Shown: positions 1 through 64,000 of the stretch, piece after piece
How positions within the stretch are numbered: position 1 is the first letter of the stretch
Layout: the number at the start of each line of letters is the position of its first letter
Assembly: GCF_008801695.1 (NCBI RefSeq)
Contig: NZ_VZPF01000011.1
Coordinates: 1-64,000, forward strand
Source of the DNA: Pantoea stewartii subsp. stewartii
GTDB lineage: Bacteria; Pseudomonadota; Gammaproteobacteria; Enterobacterales; Enterobacteriaceae
Length of the DNA: 64,000 nt
Reading direction: 5' to 3'
Made by a program: the position numbers and the translations under genes
Notes under the pieces: generated by a model
Seen by the model: the letters and a program-made list of their open reading frames with translations, nothing else
Databases searched by the model: none
What the model was told of the DNA's origin: nothing

Positions 1-115
1 GAATATTTTACGGCATTCTCCGCTAATGCTCAGGCGAATATCCCTGAAGGACGTTCTTAACAATTTAACAAGGGTTTACCACAAAATGGTGCTGGTTTAT
101 TAGCGTCAATTTGTG
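1..115. other. Unassigned AT-rich left edge
   Basis: The first 115 bases are clearly richer in A/T than the following DNA. Frame 1 is open from the window edge to a TAA at 58-60 and encodes about 19 residues ending IPEGRS; I do not recognise it. Bases 61-115 hold no reading frame I can defend. The change in composition, together with the abrupt start of an ABC-ATPase tail at about 116, suggests a junction (insertion, deletion or assembly join) near 115-118. I see no terminal inverted repeat that would name a mobile element. Confidence 0.35.
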
Positions 116-268
116 GGGATCCCTCAGGGCTTTGCCCGCAAAACCGCTGACCGGGTGGTGTTTATGGATCAGGGCGTGATTGCCGAACAGGGCACACCAG
201 ACGCCATTTTCGGGCATCCCCAGAATCCACGCACGCAACAGTTTCTGTCACGCGTTCTTGAGCATTAA
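116..268 (+). pseudogene. 3' remnant of an amino-acid ABC transporter ATPase
   Basis: In the frame ending at TAA 266-268 the translation includes [16 protein letters not shown], then [11 protein letters not shown] and a C-terminal FLSRVLEH. This is the typical C-terminal tail of GlnQ/HisP-type polar amino-acid ABC ATPases, after the H-loop. The family normally has THEMGFAR here; only GFAR and what follows remain, preceded by unrelated residues. Walker A, signature and Walker B motifs are all missing, so the fragment of about 50 codons cannot be functional. It sits 9 bases upstream of a D-amino-acid-type PLP enzyme on the same strand, suggesting both once belonged to one uptake and catabolism operon. 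The break lies close to position 118. Confidence 0.75.
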
Positions 269-277
269 GGAGCCGCT

Positions 278-1549
278 ATGTCTTTACGTCTTCCGCTAAA
301 CGCGGATGCCACGCTGGATGCCGCGCAGCCATCGCCCCGTTTTAAATCCGTTGCCGGTAACGGCGCGGCGCCGCTTGAGATCGGCACCGACGTCCTGCGC
401 AGCGCAGCAGTGTTTTCGCCGGTGATGGTCATGAAACAGGCCGCACTGGAGAATAACCTGCAGCAACTCGCGGCATTCTGTCGCGAAAAAGGTGTCATGC
501 TGGCGGCGCACGGTAAAACGTCGATGGCACCGACCATCTTACGGCGAGCTGTCAGTCAGGGCGGTGCATGGGGCATCAGCGCCGCCACGCCCGCTCAGGT
601 CCGTGCCCTGCGACACTTTGGTATCCGCAATGTCTTTCTGGCAAACGAGTTAGTCGATCCTGCCGGTATTCGCTGGATCGGTGAATGGCAGCGCCAGCAT
701 CCTGACCACGGCTTTCTCTGTTATGTGGATTCACTGGCGGGCATCACGCTGCTGGAAGAGAACCTGGGCGATACGGCCATTGCCGTGTTGATTGAAGTAT
801 CGATTCCCGGCGGCAGAACAGGATGCCGAACCGAGGAGGAAGTGCTGAGGATAGCTGAACGCATCGCCCAGAGTCGCCACCTGCAGCTTGTCGGTGTCGC
901 GGGCTATGAAGGGGCGCTGGGTGCCGCACGTGATGCAGCGGGCGTGGCGTTAATTCAGCACTACTGCAACGTCATGTTATCTACCGCCACTCTGCTGGCT
1001 GAACGCCAGCTGTTTCAGAGTGAGACCATTCTGCTGAGCGCCGGTGGGGGTGCCTGGTTTGATGTGGTGACAGCGTGCTTTACCCAGGCCACGCTGCCGC
1101 TACCGGTTCAGCCTTTAATTCGCTCGGGTGCGTATATGGCACACGACAGCGGTCTCTATTCCCGTATCGCCCCCTTTGCGCAGCCGGGCTCAGGCCACTA
1201 TTTTGAAGCCGCGCTGGAAATCTGGGGACGCGTACTGTCCCGTCCGGAACCGGGACTGGCGCTGCTGGACTTTGGCCGACGCGATGTCCCTTTCGATCAG
1301 GATTTACCTGTCCCGCTGTGGATGCGTGCCGCTGACGGCAGCGCACCGCGATCCGGCACGCATCTGTCGATCAGCGAGGTTAACGATCAGCATGCCTATC
1401 TGCGCCTTCCCGCGGATGAATCCCTTCAGCCGGGCGACTTGGTAGGATGCGGTATTTCTCATCCCTGTACCGCTTTTGATAAGTGGCGCTATCTTCCGTT
1501 GGTCGATGACGACTACCGCGTCGTGGACAGCGTAGAAACCGCGTTCTGA
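278..1549 (+). CDS. D-serine dehydratase-like / D-threonine aldolase-like PLP enzyme
   Basis: A 423-residue protein of the alanine-racemase-fold (fold type III) family that contains eukaryotic-type D-serine dehydratase, D-threonine aldolase and bacterial 'amino acid deaminase' proteins. The N-terminal barrel has the PLP-lysine segment AAHGKTSMAP (Lys80), and a glycine-rich phosphate-binding stretch GVAGYEG lies near residue 208. The C-terminal domain has GISHPCTAFDKW, where His395 and Cys397 match the His-x-Cys metal site of the DSD-like family. The ATG is preceded by AAGGAG about 5 bases upstream. The truncated ABC-ATPase just upstream suggests a D-amino-acid uptake/catabolic unit. The substrate cannot be told from sequence; D-serine, D-threonine or another 3-hydroxy-D-amino acid are the options. 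Confidence 0.8.
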   Translation: MSLRLPLNADATLDAAQPSPRFKSVAGNGAAPLEIGTDVLRSAAVFSPVMVMKQAALENNLQQLAAFCREKGVMLAAHGKTSMAPTILRRAVSQGGAWGISAATPAQVRALRHFGIRNVFLANELVDPAGIRWIGEWQRQHPDHGFLCYVDSLAGITLLEENLGDTAIAVLIEVSIPGGRTGCRTEEEVLRIAERIAQSRHLQLVGVAGYEGALGAARDAAGVALIQHYCNVMLSTATLLAERQLFQSETILLSAGGGAWFDVVTACFTQATLPLPVQPLIRSGAYMAHDSGLYSRIAPFAQPGSGHYFEAALEIWGRVLSRPEPGLALLDFGRRDVPFDQDLPVPLWMRAADGSAPRSGTHLSISEVNDQHAYLRLPADESLQPGDLVGCGISHPCTAFDKWRYLPLVDDDYRVVDSVETAF

Positions 1550-1586
1550 CCGCAGAGAATCTCCACCGCTGAGGCCGCGACCGGCC

Positions 1587-1630
1587 CATAACAAAACGGG
1601 CGATTCATCCGAATCGCCCGTTTTGTTATG
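1587..1630. terminator. Bidirectional terminator, perfect 20-bp stem
   Basis: Arms 1587-1606 and 1611-1630 are perfect 20-base inverted repeats around the four-base loop ATCC. The stem core is GGGCGATTC/GAATCGCCC, flanked by AACAAAA and TTTTGTT, so either strand gives a GC stem followed by a T-rich stretch. It lies between two convergent genes, the PLP enzyme (+) and cysH (-), and can end transcription from both sides. Confidence 0.85.
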
Positions 1631-1639
1631 CTGTCTTCA

Positions 1640-2371
1640 TCAGCCTTCGTGCAAGCCGCACTCGCGTTTCAGGCCAAAGAAACGTGTTTCTTCTTCCGCC
1701 ATGCCCGGCTCCCACTTACGCGTGGTGTGCGTATCTCCCACCGACAGGTAGCCTTCGTCCCACAACGGATGGTATTTCAGATTATGGGTTTGCAGATACT
1801 GATGGACCTGGCGGTTATCCCAGTCAATAATCGGCAGCACTTTAAACACACCGCGCTGAACGCCCAGCACCGGCAGACTGGCACGACTGCCTGACTGATC
1901 GCGACGCAGGCCCGCAAACCAGGTCTGGGCGCCCAGCGTTTCCAGTGCCCGGTTCATCGGCTCAACTTTGTTGATTTGGTTGTACTGCTCAATGCCTTCA
2001 ACCCCTTGTTCCCACAGCTTGCCATAACGCGCTTCCTGCCAGGCAGGCGACGTTTCGGCGCGGAACACCTTCAGGTTGAGATTGAGCTGGTCGGCCAGCT
2101 CATCTATAAAGCGATACGTTTCTGGAAACAGATAGCCCGTATCCGTGAGGATAACCGGAATATCGGGTTGCACACGCGTGACCAGATGTAGCGATACGGC
2201 AGCCTGAATACCAAAGCTGGACGAGAGCACATAAGCACCCGGCAGGTTTTCCAGTGCCCAGCTTACGCGTTCTTCCGCAGAGGCTTTTTCCAGTTGGGCG
2301 TTCGTCGCGGCCAGCGCCATCGCGCGCTGGACCTTCGACATCGCATTCAGTGCTGCAAGATCGATACTCAT
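1640..2371 (-). CDS. cysH: Phosphoadenosine phosphosulfate (PAPS) reductase
   Basis: Reduces PAPS to sulfite with thioredoxin or glutaredoxin electrons in assimilatory sulfate reduction (cytoplasm). The 243-residue protein (E. coli 244) has the PP-loop-like [16 protein letters not shown] near residue 48, [11 protein letters not shown] near 76, and the C-terminal catalytic KRECGLHEG with Cys238. The CC...CxxC iron-sulfur ligands of plant/APS-type enzymes are absent, so it is the PAPS-specific type. It is the last gene of cysJIH; its ATG overlaps the cysI stop by four bases (ATGA), implying translational coupling. In E. coli the next genes are iap/CRISPR-cas; here it faces the PLP enzyme across a strong terminator. 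Confidence 0.97.
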
Positions 2372-4089
2372 TTTGCCTCCTGCCAGAAGTCGCGCGCAGG
2401 GTCCAGCACCGGAGCAACGATGCCCGCACGGATCACGAAGTCGCCAAAGCCTTCTGCGGCCTCGCGCTCTTTCGCCCAGCGCCCTACCAGCTCATCAATT
2501 GTGGCGAGAATTTCAGGTTCGGTAATGTTTTCACGATACATACGTGGGATACGCGTGCCGATACGGTTACCCCCAATGTGCAGGTTGTAACGCCCTGGCG
2601 CTTTCCCGACCAGGCCCACTTCTGCCAGCATCGCACGGCCACAGCCGTTCGGACAACCGGTAACGCGTAGCACGATGTGCTCTTCACCGACGCCGTGATT
2701 GTGCATGATCGCTTCAACCCGGGTGACGAAAGACGGCAGGAAACGCTCAGCCTCCGCCATAGCCAGTGGACAGGTCGGAAACGCCACGCAGGCCATTGAG
2801 TTTTCTCGCTGCGGCGTCACATTTTCCATCAGTCCATGTTCACGGGCAATCGCCTCAATCTGCGCTTTCTGGCTTTCTGGCACGCCCGCCACGATCAGAT
2901 TCTGGTTGGCGGTCAGGCGGAAATCGCCCTGATGGATTTTGGCGATTTCGGCGATGCCGCTTTTTAACGGACGTCCCGGATAATCCAGCAGACGGCCGTT
3001 TTCAATGAACAGCGTCAGATGCCATTTGTTGTCGATCCCTTTGATCCAGCCGAAACGATCGCCGCGTGTAGTGAATTCGTAAGGGCGCGTCGGCTCAAAC
3101 GTCACACCGGCGCGCTTCTCAACTTCGGCCTTAAAGGTGTCAACGCCCACGCGCTCCAGCGTGTATTTGGTTTTGGCGTTTTTACGATCGGTACGGTTGC
3201 CCCAGTCGCGCTGCGTGGTAACCACCGCCGCGGCGACGTCCAGAATCTTCTCTACCGGGAAATAGCCGAATTCGCTGGCGGTACGGGCATAGGTCGCTTT
3301 GTTACCGTGCTCAATGGACAAACCGCCGCCCACCAGCAGGTTAAAGCCGACCAGCTTGCCGTTTTCCGCAATGGCAATAAAGTTCAGATCGTTAGCGTGC
3401 AGATCGACATCATTGTGCGGCGGGATCACCACCGTGGTTTTAAACTTACGCGGCAGGTAGGTTTCCCCCAGGATCGGCTCTTCGTCGGTTGTGGCGACTT
3501 TCTCCTGATCCCACCAAATCTCAGTATAGGCGCGGGTTTGCGGCAGCAGATGTTCTGACAGCTTTTTCGCCCATTCGTAGGCTTCCTGATGCAACGCGGA
3601 TTCCACCGGGTTGGAGGTACACAGGACGTTACGGTTAACGTCATTCGCCGTCGCCAGCGCATCCAGCCCCACTTCATGCAGCATCTGATGCGTAGGTTTG
3701 ACGTTCTTTTTCAGGATGCCGTGAAACTGGAACGTCTGACGGTTCGTCAGACGAATGCTGCCGTAGAGCGTTTTCTCGGTGGCAAACTTATCGATCGCCA
3801 GCCACTGGGTCGGCGTGATAATCCCACCCGGCAGGCGGCAGCGCAGCATCATGGCATGGCGCGGTTCCAGCTTTTGCTCGGCGCGTTCTGCGCGAATATC
3901 GCGATCATCCTGCTGGTACATGCCGTGAAAACGGATCAGCAGGAAGTTGTCGCCGCTGAAACCACCGGTCAGTCCATCCTCAAGATCGTCAAGAATGGTT
4001 CCACGCAGATAATTGCTCTCTTTTTTTAACCGCTCTGCATCTGTCAGTTTGCCTTCAACCACCAGCGGTCCAGGGTATTTTTCAGTCAT
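2368..4089 (-). CDS. cysI: Sulfite reductase, hemoprotein (beta) subunit
   Basis: Catalytic siroheme-[4Fe-4S] subunit of NADPH-sulfite reductase, reducing sulfite to sulfide with six electrons supplied by CysJ. At 573 residues it matches the family (E. coli 570). The four cysteines of the cluster/siroheme site are present at positions 434 and 440 (ACVAFPTC) and 479 and 483 (GCPNGCG). Both sulfite-reductase repeats are visible, with substrate-binding arginine and lysine-rich stretches such as [12 protein letters not shown] near 113. It starts one base inside the cysJ stop (TAATG) and overlaps cysH by four bases, a tightly coupled three-gene operon. Confidence 0.98.
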
Positions 4090-5891
4090 TAGTAAACGTC
4101 TCGCTGATAGCGGCGCTCAATGCGCAGCTCACTTAAAAATTCGTCAGCCGTTTCACGATCCATAGCACCGTGCTCGACCACCACATCCAGTAACGCCTGC
4201 TCAACGTCTCTTGCCATGCGATTTGCATCGCCGCAGACATACAGGTGCGCGCCATCCTGAATCCAGCGCCAGACTTCCGCACCCTTCGCGCGGATTTTAT
4301 CTTGTACGTATATTTTCTCTGCCTGATCGCGCGACCAGGCCAGATCGATGTGCGTTAACAGGCCGTCTTTAACATATTTCTGCCATTCCACCTGATACAG
4401 AAAGTCATCCGTAAAGTGCGGATTGCCAAAGAACAGCCAGTTTTTCCCGCTGGCCCCATCGTTGTCACGCTGTTGCATAAAGGCGCGGAACGGGGCGATT
4501 CCGGTGCCCGGACCAATCATGATCACAGGTACATCGGGATTCTCCGGCAGGCGGAAGTTATCATTATGTTCGATAAACACCCGGACTTCGCCGTCTTCTT
4601 CAACACGGTCTGCCAGCCAGGTTGATGCGCCGCCGCCGCGCTGCCGTCCTTCGATATCAAAACGTACCGCACCCACGGTGATATGCACTTCGGTATCGGT
4701 CTCCGCCTGCGAAGAGGCAATCGAATACAAGCGCGGGGTTAAGGGACGCAGCAGGCCGGTCAGCTGCTCAGCCGTCAGTTGCGCAGGCGCCAGGCGAACC
4801 ATATCGACAATCGGATAACGTTGCGCGTACTGTTGAAGTTTAGCTTTGTCATCCACCAGCGACAGCAGTTCATCGTTGCGGGATAAAGTGGCGTACTGCG
4901 CCACAATTTGCGCGGTGTTGACCGTTAACTCGAAATGTTTCTGCAGCGCCTCTGGCAGCGGCAGCGTCTGGCCCTGTACGTCAACCGGCTCATCGCCTTT
5001 TAACCACACCAGCTCCAGCAGTTCGCTGACCAACGCGGCATCGTTTTCATACCAGACGCCCAGCGCATCGCCGGGCTGGTAGCGCAAACCGGAATCGCCC
5101 AAATCAATTTCGATATGGCGGACGTCTTTATCCGAATCGCGGCCGGTGATTTTCTGATTGACCGATAAACTCGCGCTGAGGGGCTGCGTTTTGGAATAGG
5201 GGCTGGTGGACACTTCATTGACGCTGCCCGCCACGGTTGCCGCCGCCTGTGCGGGCGAGGCCGTCGGGACCCGTGCTTTCAGAATGTCGGTGAGCGCCTT
5301 GCGCCAGGCGCTGGCCTGCTCAGCATAGTCAACATCGGCATCAACCCGATCCAGCAGGCGTTCCGCCCCCAGCTCAGCCAGCCGTGTATCGAAATCTTTG
5401 CCCGCCTTGCTGAAGAATTCATAGGAGGTGTCGCCCAGACCCAGTACGGCAAAAGCCGCACCGTCCATTTTGGGCGCTTTTTTCGACATCAGGAATTTAT
5501 GCAGCGCAACGGCTTCTTCCGGCGGCTCGCCTTCCCCTTGCGTGGAGGTCACCACAATCAGCAGCTTTTCCTGGCCGATTTGTTTAAATTTGTAGTCGCC
5601 GGCGTTCACCAGATTCACGGTCAGCTTTGCGGCCTGCAGGTCATCGCGGAGCTGTTCAGCCACCCGACGGGCGTTGCCGGTTTGCGAGGCGGAAAGCAGC
5701 GTAATCGCGGGCGCTTCAGGCTGTGCCGGAGCGCTGGCCACCGCCTGACCCGGCGCATGATTGACTTTGCCCCAGAAGTAGCCGGAGAGCCACGCCATTT
5801 GAGTGGTGGAAAAATCTGTCGTTGCTGCCTCTAAACGGGCAAGTTGCTCCGGAGAGAGCGGAAGCAGTGAACCTGGTGCCTGAGTCGTCAT
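4089..5891 (-). CDS. cysJ: Sulfite reductase, flavoprotein (alpha) subunit
   Basis: NADPH-dependent flavoprotein that passes electrons via FAD and FMN to CysI. The 600-residue product (E. coli 599) has an N-terminal flavodoxin domain (about 60-205; [18 protein letters not shown] and [14 protein letters not shown] bind FMN). An FAD-binding module follows (RLYSIASSQ near 388), then a C-terminal NADPH domain ([32 protein letters not shown]) ending in the aromatic RRYQRDVY. It is the first gene of cysJIH. A 276-bp gap separates it from the divergent acetyltransferase-like gene; CysB-dependent control is expected from the family, but I did not assign a CysB site. Confidence 0.98.
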
Positions 5892-6167
5892 CGCGATAAA
5901 AATTCCAGTAGCAGAAATCCGGACCGAATAGTGGCGGAAGAGAGAGAAGGGTACAGCCAGCTATATTAACGATTAAAGACGCCTTCGACATATCAAATAA
6001 CCAAAATGACTAAATGGTTTTTCAGATACAATTAATCGTTAAAAGTGGTAATCCTGACAGTCATCAACAGACTCAGGTAATCATCCTTCCCGCTCTGATT
6101 AATGGCGGGTGATTGCCCTGAATACGTGGCATAACGAATTGCCAAAGCGACGATACGAGAGGATCGG
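5892..6167. promoter_or_regulatory. Divergent promoter region upstream of cysJ
   Basis: A 276-base gap between divergent genes. Bases about 5960-6055 are strongly A/T-rich with several TTAA/ATTAAT steps, including TTAACGATTAAAG and AATTAATCGTTAAAAG, as expected for a CysB-activated cysJ promoter in enterobacteria. The two related ACGATTAA / TTAATCGT stretches form a loose inverted pair about 75 bases apart. I could not place -35/-10 boxes or a CysB site with confidence. For the rightward gene an AGAGGA precedes the GTG start. Confidence 0.4.
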
Positions 6168-6995
6168 GTGCCTGAGACAGTAACTGCATTATCGCCTGCG
6201 CTGACAGAGCGAATCCTGGATAAACTGGGCCTGGATCACTCCCCTGCCCCAGATGCGGCCGGACTTCAGGCGCTTTACCGCGCCTGGTGCCAGAAGGTGC
6301 CCTTCGACACTATCCGCCGGCGCATTCTCGCGAACGATCCTCCTTCCCAACCGTTGCCCGGCACCACGGCCGACGATTTTTTCACGCACTGGCTACAATT
6401 TGGCACCGGCGGCACCTGCTGGGCCGGTCATGGCGCACTCTTTGCGCTGCTCATGCAACTGGGATTTCGTGCACAACTCGGTGTATCCAGGATGCTGTCC
6501 TCGCGTCCGTCCCCCGTCGATTCTCCCGGTCATGGTCTGCTGTTGGTCACCCTCGACGATCGTCCTCTGGTGGTGGATGCTACGATGCTTCATGGCCATC
6601 CGCTGCCGCTTGAGGTGGCAGAGTATGCGCATCCCGTCTGGGGCACGCAGGTTCATCAGCAGGGCGACAGTTGGTTGATTAACTGGAAGCCGTTAGGTCG
6701 GGCAAGGCTGGATTGTCAGCTCCTGGCGCTTAATATCCCCTTCGCTGACTTTCAGGCGCGCCATCAAAAAAGCCGCAACACCAGTCGCTTTGACGGTGCA
6801 CTGCTGATTCGTCGGGCAGGTCATGAAACACTCACCGGCATCGTTAAAGGTGAGCAGGTAGTAAGAGCCCAGGACGGAAGCGAAAGCTTCACGCCGCTGT
6901 CACAATCACAACAACATCAGTTGTTAATTGAGCATTTCGGTATCGCCGAAGAAATCGTGGCGCGTCTTCCCGCCGACGTGTCGCACAACGGTTAA
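6168..6995 (+). CDS. Arylamine N-acetyltransferase-fold protein
   Basis: A 275-residue protein with the three landmarks of the NAT family in the right order: Cys84 in GTGGTCWAGHGAL (family RGGxCFE), His122 in PGHGLLLV (family RxHxLLL) and Asp137 in LVVDATML (family xxDVGFG). An N-terminal VPFDTIRRRI matches the family's IPFEN segment. NATs transfer acetyl from acetyl-CoA to arylamines or hydrazines, but this member is divergent, so the substrate and even transferase activity are inference. The start is GTG with AGAGGA about four bases upstream; no ATG fits. It is monocistronic, divergent from cysJ and upstream of queD, and is not part of the E. coli gene order here. Confidence 0.72.
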   Translation: MPETVTALSPALTERILDKLGLDHSPAPDAAGLQALYRAWCQKVPFDTIRRRILANDPPSQPLPGTTADDFFTHWLQFGTGGTCWAGHGALFALLMQLGFRAQLGVSRMLSSRPSPVDSPGHGLLLVTLDDRPLVVDATMLHGHPLPLEVAEYAHPVWGTQVHQQGDSWLINWKPLGRARLDCQLLALNIPFADFQARHQKSRNTSRFDGALLIRRAGHETLTGIVKGEQVVRAQDGSESFTPLSQSQQHQLLIEHFGIAEEIVARLPADVSHNG

Positions 6996-7128
6996 CGGCT
7001 TTATGCCGGGTTAACGCCCTGATGCGCTTAACCATTCTGGCGATTGGCTGAGCAAACTGCGCTTAACGGGTGCGAAAAAGCTGCTTTTCAGGTAGAATTC
7101 GGCCCGTTTTTAATGCCTGAGAGCGATT

Positions 7129-7488
7129 ATGTCTACCACGTTATTTAAAGAGTTCCAGTTCGAAGCCGCACACCATTTACCTAATGTACCGGCCGGACAC
7201 AAATGCGGTCGTTTGCACGGTCACTCCTTCCTGGTGCGTCTGGAAATCACCGGCGAAGTGGATGCGCATACCGGCTGGGTGATGGATTTTGCTGAACTGA
7301 AAGCGGCCTTTAAACCCCTTTATGACCGGCTTGATCATTATTACCTCAATGACATTCCGGGACTGGAGAATCCGACCAGCGAAGTGCTGGCCAAATGGAT
7401 TTGGGATCATATGAAGCCTCGCCTGCCGTTGCTGAGCGCGGTCATGATCAAAGAAACCTGCACCGCAGGCTGTACCTACCGCGGTTAA
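7129..7488 (+). CDS. queD: 6-carboxy-5,6,7,8-tetrahydropterin synthase
   Basis: Converts dihydroneopterin triphosphate to 6-carboxytetrahydropterin, the first committed step to preQ0/queuosine. The 119-residue protein (E. coli 121) has the zinc histidines His15 (AAHHL), His30 and His32 (CGRLHGHSF), with catalytic Cys26 in the same motif. The pterin-binding C-terminal [17 protein letters not shown] contains the family Glu. It belongs functionally with queE (8282-8953) and queF (31530-32375) in this window. In E. coli it also lies beside cysJ; here the acetyltransferase-like gene is interposed. Confidence 0.96.
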
Positions 7489-7491
7489 CCG

Positions 7492-7514
7492 GCCGCCCTT
7501 CGCCAACGGGCGGC
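7492..7514 (+). terminator. Hairpin after queD
   Basis: GCCGCCC (7492-7498) and GGGCGGC (7508-7514) form a perfect 7-bp GC stem with a nine-base loop four bases after the queD stop. No T-run follows, so it is either a weak or Rho-assisted terminator or an mRNA 3'-end stabiliser. Confidence 0.5.
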
Positions 7515-7647
7515 TGATCGGGCACAGGGTTGATCAGTCGGCAGGGTTGCTGACATATGCATTGTAACGTTCCGTCGGCTGTCATCCCGCTGTCATCTTT
7601 ACCGACCAGGCTGTTCTCTCCTTCATTAAAGATCATGAGAATCAACA

Positions 7648-8248
7648 ATGAACCTGAGAAAGCCTTTTCTGGCCTTGTCCGTTTTTATCACTGCCTCTGC
7701 CGCCGTCCAGGCGGAAAACATCCTTAACTTCCCGCAACCCGAAACGCTGCCGGATGCCTTCTATGCCGTCACGGAAATTCCGGCAGGCGGCATCATAAAA
7801 TATGAAACCGATGCGAAAACCGGTTTCATCGTTGCCGACCGTTTTCAGTCCATGCCGGTTGCGTATCCGGCTAACTACGGTTCGCTGACGCAATCACTGG
7901 GCGGTGATAACGATCCGCTGGATGTGATCTTCTATACGCGCGCCCCACTCGCCCCCGGGACACTCATTAAACTGCGCCCGATTGGCGTACTGAAAATGAT
8001 CGACGGCGGCGAAGTGGATGACAAAATTGTCGCCGTACCCGCCAGTCATGTCGATCCAACCTATGATGCGATTCAGACGGTAGCCGATTTGCCCAAAATG
8101 GAGCAGCAGCGGCTGGAGGCTTTTTTTTCGCGTTTACAAGGAACTGCCCGAGGGCCGTAAGAAGGTTGAGCTGAAAGGGTTTGAAGACGCGAACGCCGCA
8201 AAAGCGGAGATTAAGCAGGCTTATGAAACCTGGAAAGCGAAACAGTAA
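7648..8248 (+). pseudogene. Secreted inorganic pyrophosphatase, frameshifted at a T8 tract
   Basis: Begins with a clear Sec signal peptide (MNLRKPFLALSVFITASAAVQA, cleavage after AQA-like VQA), followed by a family I soluble pyrophosphatase domain. YPANYGSLTQSLGGDNDPLDV carries the DxDPxD signature aspartates. The frame runs into TAA at 8158-8160. Removing one T from the eight-T run at 8121-8128 restores FFRVYKELPEGRKKVELKG and a normal C-terminus ending WKAKQ at 8246-8248, giving 199 residues in all. Until the extra T is confirmed this may be a true frameshift, slippage-prone expression or a homopolymer sequencing error. PPases of this exported type would hydrolyse pyrophosphate in the periplasm. 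Confidence 0.85.
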
Positions 8249-8251
8249 ATG

Positions 8252-8277
8252 AAAAAGGCGGCCAGGGCCGCCTTTTT
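8252..8277. terminator. Bidirectional intrinsic terminator
   Basis: AAAAAGGCGGC (8252-8262) and GCCGCCTTTTT (8267-8277) form an 11-bp stem with loop CAGG and a T5/A5 on either side. It begins three bases after the restored pyrophosphatase stop and ends just before the queE stop, so it serves both convergent genes. Its position directly after 8248 supports the idea that 8248, not 8160, is the genuine end of the pyrophosphatase gene. Confidence 0.85.
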
Positions 8278-8281
8278 GCTG

Positions 8282-8953
8282 TCAGGCAATATTCAGGTAT
8301 TTATGCGTCTGCATCGACAGGCGCCAGTTGCGCGCAATGCAGGTTTCGATACACAGTTTAGTCGCATCATCTTTGCGACTGATCGGCTGCAGCGCAATAA
8401 TGCGCGCTTTCGTGTCCTGAATCCCGGCCAGTAAATCGTCTAAGGCCTCCACATCACGTTGCCGTGCTACCGGATGTTTGATCTCATCTGCACGGCTCAG
8501 CGCCTGTGCCAGGACATCATAACCGCCGCGCATATTAACCTTCGGCGACACGGTCACCCAGGTTTGTGCAGAGCAGTGGATTTCGTGGGTCCCGCTGGTT
8601 TCGATCTGGCACTGAAACCCTGCGGCTTCCAGCGCGTCGGTCAGTGGGCGCAAATCGTAGATGGCCGGTTCTCCGCCGGTGATCACAATGTGACGGGCAG
8701 TCCAGCCCTGTTGCGCGATGCTGCTGAGCAGCATCGGCACATCCGCGTTGCCCCAGGCATCGCTTTCCACCGTTTTAACCAGAATATCGCCTAATGCTGT
8801 TTCCCGATCCGCCTGTTTTTCCCAGGTGTGTTTGGTGTCACACCAACTGCATCCTACCGGACATCCCTGTAAGCGGATGAAAATCGCCGGCACGCCGGTG
8901 TAATAGCCTTCGCCTTGCAGCGTCTGGAACATTTCGTTAATCGGGTACTGCAT
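8282..8953 (-). CDS. queE: 7-carboxy-7-deazaguanine synthase (radical SAM)
   Basis: Rearranges 6-carboxytetrahydropterin to 7-carboxy-7-deazaguanine in queuosine synthesis. The radical-SAM cluster cysteines lie in GCPVGCSWCDTKHTW near residue 32, after QGEGYYTGVPAIFIRL; a GGEP motif (VITGGEPAI) binds SAM. I chose the ATG at 8953 (223 residues, the E. coli length). An in-frame ATG two codons upstream at 8959 is adjacent to the AGAG ribosome-binding site, whereas 8953 has about six bases of spacing. Transcribed toward the pyrophosphatase gene; no gene overlaps it. Confidence 0.96.
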   Translation of the reverse strand: MQYPINEMFQTLQGEGYYTGVPAIFIRLQGCPVGCSWCDTKHTWEKQADRETALGDILVKTVESDAWGNADVPMLLSSIAQQGWTARHIVITGGEPAIYDLRPLTDALEAAGFQCQIETSGTHEIHCSAQTWVTVSPKVNMRGGYDVLAQALSRADEIKHPVARQRDVEALDDLLAGIQDTKARIIALQPISRKDDATKLCIETCIARNWRLSMQTHKYLNIA

Positions 8954-9078
8954 AATCATCTCTGTGAAGTTTTAAAACGCGATTATCGCAGAACTCAGCG
9001 CTGAGATCATGTCAGGTGATGCTGAACCGACGCGATCTGCTGTGAACGCGCCAGGCAACAGGAGGACAGCAGGCGGGA

Positions 9079-10194
9079 TCAGAGGGCCAGATCCACCCAC
9101 ACCGCCGCATGATCAGACGCTGCATTGACCTCTTTTTTCAGTTCGGGATAGGTTTCCCATTTTACCGGGCGAACCCCGGGCCACATCCCTTTGCGCCACA
9201 CGCCGCCCTTTTCGACCTTTTTCCACAGGGCGGGCGACAGCAAAATATAGTCAATTTTATTACTGGCGCTGCAACCGCCCCAGGTACCGGGATAGCCACC
9301 GTTATCAAACTTTTCATGGGTAAAGATATCTTTCAGGTCGGTGTCCTTCAGCAACGGCGATAAGGCCTCGCTGTCTGGCGTGTCGTTAAAATCGCCCGTG
9401 ATGGCGATCAGGGTTTGCCCGTCTTTAATGCGTTGCTGATATATCGCTTTGACCCGCTCCGCCTGCCGTTTACGGCGGGCGTCAGAGCTGGCTTTTGCAC
9501 CGTACCCTTTGCTTTTAAAATGGTTAACCAGCACAAGCAGGGTTTGACCGTCGGGCAAAGGAATCGTGAATTCGGGACAGTCGCGCGAGAAAATCAGCTC
9601 GCCCTGTTTATCTTTGTCATCGACATGGCTTCGGATTGTGTCGATAGCAAAGTCTGCCGCGCTCATTAGCCCGACATCAATGCCCCGCTCATCGTTGCCA
9701 TCAATCACCATCACATGATTAAACGGCGTGCCGCCGCGTGCAGGCAGCATCGTGTTATTAAATTCCAGCAACGCGGGGCGGCTTTCTGCTTCCACGACCG
9801 TCAGGATATCCGCCCTGAGATCTGTCATGACCTGCGCCGTTAATCCCATAGCAATCTCGTCTATCGGCGCACGTCGCAGTTCCAGCGAACCGACCCAGTC
9901 AGCACGGCCATTGGCGATAATGCGAATGCCGCTGTTGTCTGTGGGTCGGGTCAACAGTTTACCCCGGTTGCGCCGCAGGAGAACAAAAGGCCCGGTGTCT
10001 GACTTTTGCAGTCCCAGCGCCACCATCAGTTCAACCATCTGTTTTTTCATCGCTTCGGTATACTCAGCCTGCCCCAGCAGGGCATTCAGCTCGGCGAATT
10101 TTTCGAGCACCGGTTTTCCTGCACGCCATTCGTTCTGATTCATCGCTCTGGCGCGATCAAACAGGTTTTCAACGTTATACGAAGCCAGCCTCAC
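9079..10194 (-). CDS. Endonuclease/exonuclease/phosphatase-family protein
   Basis: A 371-residue protein of the EEP (DNase I-like) superfamily. It has N-terminal RLASYNVENLFDR (family N-x-N), a catalytic-Glu segment TVVEAESRPAL, the metal/nucleophile-positioning ITGDFNDTPDSEAL near residue 265 and the C-terminal ASDHAAVWVDL (Asp-His). No signal peptide, so cytoplasmic. Members cleave DNA, RNA or phosphoesters, and the substrate here is unknown. It lies between queE and eno on the minus strand, a place where E. coli K-12 has other genes; the distances to its neighbours suggest a single-gene transcript. Confidence 0.78.
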   Translation of the reverse strand: MRLASYNVENLFDRARAMNQNEWRAGKPVLEKFAELNALLGQAEYTEAMKKQMVELMVALGLQKSDTGPFVLLRRNRGKLLTRPTDNSGIRIIANGRADWVGSLELRRAPIDEIAMGLTAQVMTDLRADILTVVEAESRPALLEFNNTMLPARGGTPFNHVMVIDGNDERGIDVGLMSAADFAIDTIRSHVDDKDKQGELIFSRDCPEFTIPLPDGQTLLVLVNHFKSKGYGAKASSDARRKRQAERVKAIYQQRIKDGQTLIAITGDFNDTPDSEALSPLLKDTDLKDIFTHEKFDNGGYPGTWGGCSASNKIDYILLSPALWKKVEKGGVWRKGMWPGVRPVKWETYPELKKEVNAASDHAAVWVDLAL

Positions 10195-10374
10195 AGGTTT
10201 TCTCCTTCAGCCAGTTAATCTTTGCCTGAAAGCGGTGATTCATGCGCCTCAGGCGAGCAACAGGATGCGTCAGATTCGTGTATACAGCGTCAGTATCGGT
10301 GGGTTGTGTTAAGCACAGATGTAAACAGCATAGACGTCGCAGAAAAAGATGAGGAAGCCTGACGGCAAAGGCAT

Positions 10375-10402
10375 AAAAAAACCCGCCACGTGGGCGGGTT
10401 TT
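10375..10402 (-). terminator. Intrinsic terminator of eno
   Basis: AAAACCCGCC (10378-10387) pairs with GGCGGGTTTT (10393-10402) around loop ACGTG. Read on the minus strand the stem ends in a run of seven T (10375-10381), a classical Rho-independent terminator 26 bases beyond the eno stop. Confidence 0.9.
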
Positions 10403-10427
10403 CATCAGAAGTAAGAAGTCAGTAAAC

Positions 10428-11744
<1,317 letters not shown>

Positions 11745-11762
11745 TTAGTCAATCCTAAGACA

Positions 11763-11791
11763 AACAACGCGCGAAAAGTTCGCGCGTTGTT
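11763..11791 (-). terminator. Hairpin in the pyrG-eno gap
   Basis: A perfect 13-bp inverted repeat: arms 11763-11775 and 11779-11791, core AACGCGCG/CGCGCGTT, three-base loop. On the minus strand it is followed only by TTTGTCTT, so it may be a partial terminator that reduces pyrG read-through into eno, or an mRNA-processing or stability hairpin. Confidence 0.6.
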
Positions 11792-11799
11792 CGTTAAAC

Positions 11800-13452
<1,653 letters not shown>

Positions 13453-13666
13453 TTAGGTTTAAAGACGGTGGAATAACCAAGACGGGAAAACAGTATACTG
13501 GAAACCGCCATCAGCCACAATTGATGAATCACATCCCTCTCCTCACGCATTGCTGCGCGTACCTTAGCGGATAGCGGTTAACAAAATGTTGACGTACATC
13601 ACAAAGTTGACGCGAAGCTGAATCGAGTAAGCCCGAGCGCGCACTTTATGCGCAGCGCTGGAATAA

Positions 13667-14455
13667 TCAGCGTTTTTCGTCGGCTTTTACCTGCTGCCAG
13701 GCCGCTTCCATTTGTTCCAGCGTGGCGCCAGGCATAGACAGTCCCTGTGCAGTAATGATTGCTTCCACCGCACGGAAACGGCGCTCCAACTTATCGTTGG
13801 CCTTCTGTAGCGCGATTTCGGCTTTGCTGCCCAAGTGACGCGAGAGGTTAACCGTCGCAAACAGTAAATCGCCGATCTCTTCTTCCAGCTTTTGCGGGTC
13901 GACGACGCTTTGCTGCGCCTCGTGCATCACCTCATCGATCTCTTCATGCACCTTGTCGACCACCGGGCCCAGCGTGGTCCAGTCGAAGCCCACATTGTGG
14001 CAACGCTTTTGAATTTTATGAGCGCGCATCAGCGCAGGCAGCGCTTTTGGAATATCGTCCAGTGCCGAATGCTGGGCTTTCTCTGCCCGTTCCGCGCTTT
14101 TTATCGCCTCCCAGTTTTTCAACACCTCAGCGCTGTTCCCGGCGGTGCCTTCCGCAAAAATATGCGGATGGCGACGTTCCAGCTTGTCACTGATGGCATG
14201 GCAGATATCATCAAAATTAAAGCGCCCCTGCTCCTGTGCCATCTGGGCATAAAACACCACCTGAAACAGCAAATCGCCCAGCTCCCCCCGCAGATCGTCG
14301 AAGTCTTCGCGCTGGATCGCATCCAGCACTTCGTAGGTTTCTTCCAGGGTATAAGGCGCGATGGTGGCAAAGGTCTGCTCGCGATCCCACGGGCAGCCCT
14401 GTTGCGGATCGCGCAGGGTTTTCATAATGCCCAGCAGGCGATCAATTGACGTCAT
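13667..14455 (-). CDS. mazG: Nucleoside triphosphate pyrophosphohydrolase MazG
   Basis: Hydrolyses (d)NTPs to monophosphates and is linked to control of (p)ppGpp and toxin-mediated death in E. coli. I use the ATG at 14455 (262 residues, E. coli 263) because homology begins at TSIDRLLGIMKTLRDP. The longer open frame to 14524 adds non-conserved residues, and AAGGA lies upstream of 14455. Two MazG domains are visible, with metal-binding EETYEVLDA/ELGDLLFQVVFYAQ in the first and EEIDEV/EEIGDLLFATVNL in the second. The mazEF toxin-antitoxin genes that precede mazG in E. coli are absent; relA is only 89 bases upstream. Confidence 0.96.
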   Translation of the reverse strand: MTSIDRLLGIMKTLRDPQQGCPWDREQTFATIAPYTLEETYEVLDAIQREDFDDLRGELGDLLFQVVFYAQMAQEQGRFNFDDICHAISDKLERRHPHIFAEGTAGNSAEVLKNWEAIKSAERAEKAQHSALDDIPKALPALMRAHKIQKRCHNVGFDWTTLGPVVDKVHEEIDEVMHEAQQSVVDPQKLEEEIGDLLFATVNLSRHLGSKAEIALQKANDKLERRFRAVEAIITAQGLSMPGATLEQMEAAWQQVKADEKR

Positions 14456-14544
14456 AGGGTAATCCTTCCGGTGTTCCGTTGGCATAAACGCGGTGATAAA
14501 AGCAGCCAGGCGCACGTCGGTCAAAACGTGCGCCTGATGACAGG

Positions 14545-16776
14545 TTAGTGCAGGCGGCGGGCATCGATGATGTCAGGTACCTGATTGAGGCGAGACAGCA
14601 CGCGCCCCAGGACCTGGTGATTGTAAATCTCGATGTCCATATCAATGGTGGCGAGCTGTTTTTTGGTATCGCTGCGGCTCGATACGCCGAGCACGTTGAC
14701 CTTTTCGTTGGCGAGAATCGTGGTGATATCGCGCAACAGCCCGCTGCGATCGTTAGCCGTGACGCGCACCACCAGCGAATAGCCGCTGGAGTAGCTTTCG
14801 CCCCATACGGCATCGACGATGCGCTCTGGCGCATTGGAGATCAGCTCTGACAGCTGATCGCAGTCGGCACGGTGAATGGAAATACCGCGTCCGTGGGTGA
14901 TAAAGCCGACGATATCGTCGCCCGGGATAGGCTGACAGCAGCGTGCGATATGGTGCATGAGGTTGCCCACGCCTTCCACCACGACGCGACCACTTTCCTT
15001 GCGGGCAGACGGCGCGTGCGATTTTTGCGTCAGCTGACGCAGGGCTTCACGGTCCTGTTCTTCCGCCGTCGGCTTATTAAGCTTGGCCTGCAGGAAATTC
15101 ACCATCTGGTGCAGACGAATATCCCCGCCGCCAATGGCGGCCAGTAACTCGTCCAGCGAGGTGACGTTATAGCGCGGCAGCAGCAGCTTCTCGGCTTCGC
15201 GCAGGCTGATATCCATCTGGTTCAGCTCGTTGTCCAGAATCTGGCGACCGGCGAGAATGTTTTTATCGCGATCCTGCTTACGGAACCAGTTGTGAATTTT
15301 GGCGCGGCCACGGCTGGTGGTGATGAATCCTAAATTCGGGTTCAGCCAGTCGCGGCTTGGATTCGGCTGTTTTTGTGTGATGACTTCAACCTGGTCGCCC
15401 ATCTGCAACTGATAGGTAAAGGGCACGATGCGCCCACCGATTTTGGCACCGATGCAGCGATGGCCGATATCGCTGTGGATATGGTAAGCAAAGTCCAGCG
15501 GCGTAGAACCGGCGGGCAAATCGACCACATCGCCTTTCGGGGTAAAGACGTAGACGCGGTCATCAAACACCTGACTGCGGACCTCTTCCAGCAGCTCGCC
15601 GGAATCGGCCATCTCTTCCTGCCAGGAGATCAGCTTACGTAACCAGGCAATGCGTTCTTCATGGCCTGCCGCCCCACGGGCATGGCTGGACGACGGGCCT
15701 TCTTTGTATTTCCAGTGTGCCGCGACGCCGAGTTCCGCGTCCTCATGCATCTGACGCGTACGAATCTGGATCTCAACGGTTTTACCCTGCGGTCCCAGCA
15801 CTACCGTATGAATGGACTGATAGCCGTTAGGCTTTGGGTTAGCGACGTAATCGTCGAATTCACTGGGCAGATGGCGGTACAGCGTATGTACCGTACCCAA
15901 GGCGCCATAGCAGTCCTGCAAACGCTCAGCCACAATACGCACCGCACGCACGTCGAACAGCTCATCAAAAGCGAGCGATTTTTTCTGCATCTTGCGCCAG
16001 ATGCTGTAGATATGTTTGGGACGGCCGTACACTTCAGCACGAACGCCCTCTTTCGCCATCTCTTTACGCAGGTTAACAACAAAGTTATCGATATATTGCT
16101 CACGATCGATACGACGTTCGTGCAACAGTTTCGCAATGCGCTTGTATTCTTCGGGATGCAGATAGCGGAAGCAGTAATCTTCCAGCTCCCATTTCAGCTG
16201 GCCGATGCCCAGCCGGTTGGCCAGCGGCGCGTAAATATTGGTGCTTTCTTTGGCGGCCAGAACGCGTTCGTCTTCCGGTGCATCCTTCACCTCGCGCAGG
16301 TTCATAATGCGCTCTGCCAGCTTAAGCACCACGCAGCGGAAATCTTCCACCATCGCCAGCAGCATACGGCGCACGTTATCCACCTGCTCTGAGGCCATTG
16401 AATCGTTATGAATGGCTTTCAGCTGGCGAATCGCATCCATATCGCGCACGCCATGTACCAGCGAAACGATGCCTTTGCCCACGGTTTTTTCCAGCTCTTC
16501 TTCGCTGACCACTTCGTCATTGGCGAGCGGGAAAATCAGTGCCGCGCACAGGCTTTCAATGTCCATGCTGAGCATTGAGAGGATTTCCACCATCTCAATA
16601 CCGCGCCACAGCAGCAGCGACTGGTCGGGATGGCCTTGCGTCTGCGCCTCACAATAGCGCCAGGTTTCAGCAAGACGTTCACATGATTGCGGGTTAGCCA
16701 CGCCAAGACTGGCGATCCACTGGTCGAGGGCAAATTCCCCTTCCGTATTTAAATGTGCACTTCTGACCGCAACCAT
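14545..16776 (-). CDS. relA: GTP pyrophosphokinase (ppGpp synthetase I)
   Basis: Ribosome-associated (p)ppGpp synthetase of the stringent response. The 743-residue protein (E. coli 744) has the degenerate N-terminal HD region. The synthetase core is RPKHIYSIWRKMQKK, FDELFDVRAVRI and KPNGYQSIHTVVLGP, followed by QIRTRQMHEDAELGVAAHWKYK. Then come a TGS domain (VYVFTPKGDVVDLPAGSTPLDFAY), the zinc-finger/helical region (HHIARCCQPIPGDDIVGF) and a C-terminal ACT/RRM domain. Its stop is 89 bases from mazG and its start lies 32 bases from the rlmD stop, so rlmD-relA(-mazG) probably share transcripts. Confidence 0.99.
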   Translation of the reverse strand: MVAVRSAHLNTEGEFALDQWIASLGVANPQSCERLAETWRYCEAQTQGHPDQSLLLWRGIEMVEILSMLSMDIESLCAALIFPLANDEVVSEEELEKTVGKGIVSLVHGVRDMDAIRQLKAIHNDSMASEQVDNVRRMLLAMVEDFRCVVLKLAERIMNLREVKDAPEDERVLAAKESTNIYAPLANRLGIGQLKWELEDYCFRYLHPEEYKRIAKLLHERRIDREQYIDNFVVNLRKEMAKEGVRAEVYGRPKHIYSIWRKMQKKSLAFDELFDVRAVRIVAERLQDCYGALGTVHTLYRHLPSEFDDYVANPKPNGYQSIHTVVLGPQGKTVEIQIRTRQMHEDAELGVAAHWKYKEGPSSSHARGAAGHEERIAWLRKLISWQEEMADSGELLEEVRSQVFDDRVYVFTPKGDVVDLPAGSTPLDFAYHIHSDIGHRCIGAKIGGRIVPFTYQLQMGDQVEVITQKQPNPSRDWLNPNLGFITTSRGRAKIHNWFRKQDRDKNILAGRQILDNELNQMDISLREAEKLLLPRYNVTSLDELLAAIGGGDIRLHQMVNFLQAKLNKPTAEEQDREALRQLTQKSHAPSARKESGRVVVEGVGNLMHHIARCCQPIPGDDIVGFITHGRGISIHRADCDQLSELISNAPERIVDAVWGESYSSGYSLVVRVTANDRSGLLRDITTILANEKVNVLGVSSRSDTKKQLATIDMDIEIYNHQVLGRVLSRLNQVPDIIDARRLH

Positions 16777-16808
16777 ATCCTCTCCTGCACAGCGCCCCTG
16801 CCGGACAC

Positions 16809-18128
16809 TTATGTTTTTTTTCTGAACAGCACCATGGATTCGAGATGACGGGTATGCGGAAACATATCCAGCATCGCGACCCTTTCCAATTGGTAGCCCG
16901 CCGACAACAGTGTTTCGCTGTCACGCGCGAGTGTTACAGGATTACACGACACATAGACCACACGCTGTGGTGATAGTTTGACGACATGGGACATGACACC
17001 CGCCGCCCCGGCCCGCGCCGGATCGAGTAACACCTTATTAAAGCCTTGCGTCGCCCAGGGCTGACGCGAAACATCGTCTTCCAGATTGTGCTGAAAAAAT
17101 CTGACGTTTTTAAGATCATTGACCTCAGCATTATACTCTGCCTGCTGGACTAATGCTGCAACGCCCTCCACACCTACGGCATTTTGTACCGTTTTTCCTA
17201 CAGGGAGCGTAAAGTTTCCCATGCCGCAAAACAGGTCCAGCACACGATCGTCAGGCTGTAAATCCAGCCTCGCGATTGCCCTGGCGACCATCTGCTGATT
17301 CACCGTATCATTAACCTGAATAAAATCCTGTGGACTGAAGGTTAGCGTAAGCTGGTGTGAATGATAAAACGGGCGTTGTTCACTGATTGCGCGCAGTGCC
17401 TCGCCGCCATCATCCAAAAACAGCATGAGCTGATGCTGATGCGAAAACCGTTCCAGTTTTGCCATATCGTCAGCAGTTAATGCATCCAGATGACGCAATA
17501 ACATCACCGGCCCGTTATCAGCCAGCACCAGTTCGACATGGCCTAAACGGTTGACAGCATTAAGCGTAGTGAGACAATTGCGCAGCGGAATAATCAGCGC
17601 CTCAAGTTGGGGCACCAAAACGGGGCACTGCTGGATATCGACCAGATCGTTGGTGGCTTCCTGGCGAAAGCCCATCTGGAGCTGCTGTGTTTTGCTGTGC
17701 CACTGCAGGCCAAGGCGGGCACGGCGGCGATAGCCCCAGGCAGGACCGGCGATGATCTCATCCACCGTGATCGGCTGCTTTGCTGCCTGAGTAAGCATTC
17801 GTGCCAGCGCACGCGCTTTACTCTGCTGCTGTAGCGGCTCATCAACATGTTGCTGTTGGCAGCCGCCACAGCGGCTAAAATGCGGACAGCGAGGTTCAAC
17901 CCGTGACGGGCTGTGGTTCAACAGACGCTCTGTTTTGGCGCGAGCATACTGGCGCTTCTCCTCCAGCAGGGTGACTTCCGCCTGTTCGCCGGGCAGCGCA
18001 CCCGCGACAAACAGGGTTTTTCCTTTGTGCCGGGCCACGCCCTGACCGAAAGGATCCAGGTCTTCGATAGTGACGGTCAGCCTTTTTCGGGTCGTCACGC
18101 GCTGTTTTGCGGAATAAAATTGCGCCAT
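16809..18128 (-). CDS. rlmD: 23S rRNA (uracil-1939-C5)-methyltransferase
   Basis: Methylates U1939 of 23S rRNA with SAM. The 439-residue protein (E. coli 433) has an N-terminal TRAM domain (about residues 14-70). An iron-sulfur motif follows: [16 protein letters not shown] near 81, with the fourth Cys in DIQQCPVL. The Rossmann SAM fold has [25 protein letters not shown] and catalytic Cys in [13 protein letters not shown]. Upstream of relA on the minus strand and divergent from barA, as in E. coli. The 87-bp gap to barA must hold both promoters. Confidence 0.97.
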
Positions 18129-18215
18129 AGTGTAGTTCTTTCTCTTTAAATTCGATGTGCATCCATTTCAGCGACGTGCACAGGGACGTTCAGGCCGAAA
18201 CAGCAGGCGACTATT

Positions 18216-20945
18216 ATGACTAAATACAGCCTGCGGGCGCGAATGATGATTTTAATCCTGGCGCCTACGCTAATGGTAGGCTTGCTGCTCAGCTCATTTT
18301 TTGTGGTGCATCGCTACAATGAATTACAGCGCCAGGTGATTGAGGCGGGGGCAAATATCATTGAACCGCTGGCGGTCTCCACAGAATACAGCATGACCTG
18401 GCACAATCGTGATGCGCTGCGTGAACTGGTGAGTTTACTCCATCACCGCCATTCCGGCATTGTACGGGCCATTTCTGTTTTTGATGATAATAACCAGCTC
18501 TACGTCACCTCCAACACCAACCAAAACCTCAGCCTGAAGACAAAGAAGGCGATCCAGGCGCTGCCCGAGGATGTTTCCCTGGAGGGCAGCGGCAACCTGT
18601 TGATCCTGCGCAAACCCATCACCTCCGAGCGTTACGCCGTGGATGAATTGCCCGGACAGGATGCCAAGCCCGCCGGGAATCCGCTGGGCTATGTGGCGAT
18701 AGAGCTGGATTTGCAGTCCGTGCGTTTACAGCAATACCGGGAAGTCTTTATTGCCACCCTGATGCTGCTGTTCTGCCTGTGTATTGCCATGTTGTTTGCC
18801 TATCGCCTGATGCGGGACGTTACCGGCCCCATTCGCAATATGGTCAGCACCGTTGACCGGATTCGTCGTGGGCAACTGGACAGCCGGGTGGAAGGCCACA
18901 TGCTGGGCGAGCTGAGCATCCTGAAGAATGGGATCAATGCCATGGCGATGTCGCTTACCGCCTACCACGAAGAGATGCAGCACAACATCGATCAGGCGAC
19001 CTGGGACCTGCGGGAAACGCTGGAGCAGCTCGAAATTCAAAACGTTGAGCTGGATCTGGCCAAAAAACGTGCCCAAGAAGCTGCCCGCATCAAATCCGAA
19101 TTCCTGGCGAACATGTCCCATGAACTGCGCACGCCGCTGAATGGCGTGCTGGGCTTTACCCGTCAAATGCTGAAAACGCCGCTGCGCACCACCCAGCGTG
19201 ACTATATGCTGACGATTGAACGTTCGGCCAATAACCTGCTGTCGATTATCAATGACGTACTGGATTTCTCGAAGCTGGAAGCCGGAAAGCTGATGCTGGA
19301 ATCCATTCCTTTCCCGCTTCGCGCCACGCTGGATGAAACGCTGGTTTTGCTGGCCCCATCGGCCCACGAAAAGAAGCTGGAGTTGACGGTGGTATGCGAT
19401 AACAACGTCCCCGACAACGTGATCGGTGACGCGCTTCGCCTGCAGCAAATCCTGATTAACCTGATGGGCAATGCGATTAAGTTCACTGAAAAAGGCACCA
19501 TCAATTTACGGGTTGAGCAACATACCTTTACGGCAACCCAGGTTGAGCTGGAGATTCAGGTGCGTGATACGGGGATAGGCATTTCCGAAGAACAGCAGGC
19601 GCAGCTGTTTCAGGCCTTTCGCCAGGCGGATGCCAGCATTTCCCGTCGCCACGGCGGATCGGGGCTGGGACTGGTGATCACCCAGAAACTGGTGCGGGAA
19701 ATGAACGGGGAGATCACCTTCGTCAGCCGCCAGAATCACGGTTCCACCTTTTGGGTGCGCGTGAAACTTGATCTCAATCCGAATGCACCGAGTATGCCGC
19801 GCGTCCTTGACGCACTATCGAACACCCGTATGGCCTATGTGGAAGCGAATCCCGATGTTGCCAGCGCAGTCGTCGAGATTTTAGGCGCGACGCCGTTACA
19901 GGTAGAGCACAGCTTAACGCTGGAAGGCCTGAGTCAGCCGCGTTATCCCCTGTTGCTGATGGCGATGCCTGTCGATGCCAGCAAGTCGCAGGTGCTGGAA
20001 AGCCGGTTTATCAATTCGCTGCTGGAACGCGCCGATCAGGTCATCATGGCGCTGCCAAGCCCAATGATGTTACTGGCCGATGAGCTAAAAGTACGTGGCA
20101 TTGACGGCTGTATTGCCAAACCTGTCTCACAAACACGTTTACTGCCCATGCTGCTGGAGCTGCATGCCCGCCACAGTAACGATACCTCTTCCTCGCCGCG
20201 TCTGCCGTTAACCGTCATGGCGGTGGATGATAATCCTGCGAATCTCAAGCTGATCGGCGCACTGCTGGAAGAACAGGTTGAGCACAGCATCCTGTGCAAT
20301 AACGCCGAGCAGGCCATCCACGTCGCCCACCGGCAAGCACTGGACGTGATTTTAATGGATATCCAGATGCCCGACATCGATGGCATTCGCGCCAGTGAAA
20401 TTATCCGCACGCTGCCAAACCATGCCAACACGCCGATCGTCGCTGTAACCGCGCACGCGATCGATGGTGAACGTGAGCACCTGATCCGGGCCGGCATGAA
20501 CGACTATCTTGCTAAGCCTATTGATGAAAATAAGCTCAGCCAGGTGTTGACGCGTTATATGCCCAGCCCGGCCAGCGCTGTGCCCGAGGTTCCCCAGATC
20601 CTGCCCACGCTGGACTGGAAACTGGCGTTACGTCAGGCGGCCAACAAACCTGATTTAGCGCGGGATTTATTGCGAATGCTGCTGGAATTTTTGCCGGAAG
20701 TGCACGCTAAGATCGTACAGTACATGGCTGAAAACGATGCGGTTGCCTTGCGGGAAATTATCCATAAACTTCACGGCAGCGCCAGTTACAGCGGCGTACC
20801 GCGGATGAAGCAACTCTGTCGTAAACTGGAAAAAGAACTGCATCAGGCCAGTGATATTGAGGCGCTGGAGCCGGAGTTGCTGGAGCTGCAGGATGAGATG
20901 GAAAATGTGGCCAGACAGGCGCGCCGCGTGCTCGCTATGCCGTGA
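18216..20945 (+). CDS. barA: Tripartite hybrid sensor kinase BarA
   Basis: Inner-membrane sensor kinase that phosphorylates UvrY and thereby drives csrB/csrC transcription. Of 909 residues (E. coli 918), two membrane segments (about 10-32 and 177-197) flank a periplasmic domain. A HAMP linker and coiled coil lead to the HisKA box with His302 ([12 protein letters not shown]), then the ATPase boxes IKFTEKG, DTGIGIS and GGSGLGL. A degenerate receiver is followed by the true receiver (VDDNPANLK, Asp715 in [12 protein letters not shown], Lys in LAKP) and the Hpt domain with His853 ([12 protein letters not shown]). The window also contains csrB with a UvrY-type box, so both ends of the cascade are present. 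uvrY is not in the window. Confidence 0.98.
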
Positions 20946-20963
20946 AAAGCCGGTCAGTCAGCA

Positions 20964-20984
20964 GGCCCCTGAACGCCAGGGGCC
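20964..20984. terminator. Hairpin between barA and garK
   Basis: GGCCCCTG (20964-20971) and CAGGGGCC (20977-20984) form an 8-bp GC stem with a five-base loop, in the 52-base gap between convergent barA and garK. There is no strong T-run on either side. Confidence 0.55.
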
Positions 20985-20997
20985 CCCAAATTAGCGT

Positions 20998-22134
20998 TTA
21001 AAAACCCCCGATTTTCAGGGTGGCCGCCACATTGCGTGCAGTAAGCCGCACATTGTTGCGTGCGCCATCCAGCGCTTCATCCAGCGAACAGATACGGTAT
21101 AGCACGCTGAATACCGCATCAATGCCATGTTGATGAACGACGCCGACATCGTCCGTCAGGCTACCGGCAATGCCAATCACCGGAAGACCAAACCGCTTTG
21201 CAACTTTCGCGACGCCAATCGGCACTTTGCCATTGATACTCTGACTGTCTATGCGCCCTTCGCCCGTAATCACCAGTTGGGCGTCCTGCAACTGCGCCGC
21301 CAGCCCCAGCGCTTCTGTAACGATTTCAATACCGGGGCGCAGGGCCGCCTGGCAAAATGCATACAGTGCGGCCCCCATTCCCCCTGCGGCACCGCCACCG
21401 CTGACCTGCAGGACATCCATGCCCAGATCGCGCTGAATCATCGCAGCATAGTGCGTCAGCGCCTTATCGAGCAGTGCCACCCGTTCAGGTGTTGCGCCCT
21501 TTTGCGGGCCAAAGACCGCCGACGCACCGTCATCGCCTGTCAGCGTATTGGTCACATCACAGGCCACTTCGAAACGGCACGCCCGGATACGGCTGTCCAG
21601 GCGGGAAATATCAATGCGGGCCAGATGCGGCAGCGCGCCGCCGCCAGGGCCAATCTCTTCACCTTGCTTATCCAGCAAACGCGCCCCCAGCGCCTGCATC
21701 ATTCCTGCGCCGCCGTCATTGGTGGCGCTGCCACCAATGCCAATAATGATGTGCTTTACCCCTTTATCCAGCGCGTTTTTGATCAGTTCACCTGTGCCAA
21801 ACGAAGTGGTAATCAATGGGTCGCGCCGCGCCGCCGGGACCAGCTCCAGGCCACTGGCGGCGGCCATCTCGATATAGGCGGTCTCGTCGTTGCCCGACAC
21901 CCCATAGAACGCCTCCACAGGTTCCCCCAGTGGACCGGTCACCTGTAACCTGATCTTTTTTCCCTGGGTTGCAGCGACCATCGCTTCAACCGTGCCTTCA
22001 CCGCCATCAGCGACCGGTATTTTCACATAATGCGCATCGGGGAAAATCTCGCGAAATCCCGCTTCGATTGCCGACGCCACATCCAGGGCAGAGAGACTTT
22101 CTTTATATGAATCCGGTGCGATGACGATTTTCAT
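20998..22134 (-). CDS. garK: Glycerate 2-kinase (GarK/GlxK family)
   Basis: Phosphorylates D-glycerate, the last step of the glucarate/galactarate pathway here. From ATG 22134 the protein has 378 residues (E. coli GarK 381) and begins MKIVIAPDSYKESLSA, the conserved N-terminus. An in-frame ATG at 22176 adds 14 non-conserved residues. Family features are VADGGEGTVEAMVAAT, IIGIGGSATNDGGAGMMQALG, GGGAAGGMGAAL and LVITGEGRIDSQSINGK. It is the last gene of gudP-gudD-garL-garR-garK, 73 bases after garR. The 381-type GarK and GlxK cannot be separated safely by eye, but context favours GarK. Confidence 0.93.
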   Translation of the reverse strand: MKIVIAPDSYKESLSALDVASAIEAGFREIFPDAHYVKIPVADGGEGTVEAMVAATQGKKIRLQVTGPLGEPVEAFYGVSGNDETAYIEMAAASGLELVPAARRDPLITTSFGTGELIKNALDKGVKHIIIGIGGSATNDGGAGMMQALGARLLDKQGEEIGPGGGALPHLARIDISRLDSRIRACRFEVACDVTNTLTGDDGASAVFGPQKGATPERVALLDKALTHYAAMIQRDLGMDVLQVSGGGAAGGMGAALYAFCQAALRPGIEIVTEALGLAAQLQDAQLVITGEGRIDSQSINGKVPIGVAKVAKRFGLPVIGIAGSLTDDVGVVHQHGIDAVFSVLYRICSLDEALDGARNNVRLTARNVAATLKIGGF

Positions 22135-22207
22135 AAGCAATCCAGACGGTATGGTTTGACGATAAGGGAAGGACATTCGCCCGGCATCCCCAGATACCGG
22201 GCAACGC

Positions 22208-23092
22208 TTAGCGCGAAATTTCGACGTTTGCTAACTTTTCATAATAGCAGGCCAGCGCGCTGTGGTCGGCGGTTCCCTGTCCGTCGTTACGCAGTGCCTG
22301 CATCATCTCCATCACCGCCGCTGTCAGTGGGAGAGGAGCACCAATGTCATGTGAGGTATCCAGTGCGTTAGCCAGATCTTTAATATGTAAATCGATACGA
22401 AAGCCGGGTTTAAAATTGCGGTCCATCACCATCGGCGCTTTCGCATCCAGCACGGTGCTTCCTGCCAGACCGCCACGTATAGCCTGATAGACCAGCTCCG
22501 GATTGACACCGGCTTTGGTCGCCAGTGACAGCGCTTCTGACATCGCGGCAATATTCAGCGCCACAATCACCTGATTGGCCAGCTTGGTCACGTTACCGGC
22601 ACCGATATCGCCGGTATGCACGACCGAGCCCGCCATGGCTTTCATGATGTCGTAACACTGGTCAAACACGGCTTTATCGCCGCCCACCATCACCGACAAC
22701 GTGCCTTCGATGGCTTTGGGTTCGCCGCCACTGACCGGCGCATCCAGCATACGGATCTGTTTTGCCGCCAGCGCATCATGGATTTCCCGGCTTGCCAGTG
22801 GGGCGATTGAGCTCATGTCGATGACAATCAGACCGGGTTTTGCCCCATTGATAATGCCATTTTCACCCAGACAAACCTCTTTGACCTGCGGCGAGTTCGG
22901 CACCATGGTGATGACCACATCGCACTGCCCGGCAATCTCTTTCGCGTTGCTGGCCGTTGTCGCACCCAGCGCGACCAGCTCGGCCTCGTTTTCGGCATGA
23001 TGATCCCGCACGACAAGTGAATAACCCGCCTTCAGCAGGTTTTTACTCATAAGTTTGCCCATAATCCCAAGGCCAATAAAGCCAATTTTCAT
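22208..23092 (-). CDS. garR: Tartronate semialdehyde reductase
   Basis: NAD(P)H-dependent 2-hydroxy-3-oxopropionate reductase making D-glycerate. The 294-residue protein is a beta-hydroxyacid dehydrogenase. It has Rossmann GFIGLGIMGKLMSKNL at the N-terminus, the substrate motif DAPVSGGEPKAIEGTLSVMV near 117, and the catalytic lysine in GNVTKLANQVIVALN near 170. It starts 18 bases after the garL stop, with GGAG-type spacing, in the minus-strand sugar-diacid operon. Confidence 0.96.
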   Translation of the reverse strand: MKIGFIGLGIMGKLMSKNLLKAGYSLVVRDHHAENEAELVALGATTASNAKEIAGQCDVVITMVPNSPQVKEVCLGENGIINGAKPGLIVIDMSSIAPLASREIHDALAAKQIRMLDAPVSGGEPKAIEGTLSVMVGGDKAVFDQCYDIMKAMAGSVVHTGDIGAGNVTKLANQVIVALNIAAMSEALSLATKAGVNPELVYQAIRGGLAGSTVLDAKAPMVMDRNFKPGFRIDLHIKDLANALDTSHDIGAPLPLTAAVMEMMQALRNDGQGTADHSALACYYEKLANVEISR

Positions 23093-23110
23093 TGCGTCTC
23101 TCCTGGATGA

Positions 23111-23881
23111 TTACGTTTTAAATTTGTCACACAACGCCTGCGTGGCACTGCGGAAAACACCGAGATCGCTACCCACAGCAACAAAGGTCGCGCCCCACTC
23201 GAGGTAGCGGCGGGCGTCGGCCTCGACCGGCGCCAGAATCCCGCTGGGTTTGTTGGCAGCTTTTGCCCGTTCAAAGATGTGTTTGATGACGGGCAATACC
23301 GCCGGGTGCGCAGGCTGGCCGAGATAACCCAGCGCGGCGGACAGATCGCCCGGTCCGACAAAGATCCCGTCCACGCCCTCAACGGCCGCGATAGCATCGA
23401 TGTTGTCCACGGCCTGCTGCGTTTCTATCTGGACTAACACCGTAATGTTGTCGTTGATAGTGCTGTTGTACGCTGGCATGGTGCCGTACATATTGCTGCG
23501 ATGTGAAACGGATACGCCGCGAATCCCCGCAGGCGGATAACGCGTCGAGGCGACCGCACGTCTGGCCTCGTCTTCGTTCTCGACGAAGGGCACCAGAATG
23601 TTGTTAAAACCAATATCCAGCAGGCGTTTAATAATCACCGGCTCGTTACAGGGTGGACGCACAACCGGCGCACTATCGCTGCCTTTCAGCGCCATCAGTT
23701 GAGGCACAAAGGTGGTGATATCGTTAGGCGCGTGCTCGCCGTCCAGCACCAGCCAGTCAAATCCGGCCAGCCCCAGGACTTCGGTCGAAAGGGGATTCGC
23801 CAGGGCACACCAACTGCCAATCAGGGTTTCACCTGCCAGCAGGCGATGGCGAAATTCATTGCGCCAGGCTGTATTACTCAT
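23111..23881 (-). CDS. garL: 5-keto-4-deoxy-D-glucarate aldolase
   Basis: Class II HpcH/HpaI aldolase that splits 5-keto-4-deoxyglucarate into pyruvate and tartronate semialdehyde. The 256 residues (E. coli 256) carry catalytic His50 in [10 protein letters not shown] and the Arg in VVRPPCNEP. Metal ligands are the Glu of [12 protein letters not shown] and the Asp of [13 protein letters not shown]. It lies 46 bases after gudD and 18 bases before garR. In E. coli garL is in garPLRK at a different chromosomal site; here it is fused into the gud transcription unit. Confidence 0.96.
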
Positions 23882-23927
23882 GGTTTTACTCCTGTGAAAC
23901 GGGTTTCCTGCAGGAAGCCCAAAAACG

Positions 23928-25265
23928 TTAACGCACCAGGCACGGACGCTTGTGATCGAACGTCCACTGCGGAATCAGAAACTGCATGGCCTGTGCATCA
24001 TCACGGGCACCCAGGCCATGCTTTTGATAAAGCGCATTAGCCTGCATCACCCGCTCCCTGTCCAGCTCAATACCCAGGCCCGGCTTCTGCGGCACTGCCA
24101 CCCTGCCACCTTCAATCTGGAAAGGCGCTTTTGTGAGCCGTTGATTGCCCTCCTGCCAGATCCAGTGCGTATCAATGGCGGTGATGTTGCCCGGTGCGGC
24201 GGCCGCAACGTGCGTGAACATCGCCAAGGAAATATCGAAATGGTTGTTGGAATGGGAACCCCACGTCAGGCCAAATTCATGGCACATTTGCGCCACGCGC
24301 ACGGATCCCTGCATCGTCCAGAAGTGCGGATCGGCCAGCGGGATATCGACTGACTGTAAAGACAAGGTGTGTCCCATCTGACGCCAGTCTGTAGCAATCA
24401 TATTGGTGGCGACCGGCAGGCCCGTCGCGCGCCGAAACTCCACCATCACCTCACGCCCGGAATAACCCTGCTCCGCCCCACAGGGATCTTCTGCATAGGT
24501 CAGCACATCCTGCATGCCTTTGCACAGCCGGATCGCCTCGTCCAGCCGCCATGCGCCGTTAGGATCAACGGTGATACGCGCATCGGGAAAGCGTTTTTTC
24601 AACGCCTGCGCGGTCGCGATTTCCTGTTCGCCCGGCAGCACACCGCCCTTGAGTTTAAAATCGTGAAATCCGTATTTATCCTGAGCCGCTTCCGCCAGCC
24701 TGACGATGGCCTCACTGCTCAGGGCTTCCTGATGACGCAGCCGATACCAGTCATGCTGCGCGTTCTCACCAGTGAGGTAAGGCAGATCGGTTTTGCACCG
24801 GTCGCCGATATAGAACAGGTAACCCAAAACCGTGACCGCATCGCGTTGTTTACCCGGCCCCAGCAGCTCGGCGACCGGCACGCCCAGACATTGCCCCAGC
24901 AGATCCAGCAGCGCGGCCTCCAGCGCCGCAACCGCATTTACGCGCAGTTCAAACGTCCAGGCGCCCTTGCCAAAGGTCTCGAAATCCGCAGACTGATTGC
25001 CCCGATGCACCTGCTGTACCAGCCGGTTCAGGCAGGCGACCTGCTGACCTGTCACCTGCTGTACGGCATCCAGCAAGGTCTGATAAATGGTCTCGCCTCC
25101 CGGTGCCTCACCCAGCCCGGTATGATCCGCACTGTCCGTCAGTATCACAATGTTGCGGGTAAAACTGGCATTGTGTGCCCCCCCAATGTTGAGCAGCATA
25201 CTGTCGTAACCGGCCACCGGCACAACCTGCATAGCGGTGATAACGGGCGTGGATTGCGTATTCAT
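23928..25265 (-). CDS. gudD: Glucarate dehydratase, apparent GudX/GudD mosaic
   Basis: Enolase-superfamily dehydratase converting D-glucarate to 5-keto-4-deoxyglucarate. The 445-residue protein (E. coli GudD 446) keeps the acid-sugar catalytic set: KxK in FKLKGGV (Lys204/206), metal ligands Asp234 (TVDPNGAW), Glu259 (YAEDPCGAE), Asn288 (ATNMIAT), and His338 (GSHSNNH). Compared from memory with the two E. coli paralogues, residues 1 to about 290 resemble GudX ([45 protein letters not shown]). Residues from about 293 to the end resemble GudD ([30 protein letters not shown]). Only one such gene is present, nine bases after gudP, where E. coli has gudX then gudD. Function as a dehydratase is likely. 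Confidence 0.93.
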
Positions 25266-25274
25266 ACAGGCTCC

Positions 25275-26618
25275 TTAGCGGGTTTTCAGCTCAATGCGCT
25301 TGATGTTATCCACCAGCACCAGATAACTGAGTACCGCGACAAAGGCGTGGATACCCACGTATACCAGCGCACCGTTATACGATCCGGTCGAGGCAATGAT
25401 GTAGCCAATCGCGACAGGCGTGATAATGCCGGACGCATTACCAAACATATTGAACAGGCCGCCGCTCAGACCGCTGATCTCCTTCGGCGCGGTATCGGCC
25501 ATCACCGCCCAGCCCAACGCACCAATGCCTTTGCCAAAAAAGGCCGTCGCCATAAACAGCACCACAACCCAGTCGGTTTCAACGTAGTTACATATCACCA
25601 TAGAGGTCGAGAGCAGCATCCCGAGCACAATGGGCGTTTTGCGGGCGATGTTCAGGGAACCGGTTTTGCGCATCAGCCAGTCAGAGATCACGCCACCCAG
25701 CACGCCGCCAATAAAGCCGCACAGTGCCGGTACGGAGGCAACAAAACCGGCTTTAAGAATCGACATTCCGCGCGCCTGAACCAGATAAACCGGAAACCAG
25801 GTGATAAAGAAATAGGTCAGTGCGTTGATGCAGTACTGGCCAATATAGATACCGATCATCATGCGTGACTGCAGCAGCTGTTTGATCTGGAACCGCTTGT
25901 CACGAAAGCTGACGTTTTGCTTTTCGCTTTTCTGATCCATGTTGATTAGCGCACCGCCCTGCTCCATGTATTCCCGTTCCGCCTGATTAACGCCAGGATG
26001 ATCGCTGGGATCGTGAATCACTTTGAGCCAGATAAGGCTCAGGATGATGCCCAGTCCCCCCATGAACCAGAAGACATGAGCCCAACCGACTGCGGAGGTC
26101 AGCCAGCCCATGATGGGTGCGAAAATCACGGTCGCAAAATACTGGGCAGAATTGAAAATGGCCACGGCGGTACCGCGCTCCTGAGCCGGGAACCAGGCGG
26201 CCACAATCCGGCTGTTACCCGGAAATGAAGGTGCTTCTGCCAGGCCCACCATAAAGCGCAACATAAACAGCGCCATCACGATGGTGTAACCGCTGAACAG
26301 GTCCACGAAACCTTGCAGCAAGGTAAATAACGACCAGAGGAAGATGCTCCAGAAATAGACGCGTTTGGAACCAAAGCGATCCAACAGCCAGCCGCCGGGG
26401 ATTTGTCCAATAACATAGGCCCACGAAAACGCCGAGAAGATGTAACCCATGCCCACGGGATCGAGGCCAATATCCTTTGCCATCGCGGAGCCAGCGATGG
26501 ATAACGTCGTCCGGTCGCCGTAGTTGAATGAGGTCACAATAAACAACATGACCACAATCCAGTAGCGTGCATTTGTCCGTTTCTGGACCGCCTCTGACGT
26601 CTGGTGAAAACTACTCAT
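25275..26618 (-). CDS. gudP: Glucarate/galactarate transporter (MFS, ACS family)
   Basis: Twelve-helix inner-membrane proton symporter for sugar diacids. From ATG 26618 the protein has 447 residues (E. coli GudP 450); CAGGAG precedes this start by six bases. An upstream in-frame ATG at 26705 adds 29 residues with no family similarity. Signatures are FNYGDRTTLSIAG in the first helix region, WLLDRFGSKRVYFWS, RFMVGLAEAPSFPGNSRI, and ALTYFFITWFPVYLVQ in the second half. It is the first gene of the operon gudP-gudD-garL-garR-garK. No separate garP is present, so GudP probably imports both substrates. Confidence 0.96.
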   Translation of the reverse strand: MSSFHQTSEAVQKRTNARYWIVVMLFIVTSFNYGDRTTLSIAGSAMAKDIGLDPVGMGYIFSAFSWAYVIGQIPGGWLLDRFGSKRVYFWSIFLWSLFTLLQGFVDLFSGYTIVMALFMLRFMVGLAEAPSFPGNSRIVAAWFPAQERGTAVAIFNSAQYFATVIFAPIMGWLTSAVGWAHVFWFMGGLGIILSLIWLKVIHDPSDHPGVNQAEREYMEQGGALINMDQKSEKQNVSFRDKRFQIKQLLQSRMMIGIYIGQYCINALTYFFITWFPVYLVQARGMSILKAGFVASVPALCGFIGGVLGGVISDWLMRKTGSLNIARKTPIVLGMLLSTSMVICNYVETDWVVVLFMATAFFGKGIGALGWAVMADTAPKEISGLSGGLFNMFGNASGIITPVAIGYIIASTGSYNGALVYVGIHAFVAVLSYLVLVDNIKRIELKTR

Positions 26619-26933
26619 GATGCACTCCTGAAAAATAGCGAAAGTGACATTCGCTCTGACTGCATACACATCGCGTTGGGTATCAGAGAGATGTAGGTTA
26701 AACACGGCGATTTTTTTATTGGCAAATTACTCACGCGGCGTGACATATAACCTGACCGGGGAAACGGAAATCAGTATAAGAAGTGGGTTTCACGGTGACA
26801 TTGGAATATCTCCCTGGAATAAGGAGAAGGAATCGTGCTTTTTTGGGCTATTGCATAAAACACTGCGGCGCATTTCACGTATTTTGGTATTCCTCACCCA
26901 AAGCCAGCTCCTAAGCCCGACGATCGCCGGCTT

Positions 26934-26949
26934 TGTGAGAATCTTCACT
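26934..26949. promoter_or_regulatory. Putative CRP site
   Basis: TGTGA (26934-26938), six bases, then TCACT (26945-26949) matches the CRP consensus TGTGA-N6-TCACA at nine of ten positions. It sits between the divergent sugar-diacid genes, about 195 bases before garD and 315 bases before gudP, which fits catabolite control of this island. Confidence 0.65.
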
Positions 26950-27005
26950 TGATTTGGTAAAAAGACATGAAAACGGCCGTCTCTGAAGGCTGAATGTAGG
27001 TCAAT

Positions 27006-27018
27006 TGCACAATGTGCA
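27006..27018. promoter_or_regulatory. Palindrome upstream of garD, possible CdaR operator
   Basis: TGCACA (27006-27011), one base, TGTGCA (27013-27018) is a perfect inverted repeat. It ends 16 bases before a TATACT -10-like box, so it would overlap the -35 region, a usual activator position. Assignment to CdaR is inference from context only. Confidence 0.45.
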
Positions 27019-27128
27019 GGTGAGAACCCCTCTTTATACTGACGGTGGCAAATACTGAACCTGTGACACCTGACTTCTTATAATGAATGCGCCACAGAAA
27101 TAAGGCGCGACGCACTGGAAGGTGAGCG

Positions 27129-28688
27129 ATGATCCCCCTGTCAAACGAACAACCGCTCTATATCAAAGTTCATGAAAACGATAACGTGGCCATTGTGGTT
27201 AACAGCCAGGGACTGCCTGCCGGTACCACGTTTCGTGATGGCTTAACTCTGACCGAGCATATCCCCCAGGGACACAAGGTGGCGCTGCAGGCTATTCCTG
27301 GTGGGCAGCCCATACTGCGCTATGGCGAGGTGATTGGTCTGGCCATGCGTGATATCGCCCAGGGGAGCTGGATCGACGAATCGCTAATTGCTCTGCCGGA
27401 CGCCCCGGACTTAGCGCATTTATCTTTAGCGAATAATGTGCCGCCGGCGTTACCGCCGCTGGACGGTTATACCTTTGAGGGCTATCGCAACGCCGACGGC
27501 AGCGTGGGCACCCGTAATCTGTTGGGGATCACCACCAGCGTGCACTGCGTCGCGGGCGTGGTGGATTATGTGGTGCAAATCATTGAGCGTGATTTACTGC
27601 CCCGCTATCCCAACGTTGATGGCGTGGTGGCGCTGAATCATCTTTATGGCTGTGGCGTGGCGATCAATGCCCCCGCGGCGGTGATCCCGATCCGAACCGT
27701 TCATAATCTGGCCCTGAATGCCAATTTCGGCGGCGAAATCATGGTGGTCAGTCTGGGATGCGAAAAGTTACAACCCGAACGCCTGCTGACCGGCACGCCT
27801 GACGTACAGCCCATCTCGCTGGACGATGCGGATATTGTGCGTTTGCAGGACGAGAGCCGGGTGGGCTTCGGTGCCATGGTGGATGACATTTTGCAGGTCG
27901 CAGAGCGCCACCTGAGCCGCCTTAATCAACGCCAGCGCGAAACCTGCCCGGCCTCTGAACTGGTGGTGGGCATGCAGTGTGGCGGCAGCGACGCGTTTTC
28001 GGGCGTGACCGCGAATCCCGCCGTCGGCTTCGCCGCTGATCTGCTGGTACGCTGCGGAGCCACCGTAATGTTTTCTGAAGTCACGGAGGTACGGGATGCC
28101 ATTCATTTGCTGACGCCACGCGTGGTTGACCAGGCCGTGGGCCAGCGACTGATTGAGGAAATGGCCTGGTATGATCGCTATCTCGATCAAGGCAAAACGG
28201 ACCGCAGCGCCAATCCCTCGCCCGGCAACAAGAAAGGCGGACTGGCCAACGTGGTGGAAAAAGCATTAGGCTCAATTGCCAAATCAGGCCGAAGCCCGAT
28301 TGTGGAAGTGCTGTCGCCGGGACAACGGCCAACACGACGAGGGCTGATTTTTGCCGCCACGCCCGCCAGCGATTTTGTCTGCGGCACGCAGCAGCTGGCC
28401 TCAGGCATCACCTTACAGGTTTTTACAACAGGCAGGGGAACGCCTTACGGCCTGCCGGCGATTCCGGTGATTAAGATGGCGACCCGTACCGCATTGGCTG
28501 AACGCTGGCATGATTTAATGGATATTAACGCCGGTACGATTGCCACGGGCGAAGAAACCATCGAGCAGGTTGGCTGGCGGTTGTTTACATTAATTCTGGA
28601 CATTGCCAGCGGCCGGAAACAAACCTGGTCAGACCGCTGGGGCATCCGCAATCAGCTGGCGGTCTTTAATCCCGCACCGATCACCTGA
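27129..28688 (+). CDS. garD: Galactarate dehydratase
   Basis: Iron-dependent UxaA-family dehydratase converting galactarate to 5-keto-4-deoxyglucarate. The 519-residue protein (E. coli 523) has the N-terminal SAF-like domain (about 10-95). The catalytic domain follows with [60 protein letters not shown] and [18 protein letters not shown]. The conserved Cys residues (GCGV, GCEK, CGGS) fit the metal site of the family. It is transcribed alone, divergent from gudP, and ends before a strong hairpin shared with yqcA. Confidence 0.97.
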
Positions 28689-28718
28689 TGCCGTTTTTAT
28701 GCAGACAGGCCGTGCTGA

Positions 28719-28752
28719 CACCCGCGTGGCGCGCATGTCAGCCACGCGGGTG
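28719..28752. terminator. Hairpin between garD and yqcA
   Basis: CACCCGCGTGGC (28719-28730) and GCCACGCGGGTG (28741-28752) are perfect 12-base complements with a ten-base loop, lying between convergent genes. There is no T-run, so termination efficiency is uncertain. Confidence 0.6.
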
Positions 28753-28774
28753 CCGTCTTCCCCACCCTGTACAG

Positions 28775-29221
28775 TCAGAGCTGTTTACCCCACTGCTCAA
28801 CCCAGGGAGACGTTACCGACTCAGGCTCCGGATCTTCGGTGGCGTCGATGAGCAACACGTCACCGATCCGCTTCGCCTGGTGCGCCTGCAGCAATGCATC
28901 AAAACGCTTGCCTGCGCCGCAGAAATTTTCATAACTGCTGTCGCCTAACGCTATCACGCCATAACGCAGCGTGGGCTGATGGCCCAGCTTATCCTGCATA
29001 GCATGAAACAGGCCGGAAATCGTATCCGGAAAATCGCCCTGACCGGTGGTCGAGGTGATGATCAGAGCGACATCACTGGCATAGTGTTGCCAGTCGGCCA
29101 GTGTCGGATCTTCGAAAATCGTTACCTCATGGCCCTGCTGCTGCAACAACGGCTCAGCTTCTTCTGCAACCAGTAAGGCGTTCCCATAGACGGTGCCTAC
29201 AAAAATCCCAATCTTTGCCAT
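28775..29221 (-). CDS. yqcA: Flavodoxin YqcA
   Basis: A 148-residue short-chain flavodoxin of the MioC/YqcA type (E. coli 149). The FMN phosphate loop is [14 protein letters not shown] near residue 9. The isoalloxazine loops are [11 protein letters not shown] near 57 and [18 protein letters not shown] near 91. No membrane or export signal. It is the distal gene of yqcC-truC-yqcA on the minus strand, 12 bases after truC. Its redox partner is unknown, and no role in tRNA pseudouridylation is implied beyond the conserved linkage. Confidence 0.94.
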
Positions 29222-29233
29222 TTCTTTTCCCCT

Positions 29234-30013
29234 TTATTCCGGAACGCTATCCTGACCTGAGCCTGCGAGAAACTCAACCCGTGGCACATCAGGAATACAG
29301 GCCTGCCAGCCAAACCGCTCCATCACCCGTTGCCAGACAGGATCGAGCCCGGCACGAATAAGCAGCGGTTCGCCCGTCACAGGATGGTTAAGGGATAAGC
29401 TGCTGGCATGCAGCATCAAACGGCTGGCCCCAAAGTGCGCAGCCGCACCACGATTCTGGCGTAAATCCCCGTGAGCCGAATCGCCGATAATGGGATGACG
29501 CAAATGGGACATGTGCCGACGGAGTTGATGTTTCCGCCCGGTTTGCGGTTTAAGCTCAACCAGGCTGTAACGTGCCGTGGGATAGCGACTGATGGCGACT
29601 GGCATTTCTACCGTTGCCAGTGCGGCGTAATCGGTCACCGCCGGCTGCGGCGCACGGGGTTCGCTGACAAATTTGTCCGCGATCTTGTCCAGCTCTTCCA
29701 CCAACGGATAATCCAGCCTGTCACTGCCTTCAAGCCAGCCGCGCACAATGGCATGGTAGGTCTTTTCCATGTGGTGATGCTCAAACTGCTGGGACAGCAG
29801 GCGGCCTGCCTCACTGGACAGCCCCATCAGCAGCACGCCTGATGTGGGACGATCCAGCCGATGCGCCGTGAAAACATGCTGGCCTATCTGGTCGCGTACC
29901 GTCTGCATCACAAACCGGGTTTCATGGCGATCAAGCCAACTGCGGTGCACCAGCCAGCCTGCGGGCTTATTCACCGCGACCAGCCACGCATCCTGATAAA
30001 TGATTTCCAGCAT
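29234..30013 (-). CDS. truC: tRNA pseudouridine-65 synthase
   Basis: RluA-family synthase for pseudouridine 65 in tRNA. The 259 residues (E. coli 260) carry the catalytic aspartate Asp54 in HRLDRPTSGVLLMGLS. Further conserved segments are the basic YHAIVRGW and LKPQTGRKHQLRRHM (LxxGRxHQLR-type motif) and PIIGDSAHGD. Its ATG overlaps the yqcC stop by one base (TGATG), showing translational coupling. Confidence 0.96.
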   Translation of the reverse strand: MLEIIYQDAWLVAVNKPAGWLVHRSWLDRHETRFVMQTVRDQIGQHVFTAHRLDRPTSGVLLMGLSSEAGRLLSQQFEHHHMEKTYHAIVRGWLEGSDRLDYPLVEELDKIADKFVSEPRAPQPAVTDYAALATVEMPVAISRYPTARYSLVELKPQTGRKHQLRRHMSHLRHPIIGDSAHGDLRQNRGAAAHFGASRLMLHASSLSLNHPVTGEPLLIRAGLDPVWQRVMERFGWQACIPDVPRVEFLAGSGQDSVPE

Positions 30014-30342
30014 CAGACCGGGTCATCCTGCAGCAATGCATCCAGCTGCTGTAAGGTCAGCAACAACAGTGTGCGCCCCGGCTGAACCGGCGTTAACGCC
30101 ATTTCAAAATAGGGGGCAACCGCAAAATTTTTTGGCAATGCCTGGCCCGCACGAATCAGCATCTGCACCCGTGGAATCAGGACCCACTGCAACCATTCCA
30201 GCGGCTGCATCGTGTCGAGGAAAAAAGGTTGCTGGCTTGCGAAAGCCTGTTCGTCTGGCGCGTCCACCTGCCACAGATCGTGCTCACGCATGACGGCTTC
30301 GAGCTGTTCAAGCCGTTGCATAATAAACTGTTCTGACGTCAT
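30013..30342 (-). CDS. yqcC: YqcC family protein (DUF446)
   Basis: A 109-residue acidic, helical protein (E. coli 109) with the family core PFFLDTMQPLEWLQWVLIPR and LPKNFAVAPYFE. Function is unknown, although linkage to truC is conserved across gammaproteobacteria. It is the first gene of yqcC-truC-yqcA and starts about 50 bases downstream of the CsrB terminator on the same strand. Confidence 0.93.
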   Translation of the reverse strand: MTSEQFIMQRLEQLEAVMREHDLWQVDAPDEQAFASQQPFFLDTMQPLEWLQWVLIPRVQMLIRAGQALPKNFAVAPYFEMALTPVQPGRTLLLLTLQQLDALLQDDPV

Positions 30343-30392
30343 GCCTCACCTCTGACGAATAAAAAGGGGCGGCAAGGATAACCCGCAGGCAC

Positions 30393-30426
30393 AAAAAAAG
30401 GGAGCACTGTATTAAACAGTGCTCCC
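30393..30426 (-). terminator. CsrB intrinsic terminator
   Basis: GGGAGCACTGT (30400-30410) and ACAGTGCTCCC (30416-30426) form an 11-bp stem with a five-base loop. On the minus strand it is followed by seven T (30393-30399). The stem nearly repeats the E. coli csrB terminator, which helps to identify the RNA. Confidence 0.93.
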
Positions 30427-30712
30427 GGTTCGTTTGCAGCTCTCCTGCTACGTTAATGCTCCCTGCTCATCCTTGACAACTTTTCCCGTGCGTAGTCCTT
30501 CCGCGAATCATCCTGATCACTCCTTAGCCTCCTGGCCCACCGCCTCGTCCGAGGGGCTCTCATTCTCCATCCTGGAGGTGTCCCTTAACTCATTCCTGAG
30601 TGTCCTGCTTCGTCCTGAAGCCTTCCTTGTGACGTAACAGCATTACGTTCCTGCCTCCTGGCTACCGTCTTCCTGACGGTTCCTGCTGTCCATGACGTCC
30701 TGTCAGCGAGAC
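30393..30712 (-). ncRNA. csrB: CsrB small RNA
   Basis: Between syd and yqcC, exactly where E. coli has csrB. The minus strand contains about 24 GGA triplets in 320 bases, many as AGGA or GGA in loops. One example is the stem ACCGTC/GACGGT at 30664-30680 displaying AGGA; another stem with a GGA loop lies near 30570. This is the hallmark of a CsrA-titrating RNA. The RNA ends in a strong terminator. The 5' end is approximate, taken from the point where the GGA density stops and from E. coli's length of 369 nt. CsrB sequesters CsrA and is itself switched on by BarA-UvrY. Confidence 0.93.
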
Positions 30713-30878
30713 CTATTCTCTTAAGAAAAGCCTCAGGGCACAAGGTGTTAAAACACGATATAACGCGATCCTGTTCAAGAGATTGAACAGCGGTGCTAAT
30801 AAGTTAATGATTTACAATATTTTTACATCTCGGCCGCTACTTCACCGTTTCGCTAATATGGCGATCTCTCACACGGCA

Positions 30879-30896
30879 TGTAAGAGATCTCTCACA
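30879..30896. promoter_or_regulatory. UvrY/GacA box upstream of csrB
   Basis: TGTAAG-AGATCT-CTCACA is an 18-bp near-perfect palindrome matching the GacA/UvrY upstream element TGTAAG-N6-CTTACA with one mismatch. It lies about 170-185 bases upstream of the estimated CsrB start, as in other enterobacteria. A second related sequence, GATCTCTCACAC at 30863-30874, lies just before it and could be a half site. The box ends 24 bases before the syd stop. Confidence 0.85.
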
Positions 30897-30919
30897 CGCG
30901 AAGCGGCACATCTCTGCAA

Positions 30920-31468
30920 TTAATCACTAAGCGGTTGTAAATTATTAAGAAAAGTACAGATATCCGATGCCAGCGTAATACGTTTCTTCTGACCGGGCGT
31001 TTCAAGGATGATGTCACCGCTCAGATTGCACAGGGAAATAATGTTCTCTTCTGACGCAGTGGTGGCAATAAACAGTGTTGGATTCTGCTTCAGGCGCCGC
31101 TGCATGACGAGGTGCCCGATCAGGTTTTCCTGCAGCCGGACAAAGTCGGTTTCACTCCAGACCTGGAGCAGCGTTAGTCTGTGGTCCTGCCACATGGCCT
31201 GCATGTCCCCCGCGAACTGGTGCGTATAAAAGGCCGTAATCTGCGGTTGCAGCGCAATCTCCAGCGCCCGCTCAACCGCCTCCAGCGAGGGCGGTAGTGT
31301 AAAGGGTTGCGGTTGCCAGAGCGCACACTCATCACGGTTTTCCAGCAAACAGGGGGAAGGAATACCATAAAGATCGCGACTGGCTGGCGCATGGCCCCGG
31401 CTCTGCTGCCAGTGCTGGCAGTAGCGCGTGGTAAAATCCGTTAACGCTTCAGCGGTTTGCTGCATCAT
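30920..31468 (-). CDS. syd: SecY-interacting protein Syd
   Basis: Cytoplasmic, peripheral membrane protein that binds SecY and may check assembly of the translocon. The 182 residues (E. coli 181) include [10 protein letters not shown] at the start, the family [16 protein letters not shown], and the C-terminal [17 protein letters not shown]. Divergent from queF with 61 bases between the two starts. Its 3' end faces the csrB control region. Confidence 0.95.
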
Positions 31469-31529
31469 TCAAATTCTCACTTCTGATAGGTTACACTTAC
31501 TCACTTTGATGACTCTAGTGGTAACCGTT

Positions 31530-32375
31530 ATGTCTTCTTACCAGCCGGACCCGGCACTGAGCAACCTGACGCTGGGCAAGCCTACAGCGTATCACGATCG
31601 CTATGACAACAGCTTATTACAGGCCGTGCCGCGCAGCATGAATCGCGAGCCTTTGGGCCTTTATCCCGATAATTTGCCGTTCTCGGGCAGTGATATCTGG
31701 ACGCTCTATGAACTCTCATGGCTCAACAGCAAAGGCGTGCCCCAGGTGGCCGTGGGCGAAGTCGAGCTTGATGCCCGGAGCCGTAATCTTATCGAATCAA
31801 AGAGTTTTAAGCTCTACCTTAACAGCTTTAACCAGACGCGATTTACAGACTGGGCCGAGGTACGCCAGACGCTGGAGCAGGACCTGCGCGCCTGTGCCGA
31901 GGGCGATGTCCTTGTGGCGCTGTTTCGCTTACAGGAGATCGAAGGTCAGCCTGTTGGTCACTTTGCGGGCACCTGCATTGATGAGCAGGACATCGAGATT
32001 GAAGATTACGGCTTCAATGCCGATTATCTGATCGACGCCGCCGGTCAGGAACAGGTGCAAGAAACGCTGGTCAGCCATCTGCTTAAATCCAACTGTTTGA
32101 TCACCAATCAGCCTGACTGGGGATCGGTAATGATTCGCTATCAGGGCCCGCGCATCGATCGTGAAGCTCTGCTGCGCTATATCGTTTCATTTCGTCAGCA
32201 TAATGAGTTTCATGAACAGTGCGTGGAGCGTATTTTCAACGACCTGATGCGCTTTTGTCAGCCATCACAGCTGACCGTCTACGCACGTTACACGCGACGG
32301 GGTGGACTGGATATCAATCCGTGGCGCAGTAATGTGCCCTTTACGCCGGGCCATTCTCGTCTGGTTCGTCAATAG
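31530..32375 (+). CDS. queF: NADPH-dependent 7-cyano-7-deazaguanine reductase
   Basis: Reduces preQ0 to preQ1 in queuosine synthesis. From ATG 31530 the protein has 281 residues (E. coli 282) and begins [20 protein letters not shown], the conserved N-terminus; earlier in-frame ATGs are not conserved. It is the long, bimodular E. coli type, with the nucleophile Cys189 in [13 protein letters not shown] and proton donor Asp196 in the C-terminal half. The N-terminal half has the QueF motif [13 protein letters not shown]. Completes a set with queD and queE in this window. Confidence 0.96.
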
Positions 32376-32544
32376 TTTGCGAATCCTTTCTCAGACTGTT
32401 AAACGCGCATACGGTTCCACTTGAGCAAACCTTGCCGACAAGGCTACTCTGGACAGGGCGGTAACCTGCGGGTTGCCAACCAGGGATTTTGGTCACTGCA
32501 TTTGCAGTGTCAGTTATCACCCCAGCGGGTGCAAAGGAGTTCAT

Positions 32545-33909
32545 TTGATTACACATGTCAGCCCTCTTGGCTCTATGGATCTGCTCTCCCAACTGGAAGT
32601 AGATATGCTGAAGCGCACGGCCAGCAGCGATTTGTATCAACTTTTCCGTAACTGCTCGCTCGCCGTACTCAACTCTGGCAGTCAGACTGACAGCAGCCAT
32701 GAACTGCTGTCGCGTTTTGAGAACTTCGACATCAACGTACTGCGCCGTGAGCGCGGCGTTAAGCTGGAACTGATTAATCCCCCGGAAGAAGCCTTCGTCG
32801 ACGGTCGTATCATCCGTTCACTCCAGGCCAACCTGTTTGCCGTCTTGCGCGACATCCTGTTTGTGAATGGCCAGCTCGCCAGCTCGGGGCGTTTACCCTG
32901 CGAAGAGGACAACGACTCAGCCACCATCACCAACACGGTGTTTTCCATTTTGCGCAATGCCCGCGCCCTGCATGTGGGTGAATATCCCAATACCGTTGTC
33001 TGCTGGGGTGGCCACTCGATCAACGCGGTGGAATACCAGTATTGTCGCAACGTGGGCACGCAACTGGGGCTGCGTGAGCTGAACATTTGTACCGGTTGTG
33101 GACCGGGCGTGATGGAAGCGCCGATGAAAGGTGCCGCCGTGGGCCATGCCCAGCAGCGCTATCGTGACAGCCGCTTTATCGGGTTAACTGAGCCGTCTAT
33201 TATCGCGGCTGAGCCACCGAATCCGCTGGTGAACGAACTTATCATCATGCCGGATATCGAAAAGCGCCTGGAAGCCTTTGTGCGCATCGCGCACGGCATC
33301 ATCATCTTCCCGGGCGGCGTGGGTACCGCAGAGGAGTTCCTCTATCTGTTGGGCATTCTGATGAATCCACAGAACGCGCATCAGGTTCTGCCGCTTATTC
33401 TGACCGGCCCGAAAGAGAGCGCCGATTATTTCCGCGTACTGGACGACTTCATTGTCAGCACGCTCGGCGAGCAGGCACGTAAGCATTATCAGATCATCAT
33501 TGACGATGCTGCTGAAGTTGCCCGTCTGATGAGAAAAGCCATGCCGCAGGTGAAAGAGCATCGCCGTGAAACCGGTGACGCCTACAGTTTTAACTGGTCA
33601 ATGCGTATTGCTCAGGATCTGCAGGTGCCGTTTATGCCAACGCATGAAAATATGGCCAACCTCAATCTCTACACAAACCAGGCTCCAGAAAAACTGGCGG
33701 CGGATTTGCGCCGGGCCTTCTCTGGGATTGTTGCAGGAAACGTCAAAGAGATGGGCATTCGCGAAATCCGCGAAAAAGGCCCTTACAAACTGCACGGCGA
33801 TGCCGACATCATGCACCGCATGGATGAACTGCTACAGGGCTTTGTGGCGCAGCAACGTATGAAACTGCCCGGCACTGCCTATATTCCGTGCTACGAAATC
33901 ATCAAGTAA
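32545..33909 (+). CDS. ppnN: Nucleotide 5'-monophosphate nucleosidase PpnN
   Basis: Cleaves purine and pyrimidine nucleoside monophosphates to base and ribose-5-phosphate and is stimulated by (p)ppGpp. From the TTG at 32545 the product has exactly 454 residues, the E. coli length, and begins with the conserved [19 protein letters not shown]. The start is supported by AAAGGAG six bases upstream; no ATG fits. The LOG-like domain carries [30 protein letters not shown] and the phosphate loop [16 protein letters not shown]. Followed after 33 bases by xni on the same strand. Confidence 0.96.
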
Positions 33910-33942
33910 ATCTGGAGGCAGCCTGCGGGCTGCCCATATCTT

Positions 33943-34701
33943 ATGTCTCTTCACTTACTCATTGTTGACGCCCTCAATTTAATTCGTCGCCTGCATGCGG
34001 TACAAGGCTCGCCCTGCGTCGACAGTTGCGTAGGCGCGCTGCGTCAGCTTCTGGGGCACACGCGGCCGACGCATGTGGTGGCGGTGTTTGATGGTGAAGC
34101 CCGCCATCAGGGATGGCGGCACCAGTTGTTGCCTGACTATAAAAGTGGCCGCCCGCCGATGCCCGACGATTTGCAGGCCGAAATGCCCGCGCTGAAGGAC
34201 GCCTTTCGAAACGCGGGCGTCAGTTGCTGGATAGCCGACCAGGATGAAGCCGACGATCTGGCGGCGACGCTGGCGGTCAAAATGGCGCAGGCAGGTCATC
34301 AGGCGACCATCGTTTCAACCGACAAAGGTTACTGCCAGTTACTGGCACCGACGATTCGCATCCGTGACTATTTTCAAAAGCGCTGGCTGGATGTGCCTTT
34401 TATTGAAGCCGAATTCGGCGTTGCACCCGCGTTGCTGCCTGACTACTGGGGATTATGCGGCATCAGCAGCAGTAAAATTCCCGGCATCGCAGGCATTGGA
34501 CCCAAAAGCGCCCGGGAACTGCTACAGCAGTTTGGTTCACTGGAATCGCTGTATCAGCAGTTGGATCAGGTGCCGACCAAATGGCGTAATAAGTTACAGG
34601 CCGGACAGGAGATGGCGCTGATCAGCCGCGATGTGGCCCGGCTGAAACAGGATTTGGTGCTGGAAGGGAATCTGAATTTACTGCGTTACCATGGCGGCTA
34701 A
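33943..34701 (+). CDS. xni: Flap endonuclease Xni (ExoIX)
   Basis: A 252-residue 5'-nuclease-domain protein (E. coli 251) related to the polymerase I 5'-3' exonuclease. Acidic metal-binding segments are [33 protein letters not shown] and [12 protein letters not shown] helix-hairpin-helix DNA-binding motif follows in [19 protein letters not shown]. As in E. coli Xni, some of the acidic ligands of the second metal site appear missing; E. coli Xni acts as a structure-specific flap endonuclease. Probably co-transcribed with ppnN. Confidence 0.95.
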
Positions 34702-34709
34702 TCATATCA

Positions 34710-34733
34710 GACCGGGCACAATCGCGCCCGGTC
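34710..34733. terminator. Hairpin between xni and rlmM
   Basis: GACCGGGC (34710-34717) and GCCCGGTC (34726-34733) form an 8-bp stem with an eight-base loop in the gap between convergent genes. No T-run accompanies it. Confidence 0.5.
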
Positions 34734-34740
34734 AGCAGGG

Positions 34741-35841
34741 TTAACGCTCGTCGCGGCGGCCACCGACAGCGGCCCAGATGCGACGAATGTGCACTGTCAC
34801 TTCTTCACGATCGTGATAAAGCTGACGTGCCCGAATCTGCGCGTTAACGCCATTTTCATTGAGCCGCTGCTCGATCATGGCCAGATTCTGCGTGACTTCT
34901 TCGTAGCGCTTCTTCATGGGCAGTTTCAGGTTAAATATGGCTTCGCGGCACCAGCCGTTGACCAGCCAGTCCGCCATCAGGTTCGCCACGCGAGCCGGCT
35001 TTTCCACCATGTCGCAGACCAGCCAGCTGATGTTGGTGCGGGGCGGACGGAAACGGAAACCGTCTTCACGCTCGTGAAAAACCTGGCCGGTCTCCATCAG
35101 GCTGGGCGCCATCGGCCCGTTATCCACGGCGTAAACCATCATGCTGCGCTGTACCAGTTGATAGGTCCAGCCGCCTGGACAGGCCCCCAAATCGACGGCA
35201 TACATTCCACTGGCCAGACGTTCATCCCACTCATCGGCCGGAACAAAAACGTGAAAGGCCTCTTCCAGCTTAAGCGTGGACCGACTCGGCGCATCAGACG
35301 GGAACTTAAGACGCGGAATGCCCATATAAAAGGGTGAGCTGTTCTCCGGCAGTGAATACCCGACGTAGCAGGTGCCGGGGGCGATAAAGAACACATGCAC
35401 GACCGGGCGTTTTGGGCTTTCATAGTTGAGCAGGATTTTGCTCTCACGCAGGCTGGCGCGCAGCGGGACGGTAAACTTGCGGCAGAACCTGGTGAGCTCT
35501 TTGGCTTCGTTGGTGTCCGGCACTTCAACACGCAGTTCCCCGCCCTTTTCCACCACGCCGCTTAACATGCCTACGATGGGGGAAATACGATCGTCCTGGG
35601 GCAGATCCCGCAGCAGTTCGCCAACAACCAGCATCTGACGGGCAAAAATCAACTGATCAAACGGCAACTCGCGGATCAGTCTCTCCGCATCGGACTGCTG
35701 GTAGCACTCAAACAGGACATAACCTGCATCCTCTTTAACCCGAGGAAAGCCGTAAACATTGCGCTCGGCGGCTTTAGCACTAATTTCCGCCGCACACTCT
35801 TTTTCAAAGCCAGCGCGGCAATACAGTAAAACTTTATTCAT
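34741..35841 (-). CDS. rlmM: 23S rRNA (cytidine-2498-2'-O)-methyltransferase
   Basis: 2'-O-methylates C2498 of 23S rRNA. From ATG 35841 the product is 366 residues, exactly the E. coli length, beginning [20 protein letters not shown]. An in-frame ATG at 35877 adds 12 non-conserved residues and lies within the restored ygdD frame. The N-terminal THUMP-like domain is followed by the SAM loop [16 protein letters not shown]. Conserved segments [14 protein letters not shown] and [14 protein letters not shown] supply the K-D-K-E catalytic residues. It overlaps the restored ygdD stop by eight bases. Confidence 0.95.
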
Positions 35842-36228
35842 GGCGTTCTGCCTTGGTTTTAAGACGCAGTGCGCCAATCAACATCAATAGCCAGCCAACG
35901 AGGAAGAACAGCCCCCCGACTGGCGTGATAAAAAAAAAAACGTTAAGTGCGACAGCGCCAGGGAATAGAGGCTGCCGCTGAATAATACGGTACCCAGTGC
36001 CATAGAGGCGCTGCTCCAGTAGAACCAGATATTACAGCGATAAAGCATCGCCGCTCCCAGCCCCAGCACAGCCAGCGTATGATACGCTTGGTATTCCAGC
36101 CCGGTATGAATCCAGGCCATTTCAGTCGCTCCCAGCGTTTTATTCAACACATGAGCACCAAAAGCACCAAATGCCACCAGGAAAAACCCACTGATGGCCG
36201 CAAAAATAAACATGGCACGTCTGGACAT
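35834..36228 (-). pseudogene. ygdD: YgdD family membrane protein, frameshifted in an A11 tract
   Basis: A small inner-membrane protein (DUF423) with four predicted helices, starting RRAMFIFAAISGFFLVAFGAF. The frame meets a stop at 35884 after the run of eleven A at 35930-35940 (T on the coding strand). Adding one T there restores [21 protein letters not shown] and a C-terminus [10 protein letters not shown] with its stop at 35834-35836. That gives 131 residues, the same as E. coli YgdD, with the stop overlapping the rlmM start. The break is therefore one base in a homopolymer: a true mutation, a phase-variable tract or a sequencing error. Function of the family is unknown. Confidence 0.85.
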
Positions 36229-36278
36229 GAATGTATCCTCAAGGTGCGTTTGCAGGTCCCTGCAAAAAAATAAAAAAG

Positions 36279-37196
36279 TTACTGATCATAACGAAAGCGG
36301 AATTTTTCTTGTTCGGTAGCCGCTTTGGCGAGGATCCACTGTCGAAAGGCGGCTATTTTACCCAGTTCTGCCTGACTGTCATGACAAACCAGATAAAAAG
36401 CATTTTTGCTCACTAAAACGTCATTAAACGGACAAATCAACCGTCCCGCTTCAATTTCGCTTTGCGCCATAACGTTATTGGCCAGGGCAACGCCCTGCCC
36501 ATGGATGGCCGCCTGCAGCACCATCGCGCTGTGGCTGAAAATGGGTCCCTGTTGCACATTGATATGCTGGACGCCTGACTGACGGATATACGCCTGCCAG
36601 TCACGGCGGGAAGCATCATGCAACAGCGTAAAACGAGCCAGATCCATGGGCGTTTTCAGGGGATTTTCCCCCGTCATCAGCGACGGCGAACAAACCGGCA
36701 GCAAATATTCGGCATAGAGTTTTTCGACCCGCAGGCCTGGCCAGTTTCCCCGGCCATAGAAAATGGCCACATCCACATCATCGGCCAGCTTCTCTTCATC
36801 CCGATCGACCGCCTGAATGCGGACGTCAATTCCCGGATAAGCCAGATTAAAGCTGGAAAGACGCGGGACCAGCCACTGAATCGCAAAGCTTGGCAGCAAA
36901 CTCACCGTCAACGCCCCTTTGGCGCTGCGTGCCTGCAGTTTACGCGTCGCCTCGTTGAGCGCAGAGAAAATTTCTTTGATATCCAGATAGTAGCTTTGGC
37001 CTTCCTCGGTGAGTAAAAGCGACCGGTTTCGCCGTCTGAACAGCTTCAGTCCCAGAAAATCTTCCAGTGATTTGATCTGGTGACTGACAGCAGCCTGAGT
37101 CACAAACAGCTCTTCAGCGGCTTTGGTGAAGCTTAAATGGCGTGCTGCGGCATCAAATACCCGCAGTGCATTCAGGGGAGGAAGACGTTTTGACAT
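36279..37196 (-). CDS. gcvA: LysR-type regulator of the glycine cleavage system
   Basis: Activates or represses gcvTHP depending on glycine and activates the divergent sRNA gene gcvB. From ATG 37196 it has 305 residues (E. coli 305), beginning SKRLPPLNALRVFDAAARHL; the upstream ATG at 37220 adds eight non-conserved residues. The helix-turn-helix (LSFTKAAEELFVTQAAVSHQI) is followed by the effector domain, with VDVAIFYGRGNWPGL and SHSAMVLQAAIHGQGVALA. It lies 128 bases from the gcvB start. Confidence 0.97.
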   Translation of the reverse strand: MSKRLPPLNALRVFDAAARHLSFTKAAEELFVTQAAVSHQIKSLEDFLGLKLFRRRNRSLLLTEEGQSYYLDIKEIFSALNEATRKLQARSAKGALTVSLLPSFAIQWLVPRLSSFNLAYPGIDVRIQAVDRDEEKLADDVDVAIFYGRGNWPGLRVEKLYAEYLLPVCSPSLMTGENPLKTPMDLARFTLLHDASRRDWQAYIRQSGVQHINVQQGPIFSHSAMVLQAAIHGQGVALANNVMAQSEIEAGRLICPFNDVLVSKNAFYLVCHDSQAELGKIAAFRQWILAKAATEQEKFRFRYDQ

Positions 37197-37289
37197 GGTT
37201 ATCCATAGCCAGCCTGGCAAAAAATACGCGGACTAATACAAAGCCTTAACGTATTAGAATTTATAATCCGAGACATTATAAATTGTCCG

Positions 37290-37318
37290 TTGAGGAAGCT
37301 CCAGCAAATACCTATAGT
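37290..37318 (+). promoter_or_regulatory. gcvB promoter
   Basis: TTGAGG (37290-37295), a 17-base spacer and TATAGT (37313-37318) form a good sigma-70 promoter. The hexamer ends seven bases before A37325, where the GcvB sequence starts. The upstream A/T-rich stretch (37240-37285, including two TTATAA motifs) is where GcvA would bind to control both divergent genes. Confidence 0.8.
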
Positions 37319-37324
37319 TGCGGT

Positions 37325-37523
37325 ACTTCCTGAGCCGGAACGAAAAGTTTTTAGATTTGTGAGTGAGTTCGCAGATTTTCTGAAAGCTTTTGGCTTGTGG
37401 TCGTGATGTTGTGTTTGCAATTTTGATCTGACCTTTACAGATCAAGCTTTTTTATTTCCTGTAGATTTACCCTGTCTGTCCATTGTGATATTGAGTAGCA
37501 CCGCAAATTGCGGTGCTTTTTTT
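37325..37523 (+). ncRNA. gcvB: GcvB small RNA
   Basis: About 199 nt, in the E. coli position between gcvA and ygdI. The 5' end ACTTCCTGAGCCGGAACG is identical to that of E. coli GcvB as I recall it. The G/U-rich R1 seed region is TGTGGTCGTGATGTTGTG near 37395-37412. The conserved ACCCTGTCTGTCCAT precedes a terminator made of AGCACCGC (from 37496) and GCGGTGCT (to 37517), followed by seven T. GcvB is an Hfq-dependent sRNA that represses many amino-acid and peptide transporter mRNAs. The central stem-loop (near 37421-37452) differs from E. coli, as expected of a less conserved section. Confidence 0.95.
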
Positions 37524-37532
37524 ATGCGCGGA

Positions 37533-37754
37533 TTACTTCATCTCAACCATTTCTTTCACATCTGAACGGTTAATCTGCTGCTCATTGCCATTCGCATCTT
37601 TATAGCTAATCATACCGGTATCAGTATCGACTCTTGGTTTACCTTCAGCAACGATAGTGCGTCCGTCATTGGTATGCATTACGTAGTTGCTTGAACAGGC
37701 AGCCAGGGTAAAGGCCATTGTACAAACGGCCAGCATTGCGGCGAGTTTTTTCAT
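37533..37754 (-). CDS. ygdI: Small lipoprotein YgdI (DUF903)
   Basis: A 73-residue lipoprotein of the YgdI/YgdR family. The signal peptide MKKLAAMLAVCTMAFTLAAC ends in lipobox LAAC (Cys20). The mature part (SSNYVMHTNDGRTIVAEGKP, DTDTGMISYKDANG, SDVKEMVEMK) folds as a small SH3-like beta barrel in this family. Ser at +2 predicts the outer membrane. Convergent with gcvB, whose terminator lies ten bases past the ygdI stop. Function is unknown. Confidence 0.93.
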   Translation of the reverse strand: MKKLAAMLAVCTMAFTLAACSSNYVMHTNDGRTIVAEGKPRVDTDTGMISYKDANGNEQQINRSDVKEMVEMK

Positions 37755-37961
37755 CTTCTATCTCCTTGCAGATTGATTGCACCAAACCGCCCGCGTTACG
37801 CTGACCCGAGAAATGGTCAAGTGGGATCGACTATCAGAATGTCGTATCGCCATGCGGGTGAAGTTTTTACCTTGCAATATTCAGCATAACCCGCTTTTCC
37901 AGCTTTGCCAGACAGACATCCATCTTTCAGCCTGAGTCTGAAAATTAACAACGAGCTATGT

Positions 37962-39170
37962 ATGCGTGCCTTTAATCCTTCTTCATTCCGGCAGCAGTTT
38001 CCTGCCCTGAGCGACGCGGGTGTTTATCTCGACAGCGCCGCCACCACGCTAAAACCGCAGGCGGTAATCGAGGCGACTCAGCAGTTCTACAGCCTGAGCG
38101 CCGGTACGGTTCATCGTAGCCAGTTTGCAGCGGCCCGCCGGTTAACCGAGCAGTATGAGCAGGCGCGGGGCCAGGTGGCGCAGTGGCTCAATGCCGCCAG
38201 TGACCGGCAGATTGTCTGGACGCGCGGTACCACCGAAGCCATTAACCTGGTGGCGCAAAGCTGGTTAGCCCCGCGTTTACAGCCCGGCGATGAAATCCTC
38301 GTCAGCGAAGCCGAGCACCACGCCAATCTGGTTCCCTGGCTCATGGTCGCACAGGCCACGGGCGCGCGCGTGGTAAAATGGCCAATCGGTGAGGATCGCC
38401 TGCCCGATATCGCCGTGCTGCCCTCACTGATCACTCACCGGACGCGTCTGCTTGCGCTGGGTCAGATGTCCAATGTCACAGGCGGCTGCCCCGATTTATC
38501 CCGGGCCATCGCTCTTGCCCATGCGGCAGGGGCAAAAGTTATGGTCGATGGCGCGCAGGGCGTCGTACATTGCCCGCCGGATGTACAGGCGCTGGATATT
38601 GATTTCTATGCCTTTTCCGGCCACAAGCTCTATGGCCCAATGGGCATCGGTGTGCTGTACGGTAAAGCGGAATTGCTGGAAGAGATGGCCCCCTGGCAGG
38701 GCGGCGGTAAGATGCTGACGAAGGTCGACTTCACCGGCTTTACGCCCCAGCCGGTGCCCTGGCGCTTTGAGGCCGGTACGCCAAACGTGGCGGGCGTGAC
38801 CGGACTGAGTGCCGCGCTGAGCTGGCTGCAACAGCATAATATGTCTAAAGCAGAGATCTGGAGCCAGCAGTTAGCCAGTCTGGCCGAGGAACAGCTTGCA
38901 GAACTGCCGGGCTTTCGCAGTTTCCGTTGTGGCCAGGCCAGCCTGCTGGCCTTCGACATTCAGGGAATTCATCACAGCGATATCGTGACACTGCTGGCAG
39001 AGCACGGGATCGCCTTACGTGCGGGTCAACATTGTGCCCAACCGTTAATGGCGGCACTGGGCGTTGAGGGGACGCTGCGCGTATCGTTTGCCCCCTATAA
39101 TAATTTACAGGACGTCGATGCGCTGCTGCGCGCTATGCACAGCGCTGTCGCGTTGTTATCGGAGTTTTAA
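37962..39170 (+). CDS. csdA: Cysteine desulfurase CsdA
   Basis: PLP-dependent group II (SufS-like) cysteine desulfurase supplying sulfur to CsdE. From ATG 37962 it has 402 residues (E. coli 401), starting [18 protein letters not shown]-Lys222 lies in [13 protein letters not shown] and catalytic Cys358 in [12 protein letters not shown], the same positions as E. coli. The longer open frame from 37905 adds non-conserved residues. csdE follows after two bases, and tcdA, which also receives sulfur-relay input, lies just beyond. Confidence 0.97.
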
Positions 39171-39172
39171 TC

Positions 39173-39622
39173 ATGCACGCATCCCTGCTTGCCCCGCATC
39201 CGTTCGGTGTTGAAATTACGCCTGCGGATCTGAAAGAAACCTTCTCTCACTGTCGGCAGTGGGAGGATCGCTACCGGCAGCTGATTTTACTTGGCCGACA
39301 GTTACCGGCCTTACCTGACGCATTAAAAACACCGGACAGTGAGCTGAGTGGTTGCGAGAATCGCGTCTGGCTGGGCAGCCAGATCCGGGAAGAAGGTTCC
39401 CTGCATTTTTACGGTGACAGCGAAGGTCGCATCGTTCGTGGTTTGCTGGCCGTGCTGCTCACCGCTGTTGAAGGCCAGACGCCCGCGCAATTACTGGCGG
39501 CCGATCCGCTGGATCTGTTTGAATCGCTGGGCCTGCGTGCGCAGCTTAGCGCCTCACGCAGTAGCGGCCTGAAAGCGCTGGCCGATGCCGTCCAGCAGCA
39601 TGCGCAACGGGCGCTGGGTTAA
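39173..39622 (+). CDS. csdE: Sulfur acceptor protein CsdE
   Basis: SufE-like partner that accepts persulfide sulfur from CsdA. The 149-residue protein (E. coli 147) has the acceptor Cys61 in [12 protein letters not shown], the family loop. The rest of the SufE fold is recognisable ([36 protein letters not shown]). It starts two bases after the csdA stop with an overlapping ribosome-binding region, a two-gene operon. The E. coli CsdA-CsdE pair also feeds TcdA, whose gene is convergent downstream. Confidence 0.95.
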
Positions 39623-39728
39623 CCGCTCATGGCGCAGTCGTCGGCCAGTGTTTAGCTAAGCAGGTCAGGCTGGCGGCCTGGCAAACGCGGGCTAAAGCCG
39701 TACAACCGCGTTGCACGGCAGATTAGCA

Positions 39729-40529
39729 TTACGCCTGGCGCGCGGCCCGTGCCAGAAATTTCTTCAGGGCATGCGAAACGGCGACAAAGCCAAAGGTGGC
39801 GGTGACCATCGTGGCTGCGCCAAATCCGGATTCACAATCCATTCTTTTCGGCCCTTCCGCTGTGCTGCGTGAGGCGCAAACCGAGCCATCCGCCTGCGGA
39901 TAAACCAGCGCCTCTGTAGAGAAAACGCAGTCGATGCCCAGCTTGCCTTTGCTGTTTTTTACCACGCCCAGCTGTTTAAGCCGCTCGCGTAATTTAGCCG
40001 CCAGCGGATCCTGGATGGTCTTCGCTAAGTCAGTCACCTGGATTTGCGTGGGATCGATTTGCCCACCTGCGCCGCCCGTGGTGATCAGGGGAATCTTATT
40101 GCGTCGACACCAGGCAATCAGCGCCGCCTTGGGGCGCACACTATCGATAGCGTCAATCACATAGTCGATATCGGCAGTCAGCAGCGTCGCCGTGTTTTCC
40201 GGGGTGATAAAGTCATCAATACAGATCACCTCACAGTCAGGATTAATGGCGCGCAGACGCTCGGCCATCACGTCCGTTTTGGCTTTACCCACATTGCCGC
40301 TCATCGCATGTATCTGACGATTGGTGTTGGTGATACAGACATCATCCATATCGATCAGGGTAATCCTGCCGATGCCGGTTCTTACCAGTGCCTCGGCAGC
40401 CCAGGAGCCCACGCCGCCAATACCAATCACGCAGAAGTGGGCATCAGCGAAATGCTGCAACGCCGACTGCCCATAAAGACGTGCCGTGCCACCAAATCGC
40501 TGGTGCCAGGCATCGTTTAACACTTTCAT
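39729..40529 (-). CDS. tcdA: tRNA threonylcarbamoyladenosine dehydratase TcdA
   Basis: ATP-dependent enzyme that cyclises t6A37 to ct6A in tRNA. The 266 residues (E. coli 268) show the ThiF/E1-like adenylation fold: VIGIGGVGSWAAEALVRTGIGRITLIDMDDV near 35-65, NRQIHAMSGNVGKAK, and VIDAIDSVRPKAALIAWCR. No C-terminal membrane anchor is obvious beyond VTATFGFVAVSHAL. Convergent with csdAE, 106 bases away; I see no clear terminator in that gap. Confidence 0.96.
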   Translation of the reverse strand: MKVLNDAWHQRFGGTARLYGQSALQHFADAHFCVIGIGGVGSWAAEALVRTGIGRITLIDMDDVCITNTNRQIHAMSGNVGKAKTDVMAERLRAINPDCEVICIDDFITPENTATLLTADIDYVIDAIDSVRPKAALIAWCRRNKIPLITTGGAGGQIDPTQIQVTDLAKTIQDPLAAKLRERLKQLGVVKNSKGKLGIDCVFSTEALVYPQADGSVCASRSTAEGPKRMDCESGFGAATMVTATFGFVAVSHALKKFLARAARQA

Positions 40530-40578
40530 AGTTGAACCTGTTACTGAGCGCGGGCCCGATCGCCCGCCGCTTCAAAAT

Positions 40579-41727
40579 TTAGTTAGCGCCTAACAGCAGG
40601 CTGACGTTGTTACTGCTCTGCGCATTGCTGAACAGCGGCTGACCGGCTCCCGGTGCCGATTTCAGCACCCACACACGACCATAATGGTTATAGAACCCCG
40701 CCAGATGGGCAGCATCTGGCCCTACGCCCTGATAGATATCGAAGTGCTGGCCTTTGATCGCGCCGCCGACATCCAGCGCCACCATCACCCGCATTTCATA
40801 TTTCCCGTTGAATTTGCCCTTTTCATTGAGCTGCGGCACTTCTGCCAGCAGCACCGTTCCGGCAGGAATCAGTGAACGATCGGATGCCACAGAGGCTTTC
40901 GCCACCAGCGGTACCGCGCTCGCGCCACGTACCGGCACATAAGGTTCGGGTTTGAAAAAGACAAAGGAGGGGTTAGTTTCTAGCAGCGCCCGCACTTCCT
41001 CGGGTGAATGTTCCTCAGCCCACTGGCGAATGGCCTGCATTGACATGTCTTCACGCTTGACCTCGCCCCGGTCGATCAGCTCTTTACCGATGCTATGATA
41101 ACCCCAGCCGTTTTTGCCGCCATAACCAAAAAAGCTCATCGGACGCCCGTCACCAAAATCGACATAGCCGCTGCCCTGCACGTCCATAATAAAGTTATCG
41201 ATGAGTGAGTTACTCCAGGCAATGACGTAGCGATCGTCCAACGCCCCACTGTATATCGATGCGCGGCTGGGTAATTTCTGACCGCGTTTGCGCGGCGGCA
41301 TGCGGTAAATAGGGTACTGAAACTCGCCCTGTCGCGTGTAGCGTGCCTGAACTACCGGCGTGTAGTAGCCCGTGAACTGGACGTTACCGTAATTATCGGT
41401 GCCTTCCATCTGAAACGCATTTAACCCAAACTGGCGCAACTGTCGTGTATCGCCCCCCGCCATCAGCCAGTTTTCAACCGCACTGTAAGTGCTGTTGTTA
41501 CGGCCAAACAAACCCGAAGCGGCCGCCTGGATTTGCTGAATCTGTTGCCCAAAATCTCTGCCGTTAACCGGACGACCTTTGGCGTTAGGTTGATTAACCA
41601 GCGCTAAGGGTTGATCAAGTTTTCCGTCTTTATATTGTTGACCCCGATCGGTCGGCCTAGAACTACAGCCCGCCAGAAGCGCTAAAAATGCGCCAGTAAG
41701 TGCGTACTTCGCCCAACGTCCTTTCAT
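40579..41727 (-). CDS. mltA: Membrane-bound lytic murein transglycosylase A
   Basis: Outer-membrane lipoprotein that cleaves the glycan strand of peptidoglycan to 1,6-anhydromuropeptides. I use the ATG at 41727 (382 residues; E. coli 365) because AGAG precedes it by seven bases; an ATG two codons earlier is too close. The signal ALTGAFLALLAGCSS has its lipid Cys at position 21 of this start. Conserved are FTGYYTPVVQARYTR, FIMDVQGSGYVDFGDG, and the catalytic-Asp regions VALDVGGAIKGQHFDIYQG and NHYGRVWVLK. It is upstream of tcdA on the same strand, separated by 49 bases. Confidence 0.95.
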   Translation of the reverse strand: MKGRWAKYALTGAFLALLAGCSSRPTDRGQQYKDGKLDQPLALVNQPNAKGRPVNGRDFGQQIQQIQAAASGLFGRNNSTYSAVENWLMAGGDTRQLRQFGLNAFQMEGTDNYGNVQFTGYYTPVVQARYTRQGEFQYPIYRMPPRKRGQKLPSRASIYSGALDDRYVIAWSNSLIDNFIMDVQGSGYVDFGDGRPMSFFGYGGKNGWGYHSIGKELIDRGEVKREDMSMQAIRQWAEEHSPEEVRALLETNPSFVFFKPEPYVPVRGASAVPLVAKASVASDRSLIPAGTVLLAEVPQLNEKGKFNGKYEMRVMVALDVGGAIKGQHFDIYQGVGPDAAHLAGFYNHYGRVWVLKSAPGAGQPLFSNAQSSNNVSLLLGAN

Positions 41728-41890
41728 CTTCATCTCTTTTTATAAGTGTTCGCCACGCGACGATAGCAAAGCCGTCATCAGAATGAAATCCATCCTCTTT
41801 CGTCATAACGGATATCGGTGCAATAATTCACCAATTGGTGGAATCCTTCAGCAATTAACAGCAAATTTAGCCTTTTAGGGCAAAAAGGGG

Positions 41891-41918
41891 TTGCAACAAT
41901 CATCGTGCGGAGTATAGT
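41891..41918 (+). promoter_or_regulatory. Promoter of the initiator tRNA genes
   Basis: TTGCAA (41891-41896), a 16-base spacer and TATAGT (41913-41918) lie just upstream of the first tRNA. The G/C-rich GCGC stretch after the -10 resembles the discriminator of stringently controlled stable-RNA promoters. Confidence 0.75.
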
Positions 41919-41931
41919 GCGCATCTACGGA

Positions 41932-42008
<77 letters not shown>

Positions 42009-42069
42009 ATTCTTCTGAGACAATGCTCACTCAGAAGGGACAATGTGAAAGTCGCTATGCGCAATCGGA

Positions 42070-42146
<77 letters not shown>

Positions 42147-42150
42147 CTTT

Positions 42151-42174
42151 AAACACCTGAGAAGGTGTTTTTTT
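42151..42174 (+). terminator. Terminator of the tRNA operon
   Basis: AAACACCT (42151-42158) pairs with AGGTGTTT (42163-42170), a short hairpin followed by a T-run, four bases after the CCA of copy 2. Confidence 0.85.
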
Positions 42175-42322
42175 GTTTCTGGCCTCCGTCAGTCAATCCC
42201 CCTCTCCTTTTTACCGCTCAGACACGCAGTGAGATCAGACCGTACGCGAATGTCGCAACAGATCTTGCTCTGGCCAACCCGTTTCTGCTTTTATGATTCA
42301 TCCGGACACGACAAGGTCTGTT

Positions 42323-43651
42323 ATGAATACCTTCAACATTGCTGCACTTGCTGCACAGTATCCGCCGGTTGCGGATATGATCGCGCTGAAAGAAACCATC
42401 TGGTTCAATCCTGCCACCACAACCGTCGCCGACGCCCTGCCCTTTGTGGGTCTGACAGAGCAGGACGTTGAAGCCGCCCATGCCCGCCTGAAGCGGTTTG
42501 CGCCTTTGCTGGCTCAGGCCTTTCCTGAAACCGCCGCCACGGGCGGTATAATCGAATCGGATGTGGTCGCGATCCCCGCCATGCAGGCCCGGCTGGAACA
42601 GGCGTACGGCCAGAAAATTGCAGGCACACTGCTGCTGAAGAAAGACAGCCACCTGCCGATTTCTGGCTCCATCAAAGCGCGTGGCGGCATTTATGAAGTC
42701 CTGAATCATGCCGAGAAACTGGCATTAGCTGCCGGTTTACTGTCCCCGGAGGCGGATTACCGCACGTTGCTCTCCCCCACGCTTCGGCAGTTTTTTAGCC
42801 AGTACCGTATTGCCGTGGGATCGACCGGCAATCTCGGGCTGTCGATTGGCATCATGAGCGCCCGTCTCGGCTTTAACGTAACCGTTCATATGTCGGCGGA
42901 TGCCCGGGAATGGAAGAAAGCAAAACTGCGCAGCCATGGCGTAACGGTGGTGGAATATGAACAGGATTACGGCGTGGCGGTCGGGCAAGGACGCAAAGCG
43001 GCCGCATCGGACCCCAACTGTTTCTTTATTGACGATGAAAACTCCCGCACGCTGTTTTTAGGTTATGCGGTCGCCGGCCAACGGCTGAAAGCGCAGTTTG
43101 AACAACAGGGCCGCGTGGTTGATGCTCAACATCCCTTATTTGTGTACCTGCCCTGCGGCGTGGGCGGTGGCCCCGGCGGCGTCGCGTTTGGCCTGAAGCT
43201 GGCATGGGGTGACCATGTTCACTGTCTGTTTGCGGAGCCCACTCATTCGCCCTGCATGTTGCTGGGCATAACAACGGGCTTACACGACGGCATTTCCGTA
43301 CAGGACATAGGTATTGATAATGTCACGGCTGCGGATGGTCTGGCGGTAGGCCGGGCATCCAGCTTTGTGGGCAGAGCCATGCAACGTCTGCTGGATGGCA
43401 TTTACACACTTGATGATGCGCGCATGTACGACATGCTCGGCTGGCTGGCGCAGGAAGAAGGTCTGCGGCTTGAACCTTCTGCGCTGGCCGGGATGATCGG
43501 TCCACAGCACGTATGTGGTTCAGCGCACTATCACGCGCTGCACGACTTCAGCCCAACACAGTTACAACAGGCCACTCACCTGGTCTGGGCGACGGGCGGC
43601 GGCATGGTGCCGGAACAGGAAATGGCGCACTACCTGGCAAAAGGCCGCTAA
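42323..43651 (+). CDS. dsdA: D-serine dehydratase (ammonia-lyase)
   Basis: PLP enzyme converting D-serine to pyruvate and ammonia, mainly for detoxification. From ATG 42323 it has 442 residues, the E. coli length, and PLP-Lys118 in [12 protein letters not shown] falls at the E. coli position, supporting this start. AAGG lies upstream; an in-frame ATG at 42293 has no ribosome-binding site. Other motifs are [14 protein letters not shown] and the phosphate-binding [15 protein letters not shown]. No dsdC regulator or dsdX permease is adjacent. In E. coli the fMet tRNAs are directly followed by amiC, so dsdA is an extra gene at a tRNA boundary. Confidence 0.97.
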
Positions 43652-43737
43652 GTGGACGCACATCGTCGGCGAGACAGGAACGCCACGCAACCCGGTCCCT
43701 GTTCCGCTTCTGACGGCAAACCCTGACAGCAGATAAG

Positions 43738-43765
43738 GCCGGGCGGGTGATTTTTCCTGCCCGGC
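43738..43765. terminator. Hairpin between dsdA and amiC
   Basis: GCCGGGCGGG (43738-43747) pairs with CCTGCCCGGC (43756-43765) with one G-T pair and an eight-base loop, between the convergent genes and four bases from the amiC stop. Confidence 0.55.
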
Positions 43766-43768
43766 AGC

Positions 43769-45013
43769 TTAACGGTGTGCCAGCGCCGCCCCGTTTTTGA
43801 AATAGGCCTTAATGCCTTCCAGAATGGCCTCGGCGACCTGATGTTGATAACGCGTGGTGCGGAGTTTACGCTCTTCTTCGACGTTGCTGATGAACGCGGT
43901 TTCCACCAGGATCGAGGGAATATCCGCTGCCTTCAGCACCGCAAAACCGGCCTGATCCACAGTGCGTTTGTGCAGATGGTTAATCCGCCCCATCCGGTGC
44001 AGCACTTCTTTGCCAAACTTCAGGCTGTCATGGATCGTCTGGCGCTGCACCATATCATACATGGTGTGATCCAGATAGCGATCGCCACTCATGCTGACGC
44101 CGCCAATCAGGTCGGATTCATTCTGGGTTTGCGCCAGAAAACGCGCCGCGGCTGACGTCGCCCCCCGGGTCGAAAGGGCAAACACAGAGGAGCCCCGTGC
44201 GGCCCGGCTGGTGAACGCATCCGCATGAATGGAGACGAACAGATCGGCCCGCTGTTTACGGGCTTTGGCCACGCGAACCCGCAGGGGAATAAACACATCC
44301 TCGTTACGCGTCATGTACGCCTTCATATTGTGTTCTTTCTCAATCAGCGCCTTAAGGCGGCGGCCAATCTTCAACACAATGTCTTTTTCACGGGTTTTGT
44401 ATTTACCGTGCGCGCCCGGATCTTCCCCGCCATGGCCAGGATCGATCATGATAATGATGGGGCGATCGCGCCCGGCTTTACCGGGTAACGGCGGCTGAAC
44501 GCTTTCATTTTTATCCAGATCGCCCTGGTTGTAATCTTTCAGTAATGCCAGCAGCGGATCATCTTCTACCGTATTCTGGCTGGGGTAGAGATCGACCACC
44601 AGCCGGTGTTGAATACTGGAGACCGGTGCAAGGCTGAAGATTTTTGGCGAGACGTTGCGTTTCAGTTCCAGCACCACCCGCACGGTATTGGCATCGAACT
44701 GCCCGACCCTGGCGTTTTTGATAAAAGGATCGTCCACCCTGACGTGCTGGTTAACGCCCTTAAGGACCGAATTAAGGTGCAGGTTCTCAATGTCGATGAC
44801 CAGCCGGTCCGGATTCGTCAGTGCGAACTGCTTATACTTAAGGGCAACATTGGATTCCAGCGTCATGCGCGAATAGGTTGAAGAGGGCCAGATGCGAACC
44901 GCCATAATATGGCTGGTGGCCGCGATGCCCACACCGCTTACGCTGAGCAGCAGCAGTGCCCCAGTACCTTTTAATAATCGTCTACGTGAAATAAGGGGAT
45001 GACCTTCCGACAT
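43769..45013 (-). CDS. amiC: N-acetylmuramoyl-L-alanine amidase AmiC
   Basis: Zinc amidase that splits septal peptidoglycan during cell separation, activated by NlpD in E. coli. The 414-residue protein (E. coli 417) begins with a Tat signal peptide ([19 protein letters not shown]). An AMIN targeting domain (about 38-140, [17 protein letters not shown]) follows, then the amidase_3 domain. Zinc ligands lie in [15 protein letters not shown] and FVSIHADAF, with the catalytic Glu in LVETAFISN. Divergent from argA with 233 bases between. The twin-arginine signal fits export of the folded enzyme. Confidence 0.97.
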
Positions 45014-45196
45014 GCCACTCCAGCTGTTATATCGTGTTTAAAAAAACGGCAACCAAATAAAATGGCGGCGAAAACTTTATCCAATCCGGCTGACGATGTC
45101 ACCCCGGAAACTCTAAATAATGCAGTCTGTTAGCGGCGTTATCACCTGAAAAAACGTAAATAAACGTCAGGATTAGCGCTTGCTAAATGGCCGCCA

Positions 45197-45235
45197 AAGG
45201 CATAAAAATACAGAAAATACGAATAAACATTCACT
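45197..45235 (+). promoter_or_regulatory. Tandem ARG boxes before argA
   Basis: The downstream 18-bp box (45218-45235) contains CGAATAAACATTCA, one base from the TGAAT-N4-ATTCA core of the ArgR consensus. A weaker box (45197-45214, GCATAAAAATACA) lies three bases upstream, the usual spacing for an ArgR hexamer target. The pair ends 11 bases before the argA start, so it probably overlaps the promoter and represses it when arginine is plentiful. Confidence 0.7.
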
Positions 45236-45246
45236 GAGGGTTAGCC

Positions 45247-46575
45247 GTGAAGGAACGTAGTACTGAACTGGTTCAGGGTTTTCGCCATACCGTTCCCTAT
45301 ATCAATGCGCATCGGGATAAGACATTTGTCATCATGCTTGGCGGTGAGGCCATTGAGCATGAAAATTTCTCCAGCATCGTCAACGATATTGGCCTGCTTC
45401 ACAGCCTTGGCATTCGTTTAGTCGTCGTGTACGGCGCACGTCCGCAGATTGATGCCAGCCTCGCCGCAAACCAGCTGGAACCGGTTTACCACAAATATAC
45501 CCGCGTGACCGACGCGCAGTCACTGGAGCTGGTAAAGCAGGCCGCAGGCCGTCTTCAGTTGGATATTACCGCCCGCCTTTCCATGAGCCTGAACAACACT
45601 CCGTTACAGGGCGCGCATATCAACGTGGTGAGCGGCAACTTTATCATTGCCCAGCCGCTCGGCGTGGATGATGGCGTCGATTACTGTCACAGCGGTCGCA
45701 TTCGTCGTATTGATGAAGAGGCTATTCACCGCCAGCTCGACAACGATGCTATTGTGCTGCTGGGTCCGGTGGCCGTGTCAGTGACCGGTGAAAGTTTTAA
45801 CCTGACTTCTGAAGAAGTGGCCACGCAGCTGGCAATTAAGCTTAAAGCAGAAAAAATGATTGGCTTCTGCTCGGAACAGGGTGTAATCGATCGTGAAGGC
45901 AACATTGTCTCGGAGTTATTTCCCAATGACGCTCAGGCACGCATTGATGAAATGGAACGCGATGGCGATTTTCTGTCTGGCACGGTGCGCTTTCTGCGTG
46001 GCGCCGTTAAAGCCTGTCGCAGCGGCGTCCGTCGCAGCCATCTGATCAGCTATCAGGAAGACGGCGCCCTGTTACAGGAACTCTTCTCGCGCGACGGCAT
46101 TGGTACGCAGATTGTTATGGAGTCCGCCGAGCAGATTCGTCGGGCCACGATCAACGACATCGGTGGCATTCTGGAGCTGATTCGTCCGCTGGAACAGCAA
46201 GGGATTCTGGTACGCCGTTCACGCGAACAGCTGGAAATGGAGATCGACAAATTCACCATCATTCAGCGGGACAACCTGACCATCGCCTGCGCCGCGCTCT
46301 ATCCGTTTATGGATGAAAAGATTGGCGAAATGGCGTGCGTTGCGGTCCATCCGGATTACCGCAGCTCCTCACGCGGAGAGCTGCTGCTGCAACGCGTTGC
46401 ACTTCAGGCGAAGCAGATGGGGCTGGAAAAACTGTTTGTGTTAACCACACGCAGTATCCACTGGTTCCAGGAGCGCGGCTTCACGCCGGTGGATATCGAG
46501 TCGCTGCCGGAGAGTAAGAAAGAGATGTACAACTACCAGCGCCGTTCCAAGGTGCTGATGGCCGATTTAACCTGA
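45247..46575 (+). CDS. argA: N-acetylglutamate synthase
   Basis: First enzyme of arginine synthesis, feedback-inhibited by arginine. The 442-residue protein (E. coli 443) starts at GTG, six bases after GAGGG; homology begins at once with [19 protein letters not shown]. The N-terminal amino-acid-kinase-like regulatory domain (about 1-290; [28 protein letters not shown]) is followed by a GNAT acetyltransferase domain (about 295-442; [18 protein letters not shown] and HWFQERGF). Controlled by ArgR, judging from the two boxes just upstream. Convergent with recD. Confidence 0.98.
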
Positions 46576-46582
46576 TGGCAGC

Positions 46583-46604
46583 CGGGCGGCCATCCCGCCG
46601 CCCG
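46583..46604. terminator. Hairpin between argA and recD
   Basis: CGGGCGGC (46583-46590) and GCCGCCCG (46597-46604) form an 8-bp GC stem with a six-base loop in the 34-base gap between convergent genes. No long T-run. Confidence 0.55.
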
Positions 46605-46609
46605 ACCTG

Positions 46610-48463
46610 TTATCCCTGCGTTTCCGCCCCCAGCCTTTCCACCAGGCCACTTCGCCGCTGCGTCTGCAGCTGGACTGCCCGTTCAAATATCGCGCGATCG
46701 CTGTAAAGGGTCAGTTGTTTGCGTGCGCGGGTAATGGCCGTGTAAACCAGCTCACGGGTCAGGACCGGCAAAAACTGCGTCGGCATGACCAGCGCGGTAT
46801 GATCAAACTCTGAACCCTGCGACTTGTGCACGGTCATCACCCATGCCGTTTCATGAGACGGCAAACGGCTGGGCTGAATCGCTTTCACGCTGCCGTCTGG
46901 CAACGGAAAAAACACCCTGAGTTGCCCTTCAGCATCACGCAACGTAATCCCGATATCGCCGTTAAACAGCCCCAGGGCACTGTCGTTGCGGGTGATCATC
47001 ACCGGACGTCCCGGATACCAGCGGCTGCCGAGTGCAGGACGCCGGATGCGCTGCAGCTGCATCAGACGCTGCTCGATGCGCTGATTTAATCCGTGCACAC
47101 CAAATGGCCCTTCACGCAGGGCACACAGGAGCTGATAACGGCTAAATGCCGCAATGGCCTGTTCTGGCGCAGCCTGACGCTGAACGGCATCCAGATAGTC
47201 CTGATAGCCCTGCGCCACCTCGTTCAGCATGGTCTGATATGCCTCACCGTCATTCAGCGGCTGAAAAGACAGGTCAGCATGTCCGGCGGCGAACACCTTA
47301 CTCATCTGGCGCGCATCGCCCTGGTTGACGGTGCGGGCAAGCTGGCCAATACCGGACTTTTCGTCAAAGCGGTAACTCTGGCGGAGCAGACAAATGCTGT
47401 CGCGAACGGCAGGCGCGGTATCGTCATCGCTGCCCGTAAGCGCACATTCGGTAAGCGTCACCAGTTGTGCGGCGCGCGCCGGACTGAAGCCGGTTTCGCT
47501 GCAACGACAAATGTCCCCCAACACCGCTCCGGCTTCAACCGAAGCCAGCTGATCGCGATCGCCCAGAAACACCACTCTGGCGTGAGGCGGCAAGGCGGAA
47601 ATCAGTTTTGCCATCATTGTCAGATCAACCATCGACGCTTCATCAACCACCAGCACATCCAGGTGTAACGGGTTACCCGCATGGTAGCGCATGCGCTGCG
47701 AGTCAGGCTGTGCGCCAAGCAGGCGATGCAGCGTGGTCGCTTCAGCAGGAAAACGCGCACACTCGTCATCGTCCACCGCCAGTCCCTGCAGGGCTTTTCC
47801 CAGGGATTCGGTCAGACGGGCTGCCGCTTTCCCTGTCGGTGCCGCCAGCTGTATGCGCAGAGGTTCGGGATTCAGGCGAATCAGCGCCGCCAGCAATTTC
47901 GCCACCGTCGTGGTTTTGCCGGTACCGGGTCCGCCTGAAATAACGGCGGTTTTACGGGTCAGTGCCACCGCAGCAGCAATTTTTTGCCAGTCGTCAGGCT
48001 GACGGCCAAATAACGTCTGCAGAACATCTCGTGCCTGTTGCGAATCAAACGTCCCGCTATCCGGCTGCAATGAGAAAAACCGGGCAACCTGGCCTTCACT
48101 TTGCCAAAGCCGGTGCAGGTATAAACGCTGGTGACTCAGCACCAGGGGCGTCACAACACGGCCATCGCTCACCGCTGACCAACTGGACAGCTGTGCATGC
48201 CGCTCTGCTTCATCGGGCGCGCCTGCGGCCTGCCACAATGCCTGCGCCAGTGCGGGCTGACGACCGGAGAACAGCCCAGCCTCATTCAGGTTAGCCAGCG
48301 GCAGGCAGACATGTCCTTCGCACGCGTCGGCACTCACACAGGCCGCTGCCAGCAACCGAAAGGGTTGCGTCTCATCTGCAATCAGGCGGGCAAACTGAAT
48401 ATCCAGAGGACGCAGTAAACGCTTTTCGACTGCCTGAAGCAGCAAGGCGTTTATATCACTCAT
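46610..48463 (-). CDS. recD: Exonuclease V (RecBCD), alpha subunit
   Basis: 5'-3' superfamily 1B helicase subunit of RecBCD. The 617 residues (E. coli 608) contain Walker [19 protein letters not shown] near 172, [14 protein letters not shown] (Walker B), and [23 protein letters not shown]. The C-terminal helicase motifs are [15 protein letters not shown] and [14 protein letters not shown]. Its start overlaps the recB stop by four bases (ATGA), so it is translationally coupled. Last gene of recC-ptrA-recB-recD. Confidence 0.98.
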
Positions 48464-51400
48464 AAGCTCTCCTCTGTATGACCAAACAATGCATCCAGTT
48501 CCTCAATAAAGGCGGGATCGGGACGAGTGGTAAAGATGCCGTTATCGGCAGAGGTGCCATCCACCCCGCGCAGGAATACATAAAAGACGCCGCCAAAATG
48601 CTGTTGGTAATCATAGCCCGCCAGGCGGTGCTGCAGATACCGGTGCAGCGCCAGTGTGTACAGCTGATATTGCAGGTCATAGCGATGGTCGATCATGGCC
48701 TGCGCCATCGCCTCCTGCGTATACGCGGTATGGCTGTCACCCAGCCAGTTCGATTTGTAATCCAGCAGATAATATTTTCCCTGCCAGCGAAATACCAAAT
48801 CAATAAACCCTTTTAACATGCCTCTCACCTGACGGAAATCCAGCGCGGCAGCGCGCTGCGACAGTGGATCGTGCCGGCGCATCAGCGCATCCAGATCGGC
48901 AGCCGTCAGCAGGTGGTTGATCGGCAGGTAAAACTCCATCTCAATCAGCCGATCAGCGCTGCGGATGCTGTCCAGGGTTAAGCCGTCTTTGTTGAGCGGC
49001 GTGGTCAGTACGCGGGCGATCCACTGCTCAATCACGGGCAGCCAGTTCAGGGAATAGCCCTGTTGCTGAAGCTGATCCTCCAGCCAGAATGCGTCCGGCG
49101 GCTCAGTGAAATCCATGGCCTCAAACAGCCCGTGCAGAAACGTGCCGGGAGCCGCACCGCGGGGGAAATGGTGCGGCGTTAACAAGGGCTCTTCATCCTC
49201 AGCCGCCTCACCAGCAGCATCAATATCGAATTTCGGCAAAGCATCCAGCAGGGGGGAACTGCCGTGCTGTTGTAATCCGGAGTAACTGGTGACGCGCCAA
49301 CTGTCCGCCAGCGCTCGGGTCATTTCCCGACTGCTCAGCGCGTTCTCGCGGTGTTCGCTGTCCTGCCACTTCGCGCCGGGCTGCAGCTCGCTCCGTATCA
49401 CCTCAATCCCTTCGCCTGCGAGCGCCTCAAGATGGTGACTGAGCACGGCGGCATCGCCGCTCTCACCGCGCTGTACCAGGTAGCCCAGCGCGCTCTTATG
49501 CAGATCGCTGTCGCCCTCTTTTTTACGCGCGCCTTTGATTAGGGGCGCAATACCCACGCTGCAGTGGTAAACCGAGCGCGTCAGCGCGACATAGAGCAGC
49601 CGTAAATCCTCGGCCAGTCGCTCCTCTTCCGCCAGCGTCAGGCTCTGTGCATCGCCCTGTACGTCGAGCATGGCAGCAAAACTTTCACGGTCGTGATACA
49701 GGGCGCTGGCCGCTTCGCGAAATCCGGCCGCAAACGGCAGCCAGACCAGCGGATACTGCAGGCCTTTGGATTTGTGAATCGTGACGATCTGCACCAGATG
49801 GCGATCGCTTTCCAGACGCAGCTGCTGACTGGCGGCCTGGCTGTCAGGGCGGGCAATTTGCTGTGCCAGGAAACGCACCAGAGCATGCGTGCTGTCGAGC
49901 TGCGTTGCCGCTTCCTGCAGTAATTCGCCCAGATGCATCAGATCGGTTAAGCGCCGCTCGCCATTTTCGGAAGCCAGCATATTTTCCGCCAACTGCCGTT
50001 TAATCATTACATCGCGCAACATGGGCAGTACGCCACGTTGCTGCCAGATCTGCTGCCAGCTGACAAACTGCTCTACCAGCGCATCCCACTCACGTTCGTT
50101 TTGCGCCAGCGCATCAAGTTGGGCGGCATCGATAGCAAAGATGGACGTGGCCAGCGCGCTACGCAGCAGTCGCTCCTGTTCAGGTGACTGCACCGCCTGC
50201 AACAGCCATAACAGCTCGCGCGCTTCAGGCGTGGTATAAACGCTGTCGCGGCTGGAAAGATAGACCGACGGAATAGCCAGCTTATTCAGCGCGTCACGAA
50301 TCAGACTGGCTTCATTGCGGCTACGCACCAGTACGGTGATATCCGAGGCCTTAACCGGCTGCAGTGCATCGCCTTTCCCTAACCGCGCCTTGCCCTGCTG
50401 ACCGGCCACCAGCCAGCGGCTGATATCGGCCGCACACTGCTGGGCCATAAATTGTTGGTAATCACTTACTCCAACACCTTCGCCCGGCTGGAGCCAGAAG
50501 CGCAAGGCTGGCTGGGGCTGATCATGGTAAACCAGCGTTAACGCCTGATTCGGGGCGGCCGGGCTGACCGGAAGAAACGGAATGGAAGAAAATAAAAAGG
50601 GTGCGTCAACCTGTGAAAACAGGCGGTTGACGCTGTTCACCATCGCGGGCGATGAGCGCCAGTTCGTCTCCAGCGTATAGTGAGCACTAACTTCACTACG
50701 GGCGCGTAAGTAGGTAAAAATATCTGCGCCGCGAAACGCATAGATCGCCTGCTTGGGATCGCCAATGAGCAGCAACGCCACATCCGGCTGTTGAATATAC
50801 AGCGTACGGAAGATTCGGTACTGTTGCGGGTCGGTATCCTGAAACTCGTCAATCAGGGCCACCGGGAAACGGCCACGAATAGTTTCGGCCAGCAGCGCCC
50901 CGCCCGGCTGCTGAAGCGCTTCATCCAGACGACTTAACAGATCGTCAAATCCCAGCAAGGCACGCTGCCGTTTTTCCCGCTGCACCGTTTCTTTCACCTC
51001 GCTCAGCGCCTGCCAGATGATGATATCGCGGAGCGTCAGCGGTTCGGCAAGAAAGCCATCGACGGCATCGAACAGCGCATGTTGCGGTGCCTCGCCCTTT
51101 TTGGTTTTTTCGTGCAGCACCTGCTGGCCAAAGCGTTCAAGCTCTTTAGGAAACTGGTAATCCAGCGTATCGCTCTGTGCCCACTGAGTCACTTTCGCCA
51201 CCCAGTTAGGTAAGTGCTTACTGCTGTAGCTGCGTTTGTCGACGCCGGAAGCCGCGATCATCCCTTCGATATCGGCACAGACAGTCTGCCACTGCTGCTT
51301 GAGGGCCTGGATGCGTTGCAGGTTAGCGGTATGACGTGATGCCAGCGTTTCGTCTGCGCGAGGCGGACGCTTCAGCCTGGGGGATTCCCCCTGCAGCCAG

Positions 51401-51999
51401 GGCCGTAACGTCGTCAACAAACTGTCCGGGCCGCTCCACTCCGCCGCGATCACCCGGGCCACATCCAGTGACAGGGGATAACACTGGCGACGCCAGAAAT
51501 CCGCCGCGGCCTGGCGGAGTAACGTTTGTTCGTTTTCGATGAGTTCCTGCTCGAACAACATGCCTGACTCAAAGGCATTCAGGTTGAGCATGCGCTGGCA
51601 AAAACCATGAATGGTAAAAATCGCCGCTTCATCCATTTGCCGCTCAGCCGCCAGCAGCAGCGAGGCCGCCTGGGGCAAATCCGCTATCTGTTCAATCAGC
51701 TGTTGGTGCATGGTGTTATGGCTTTTACCCCGCACGCAGGCGAGCCGAAGCTGATGAATATTGTCACGAATACGGCCGCGCAGCTCCGCCGTGGCGGCTT
51801 CTGTAAAAGTCACCACTAGGATCTCTTCGACTGACAGCGGCCTGCGCCAGGCGTTCTCGCCCCCCAGCCCTAATAACAAACGCAGGTAGAGCAGACCAAT
51901 CGTAAAGGTTTTACCGGTGCCCGCTGAGGCTTCAATTAACCGCTCGCCGTTGAGGGGCAGCGTTAGGGGGTTTAACGGTTCAGGTCTGGACGCCGTCAT
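48460..51999 (-). CDS. recB: Exonuclease V (RecBCD), beta subunit
   Basis: 3'-5' helicase and nuclease subunit of RecBCD. The 1179 residues (E. coli 1180) start with UvrD-type Walker [21 protein letters not shown] near residue 22. They continue with [39 protein letters not shown] and [17 protein letters not shown]. The C-terminal nuclease domain has the catalytic Asp and Lys in [11 protein letters not shown] and follows GFIDLVF. Four-base overlaps at both ends (ptrA stop and recD start) show a coupled operon. Confidence 0.99.
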
Positions 52000-54884
52000 G
52001 GTGTTTCACTCTTGACCGGCAAAGACTGCTGTAATTTGGCGATTTCTGGCCAGGTCCGCCAGCCCGGTAACGGTGCGAACGCGATGTTATGCTCACCGCT
52101 ACCGGCGATTTGAGAGGTCATTGCCATGCCTTTTTTCTGCATGACGGCCTGGTGAAAGAAGTCCGCCAGTCCGGAAGGGGTAAGCTGTTGAACCTGCTCC
52201 ATCAACTTTTGTCGGGTATCAAAATCGTAATTCTGCCGATCAAAATCGCGGCTGTAACGATCGGCCTCTTCATTCAGCGTTTGTGGACGCTGTTTCAAAT
52301 CGTTGATCATGGCCTGCTGATACTGCACAAAATCGGCCTGACTCATCGAGCGCAGGCGGTGTTCCGCCTGGGGATAAAAAGCCTGATAGCGCTGCATCAG
52401 ATAAGCGGGTGGCTTACTGTTACTTTGCAGCAGAAAGCCAATCCCCCACTGACGCCCTACCGGCATCCTGAACGCAAACACGGCATAACCTAACTGCTCC
52501 TCGGTACGCAGTTGGTTATAGAACCACGGCTGGACAATCTGACTGAGCATCGCGCTGTTGGCCATACTCTGGTATTCGTCATAACCTAGGGGAATATAGA
52601 GCGCCGCCAGCGCAGAGTCCGTACTGCTGCCGTGCTGCTCCAGATTCGCCTTAAGCGGCTTTTCGACACTGAGGTAATTGCTGTGCCAGTAGTGCGTACC
52701 GTCGCACTGCATCTGCTGTTTCAGCTCGCGTCCCAGTTGCGTCACACTGTCAGCACTCAGGTTACCGATCACCATCATTTCTGGCGTGGCATTTTTAATT
52801 AAGGCATCGCGATAGGCCACGACATCCTTCAGTGTAATCCCCTTGACCAGCTTACGGCGCGTGTCTCGCTGCGTGTAAGGCAGTTGGGATAAGAGCTGCA
52901 TAGGCTGGATCGCCTGCTCGAAGGCTTTTCCTTTCTCTGCAGCGTCCAGACGCTCCAGATACCAGGATTTGGCCTGTTGTAGCTGTGCCTCGCTGGGCTG
53001 AAAAGTGCTGTAGCGATTAACTAACTGCTTAAGCAGGTCAGGCAGGCGTTGTGTGAAGCCGCTGGCATTAAAGACCAGACCATCGTTTTCGCTGGTTGAA
53101 AAACTGATGCCGCCAATAGACGCCTGGGAACTCAGTTCATCCAGCGCCAGGCTTGCCAGATAATCATTCAGGCCGAACAGTACCTGCTGACGCGCATCAC
53201 TGATCGCCTGCTGATTTCGCAGCGCGACGGTGATGCTGGCCTTTGGCTCGCTGGCATAGAACTGGCTTGGCATCCAGTAAATACGCATCCCGAAATCATT
53301 GTCGAGCTTAACCGGATGACGGTAGGTTTTGTCAGTCGACACCAGGGTAAACGCATCGGGAATGTAGGGATTTAAGCGCGGCATGGCGAGCTGAATCGCC
53401 TGGCCACGCTGTTGCCATTGCGTCAACGTCTGGGCCGTTATCTTATCAACCTGATAAGGCGCATTCACAAAATAGGCCAGCTTGTTATGCGGTTCCTGCG
53501 GGCTGATGTACCAGATTCGCGCCTGCGCTGGCGTCATGCTTTCCAGACGAGCATTGATAGCCGCGGGATCGTAGCGATCGGCCAGATAAGGCGCATCCAG
53601 CGTGTGCTCAACCGGAACACGCAGCATCGTATCCGCCAGCCACTCAATATAGTCCATGTCGCGGGTGATTGACGGATAACGGAAGTCCAGCGCCAGCACA
53701 TGCGAAACTTCATCGAAATAGCGTTGGTCGATACCGTTTTTGCGCAGCATCGCGAGATAGCTAAAAACAGCCGCGACGACCTCATCACGTTGTGCCAGAC
53801 CTTTGTCCGTTAATGACACGCTGATGGAGAACACGCCGCTGGTGCGCTCGGTCACCGGATCGGCCTCCGTGCTGACGCCGTCGGCCAGGCCCTGTTTTTG
53901 CAGCCAGTCGGCCAGCGTATTGGGGCTGCGGTTACCAATGACATAGCTGATAAGCGTGTCCGTTTTACTGCGAAAGCGGTCACTGTTATTCGGTATACGG
54001 AACTCGATTTTTAACTGCTTACGCGGCTGCGCCGGCACATAGTGAATAATGATGCCCTGCTGGGCTTCCGTGACGACCGGCTCGGTAATCGCGGGAACGC
54101 TGGCATTGTGGTTAGCCACGCGCCCAAACGTATTCACGGCGATGGTCGCCATCTCTGCCAGCGGTTTATTACTGTAGATCACCGCCTTCATCAGATTGGC
54201 TGAATAGTGCGTGTGGTAAAAGTCCAGCAGCGCCTGATGCAGATTACTGCCGGGCTTATCGCGCAGGGTATCCAGATTGCCGCCGTAAAAATGCGCGGCC
54301 GGGTGCGCCGGGTTAATCGTCTCAGCCCCGACCTGTCCCATGCGCAAACCGTCACGGGACCGTGCCATGGTCAACTCCGCATTGACCGCATGGCGTTCCC
54401 GATCGGCATTGACCGGATCTAGTAAGGGTTCGGCAATCGCGTCGGCCAGACGATCGACGGCAGGCTCAAGCGCATCGTTTTCGACTTCGAGGTAATAAGC
54501 CGTGCGATAGGAGGCGGTGCTGGCATTATGGCTGCCACCGTGTTTCTTGAGAAAATCGGCAAGGCTGTCAGGCTGTGGGTAACGCGTTGAGCCCATCAGC
54601 ACCATATGTTCAAGGTAGTGCGCCAGGCCGGGCTGCTGCGCGGGATCATCCAGTGAGCCAATGGGCAATGTCAGCGCAGCAAGGGATTTCGGCGCCTGAG
54701 TATCTGAAACCAACAGCACCGTCATGCCATTATTCAGCGTGATGGCCTGATACTGACGCGGATCCTGTTCGCTTTTCCCGATGGGCGTGTTGACAGGCTG
54801 CCAGCCCGCGCCGGTTTCGGCTTGTACCGCCAGCGCCAGTAAGCCCAGCAGAATGGCGGCGATCAAGCGTGCATGTGTGCGCAT
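51996..54884 (-). CDS. ptrA: Protease III (pitrilysin)
   Basis: Periplasmic M16 zinc metalloprotease degrading small peptides. The 962 residues (E. coli 962) begin with signal peptide RLIAAILLGLLALAVQAETG. The inverted zinc motif HxxEH is present in HYLEHMVLMGS near residue 88, with the third ligand Glu in NAELTMA. It is embedded between recC and recB, as in E. coli, and overlaps the recB start by four bases. It has no known role in recombination. Confidence 0.98.
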   Translation of the reverse strand: MRTHARLIAAILLGLLALAVQAETGAGWQPVNTPIGKSEQDPRQYQAITLNNGMTVLLVSDTQAPKSLAALTLPIGSLDDPAQQPGLAHYLEHMVLMGSTRYPQPDSLADFLKKHGGSHNASTASYRTAYYLEVENDALEPAVDRLADAIAEPLLDPVNADRERHAVNAELTMARSRDGLRMGQVGAETINPAHPAAHFYGGNLDTLRDKPGSNLHQALLDFYHTHYSANLMKAVIYSNKPLAEMATIAVNTFGRVANHNASVPAITEPVVTEAQQGIIIHYVPAQPRKQLKIEFRIPNNSDRFRSKTDTLISYVIGNRSPNTLADWLQKQGLADGVSTEADPVTERTSGVFSISVSLTDKGLAQRDEVVAAVFSYLAMLRKNGIDQRYFDEVSHVLALDFRYPSITRDMDYIEWLADTMLRVPVEHTLDAPYLADRYDPAAINARLESMTPAQARIWYISPQEPHNKLAYFVNAPYQVDKITAQTLTQWQQRGQAIQLAMPRLNPYIPDAFTLVSTDKTYRHPVKLDNDFGMRIYWMPSQFYASEPKASITVALRNQQAISDARQQVLFGLNDYLASLALDELSSQASIGGISFSTSENDGLVFNASGFTQRLPDLLKQLVNRYSTFQPSEAQLQQAKSWYLERLDAAEKGKAFEQAIQPMQLLSQLPYTQRDTRRKLVKGITLKDVVAYRDALIKNATPEMMVIGNLSADSVTQLGRELKQQMQCDGTHYWHSNYLSVEKPLKANLEQHGSSTDSALAALYIPLGYDEYQSMANSAMLSQIVQPWFYNQLRTEEQLGYAVFAFRMPVGRQWGIGFLLQSNSKPPAYLMQRYQAFYPQAEHRLRSMSQADFVQYQQAMINDLKQRPQTLNEEADRYSRDFDRQNYDFDTRQKLMEQVQQLTPSGLADFFHQAVMQKKGMAMTSQIAGSGEHNIAFAPLPGWRTWPEIAKLQQSLPVKSETP

Positions 54885-54983
54885 GTAAAACCTCTTACGT
54901 TACCCAAAAGCCGCGTTGCGAGCGCATTAACGGCTGAAAGTACAACAAACTTTTTGATGTTTTCATTACCCGGCAGCGGTCGC

Positions 54984-57900
54984 TTACCGGTCGTCCTGAT
55001 GCGCCTGGAGTACCGGTAAATACCAGCATTCAGCCGCGTCGGTTATCTGCTGTATCCGGGGTTCATCCAGTGCCCTGCATAACCGTTGCAGGTAGGGATC
55101 GCTTCCCTCACCTTCCTGTTGGTAACCGCCGACCCAGGCGGCAAGCAGAGCGTTACGGGCTTTGAGCTGTGTCGCCTCATCTGTCATAAGCTGATGATTT
55201 TTCTTGTCAAAACACGCATTAAGCCAGGCGCCACCGCTTTTGGTCAGCAACATCAAAGGCTCGCGCATGCCCTGCAGATAGCCTTGCATATAGCGCGCCA
55301 GCGCATCAGTCGCCTCGTCCGGCGGCACGGCAGGGAAGCACCAGTAGCTGTGCTGTCGGCCAAACATCCGACTTTTACCGTCTCCACCCAGTGCACAATA
55401 AACTAAATGTTCCAGCCACAGTAATAAACCGTCATTGATATTCAGCACACCCGGTCGCCAACGCAGCAGGCCATCGCTCTGCACCTGGGTTAACCAGCCG
55501 GTTAATTTGACGCCCGCCAGTGCCAGATTGATCTCCCGACTTTCACCCTCACTGCGCTGAGTGATCACCTCTGCGGCCACCTCCTGCATCTCTTCGCGCT
55601 GAGCCTGCCAGAACAGCTCGCCAAACGCCCCATAAGGTAAGTTGCCGGCGGCGCGGTGATGGGCATAAAGGCGATCGGTGTCCTCCCCTGTTACCAGCGC
55701 ATTCAGTAGCTGCGCATTGATTTGATAGCGCTCCAGGCTGTCCAGAGCAAAGGGTTCACTGTCGGGCAGTTCATTTTCTTCAAGCCAGAAATTGACCCCC
55801 AGGCGCTGCTGAAACCAGGCCCGAACCGGATGACGCCAGAAGCGCAGAAACTGTTCGAAGGCTAATGTCTCTACAGGCGGTGTGCTCAGCGGCTGAACAA
55901 AATCAGGCTGGGGCTGACCGGTGCCCTGCGCGGCAGGCAGCCATTCACGAGCAAAGCTGTGTGCCGCTGACGCAGGCTGGAAGTTTTCCGGCGCAAACGG
56001 CATCCGGCTGTGTAAATGTTCCAGGTGTGCCCGTACCCGCTGTGCGCTGTCATCCAGTTCCCTGTCCTCGTCGCCAGGCAGGTATAAACTTTGCCCGATA
56101 TACTCCAGCAATTCGGTGACCAGCACCGAAGGGTAACGTTCGGTATTGTCCTGAATAGCGCGGCCAATATAGCTGATATAGAGCTGTTGCTGAGCGGAAA
56201 TCAGGGCTTCCAGAAACAGATAGCGGTCGTCATCACGACGGCTACGGTCACCTTTGCGCGACTGCTGCTGCATCAGGTCAAACCCCAGCGGCGCTAAGGT
56301 GCGCGGATAAACGCCGTCGTTCATCCCCAGTAAGCACACCACGCTGAAGGGAATCGAGCGCATCGGCATCAGGGTACAAAAATTGATTTGCCCGGCCAGA
56401 AAGCGTTGACTGATCCGCTGCTGATCCAGCCGCCCACGCAGATCGTCGCGCAGGAGCACGACCGGAATCGCCTCATTGAAACGCGCGTCCATACCGTACT
56501 CAATCAGCGTTTTCCACTGCTCTTCCACCAGCAGCAATGCCGCTTCTGTTTCGGTATCCGGTGTAAAAAAGGCATTCAGCAGTTCGCGACACAGCGGCAG
56601 CCAGGCCTCCAGCGGGCGCGGCTCCGATAAGACCTGTCGCCAGTGATTAAGCCGGGACAGCAGTTCGGCCAGATGGCCCGCCAGTTCGGCGACCAGCCCA
56701 CTTGATTCGTCATAAGGCAGAATACCTTGCCAGTCGCCATGCTGGCTTTCCATTGCATATCCCAGCAGCATACGTTGCAAGCCAAAGCGCCAGGTATGCT
56801 GACCGGTGACCGGCAGAGCCAGCGCTTCCACACTGGCATCATCCAGCCCCCAGCGCACGCCTGATTCGCTGACCCAGCGGCGCAACAGACGCAGGCCGCT
56901 TTCGTCAATCGAGAAGTGATTCGCTAAGGCCGGGACATCCAGCAGCGCCAGCACATCTTCAGAGACAAACCGGCTGTCCGGCAGTGACAGTAATTGCAGA
57001 AACGCAACGATAGCAGGATGCGCCTGACTGGCACGACGGTCAGAAATGGCAAACGGCAGATAGCGTTCTGCCGGGGCGTTTGCAAACACGGCCTGAATAA
57101 AAGGCGCGTAAGCGTCAATATCGGCCACCATGACGATAATATCCCGCGCTTTCAGCTCAGGATCGGCTTCCATCAACGCCAGAAGATGATCCTGTAGCAC
57201 TTCAACTTCGCGCTGCGCACTGTGGCAAACCTGGATGGCAACAGAGCGATCCTGCGGGTCCAGCCGCCGTTTCTGCCCACTGTAAGCCAGTTCATCCGCC
57301 GTCAGGCCAATGATTGCCCTGTCCTGCAGATTAAGAAGATCGTGCTGCATGCAGTGCAGCAGGTTGTCTTCTTCGACGTCAACAAACGCATCGATTTCGC
57401 TGTTCAGCTCCATCTGGCTGAGCAGGAAGAGGTTATCGCGGCCTAACTTGCCCCAGGAGGCCAGCAGCGGGTTAGTCAGATGTTGTTCCCCTTGCTCACT
57501 AAACAGGGCTGGCGCGCGCGCCACATCACTGAATAAACCGCGATATTCTTCCCGGTCATGACGCCGCCGCTGGCGGCTTTGTAGCTTCGCCAGAAACGCA
57601 TAGTCCTGAATATCGCCCCAGTAATCACGGCAGGGATTGGTAAACAGCAGATAGATATCAACGTGCCGCCCCAGCGCCTGCAACGCCTGTAAATAGACCG
57701 GCGGCAGCGCTGAAATACCACAGATAAACACCCGCTGCGGCAGGTTATCAGGTCGGGTTTGTGCCTGCTCAAGCGTGGTAATAAAGCGCGCATAGAGGTT
57801 GGCACGATGCCATTTGGGCTGGCCCAGCGCGTCGGTATAATCGACTAAATCACGCCACAACGCGGCCTGCCACACCTGCGCCTCTCCCAGGCCCTCGATC

Positions 57901-58361
57901 TGTTGACCGCGTTCCCAGCTGTTAAGCCAGTCCGCGCGGTAAACCAGATACTGGTCAAACAGGTCGGCAATGCGGGCGCTGAGCTGAAAAAGTTTGCGCC
58001 TGTCTCCGTCGTCACTCAGATAATGGCGCAGTGAGGCAAACTCGTCCTGCAGCAGCAACGTGGGTAAACGATGCATCAGTTTCCAGCTCATGCTGGCTTT
58101 GCTGAAGGCGCTCTCCGGCGGAATGTCTGGCAGGACGCGCACAAACATTTCCCAGATAAAGCTGGCCGGGAGCGGGAATTCGATATTTGCCGCAATGCCA
58201 AAGGTGCGCGCCAGTTCCATCTGCAACCACTGCGCCATCCCCGGGCTTTGCACCAGCACCATTTCTGACGCAAAGGGATCGTCAAGCGGATCCAGTTTAA
58301 TCACTCTCGCTGCCAGGCTTTTGAGCAGATCAAGCTGATTAGAGTGATAAACGTGAAACAT
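54984..58361 (-). CDS. recC: Exonuclease V (RecBCD), gamma subunit
   Basis: Chi-recognition subunit of RecBCD. From ATG 58361 it has 1125 residues (E. coli 1122), starting FHVYHSNQLDLLKSL; AGGAG lies six bases upstream. A further upstream in-frame ATG at 58391 adds ten non-conserved residues. The inactive helicase-like half contains FPLPASFIWEMFVRVLPDIP and GISALPPVYLQALQALG. The C-terminal nuclease-like half carries LCLLGMNDGVYPR-type VCLLGMNDGVYPRTLAPLG and GDRSRRDDDRYLFLEAL. It is followed by ptrA after 99 bases and preceded by the pseudopilin cluster after about 100 bases. Confidence 0.98.
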   Translation of the reverse strand: MFHVYHSNQLDLLKSLAARVIKLDPLDDPFASEMVLVQSPGMAQWLQMELARTFGIAANIEFPLPASFIWEMFVRVLPDIPPESAFSKASMSWKLMHRLPTLLLQDEFASLRHYLSDDGDRRKLFQLSARIADLFDQYLVYRADWLNSWERGQQIEGLGEAQVWQAALWRDLVDYTDALGQPKWHRANLYARFITTLEQAQTRPDNLPQRVFICGISALPPVYLQALQALGRHVDIYLLFTNPCRDYWGDIQDYAFLAKLQSRQRRRHDREEYRGLFSDVARAPALFSEQGEQHLTNPLLASWGKLGRDNLFLLSQMELNSEIDAFVDVEEDNLLHCMQHDLLNLQDRAIIGLTADELAYSGQKRRLDPQDRSVAIQVCHSAQREVEVLQDHLLALMEADPELKARDIIVMVADIDAYAPFIQAVFANAPAERYLPFAISDRRASQAHPAIVAFLQLLSLPDSRFVSEDVLALLDVPALANHFSIDESGLRLLRRWVSESGVRWGLDDASVEALALPVTGQHTWRFGLQRMLLGYAMESQHGDWQGILPYDESSGLVAELAGHLAELLSRLNHWRQVLSEPRPLEAWLPLCRELLNAFFTPDTETEAALLLVEEQWKTLIEYGMDARFNEAIPVVLLRDDLRGRLDQQRISQRFLAGQINFCTLMPMRSIPFSVVCLLGMNDGVYPRTLAPLGFDLMQQQSRKGDRSRRDDDRYLFLEALISAQQQLYISYIGRAIQDNTERYPSVLVTELLEYIGQSLYLPGDEDRELDDSAQRVRAHLEHLHSRMPFAPENFQPASAAHSFAREWLPAAQGTGQPQPDFVQPLSTPPVETLAFEQFLRFWRHPVRAWFQQRLGVNFWLEENELPDSEPFALDSLERYQINAQLLNALVTGEDTDRLYAHHRAAGNLPYGAFGELFWQAQREEMQEVAAEVITQRSEGESREINLALAGVKLTGWLTQVQSDGLLRWRPGVLNINDGLLLWLEHLVYCALGGDGKSRMFGRQHSYWCFPAVPPDEATDALARYMQGYLQGMREPLMLLTKSGGAWLNACFDKKNHQLMTDEATQLKARNALLAAWVGGYQQEGEGSDPYLQRLCRALDEPRIQQITDAAECWYLPVLQAHQDDR

Positions 58362-58464
58362 GCAAACTCCTGTGGAAACGCTAAACGGCATGGCGATGGC
58401 AGACGGTACTCATTCTACCGCGTATCGCATTTGAAGCCTACCGTGAAAACCCATTCTCATCCGC

Positions 58465-58791
58465 TCAGCAGTGTAATCGCGTCAGGCTGGCCTGACGTTG
58501 ATGCGGACCGCTCACCGTAACCGTTTCCAGCGTGCAGCCGCCCGGCCCCGTTTTTTTATCTGACCGCGTTTGCCAGCCCGCCATCTCGCGCCCCAACAAC
58601 CGCTGTTCCGCCACACGCCAGGCTTCACGCTGCTGCCATTGCTGACTAAAGCCGAGCGTTAACACCCGGTGATACTGCAATAAGGCGCTGGTGCTGACGG
58701 CCATCAGTAACAGGGCAAACAAGGCTTCCGGCAGGCTGAATCCTGCCGCCTCACAGGCACTGCTCCGGCGCGGATTGCGGGCAATAATCAA
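58465..58791 (-). CDS. ppdC: Prepilin peptidase-dependent protein C
   Basis: Type II secretion/type IV pilus-like minor pseudopilin. The leader-peptidase motif is AAG|FSLPEALFALLLMAVS with Glu at +5, followed by a hydrophobic helix and a short globular part ending TRLHC. No ATG or GTG start lies at a normal distance. A TTG at 58791 gives a 17-residue basic leader with AGGG about six bases upstream and overlaps the end of ygdB by 41 bases; a GTG at 58860 or an ATG at 58929 would give unusually long leaders. The start is uncertain. Last gene of ppdA-ppdB-ygdB-ppdC, upstream of recC. Confidence 0.7.
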   Translation of the reverse strand: MIIARNPRRSSACEAAGFSLPEALFALLLMAVSTSALLQYHRVLTLGFSQQWQQREAWRVAEQRLLGREMAGWQTRSDKKTGPGGCTLETVTVSGPHQRQASLTRLHC

Positions 58792-59155
58792 TCCAGCCCT
58801 GTGGCAAGGGACTGATTTTGCTGCCCTCCAGCCTGACCCAGTACCATAACGCCTTATCACCTTTTTGCGTTTCACCTTTAAGCAATCCCTTCTCATCGTC
58901 CACGCGATGCAGGCACGCCTGCCAGCCATACTGCGATTCGCGCTGGCAAGTGGCAGGTGGTTGCGTTGGCCACGTTAATGTCAGTCCCCATTGCAGTGCC
59001 GACTGGGCCTGCCAAAACCCCTGAATAGCGTGTTGCTCATCGGCGACGATAAACATTCCCTGCGCCAGCATCTCGCGGCTGGCCTGAAGCGTGATGCCGC
59101 CTGTCAGCAGGATGACGAGTACCATCCCCAGCGCACTGTTGCCCTCGACGTTCAC
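58751..59155 (-). CDS. ygdB: YgdB family protein (DUF2509)
   Basis: A 134-residue protein (E. coli 135) with a pilin-like hydrophobic N-terminal segment (SALGMVLVILLTGGITLQA) but no classical prepilin cleavage motif. A cysteine-containing C-terminal domain follows (YGWQACLHRVDD, GWIDYCPQSAPEQC). It overlaps the ppdB stop by four bases (ATGA). Probably a PulM/GspK-like partner in the pseudopilin assembly coded by this cluster. It is the only member of ppdA-ppdB-ygdB with an unbroken frame. Confidence 0.85.
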   Translation of the reverse strand: MNVEGNSALGMVLVILLTGGITLQASREMLAQGMFIVADEQHAIQGFWQAQSALQWGLTLTWPTQPPATCQRESQYGWQACLHRVDDEKGLLKGETQKGDKALWYWVRLEGSKISPLPQGWIDYCPQSAPEQCL

Positions 59156-59679
59156 AGATTCATTCCTTCGACCCGGCTTTCCAGCGTTTCGGTTCGGTTC
59201 CCGCTTCGCCCCTGCAGTACAACGGTGACCAGCCGGCCTTCACGGCGCACGTCGAATGCCTCAATCGAAAGGAAAGCCGGATCGGAAAGCCGTTCCCATC
59301 CACTGCCGTTGCAGTTATCCACACCACGCTGCATCTCCAGTTGGTGTTGTCGCAGCCGGTAACCGTAGTAATCGCTCTCACTGTGCGTAACCCCTTCCCA
59401 CTGACCGTTGCTGTTCTCGTCAAACCGGATCAGCACACAGCCTTCGGCTGTCATCAGGCCACCCGTTCCGCACGCCCCGTGGCAATAACCCGCCCGCCGG
59501 ATCGCTTTTTCCAGCGTGGACAGCATTTGCTGTAACTCCTGACGCAGTTGAACCTGTTGTTGCAGCCTGAGGTTTTCGGCCAACAGTCGCGGCATAAAGC
59601 GTCCTGCACTGACCATCAGCACCGCACTGATCGCCATGGCGATGAGCATTTACAGCAGACTAAACCCGGCCATTTTCAT
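59152..59679 (-). pseudogene. ppdB: Prepilin peptidase-dependent protein B, nonsense codon 10
   Basis: From ATG 59679 the frame reads MKMAGFSLL, then TAA (59650-59652), then MLIAMAISAVLM and continues unbroken to 59152. The class III prepilin signature GFSLLE-x-LIAMAIS shows that the TAA replaces the invariant Glu at +5 of the mature pilin (GAA to TAA would need one change). The rest (IRRAGYCHGACGTGGL, RFDENSNGQWEGVT) matches PpdB and is intact over 165 codons. Restarting at the ATG next to the stop would lose the leader and cleavage site. Operon overlaps with ppdA (ATGA) and ygdB are preserved, so the lesion is recent or a sequence error. Confidence 0.85.
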
Positions 59680-60146
59680 TCGCAGTCCGCATCGTCAATA
59701 CGGCAAAGACGAATTCGCGCCCGTGCAGAAATAATCACCCGTATTTTTCCGGCGCGATTGCGCAGCTCAATGCTGCCCGCTTTGGCCACGTTGCGGCGTC
59801 CGTAAAAACCCGGCTCGCCACGCAGGGCGTGAAGGGTGATGTCCGCATACGGCGCGATAAAGTGCAGGCGGCTTGCCGTACTGCAGCCATTCTGTGGCGG
59901 TGCTGCCACGCCGATACACCAGGGCTGTGTGGGGCGGTGCCACAGCACCAGGTCCCGGTTTTGCGCATTGGCCTGAGCACGGACGCGTAACAGAAAGTGT
60001 TACAGTTGCAGCGCCGTATCGCGAAGCTGTTGACGCTGCTGCCAGCGCTGCCAGCCTTGCGTGGCAAAGGCGCTGAGTATGCCAGCGATTACCATCACCA
60101 GCAGCAGCTCCGCCAGCGTAAACCCTTTTGACTGTGATCTTTTCAT
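59676..60146 (-). pseudogene. ppdA: Prepilin peptidase-dependent protein A, nonsense codon 49
   Basis: From ATG 60146 the frame starts MKRSQSKGFTLAELLLVMVI, a typical prepilin leader (Gly|Phe, Glu at +5) and helix. It is stopped by TAA at 60000-60002 (codon 49), after LRDTALQL. In the same frame it resumes as HFLLRVRAQANAQNRDLVLW and runs to TGA 59676-59678 with a Cys-containing C-terminus (WCIGV, LCRIDDADC). Without the TAA it would have 156 residues, the E. coli PpdA length. CAA or GAA to TAA needs one base change. Its stop overlaps the ppdB start. First gene of the pseudopilin cluster. Confidence 0.85.
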
Positions 60147-60278
60147 GGCGGCAGAGTGCCGCAGCAGCGAGCGCTTCAGCAAGCCCGAAAGCCACCGGTT
60201 GGAAGCAAAGCTACAGAATTACTCCTCTGGATAAAGACATGATCAGTGCAAGTGTGCACCGCGCCGCAACATCGCTGT

Positions 60279-60317
60279 AAAAAAAACGCCCCGGCATGCT
60301 GTGGCAAGACCGGGGCG
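60279..60317 (-). terminator. Intrinsic terminator of thyA
   Basis: CGCCCCGG (60287-60294) pairs with CCGGGGCG (60310-60317). On the minus strand the stem is followed by eight T (60279-60286). It closes the lgt-thyA transcript and separates it from the pseudopilin cluster. Confidence 0.88.
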
Positions 60318-60335
60318 GATGCTGGCGGCGGGTGT

Positions 60336-61130
60336 TCAGACCGCAACCGGCGCTTTAATGGCGGGATGCGGATCGTAACCTTCAATCTCGAAATCGTCGA
60401 AGCGATAGTCAAACAGCGAGGCAGGCTTGCGTTTAATCACCAGCTTCGGTAACGGACGCGGTTCGCGCGTCAGTTGCAGGCGCGCCTGCTCCAGGTGGTT
60501 GCTGTAAAGGTGCGTATCGCCGCCGGTCCAGACAAAGTCACCAACCTCCAGATCGCACTGTTGCGCGACCATATGCACCAGCAGCGCATAGCTGGCGATG
60601 TTAAACGGCAGCCCCAGGAAAATGTCGCAGGAACGCTGGTAAAGCTGACAGGAGAGCCTGCCATCCGCGACGTAGAACTGGAAAAAGGCATGGCACGGAG
60701 CCAGCGCCATTTCATCCAGTTCGCCCACGTTCCACGCCGAGACAATGATGCGGCGGGAATCCGGATCGCGCTTGATCTGTTCAATCACTTTGGTGATCTG
60801 ATCAATCTCTTCGCCACGGGCGGTGCCCCAGCTACGCCACTGTTTGCCGTATACCGGTCCCAGATTGCCCTGCTCATCTGCCCACTCATCCCAGATAGAG
60901 ACATTGTTTTCTTTCAGGTAACCAATGTTGGTGTCCCCTTGCAGAAACCACAGCAGCTCATGAATGATGGAGCGAACATGGCACTTTTTAGTCGTGACCA
61001 GGGGAAAGCCATCCTGCAGATTAAAACGCATCTGGTGACCAAAAATTGAAAGCGTGCCTGTACCGGTACGGTCAGATTTTGGTGTGCCTTCGTTCAGCAC
61101 GTAGCGCATTAAGTCCAGATACTGTTTCAT
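60336..61130 (-). CDS. thyA: Thymidylate synthase
   Basis: Methylates dUMP to dTMP using methylene-tetrahydrofolate. From ATG 61130 it has 264 residues, exactly the E. coli length; the in-frame ATG at 61175 lies inside lgt and adds non-conserved residues. The nucleophile Cys146 is in [12 protein letters not shown]. The dUMP-binding [17 protein letters not shown] and N-terminal Arg in [11 protein letters not shown] are present. It overlaps the lgt stop by four bases (ATGA), the conserved lgt-thyA coupling. Confidence 0.99.
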
Positions 61131-62011
61131 TTTTCCTCGTGAAGTTGTTGCTGCGGACGTCGACGGTACGCCCAAATCATCATAATCACACCGGCGATGA
61201 TCATCGGCAGAGACAGTATTTGTCCCATGCTCAGGCCGCCGGTGAGCAAACCCAGTTGCGCGTCGGGCTGACGGAAGAACTCAACAATAAAGCGGAAGCA
61301 ACCGTAGCCGATCAGGAACAGGCCGGACACGCTGCCCATCGGGCGGGGTTTGCGAATAAACAGGTTCAGGATAATGAACAACACAATGCCTTCAAGGAAC
61401 AGTTCATAGAGCTGTGAAGGATGGCGCGGCAGGACGCCATAGGTGTTCAGCAGTGCCTGATATTGTGGATTGTTAGCCGCCAGCGCGATATCTTCGCTGC
61501 GCGAGCCGGGGAACAGCATGGCGAAACGGAAATTGGGATCGACACGGCCCCACAGTTCACCATTGATAAAGTTGCCCAGACGACCGGCACCGAGGCCGAA
61601 CGGAATCAGAGAGGCAATAAAATCAGCAACCTGGAAGAAATGACGTTTGGTACGGCGCGCAAAAATCAGCATCACCAGAATGACGCCAATCAGACCGCCG
61701 TGGAACGACATGCCGCCATCCCAGACTTTGAACAGGTAAAGCGGATTTACCAGGAACAGCGGCAGGTTATAAAACAGCACGTAACCGATACGTCCGCCCA
61801 GGAAAACCCCCAGGAAGCCGGCATACAACAGGTTTTCGACTTCCTCTTTTTTCCAGCCGCTGCCGGGTTTGTTCGCGCGGCGCACCGCCAGCCACATGGC
61901 GAACACAAATCCCACCAGATACATCAACCCGTACCAGTGAAGCGAAAGCGGTCCGATTGAGAAAATCACCGGATCAAACTGTGGAAATGCGATGTAGCCG
62001 TTATTCATCAT
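61127..62011 (-). CDS. lgt: Prolipoprotein diacylglyceryl transferase
   Basis: Inner-membrane enzyme that adds diacylglycerol to the lipobox cysteine of prolipoproteins (such as YgdI and MltA here). The 294-residue protein (E. coli 291) has seven membrane segments. Signatures are [30 protein letters not shown] with the essential His, [18 protein letters not shown] (Lgt signature, catalytic Arg), and [12 protein letters not shown]. Two adjacent ATG codons at 62011 and 62008 are possible; the ribosome-binding GGTGA is closer to normal spacing for 62008. Confidence 0.97.
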
Positions 62012-62060
62012 TCACCGTTTTTTTTCTGCCCTGAAAGGGGACGTGATGCACATAAATTAA

Positions 62061-62082
62061 GGCTGTGCATCATAGCACAGCC
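62061..62082. terminator. Hairpin between ptsP and lgt
   Basis: GGCTGTGC (62061-62068) and GCACAGCC (62075-62082) form an 8-bp stem with a six-base loop. T6 follows on the plus strand; on the minus strand, the direction of ptsP, only a mixed TTAATTTAT follows. It may attenuate ptsP read-through into lgt-thyA. Confidence 0.55.
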
Positions 62083-62116
62083 AGTTTTTTGCGTAGTCGC
62101 AGAAATGTAACCTGGG

Positions 62117-64000
62117 TTAACGCCCGCCGCGGATCAGACCGCCCAGACCACGCTGTTCCATAAACGCCGACATCATCTGGCGTACCTCCGTCGCTGACGA
62201 GGCTTTAAGCGCCTGGGTGCTGAGCTTCTGCGTTTCTTCGTAATCCAGATGACGCAGCAGGTATTTAACACGCGAGACGTTTTTCCCGTTCATACTGAGG
62301 TGGTGATATCCCATTCCCACCAACAGCGCCACGCAGGTCGGATCGCCCGCCATTTCACCACACAAACACAATTCCAGATTCGCCAAATGGGCTTCAACAG
62401 AAATGGCCTGCAGTGCGCGCAACATGGCCGGATGGAGGGAATCGTACAGATTCGCCACGCGCGTATTGTTACGATCGACCGCCAGCAAATACTGGGTCAG
62501 ATCGTTGGTGCCTACCGAGATAAAATCAACACGCGAGGCCAGATGCGGGATCATAAACAGCATGGAGGGCACTTCAATCATGATGCCGATGCGCGGCTTC
62601 GGAATCGCATAGCCGAGCATCTCTTCCACTTCTGCACCGGCACGCTGAATCAGCCGTTTGGCCTCGTCGATCTCATCAATGTGGCTGATCATCGGCAGTA
62701 AGATGCTCAGGTTGCCGGAGGCGGCATTCGCACGCAGCATCGCGCGCACCTGCACCAGAAAAATTTCCGGTTGATCGAGCGTCAATCGAATCCCGCGCCA
62801 GCCCAGACACGGGTTCTCCTCGCTAATCGGCATGTAAGGCAGTTGTTTATCGGCCCCGATATCCAGCGTACGCAGCGTAACGGGCTTGTCGTGAAAGAGC
62901 TGTAACATGCCCTGATACTGTGCCACCTGCTCTTCTTCTGACGGGAATCCGCTTTGCAGCATAAACGGGATTTCCGTACGGTAAAGACCGATGCCGTCAA
63001 CCCAACTGCCCTGCGTTTGCTCATGCTCCGGGCTCAGTCCCGCATTAAGCATCACCTGTATGCGCTGACCGCTTCTCAGTTCTGCCGGTCTGTCTACACC
63101 GCCTTCAGCCATCTTGCTGAGGGCATTTTCTTCATTGATTAACCGCTGGTACTCCTGCACGATCACCGGTTCAGGGTCGATCAGCAGTTCACCACGATAG
63201 CCATCGACAATCAGCAGGCGCTTATTGAGCTGGCCGGGCTGAATGTCTGCGCCCATGACCGTGGGGATCCCCATGGCGCGGGTCAGGATCGCGGCGTGCG
63301 AATTCGCGGCGCCGTCACGCACCACAATACCGGCCAGGCGATCATGCGGGATCTCGGCGAGCGTTGTCGCTGTCAGCTCATCGGCTACCAATACAAAGCG
63401 TTCGGGCCAGGCATTGACGCCCACCAGGGAATCATCAAGGTGGAACAGCAACCGCTGTCCAAGCACCCGCAGATCGCCCGCGCGCTCTTTCAGATAGCTA
63501 TCCGTCAGGCTGGCAAACTGCGCGGCAAACTTTTCAATCACGGTTTTGACTGCCCACTCGGCCACGGATCCGCGTTCGATCTCATCGAAGAGATCTTTTT
63601 TCAGGCGGGCATCCGTTAACAGGTGCGAGTAGAGATCGAAGATTGCCGCGCTTTCTTTCTGCGCGCTGGCAGAAAAGCGTTTACTGAAGCGACGAAACTC
63701 ACTAGCGGCTTCGCTCATCGCCAGTGACAAGCGCTCACGTTCGCGCAGTGGATCCAGCGTGGAGGCCGCGGAGACCTGATCGAGCAGGGGTTGAGTTTCA
63801 TCCACCCAGCCCGGCGCAACCGCCACACCCGGCGCGGCCGCGATGGCGCGAACACGGGCCTGCCGATACTGGCCAAAAAGCTGGCTCAGCTGCGATTGTG
63901 ACAGCAGGGCCGCTAGCTGGGTGGCGAGCGTAACCAGAAAAGACTCTTCGCTTTCGTCGAACTGGCGATGCTCGCGCTGCTGCACCACCAGCACACCCAG
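62117..64000 (-). CDS. ptsP: PTS-Ntr enzyme I (partial, 5' end outside window)
   Basis: Phosphoenolpyruvate-protein phosphotransferase of the nitrogen PTS, which phosphorylates NPr and then PtsN. Only the C-terminal part (over 620 of about 748 residues) lies in the window; the frame is open to the right edge. The end of the N-terminal GAF domain (FDESEESFLVTLATQLAALL) is followed by the enzyme I core. The phosphohistidine region is GAANSHAAILTRAMGIPTV. The PEP-binding barrel has GIGLYRTEIPFML, RTLDIGADKQLPYM, GWRGIRLTL, SVGTNDLTQYLLAVDRNN and CLCGEMAGDP. The C-terminus is GGLIRGGR. Confidence 0.97.
   Translation of the reverse strand: MGVLVVQQREHRQFDESEESFLVTLATQLAALLSQSQLSQLFGQYRQARVRAIAAAPGVAVAPGWVDETQPLLDQVSAASTLDPLRERERLSLAMSEAASEFRRFSKRFSASAQKESAAIFDLYSHLLTDARLKKDLFDEIERGSVAEWAVKTVIEKFAAQFASLTDSYLKERAGDLRVLGQRLLFHLDDSLVGVNAWPERFVLVADELTATTLAEIPHDRLAGIVVRDGAANSHAAILTRAMGIPTVMGADIQPGQLNKRLLIVDGYRGELLIDPEPVIVQEYQRLINEENALSKMAEGGVDRPAELRSGQRIQVMLNAGLSPEHEQTQGSWVDGIGLYRTEIPFMLQSGFPSEEEQVAQYQGMLQLFHDKPVTLRTLDIGADKQLPYMPISEENPCLGWRGIRLTLDQPEIFLVQVRAMLRANAASGNLSILLPMISHIDEIDEAKRLIQRAGAEVEEMLGYAIPKPRIGIMIEVPSMLFMIPHLASRVDFISVGTNDLTQYLLAVDRNNTRVANLYDSLHPAMLRALQAISVEAHLANLELCLCGEMAGDPTCVALLVGMGYHHLSMNGKNVSRVKYLLRHLDYEETQKLSTQALKASSATEVRQMMSAFMEQRGLGGLIRGGR

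Follow-up and report, generated by a model that had tools for sequence, protein, structure and literature searches.

A mosaic of gudX and gudD as the only glucarate dehydratase homologue found in a Pantoea stewartii genome, probably formed by deletion between tandem paralogues

Introduction

Enterobacterial genomes can carry two adjacent glucarate dehydratase paralogues behind the transporter gene gudP, as in E. coli (C8), where the order is gudP-gudX-gudD-barA. The operon of Pantoea stewartii subsp. stewartii has a single gene in this place, which raises the question of what that gene is and what became of the other. A first-pass annotation of the window, the 64,000-nucleotide stretch of DNA analysed here, pointed correctly to the E. 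coli tandem and proposed that the one gene following gudP is GudX in its N-terminal two thirds and GudD in the remainder. The single gene is indeed present, as an open reading frame at 23928-25265 that begins 9 nt after the gudP stop codon, and a search of the genome returned no other homologue of glucarate dehydratase. The features of the locus are as follows.

20998..22176, minus strand: garK-type glycerate kinase
22208..23092, minus strand: garR, 2-hydroxy-3-oxopropionate (tartronate semialdehyde) reductase
23111..23881, minus strand: garL, 2-dehydro-3-deoxyglucarate aldolase
23882..23927, minus strand: spacer to garL, 46 nt, matching the gudD-garL spacer of relatives G005 and G003
23928..25265, minus strand: gudX::gudD mosaic, 445 amino acids, frame intact
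23928..24389, minus strand: GudD-derived part, residues 293-445 and the stop codon, C-terminus CLVR
24390..24434, minus strand: breakpoint interval, residues 286-292 (24390-24410) by amino acids, possibly slightly upstream by synonymous sites
24411..25265, minus strand: GudX-derived part, residues 1-285
25266..25274, minus strand: spacer from gudP to the mosaic, 9 nt, matching the gudP-gudX spacer of G005 and G003
25275..26705, minus strand: gudP, transporter, listed frame from GTG
27129..28688, plus strand: garD, galactarate dehydratase, divergent from the operon

The operon thus reads gudP, mosaic, garL, garR and garK, with garD facing away from it, and the frames of gudP, garL, garR, garK and garD are all open and full-length. 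An E. coli-like start for gudP lies about 29 codons inside the listed frame, near 26618. The garK-type protein scores above the general glycerate kinase cut-off and below the cut-offs of the 2-kinase and 3-kinase models. The genomes G005 and G003, which are the nearest relatives by this gene, have the same operon with gudX and gudD in tandem.

Two paralogues in one reading frame

The GudX-GudD mosaic is real. When compared with same-genus loci (L086-L114, 29 GudX and 27 GudD rows), residues 1-285 show 87-91% identity with GudX and 61-64% with GudD. For residues 295-445 the values are 86-94% with GudD and 68-72% with GudX. Identity by halves, a comparison that the first-pass annotation had proposed, therefore assigns the two halves to different paralogues. 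There are 73 amino-acid columns that are diagnostic for GudX versus GudD. Among the 47 of these that fall in residues 1-285, 43 are GudX-type, 1 is GudD-type and 3 are neither; the 26 in residues 293-445 comprise 22 GudD-type, 1 GudX-type and 3 other. The same division is seen in the DNA at 307 diagnostic sites, which were defined as those at which the two paralogues differ and each of them is the same in G005 and G003. Up to nt 854 these sites are GudX-type, GudD-type and other in the numbers 173, 14 and 14, and past nt 854 in the numbers 8, 93 and 5 (Fisher p 6e-50). The observed maximum chi-square for this switch was reached in none of 2000 permutations. Both kinds of diagnostic site bear out the division into two thirds GudX and one third GudD that had been seen by eye.

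There is one switch point between the paralogue-specific sequences, as looked for in a deletion fusion. The switch falls between V285, the last diagnostic residue of GudX type, and D293, the first of GudD type, and so within residues 286-292 (24390-24410). The first-pass estimate of residues 289-293, near 24390-24400, was right to within a few residues. When synonymous sites are counted as well, a breakpoint slightly upstream, down to nt 832 (24434), fits equally well.

Phylogeny of the two halves

Trees of each half were built from 43 rows, and the grouping of each half with the paralogues of G005 and G003 was examined together with approximately unbiased (AU) tests. An earlier and broader set had 66 rows, hand-picked from the 179 identity rows and from additional sequences. 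In the 43-row trees the N-terminal half joins the GudX sequences of G005 and G003 with support of 100/100 in DNA and 100/98 in protein, and its grouping with the GudD sequences of these genomes is rejected (p-AU 1e-4 in DNA, 0.046 in protein). The broader test also rejected its grouping with the whole GudD clade (p 0.0008). The C-terminal half joins the GudD sequences of G005 and G003 in the protein tree with support of 100/96, and its grouping with their GudX sequences is rejected (p-AU 2e-57 in DNA, 1e-9 in protein). The C-half DNA tree does not recover the G005/G003 GudD clade exactly; enforcing the grouping costs 2.14 log units and is not rejected (p-AU 0.307). Nor did the broader test reject a grouping of the C half with the GudX clade as a whole (p-AU 0.14).

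In trees without an outgroup, a query on the branch between GudX and GudD fits either grouping. The C-half DNA tree of this design satisfies both groupings, and the N-half DNA tree rejects the GudD grouping only at p 0.038. Taken over its whole length the gene groups neither with GudX, which only its N half joins, nor with GudD, which only its C half joins. Both halves belong to the G005/G003 species group, in different paralogue clades, and the outcome in which the two fall into one clade did not occur. The mosaic is a GlucD-type protein of the enolase superfamily that by tree is neither fully GudX nor fully GudD.

Flanking spacers and the missing DNA

The non-coding DNA on either side divides in the same way as the gene. 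In comparison with G005 and G003, the upstream spacer is that of gudX and the downstream spacer is that of gudD, and about 1.35 kb is absent relative to the tandem arrangement, a size taken from the relatives. No leftover of the GudX C-terminal part or the GudD N-terminal part was found elsewhere in the genome's own assembly of 352 contigs, from which short pieces could have dropped out. The locus therefore has the composition of a deletion fusion, with the upstream flank of the first gene, the downstream flank of the second and the intervening DNA absent from the assembly, in a group whose close members G005 and G003 keep the tandem genes.

The simplest history is one in-register deletion, some 1.35 kb long. 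On this reading, which the sequence and the trees bear out, it joined gudX codon ~285 to gudD codon ~293, removing the 3' third of gudX, the spacer and the 5' two thirds of gudD, and took place in this lineage after its split from the two nearest sampled relatives. It may have come about by recombination or by replication slippage between the two similar genes. The first-pass annotation had attributed the mosaic to homologous recombination between the tandem paralogues. The spacers and the missing DNA support a deletion between them, to which a RecA-type crossover is one possible route. At the breakpoint the exact runs common to the relatives' paralogues are only about 9-11 nt (in G005 and G003, from which the actual parents may differ), so short-homology slippage or recombination is as likely as a RecA-type event. 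The longest exact runs between the paralogues lie away from the breakpoint and measure 36 nt in G005 and 17 nt in G003. Synonymous divergence from G005 and G003 is 0.57-0.87 for the two halves and 0.69-1.12 for gudP, garL, garR and garD, a similarity that is as expected for vertical descent.

Fusions and losses in related genomes

The genus is Pantoea, as one of its genomes, G023, is 100% identical over 4329 bases to Pantoea endophytica locus L004. Of its 61 genomes 57 match, and by row count 55 of these have two adjacent matches, one of which is damaged in some genomes. The two exceptions are the window genome and G030, and the exact fusion of the mosaic was seen in one genome only, the 352-contig assembly. 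G030 (L154, C8), a reduced genome of 2.9 Mb, has residues 1-148 of gudX joined out of frame to gudD at about residue 213. Its gud/gar locus is degraded, with garR unmatched and gudP, garL, garK and garD matched only in pieces. Four other members of the genus (G021, L152; G033, L153; G025, L155; G036, L156) have single-base indels in gudD beside a full-length gudX, with one indel common to G021 and G033; GudX may suffice in these genomes, or the indels may be sequencing errors. Further damage was seen in G205 (L145), where a 79-codon gudX start stands beside a full-length paralogue, in G054 (L157), where a gudX with an internal gap does so, and in G063 (L191), which has a C-terminal remnant ahead of gudD.

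A second fusion is found in the Erwinia-like genus g120, for which the nearest named loci are those of Erwinia. The 2-contig genome G281 (L144, C1:3906805-3908139) has a single gene that is GudX-type until the last diagnostic columns and ends in a GudD tail followed by a gudD-garL-type spacer. The same fusion, at 99% identity, is present in G380 (L167, C10:17963-19297), a different species of the genus. By row count 21 of 37 genomes in g120 match, of which 18 have GudX with an adjacent GudD, 1 has GudD only and 2 have the fusion. By itself the GudD-type tail does not prove a fusion, because L058, a more distant single GudX-like protein from a metagenome bin, is also GudD-type at the last two diagnostic columns. 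What supports the fusion reading is the tail in combination with the spacer and with the two separate genes seen in kin. As in the mosaic, a single gene occupies the position between gudP and garL, the product of a deletion between the same tandem paralogues. Unlike the mosaic, the breakpoint is at the extreme 3' end, with GudX running to about residue 438 before the GudD tail and spacer. Judged by these junctions, gudX-gudD fusion has arisen at least three times, with three breakpoints (the mosaic, G281/G380 and G030).

Across the family at least 169 of 392 genomes match and at least 23 have a single match, with the best 4 or 5 candidates scored per genome. Diagnostic columns were inspected in 19 of the single-match genomes, the window gene included and G086, G164, G397 and G428 left out, and within these 19 the only fusions are those of the window genome (G000) and G281. 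In the same survey G205 and G063 proved to have the second-copy remnants described above, G127 has only pieces lying at the ends of contigs, and the protein of G254 is divergent, with a mixed diagnostic pattern. The tandem is well kept in E. coli, where at least 80% of the gudX-gudD stretch is present in 5353 of 5426 genomes and at least 80% of its middle in 5352. In each of these searches 19 matching genomes fall under 80%; one from each, 2452 (L207) and PSJ-12 (L208), proved to be non-fusion deletions of the gudX-gudD region.

Active site, fold and family scores

The GudX-derived part of the mosaic contributes what we take to be the capping or lid domain and the barrel as far as the KxK lysines 204 and 206, Asp234 and Glu259. 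The GudD-derived part carries Asp312, His338, Asn340 and Asp365, presumably the remainder of the catalytic set. This is the anatomy that the first-pass annotation had described, a GudX lid and KxK joined to a GudD His/Asn/Asp part, although the join changes none of the active-site positions checked. At all 20 positions of the E. coli GlucD active site that were checked, the mosaic has the same residue as both GudD and GudX of E. coli. Since the two E. coli proteins agree at all 20, the crossover alters none of them, and these positions cannot tell GudD from GudX. Any change in activity should stem from second-shell or subunit contacts.

The MR_MLE C-terminal domain PF13378 is found in the mosaic above cut-off (E 3.2e-50). 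An AlphaFold2 model has a mean pLDDT of 81.1 and a pTM of 0.87, with values below 50 at residues 1-3, 24-30 and 441-445, and places the junction between a strand (285-287) and a helix (294-303). Among solved structures the nearest match is a chain of 4GYP, whose title names a heterotetramer formed by GlucD and GlucDRP of E. coli. Together, the domain and a model closest to the GlucDRP and GlucD structures assign the protein to the enolase superfamily with a GlucD-type fold. With TIGR03247, the NCBIfam equivalog model for glucarate dehydratase, the mosaic scores 763.7 bits, below the cut-off of 828.7. The GudD proteins of G005, E. coli and G351 all pass at 880-899, while the GudX proteins of the same three genomes score 730-750 and the G281 fusion 752.

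Each parent family accounts for part of what is seen. The mosaic resembles GudX (glucarate dehydratase-related protein, GlucDRP; E. coli, PDB 4IL0) in residues 1-285, in its start, in its position after gudP and in its upstream spacer, and departs from it from residue 293 to the stop codon and in having the downstream spacer of gudD. It resembles GudD (GlucD; E. coli, PDB 1EC7 and 1EC9) in residues 293-445, the CLVR C-terminus, the spacer to garL and the full catalytic set, and departs from it in its GudX-type first two thirds and in missing the TIGR03247 cut-off that the three tested GudD proteins pass. With the E. coli heterotetramer, going by the title of 4GYP, it shares parts of both subunits; unlike that complex it is one polypeptide, and any oligomer it forms would be a homo-oligomer.

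The dN/dS of the two halves is low at 0.044-0.064, values that cannot be dated to the period after the fusion; for gudP, garL, garR and garD it is 0.021-0.048. In the C-terminal half the GudD proteins of G005 and G003 have no amino-acid-changing differences between them, and the mosaic does have such differences. It also exceeds every other row in private changes at otherwise invariant columns, with 7 of 228 and 5 of 135 in a comparison with 15 GudX and 15 GudD rows from the same genus. These changes could reflect adaptation or relaxed constraint.

Alternative explanations

Several other histories could in principle yield a gene of this kind. The assembly that contains the window is in 352 contigs and the exact fusion occurs in it alone, as might be seen if both gudX and gudD were present and had been falsely joined by the assembler. 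Such a misjoin is very improbable given that no leftover pieces were found and that the shared runs of ~9-11 nt are short for a k-mer join, with the 36-nt run of G005 lying elsewhere. The frame also stays open, and a similar fusion is found in the 2-contig genome and again in G380. We consider gene conversion hardly any more probable. Overwriting of the 3' third of gudX by gudD, with gudD lost separately later, would give the same product within the coding sequence. The DNA after the stop codon, however, is the gudD-garL spacer without any remnant of a second gene, so conversion needs two precise events where one deletion suffices. There is little to recommend horizontal transfer of the mosaic, or of its GudD part, from another Pantoea. 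The absence of a strict G005/G003 GudD grouping in the C-half DNA tree, at its small and non-significant cost, would fit such a transfer, but the protein tree makes that grouping, the synonymous distances of both halves and of the four neighbour genes are alike, and the upstream and downstream spacers both match G005 and G003. The least probable of all is an ancient pre-duplication lineage that retained residues common to each paralogue. No support for it was found, and we reject it because the halves nest in different paralogue clades, each next to G005 and G003.

A different doubt concerns the product and not the deletion. The deletion could be real and the protein an impaired step toward loss of the pathway. 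The private changes at conserved columns and a dN/dS somewhat above that of the neighbour genes would fit this, as would the gudD indels of four other genomes in the genus and the broken pathway of G030. The intact frame, the conservation of every checked active-site position, the still low dN/dS and the open, full-length frames of gudP, garL, garR, garK and garD all speak for a working enzyme. An impaired product is therefore unlikely in our view, though a good deal less so than any of the histories above. We have considerable confidence that an in-register deletion fused the tandem gudX and gudD into this gene, whose product is most likely still active and probably takes the place of a complex as a homo-oligomer.

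Implications

Under the deletion reading, the product would be a full-length GlucD-type barrel. Because it keeps every checked catalytic residue, it most likely still converts D-glucarate, and perhaps L-idarate, to 5-keto-4-deoxyglucarate for GarL, GarR and GarK, and a function in the pathway is likely from its sequence. As the title of 4GYP describes E. coli GlucD and GlucDRP in a heterotetramer, one chain may replace what is elsewhere a two-gene complex, and a one-gene homo-oligomer would probably be the result. Going by the genes listed for a Dickeya solani transposon screen, gudP, gudD, gudX and garL are all fitness genes on galactarate (PMC10202176). With both gudD and gudX on that list, doing without two separate genes may have consequences, although polar effects of the transposon insertions in the operon could also account for the listing.

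Deletion-mediated fusion of tandem paralogues is a known process. No report of a gudX-gudD fusion was found in the open-access literature, judged from the titles and abstract openings of the papers listed, and as far as this search shows what looks new is this chimera, the repeated occurrence of such fusions and the link to a heterotetramer. A bolder and rather tentative possibility is that natural crossover has, more than once, collapsed the GlucD-GlucDRP heterotetramer into a one-gene homo-oligomer, with both surface types on each subunit, that serves as the sole glucarate dehydratase with a specificity or stability unlike that of either parent. If true, evolution would here have run the usual path from duplication to heteromer in reverse. 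Natural chimeras of this kind could be used to test whether reversion from heteromer to homomer is possible, could show which part of GudX or GudD carries activity or assembly, and could address why enterobacteria keep GudX beside GudD.
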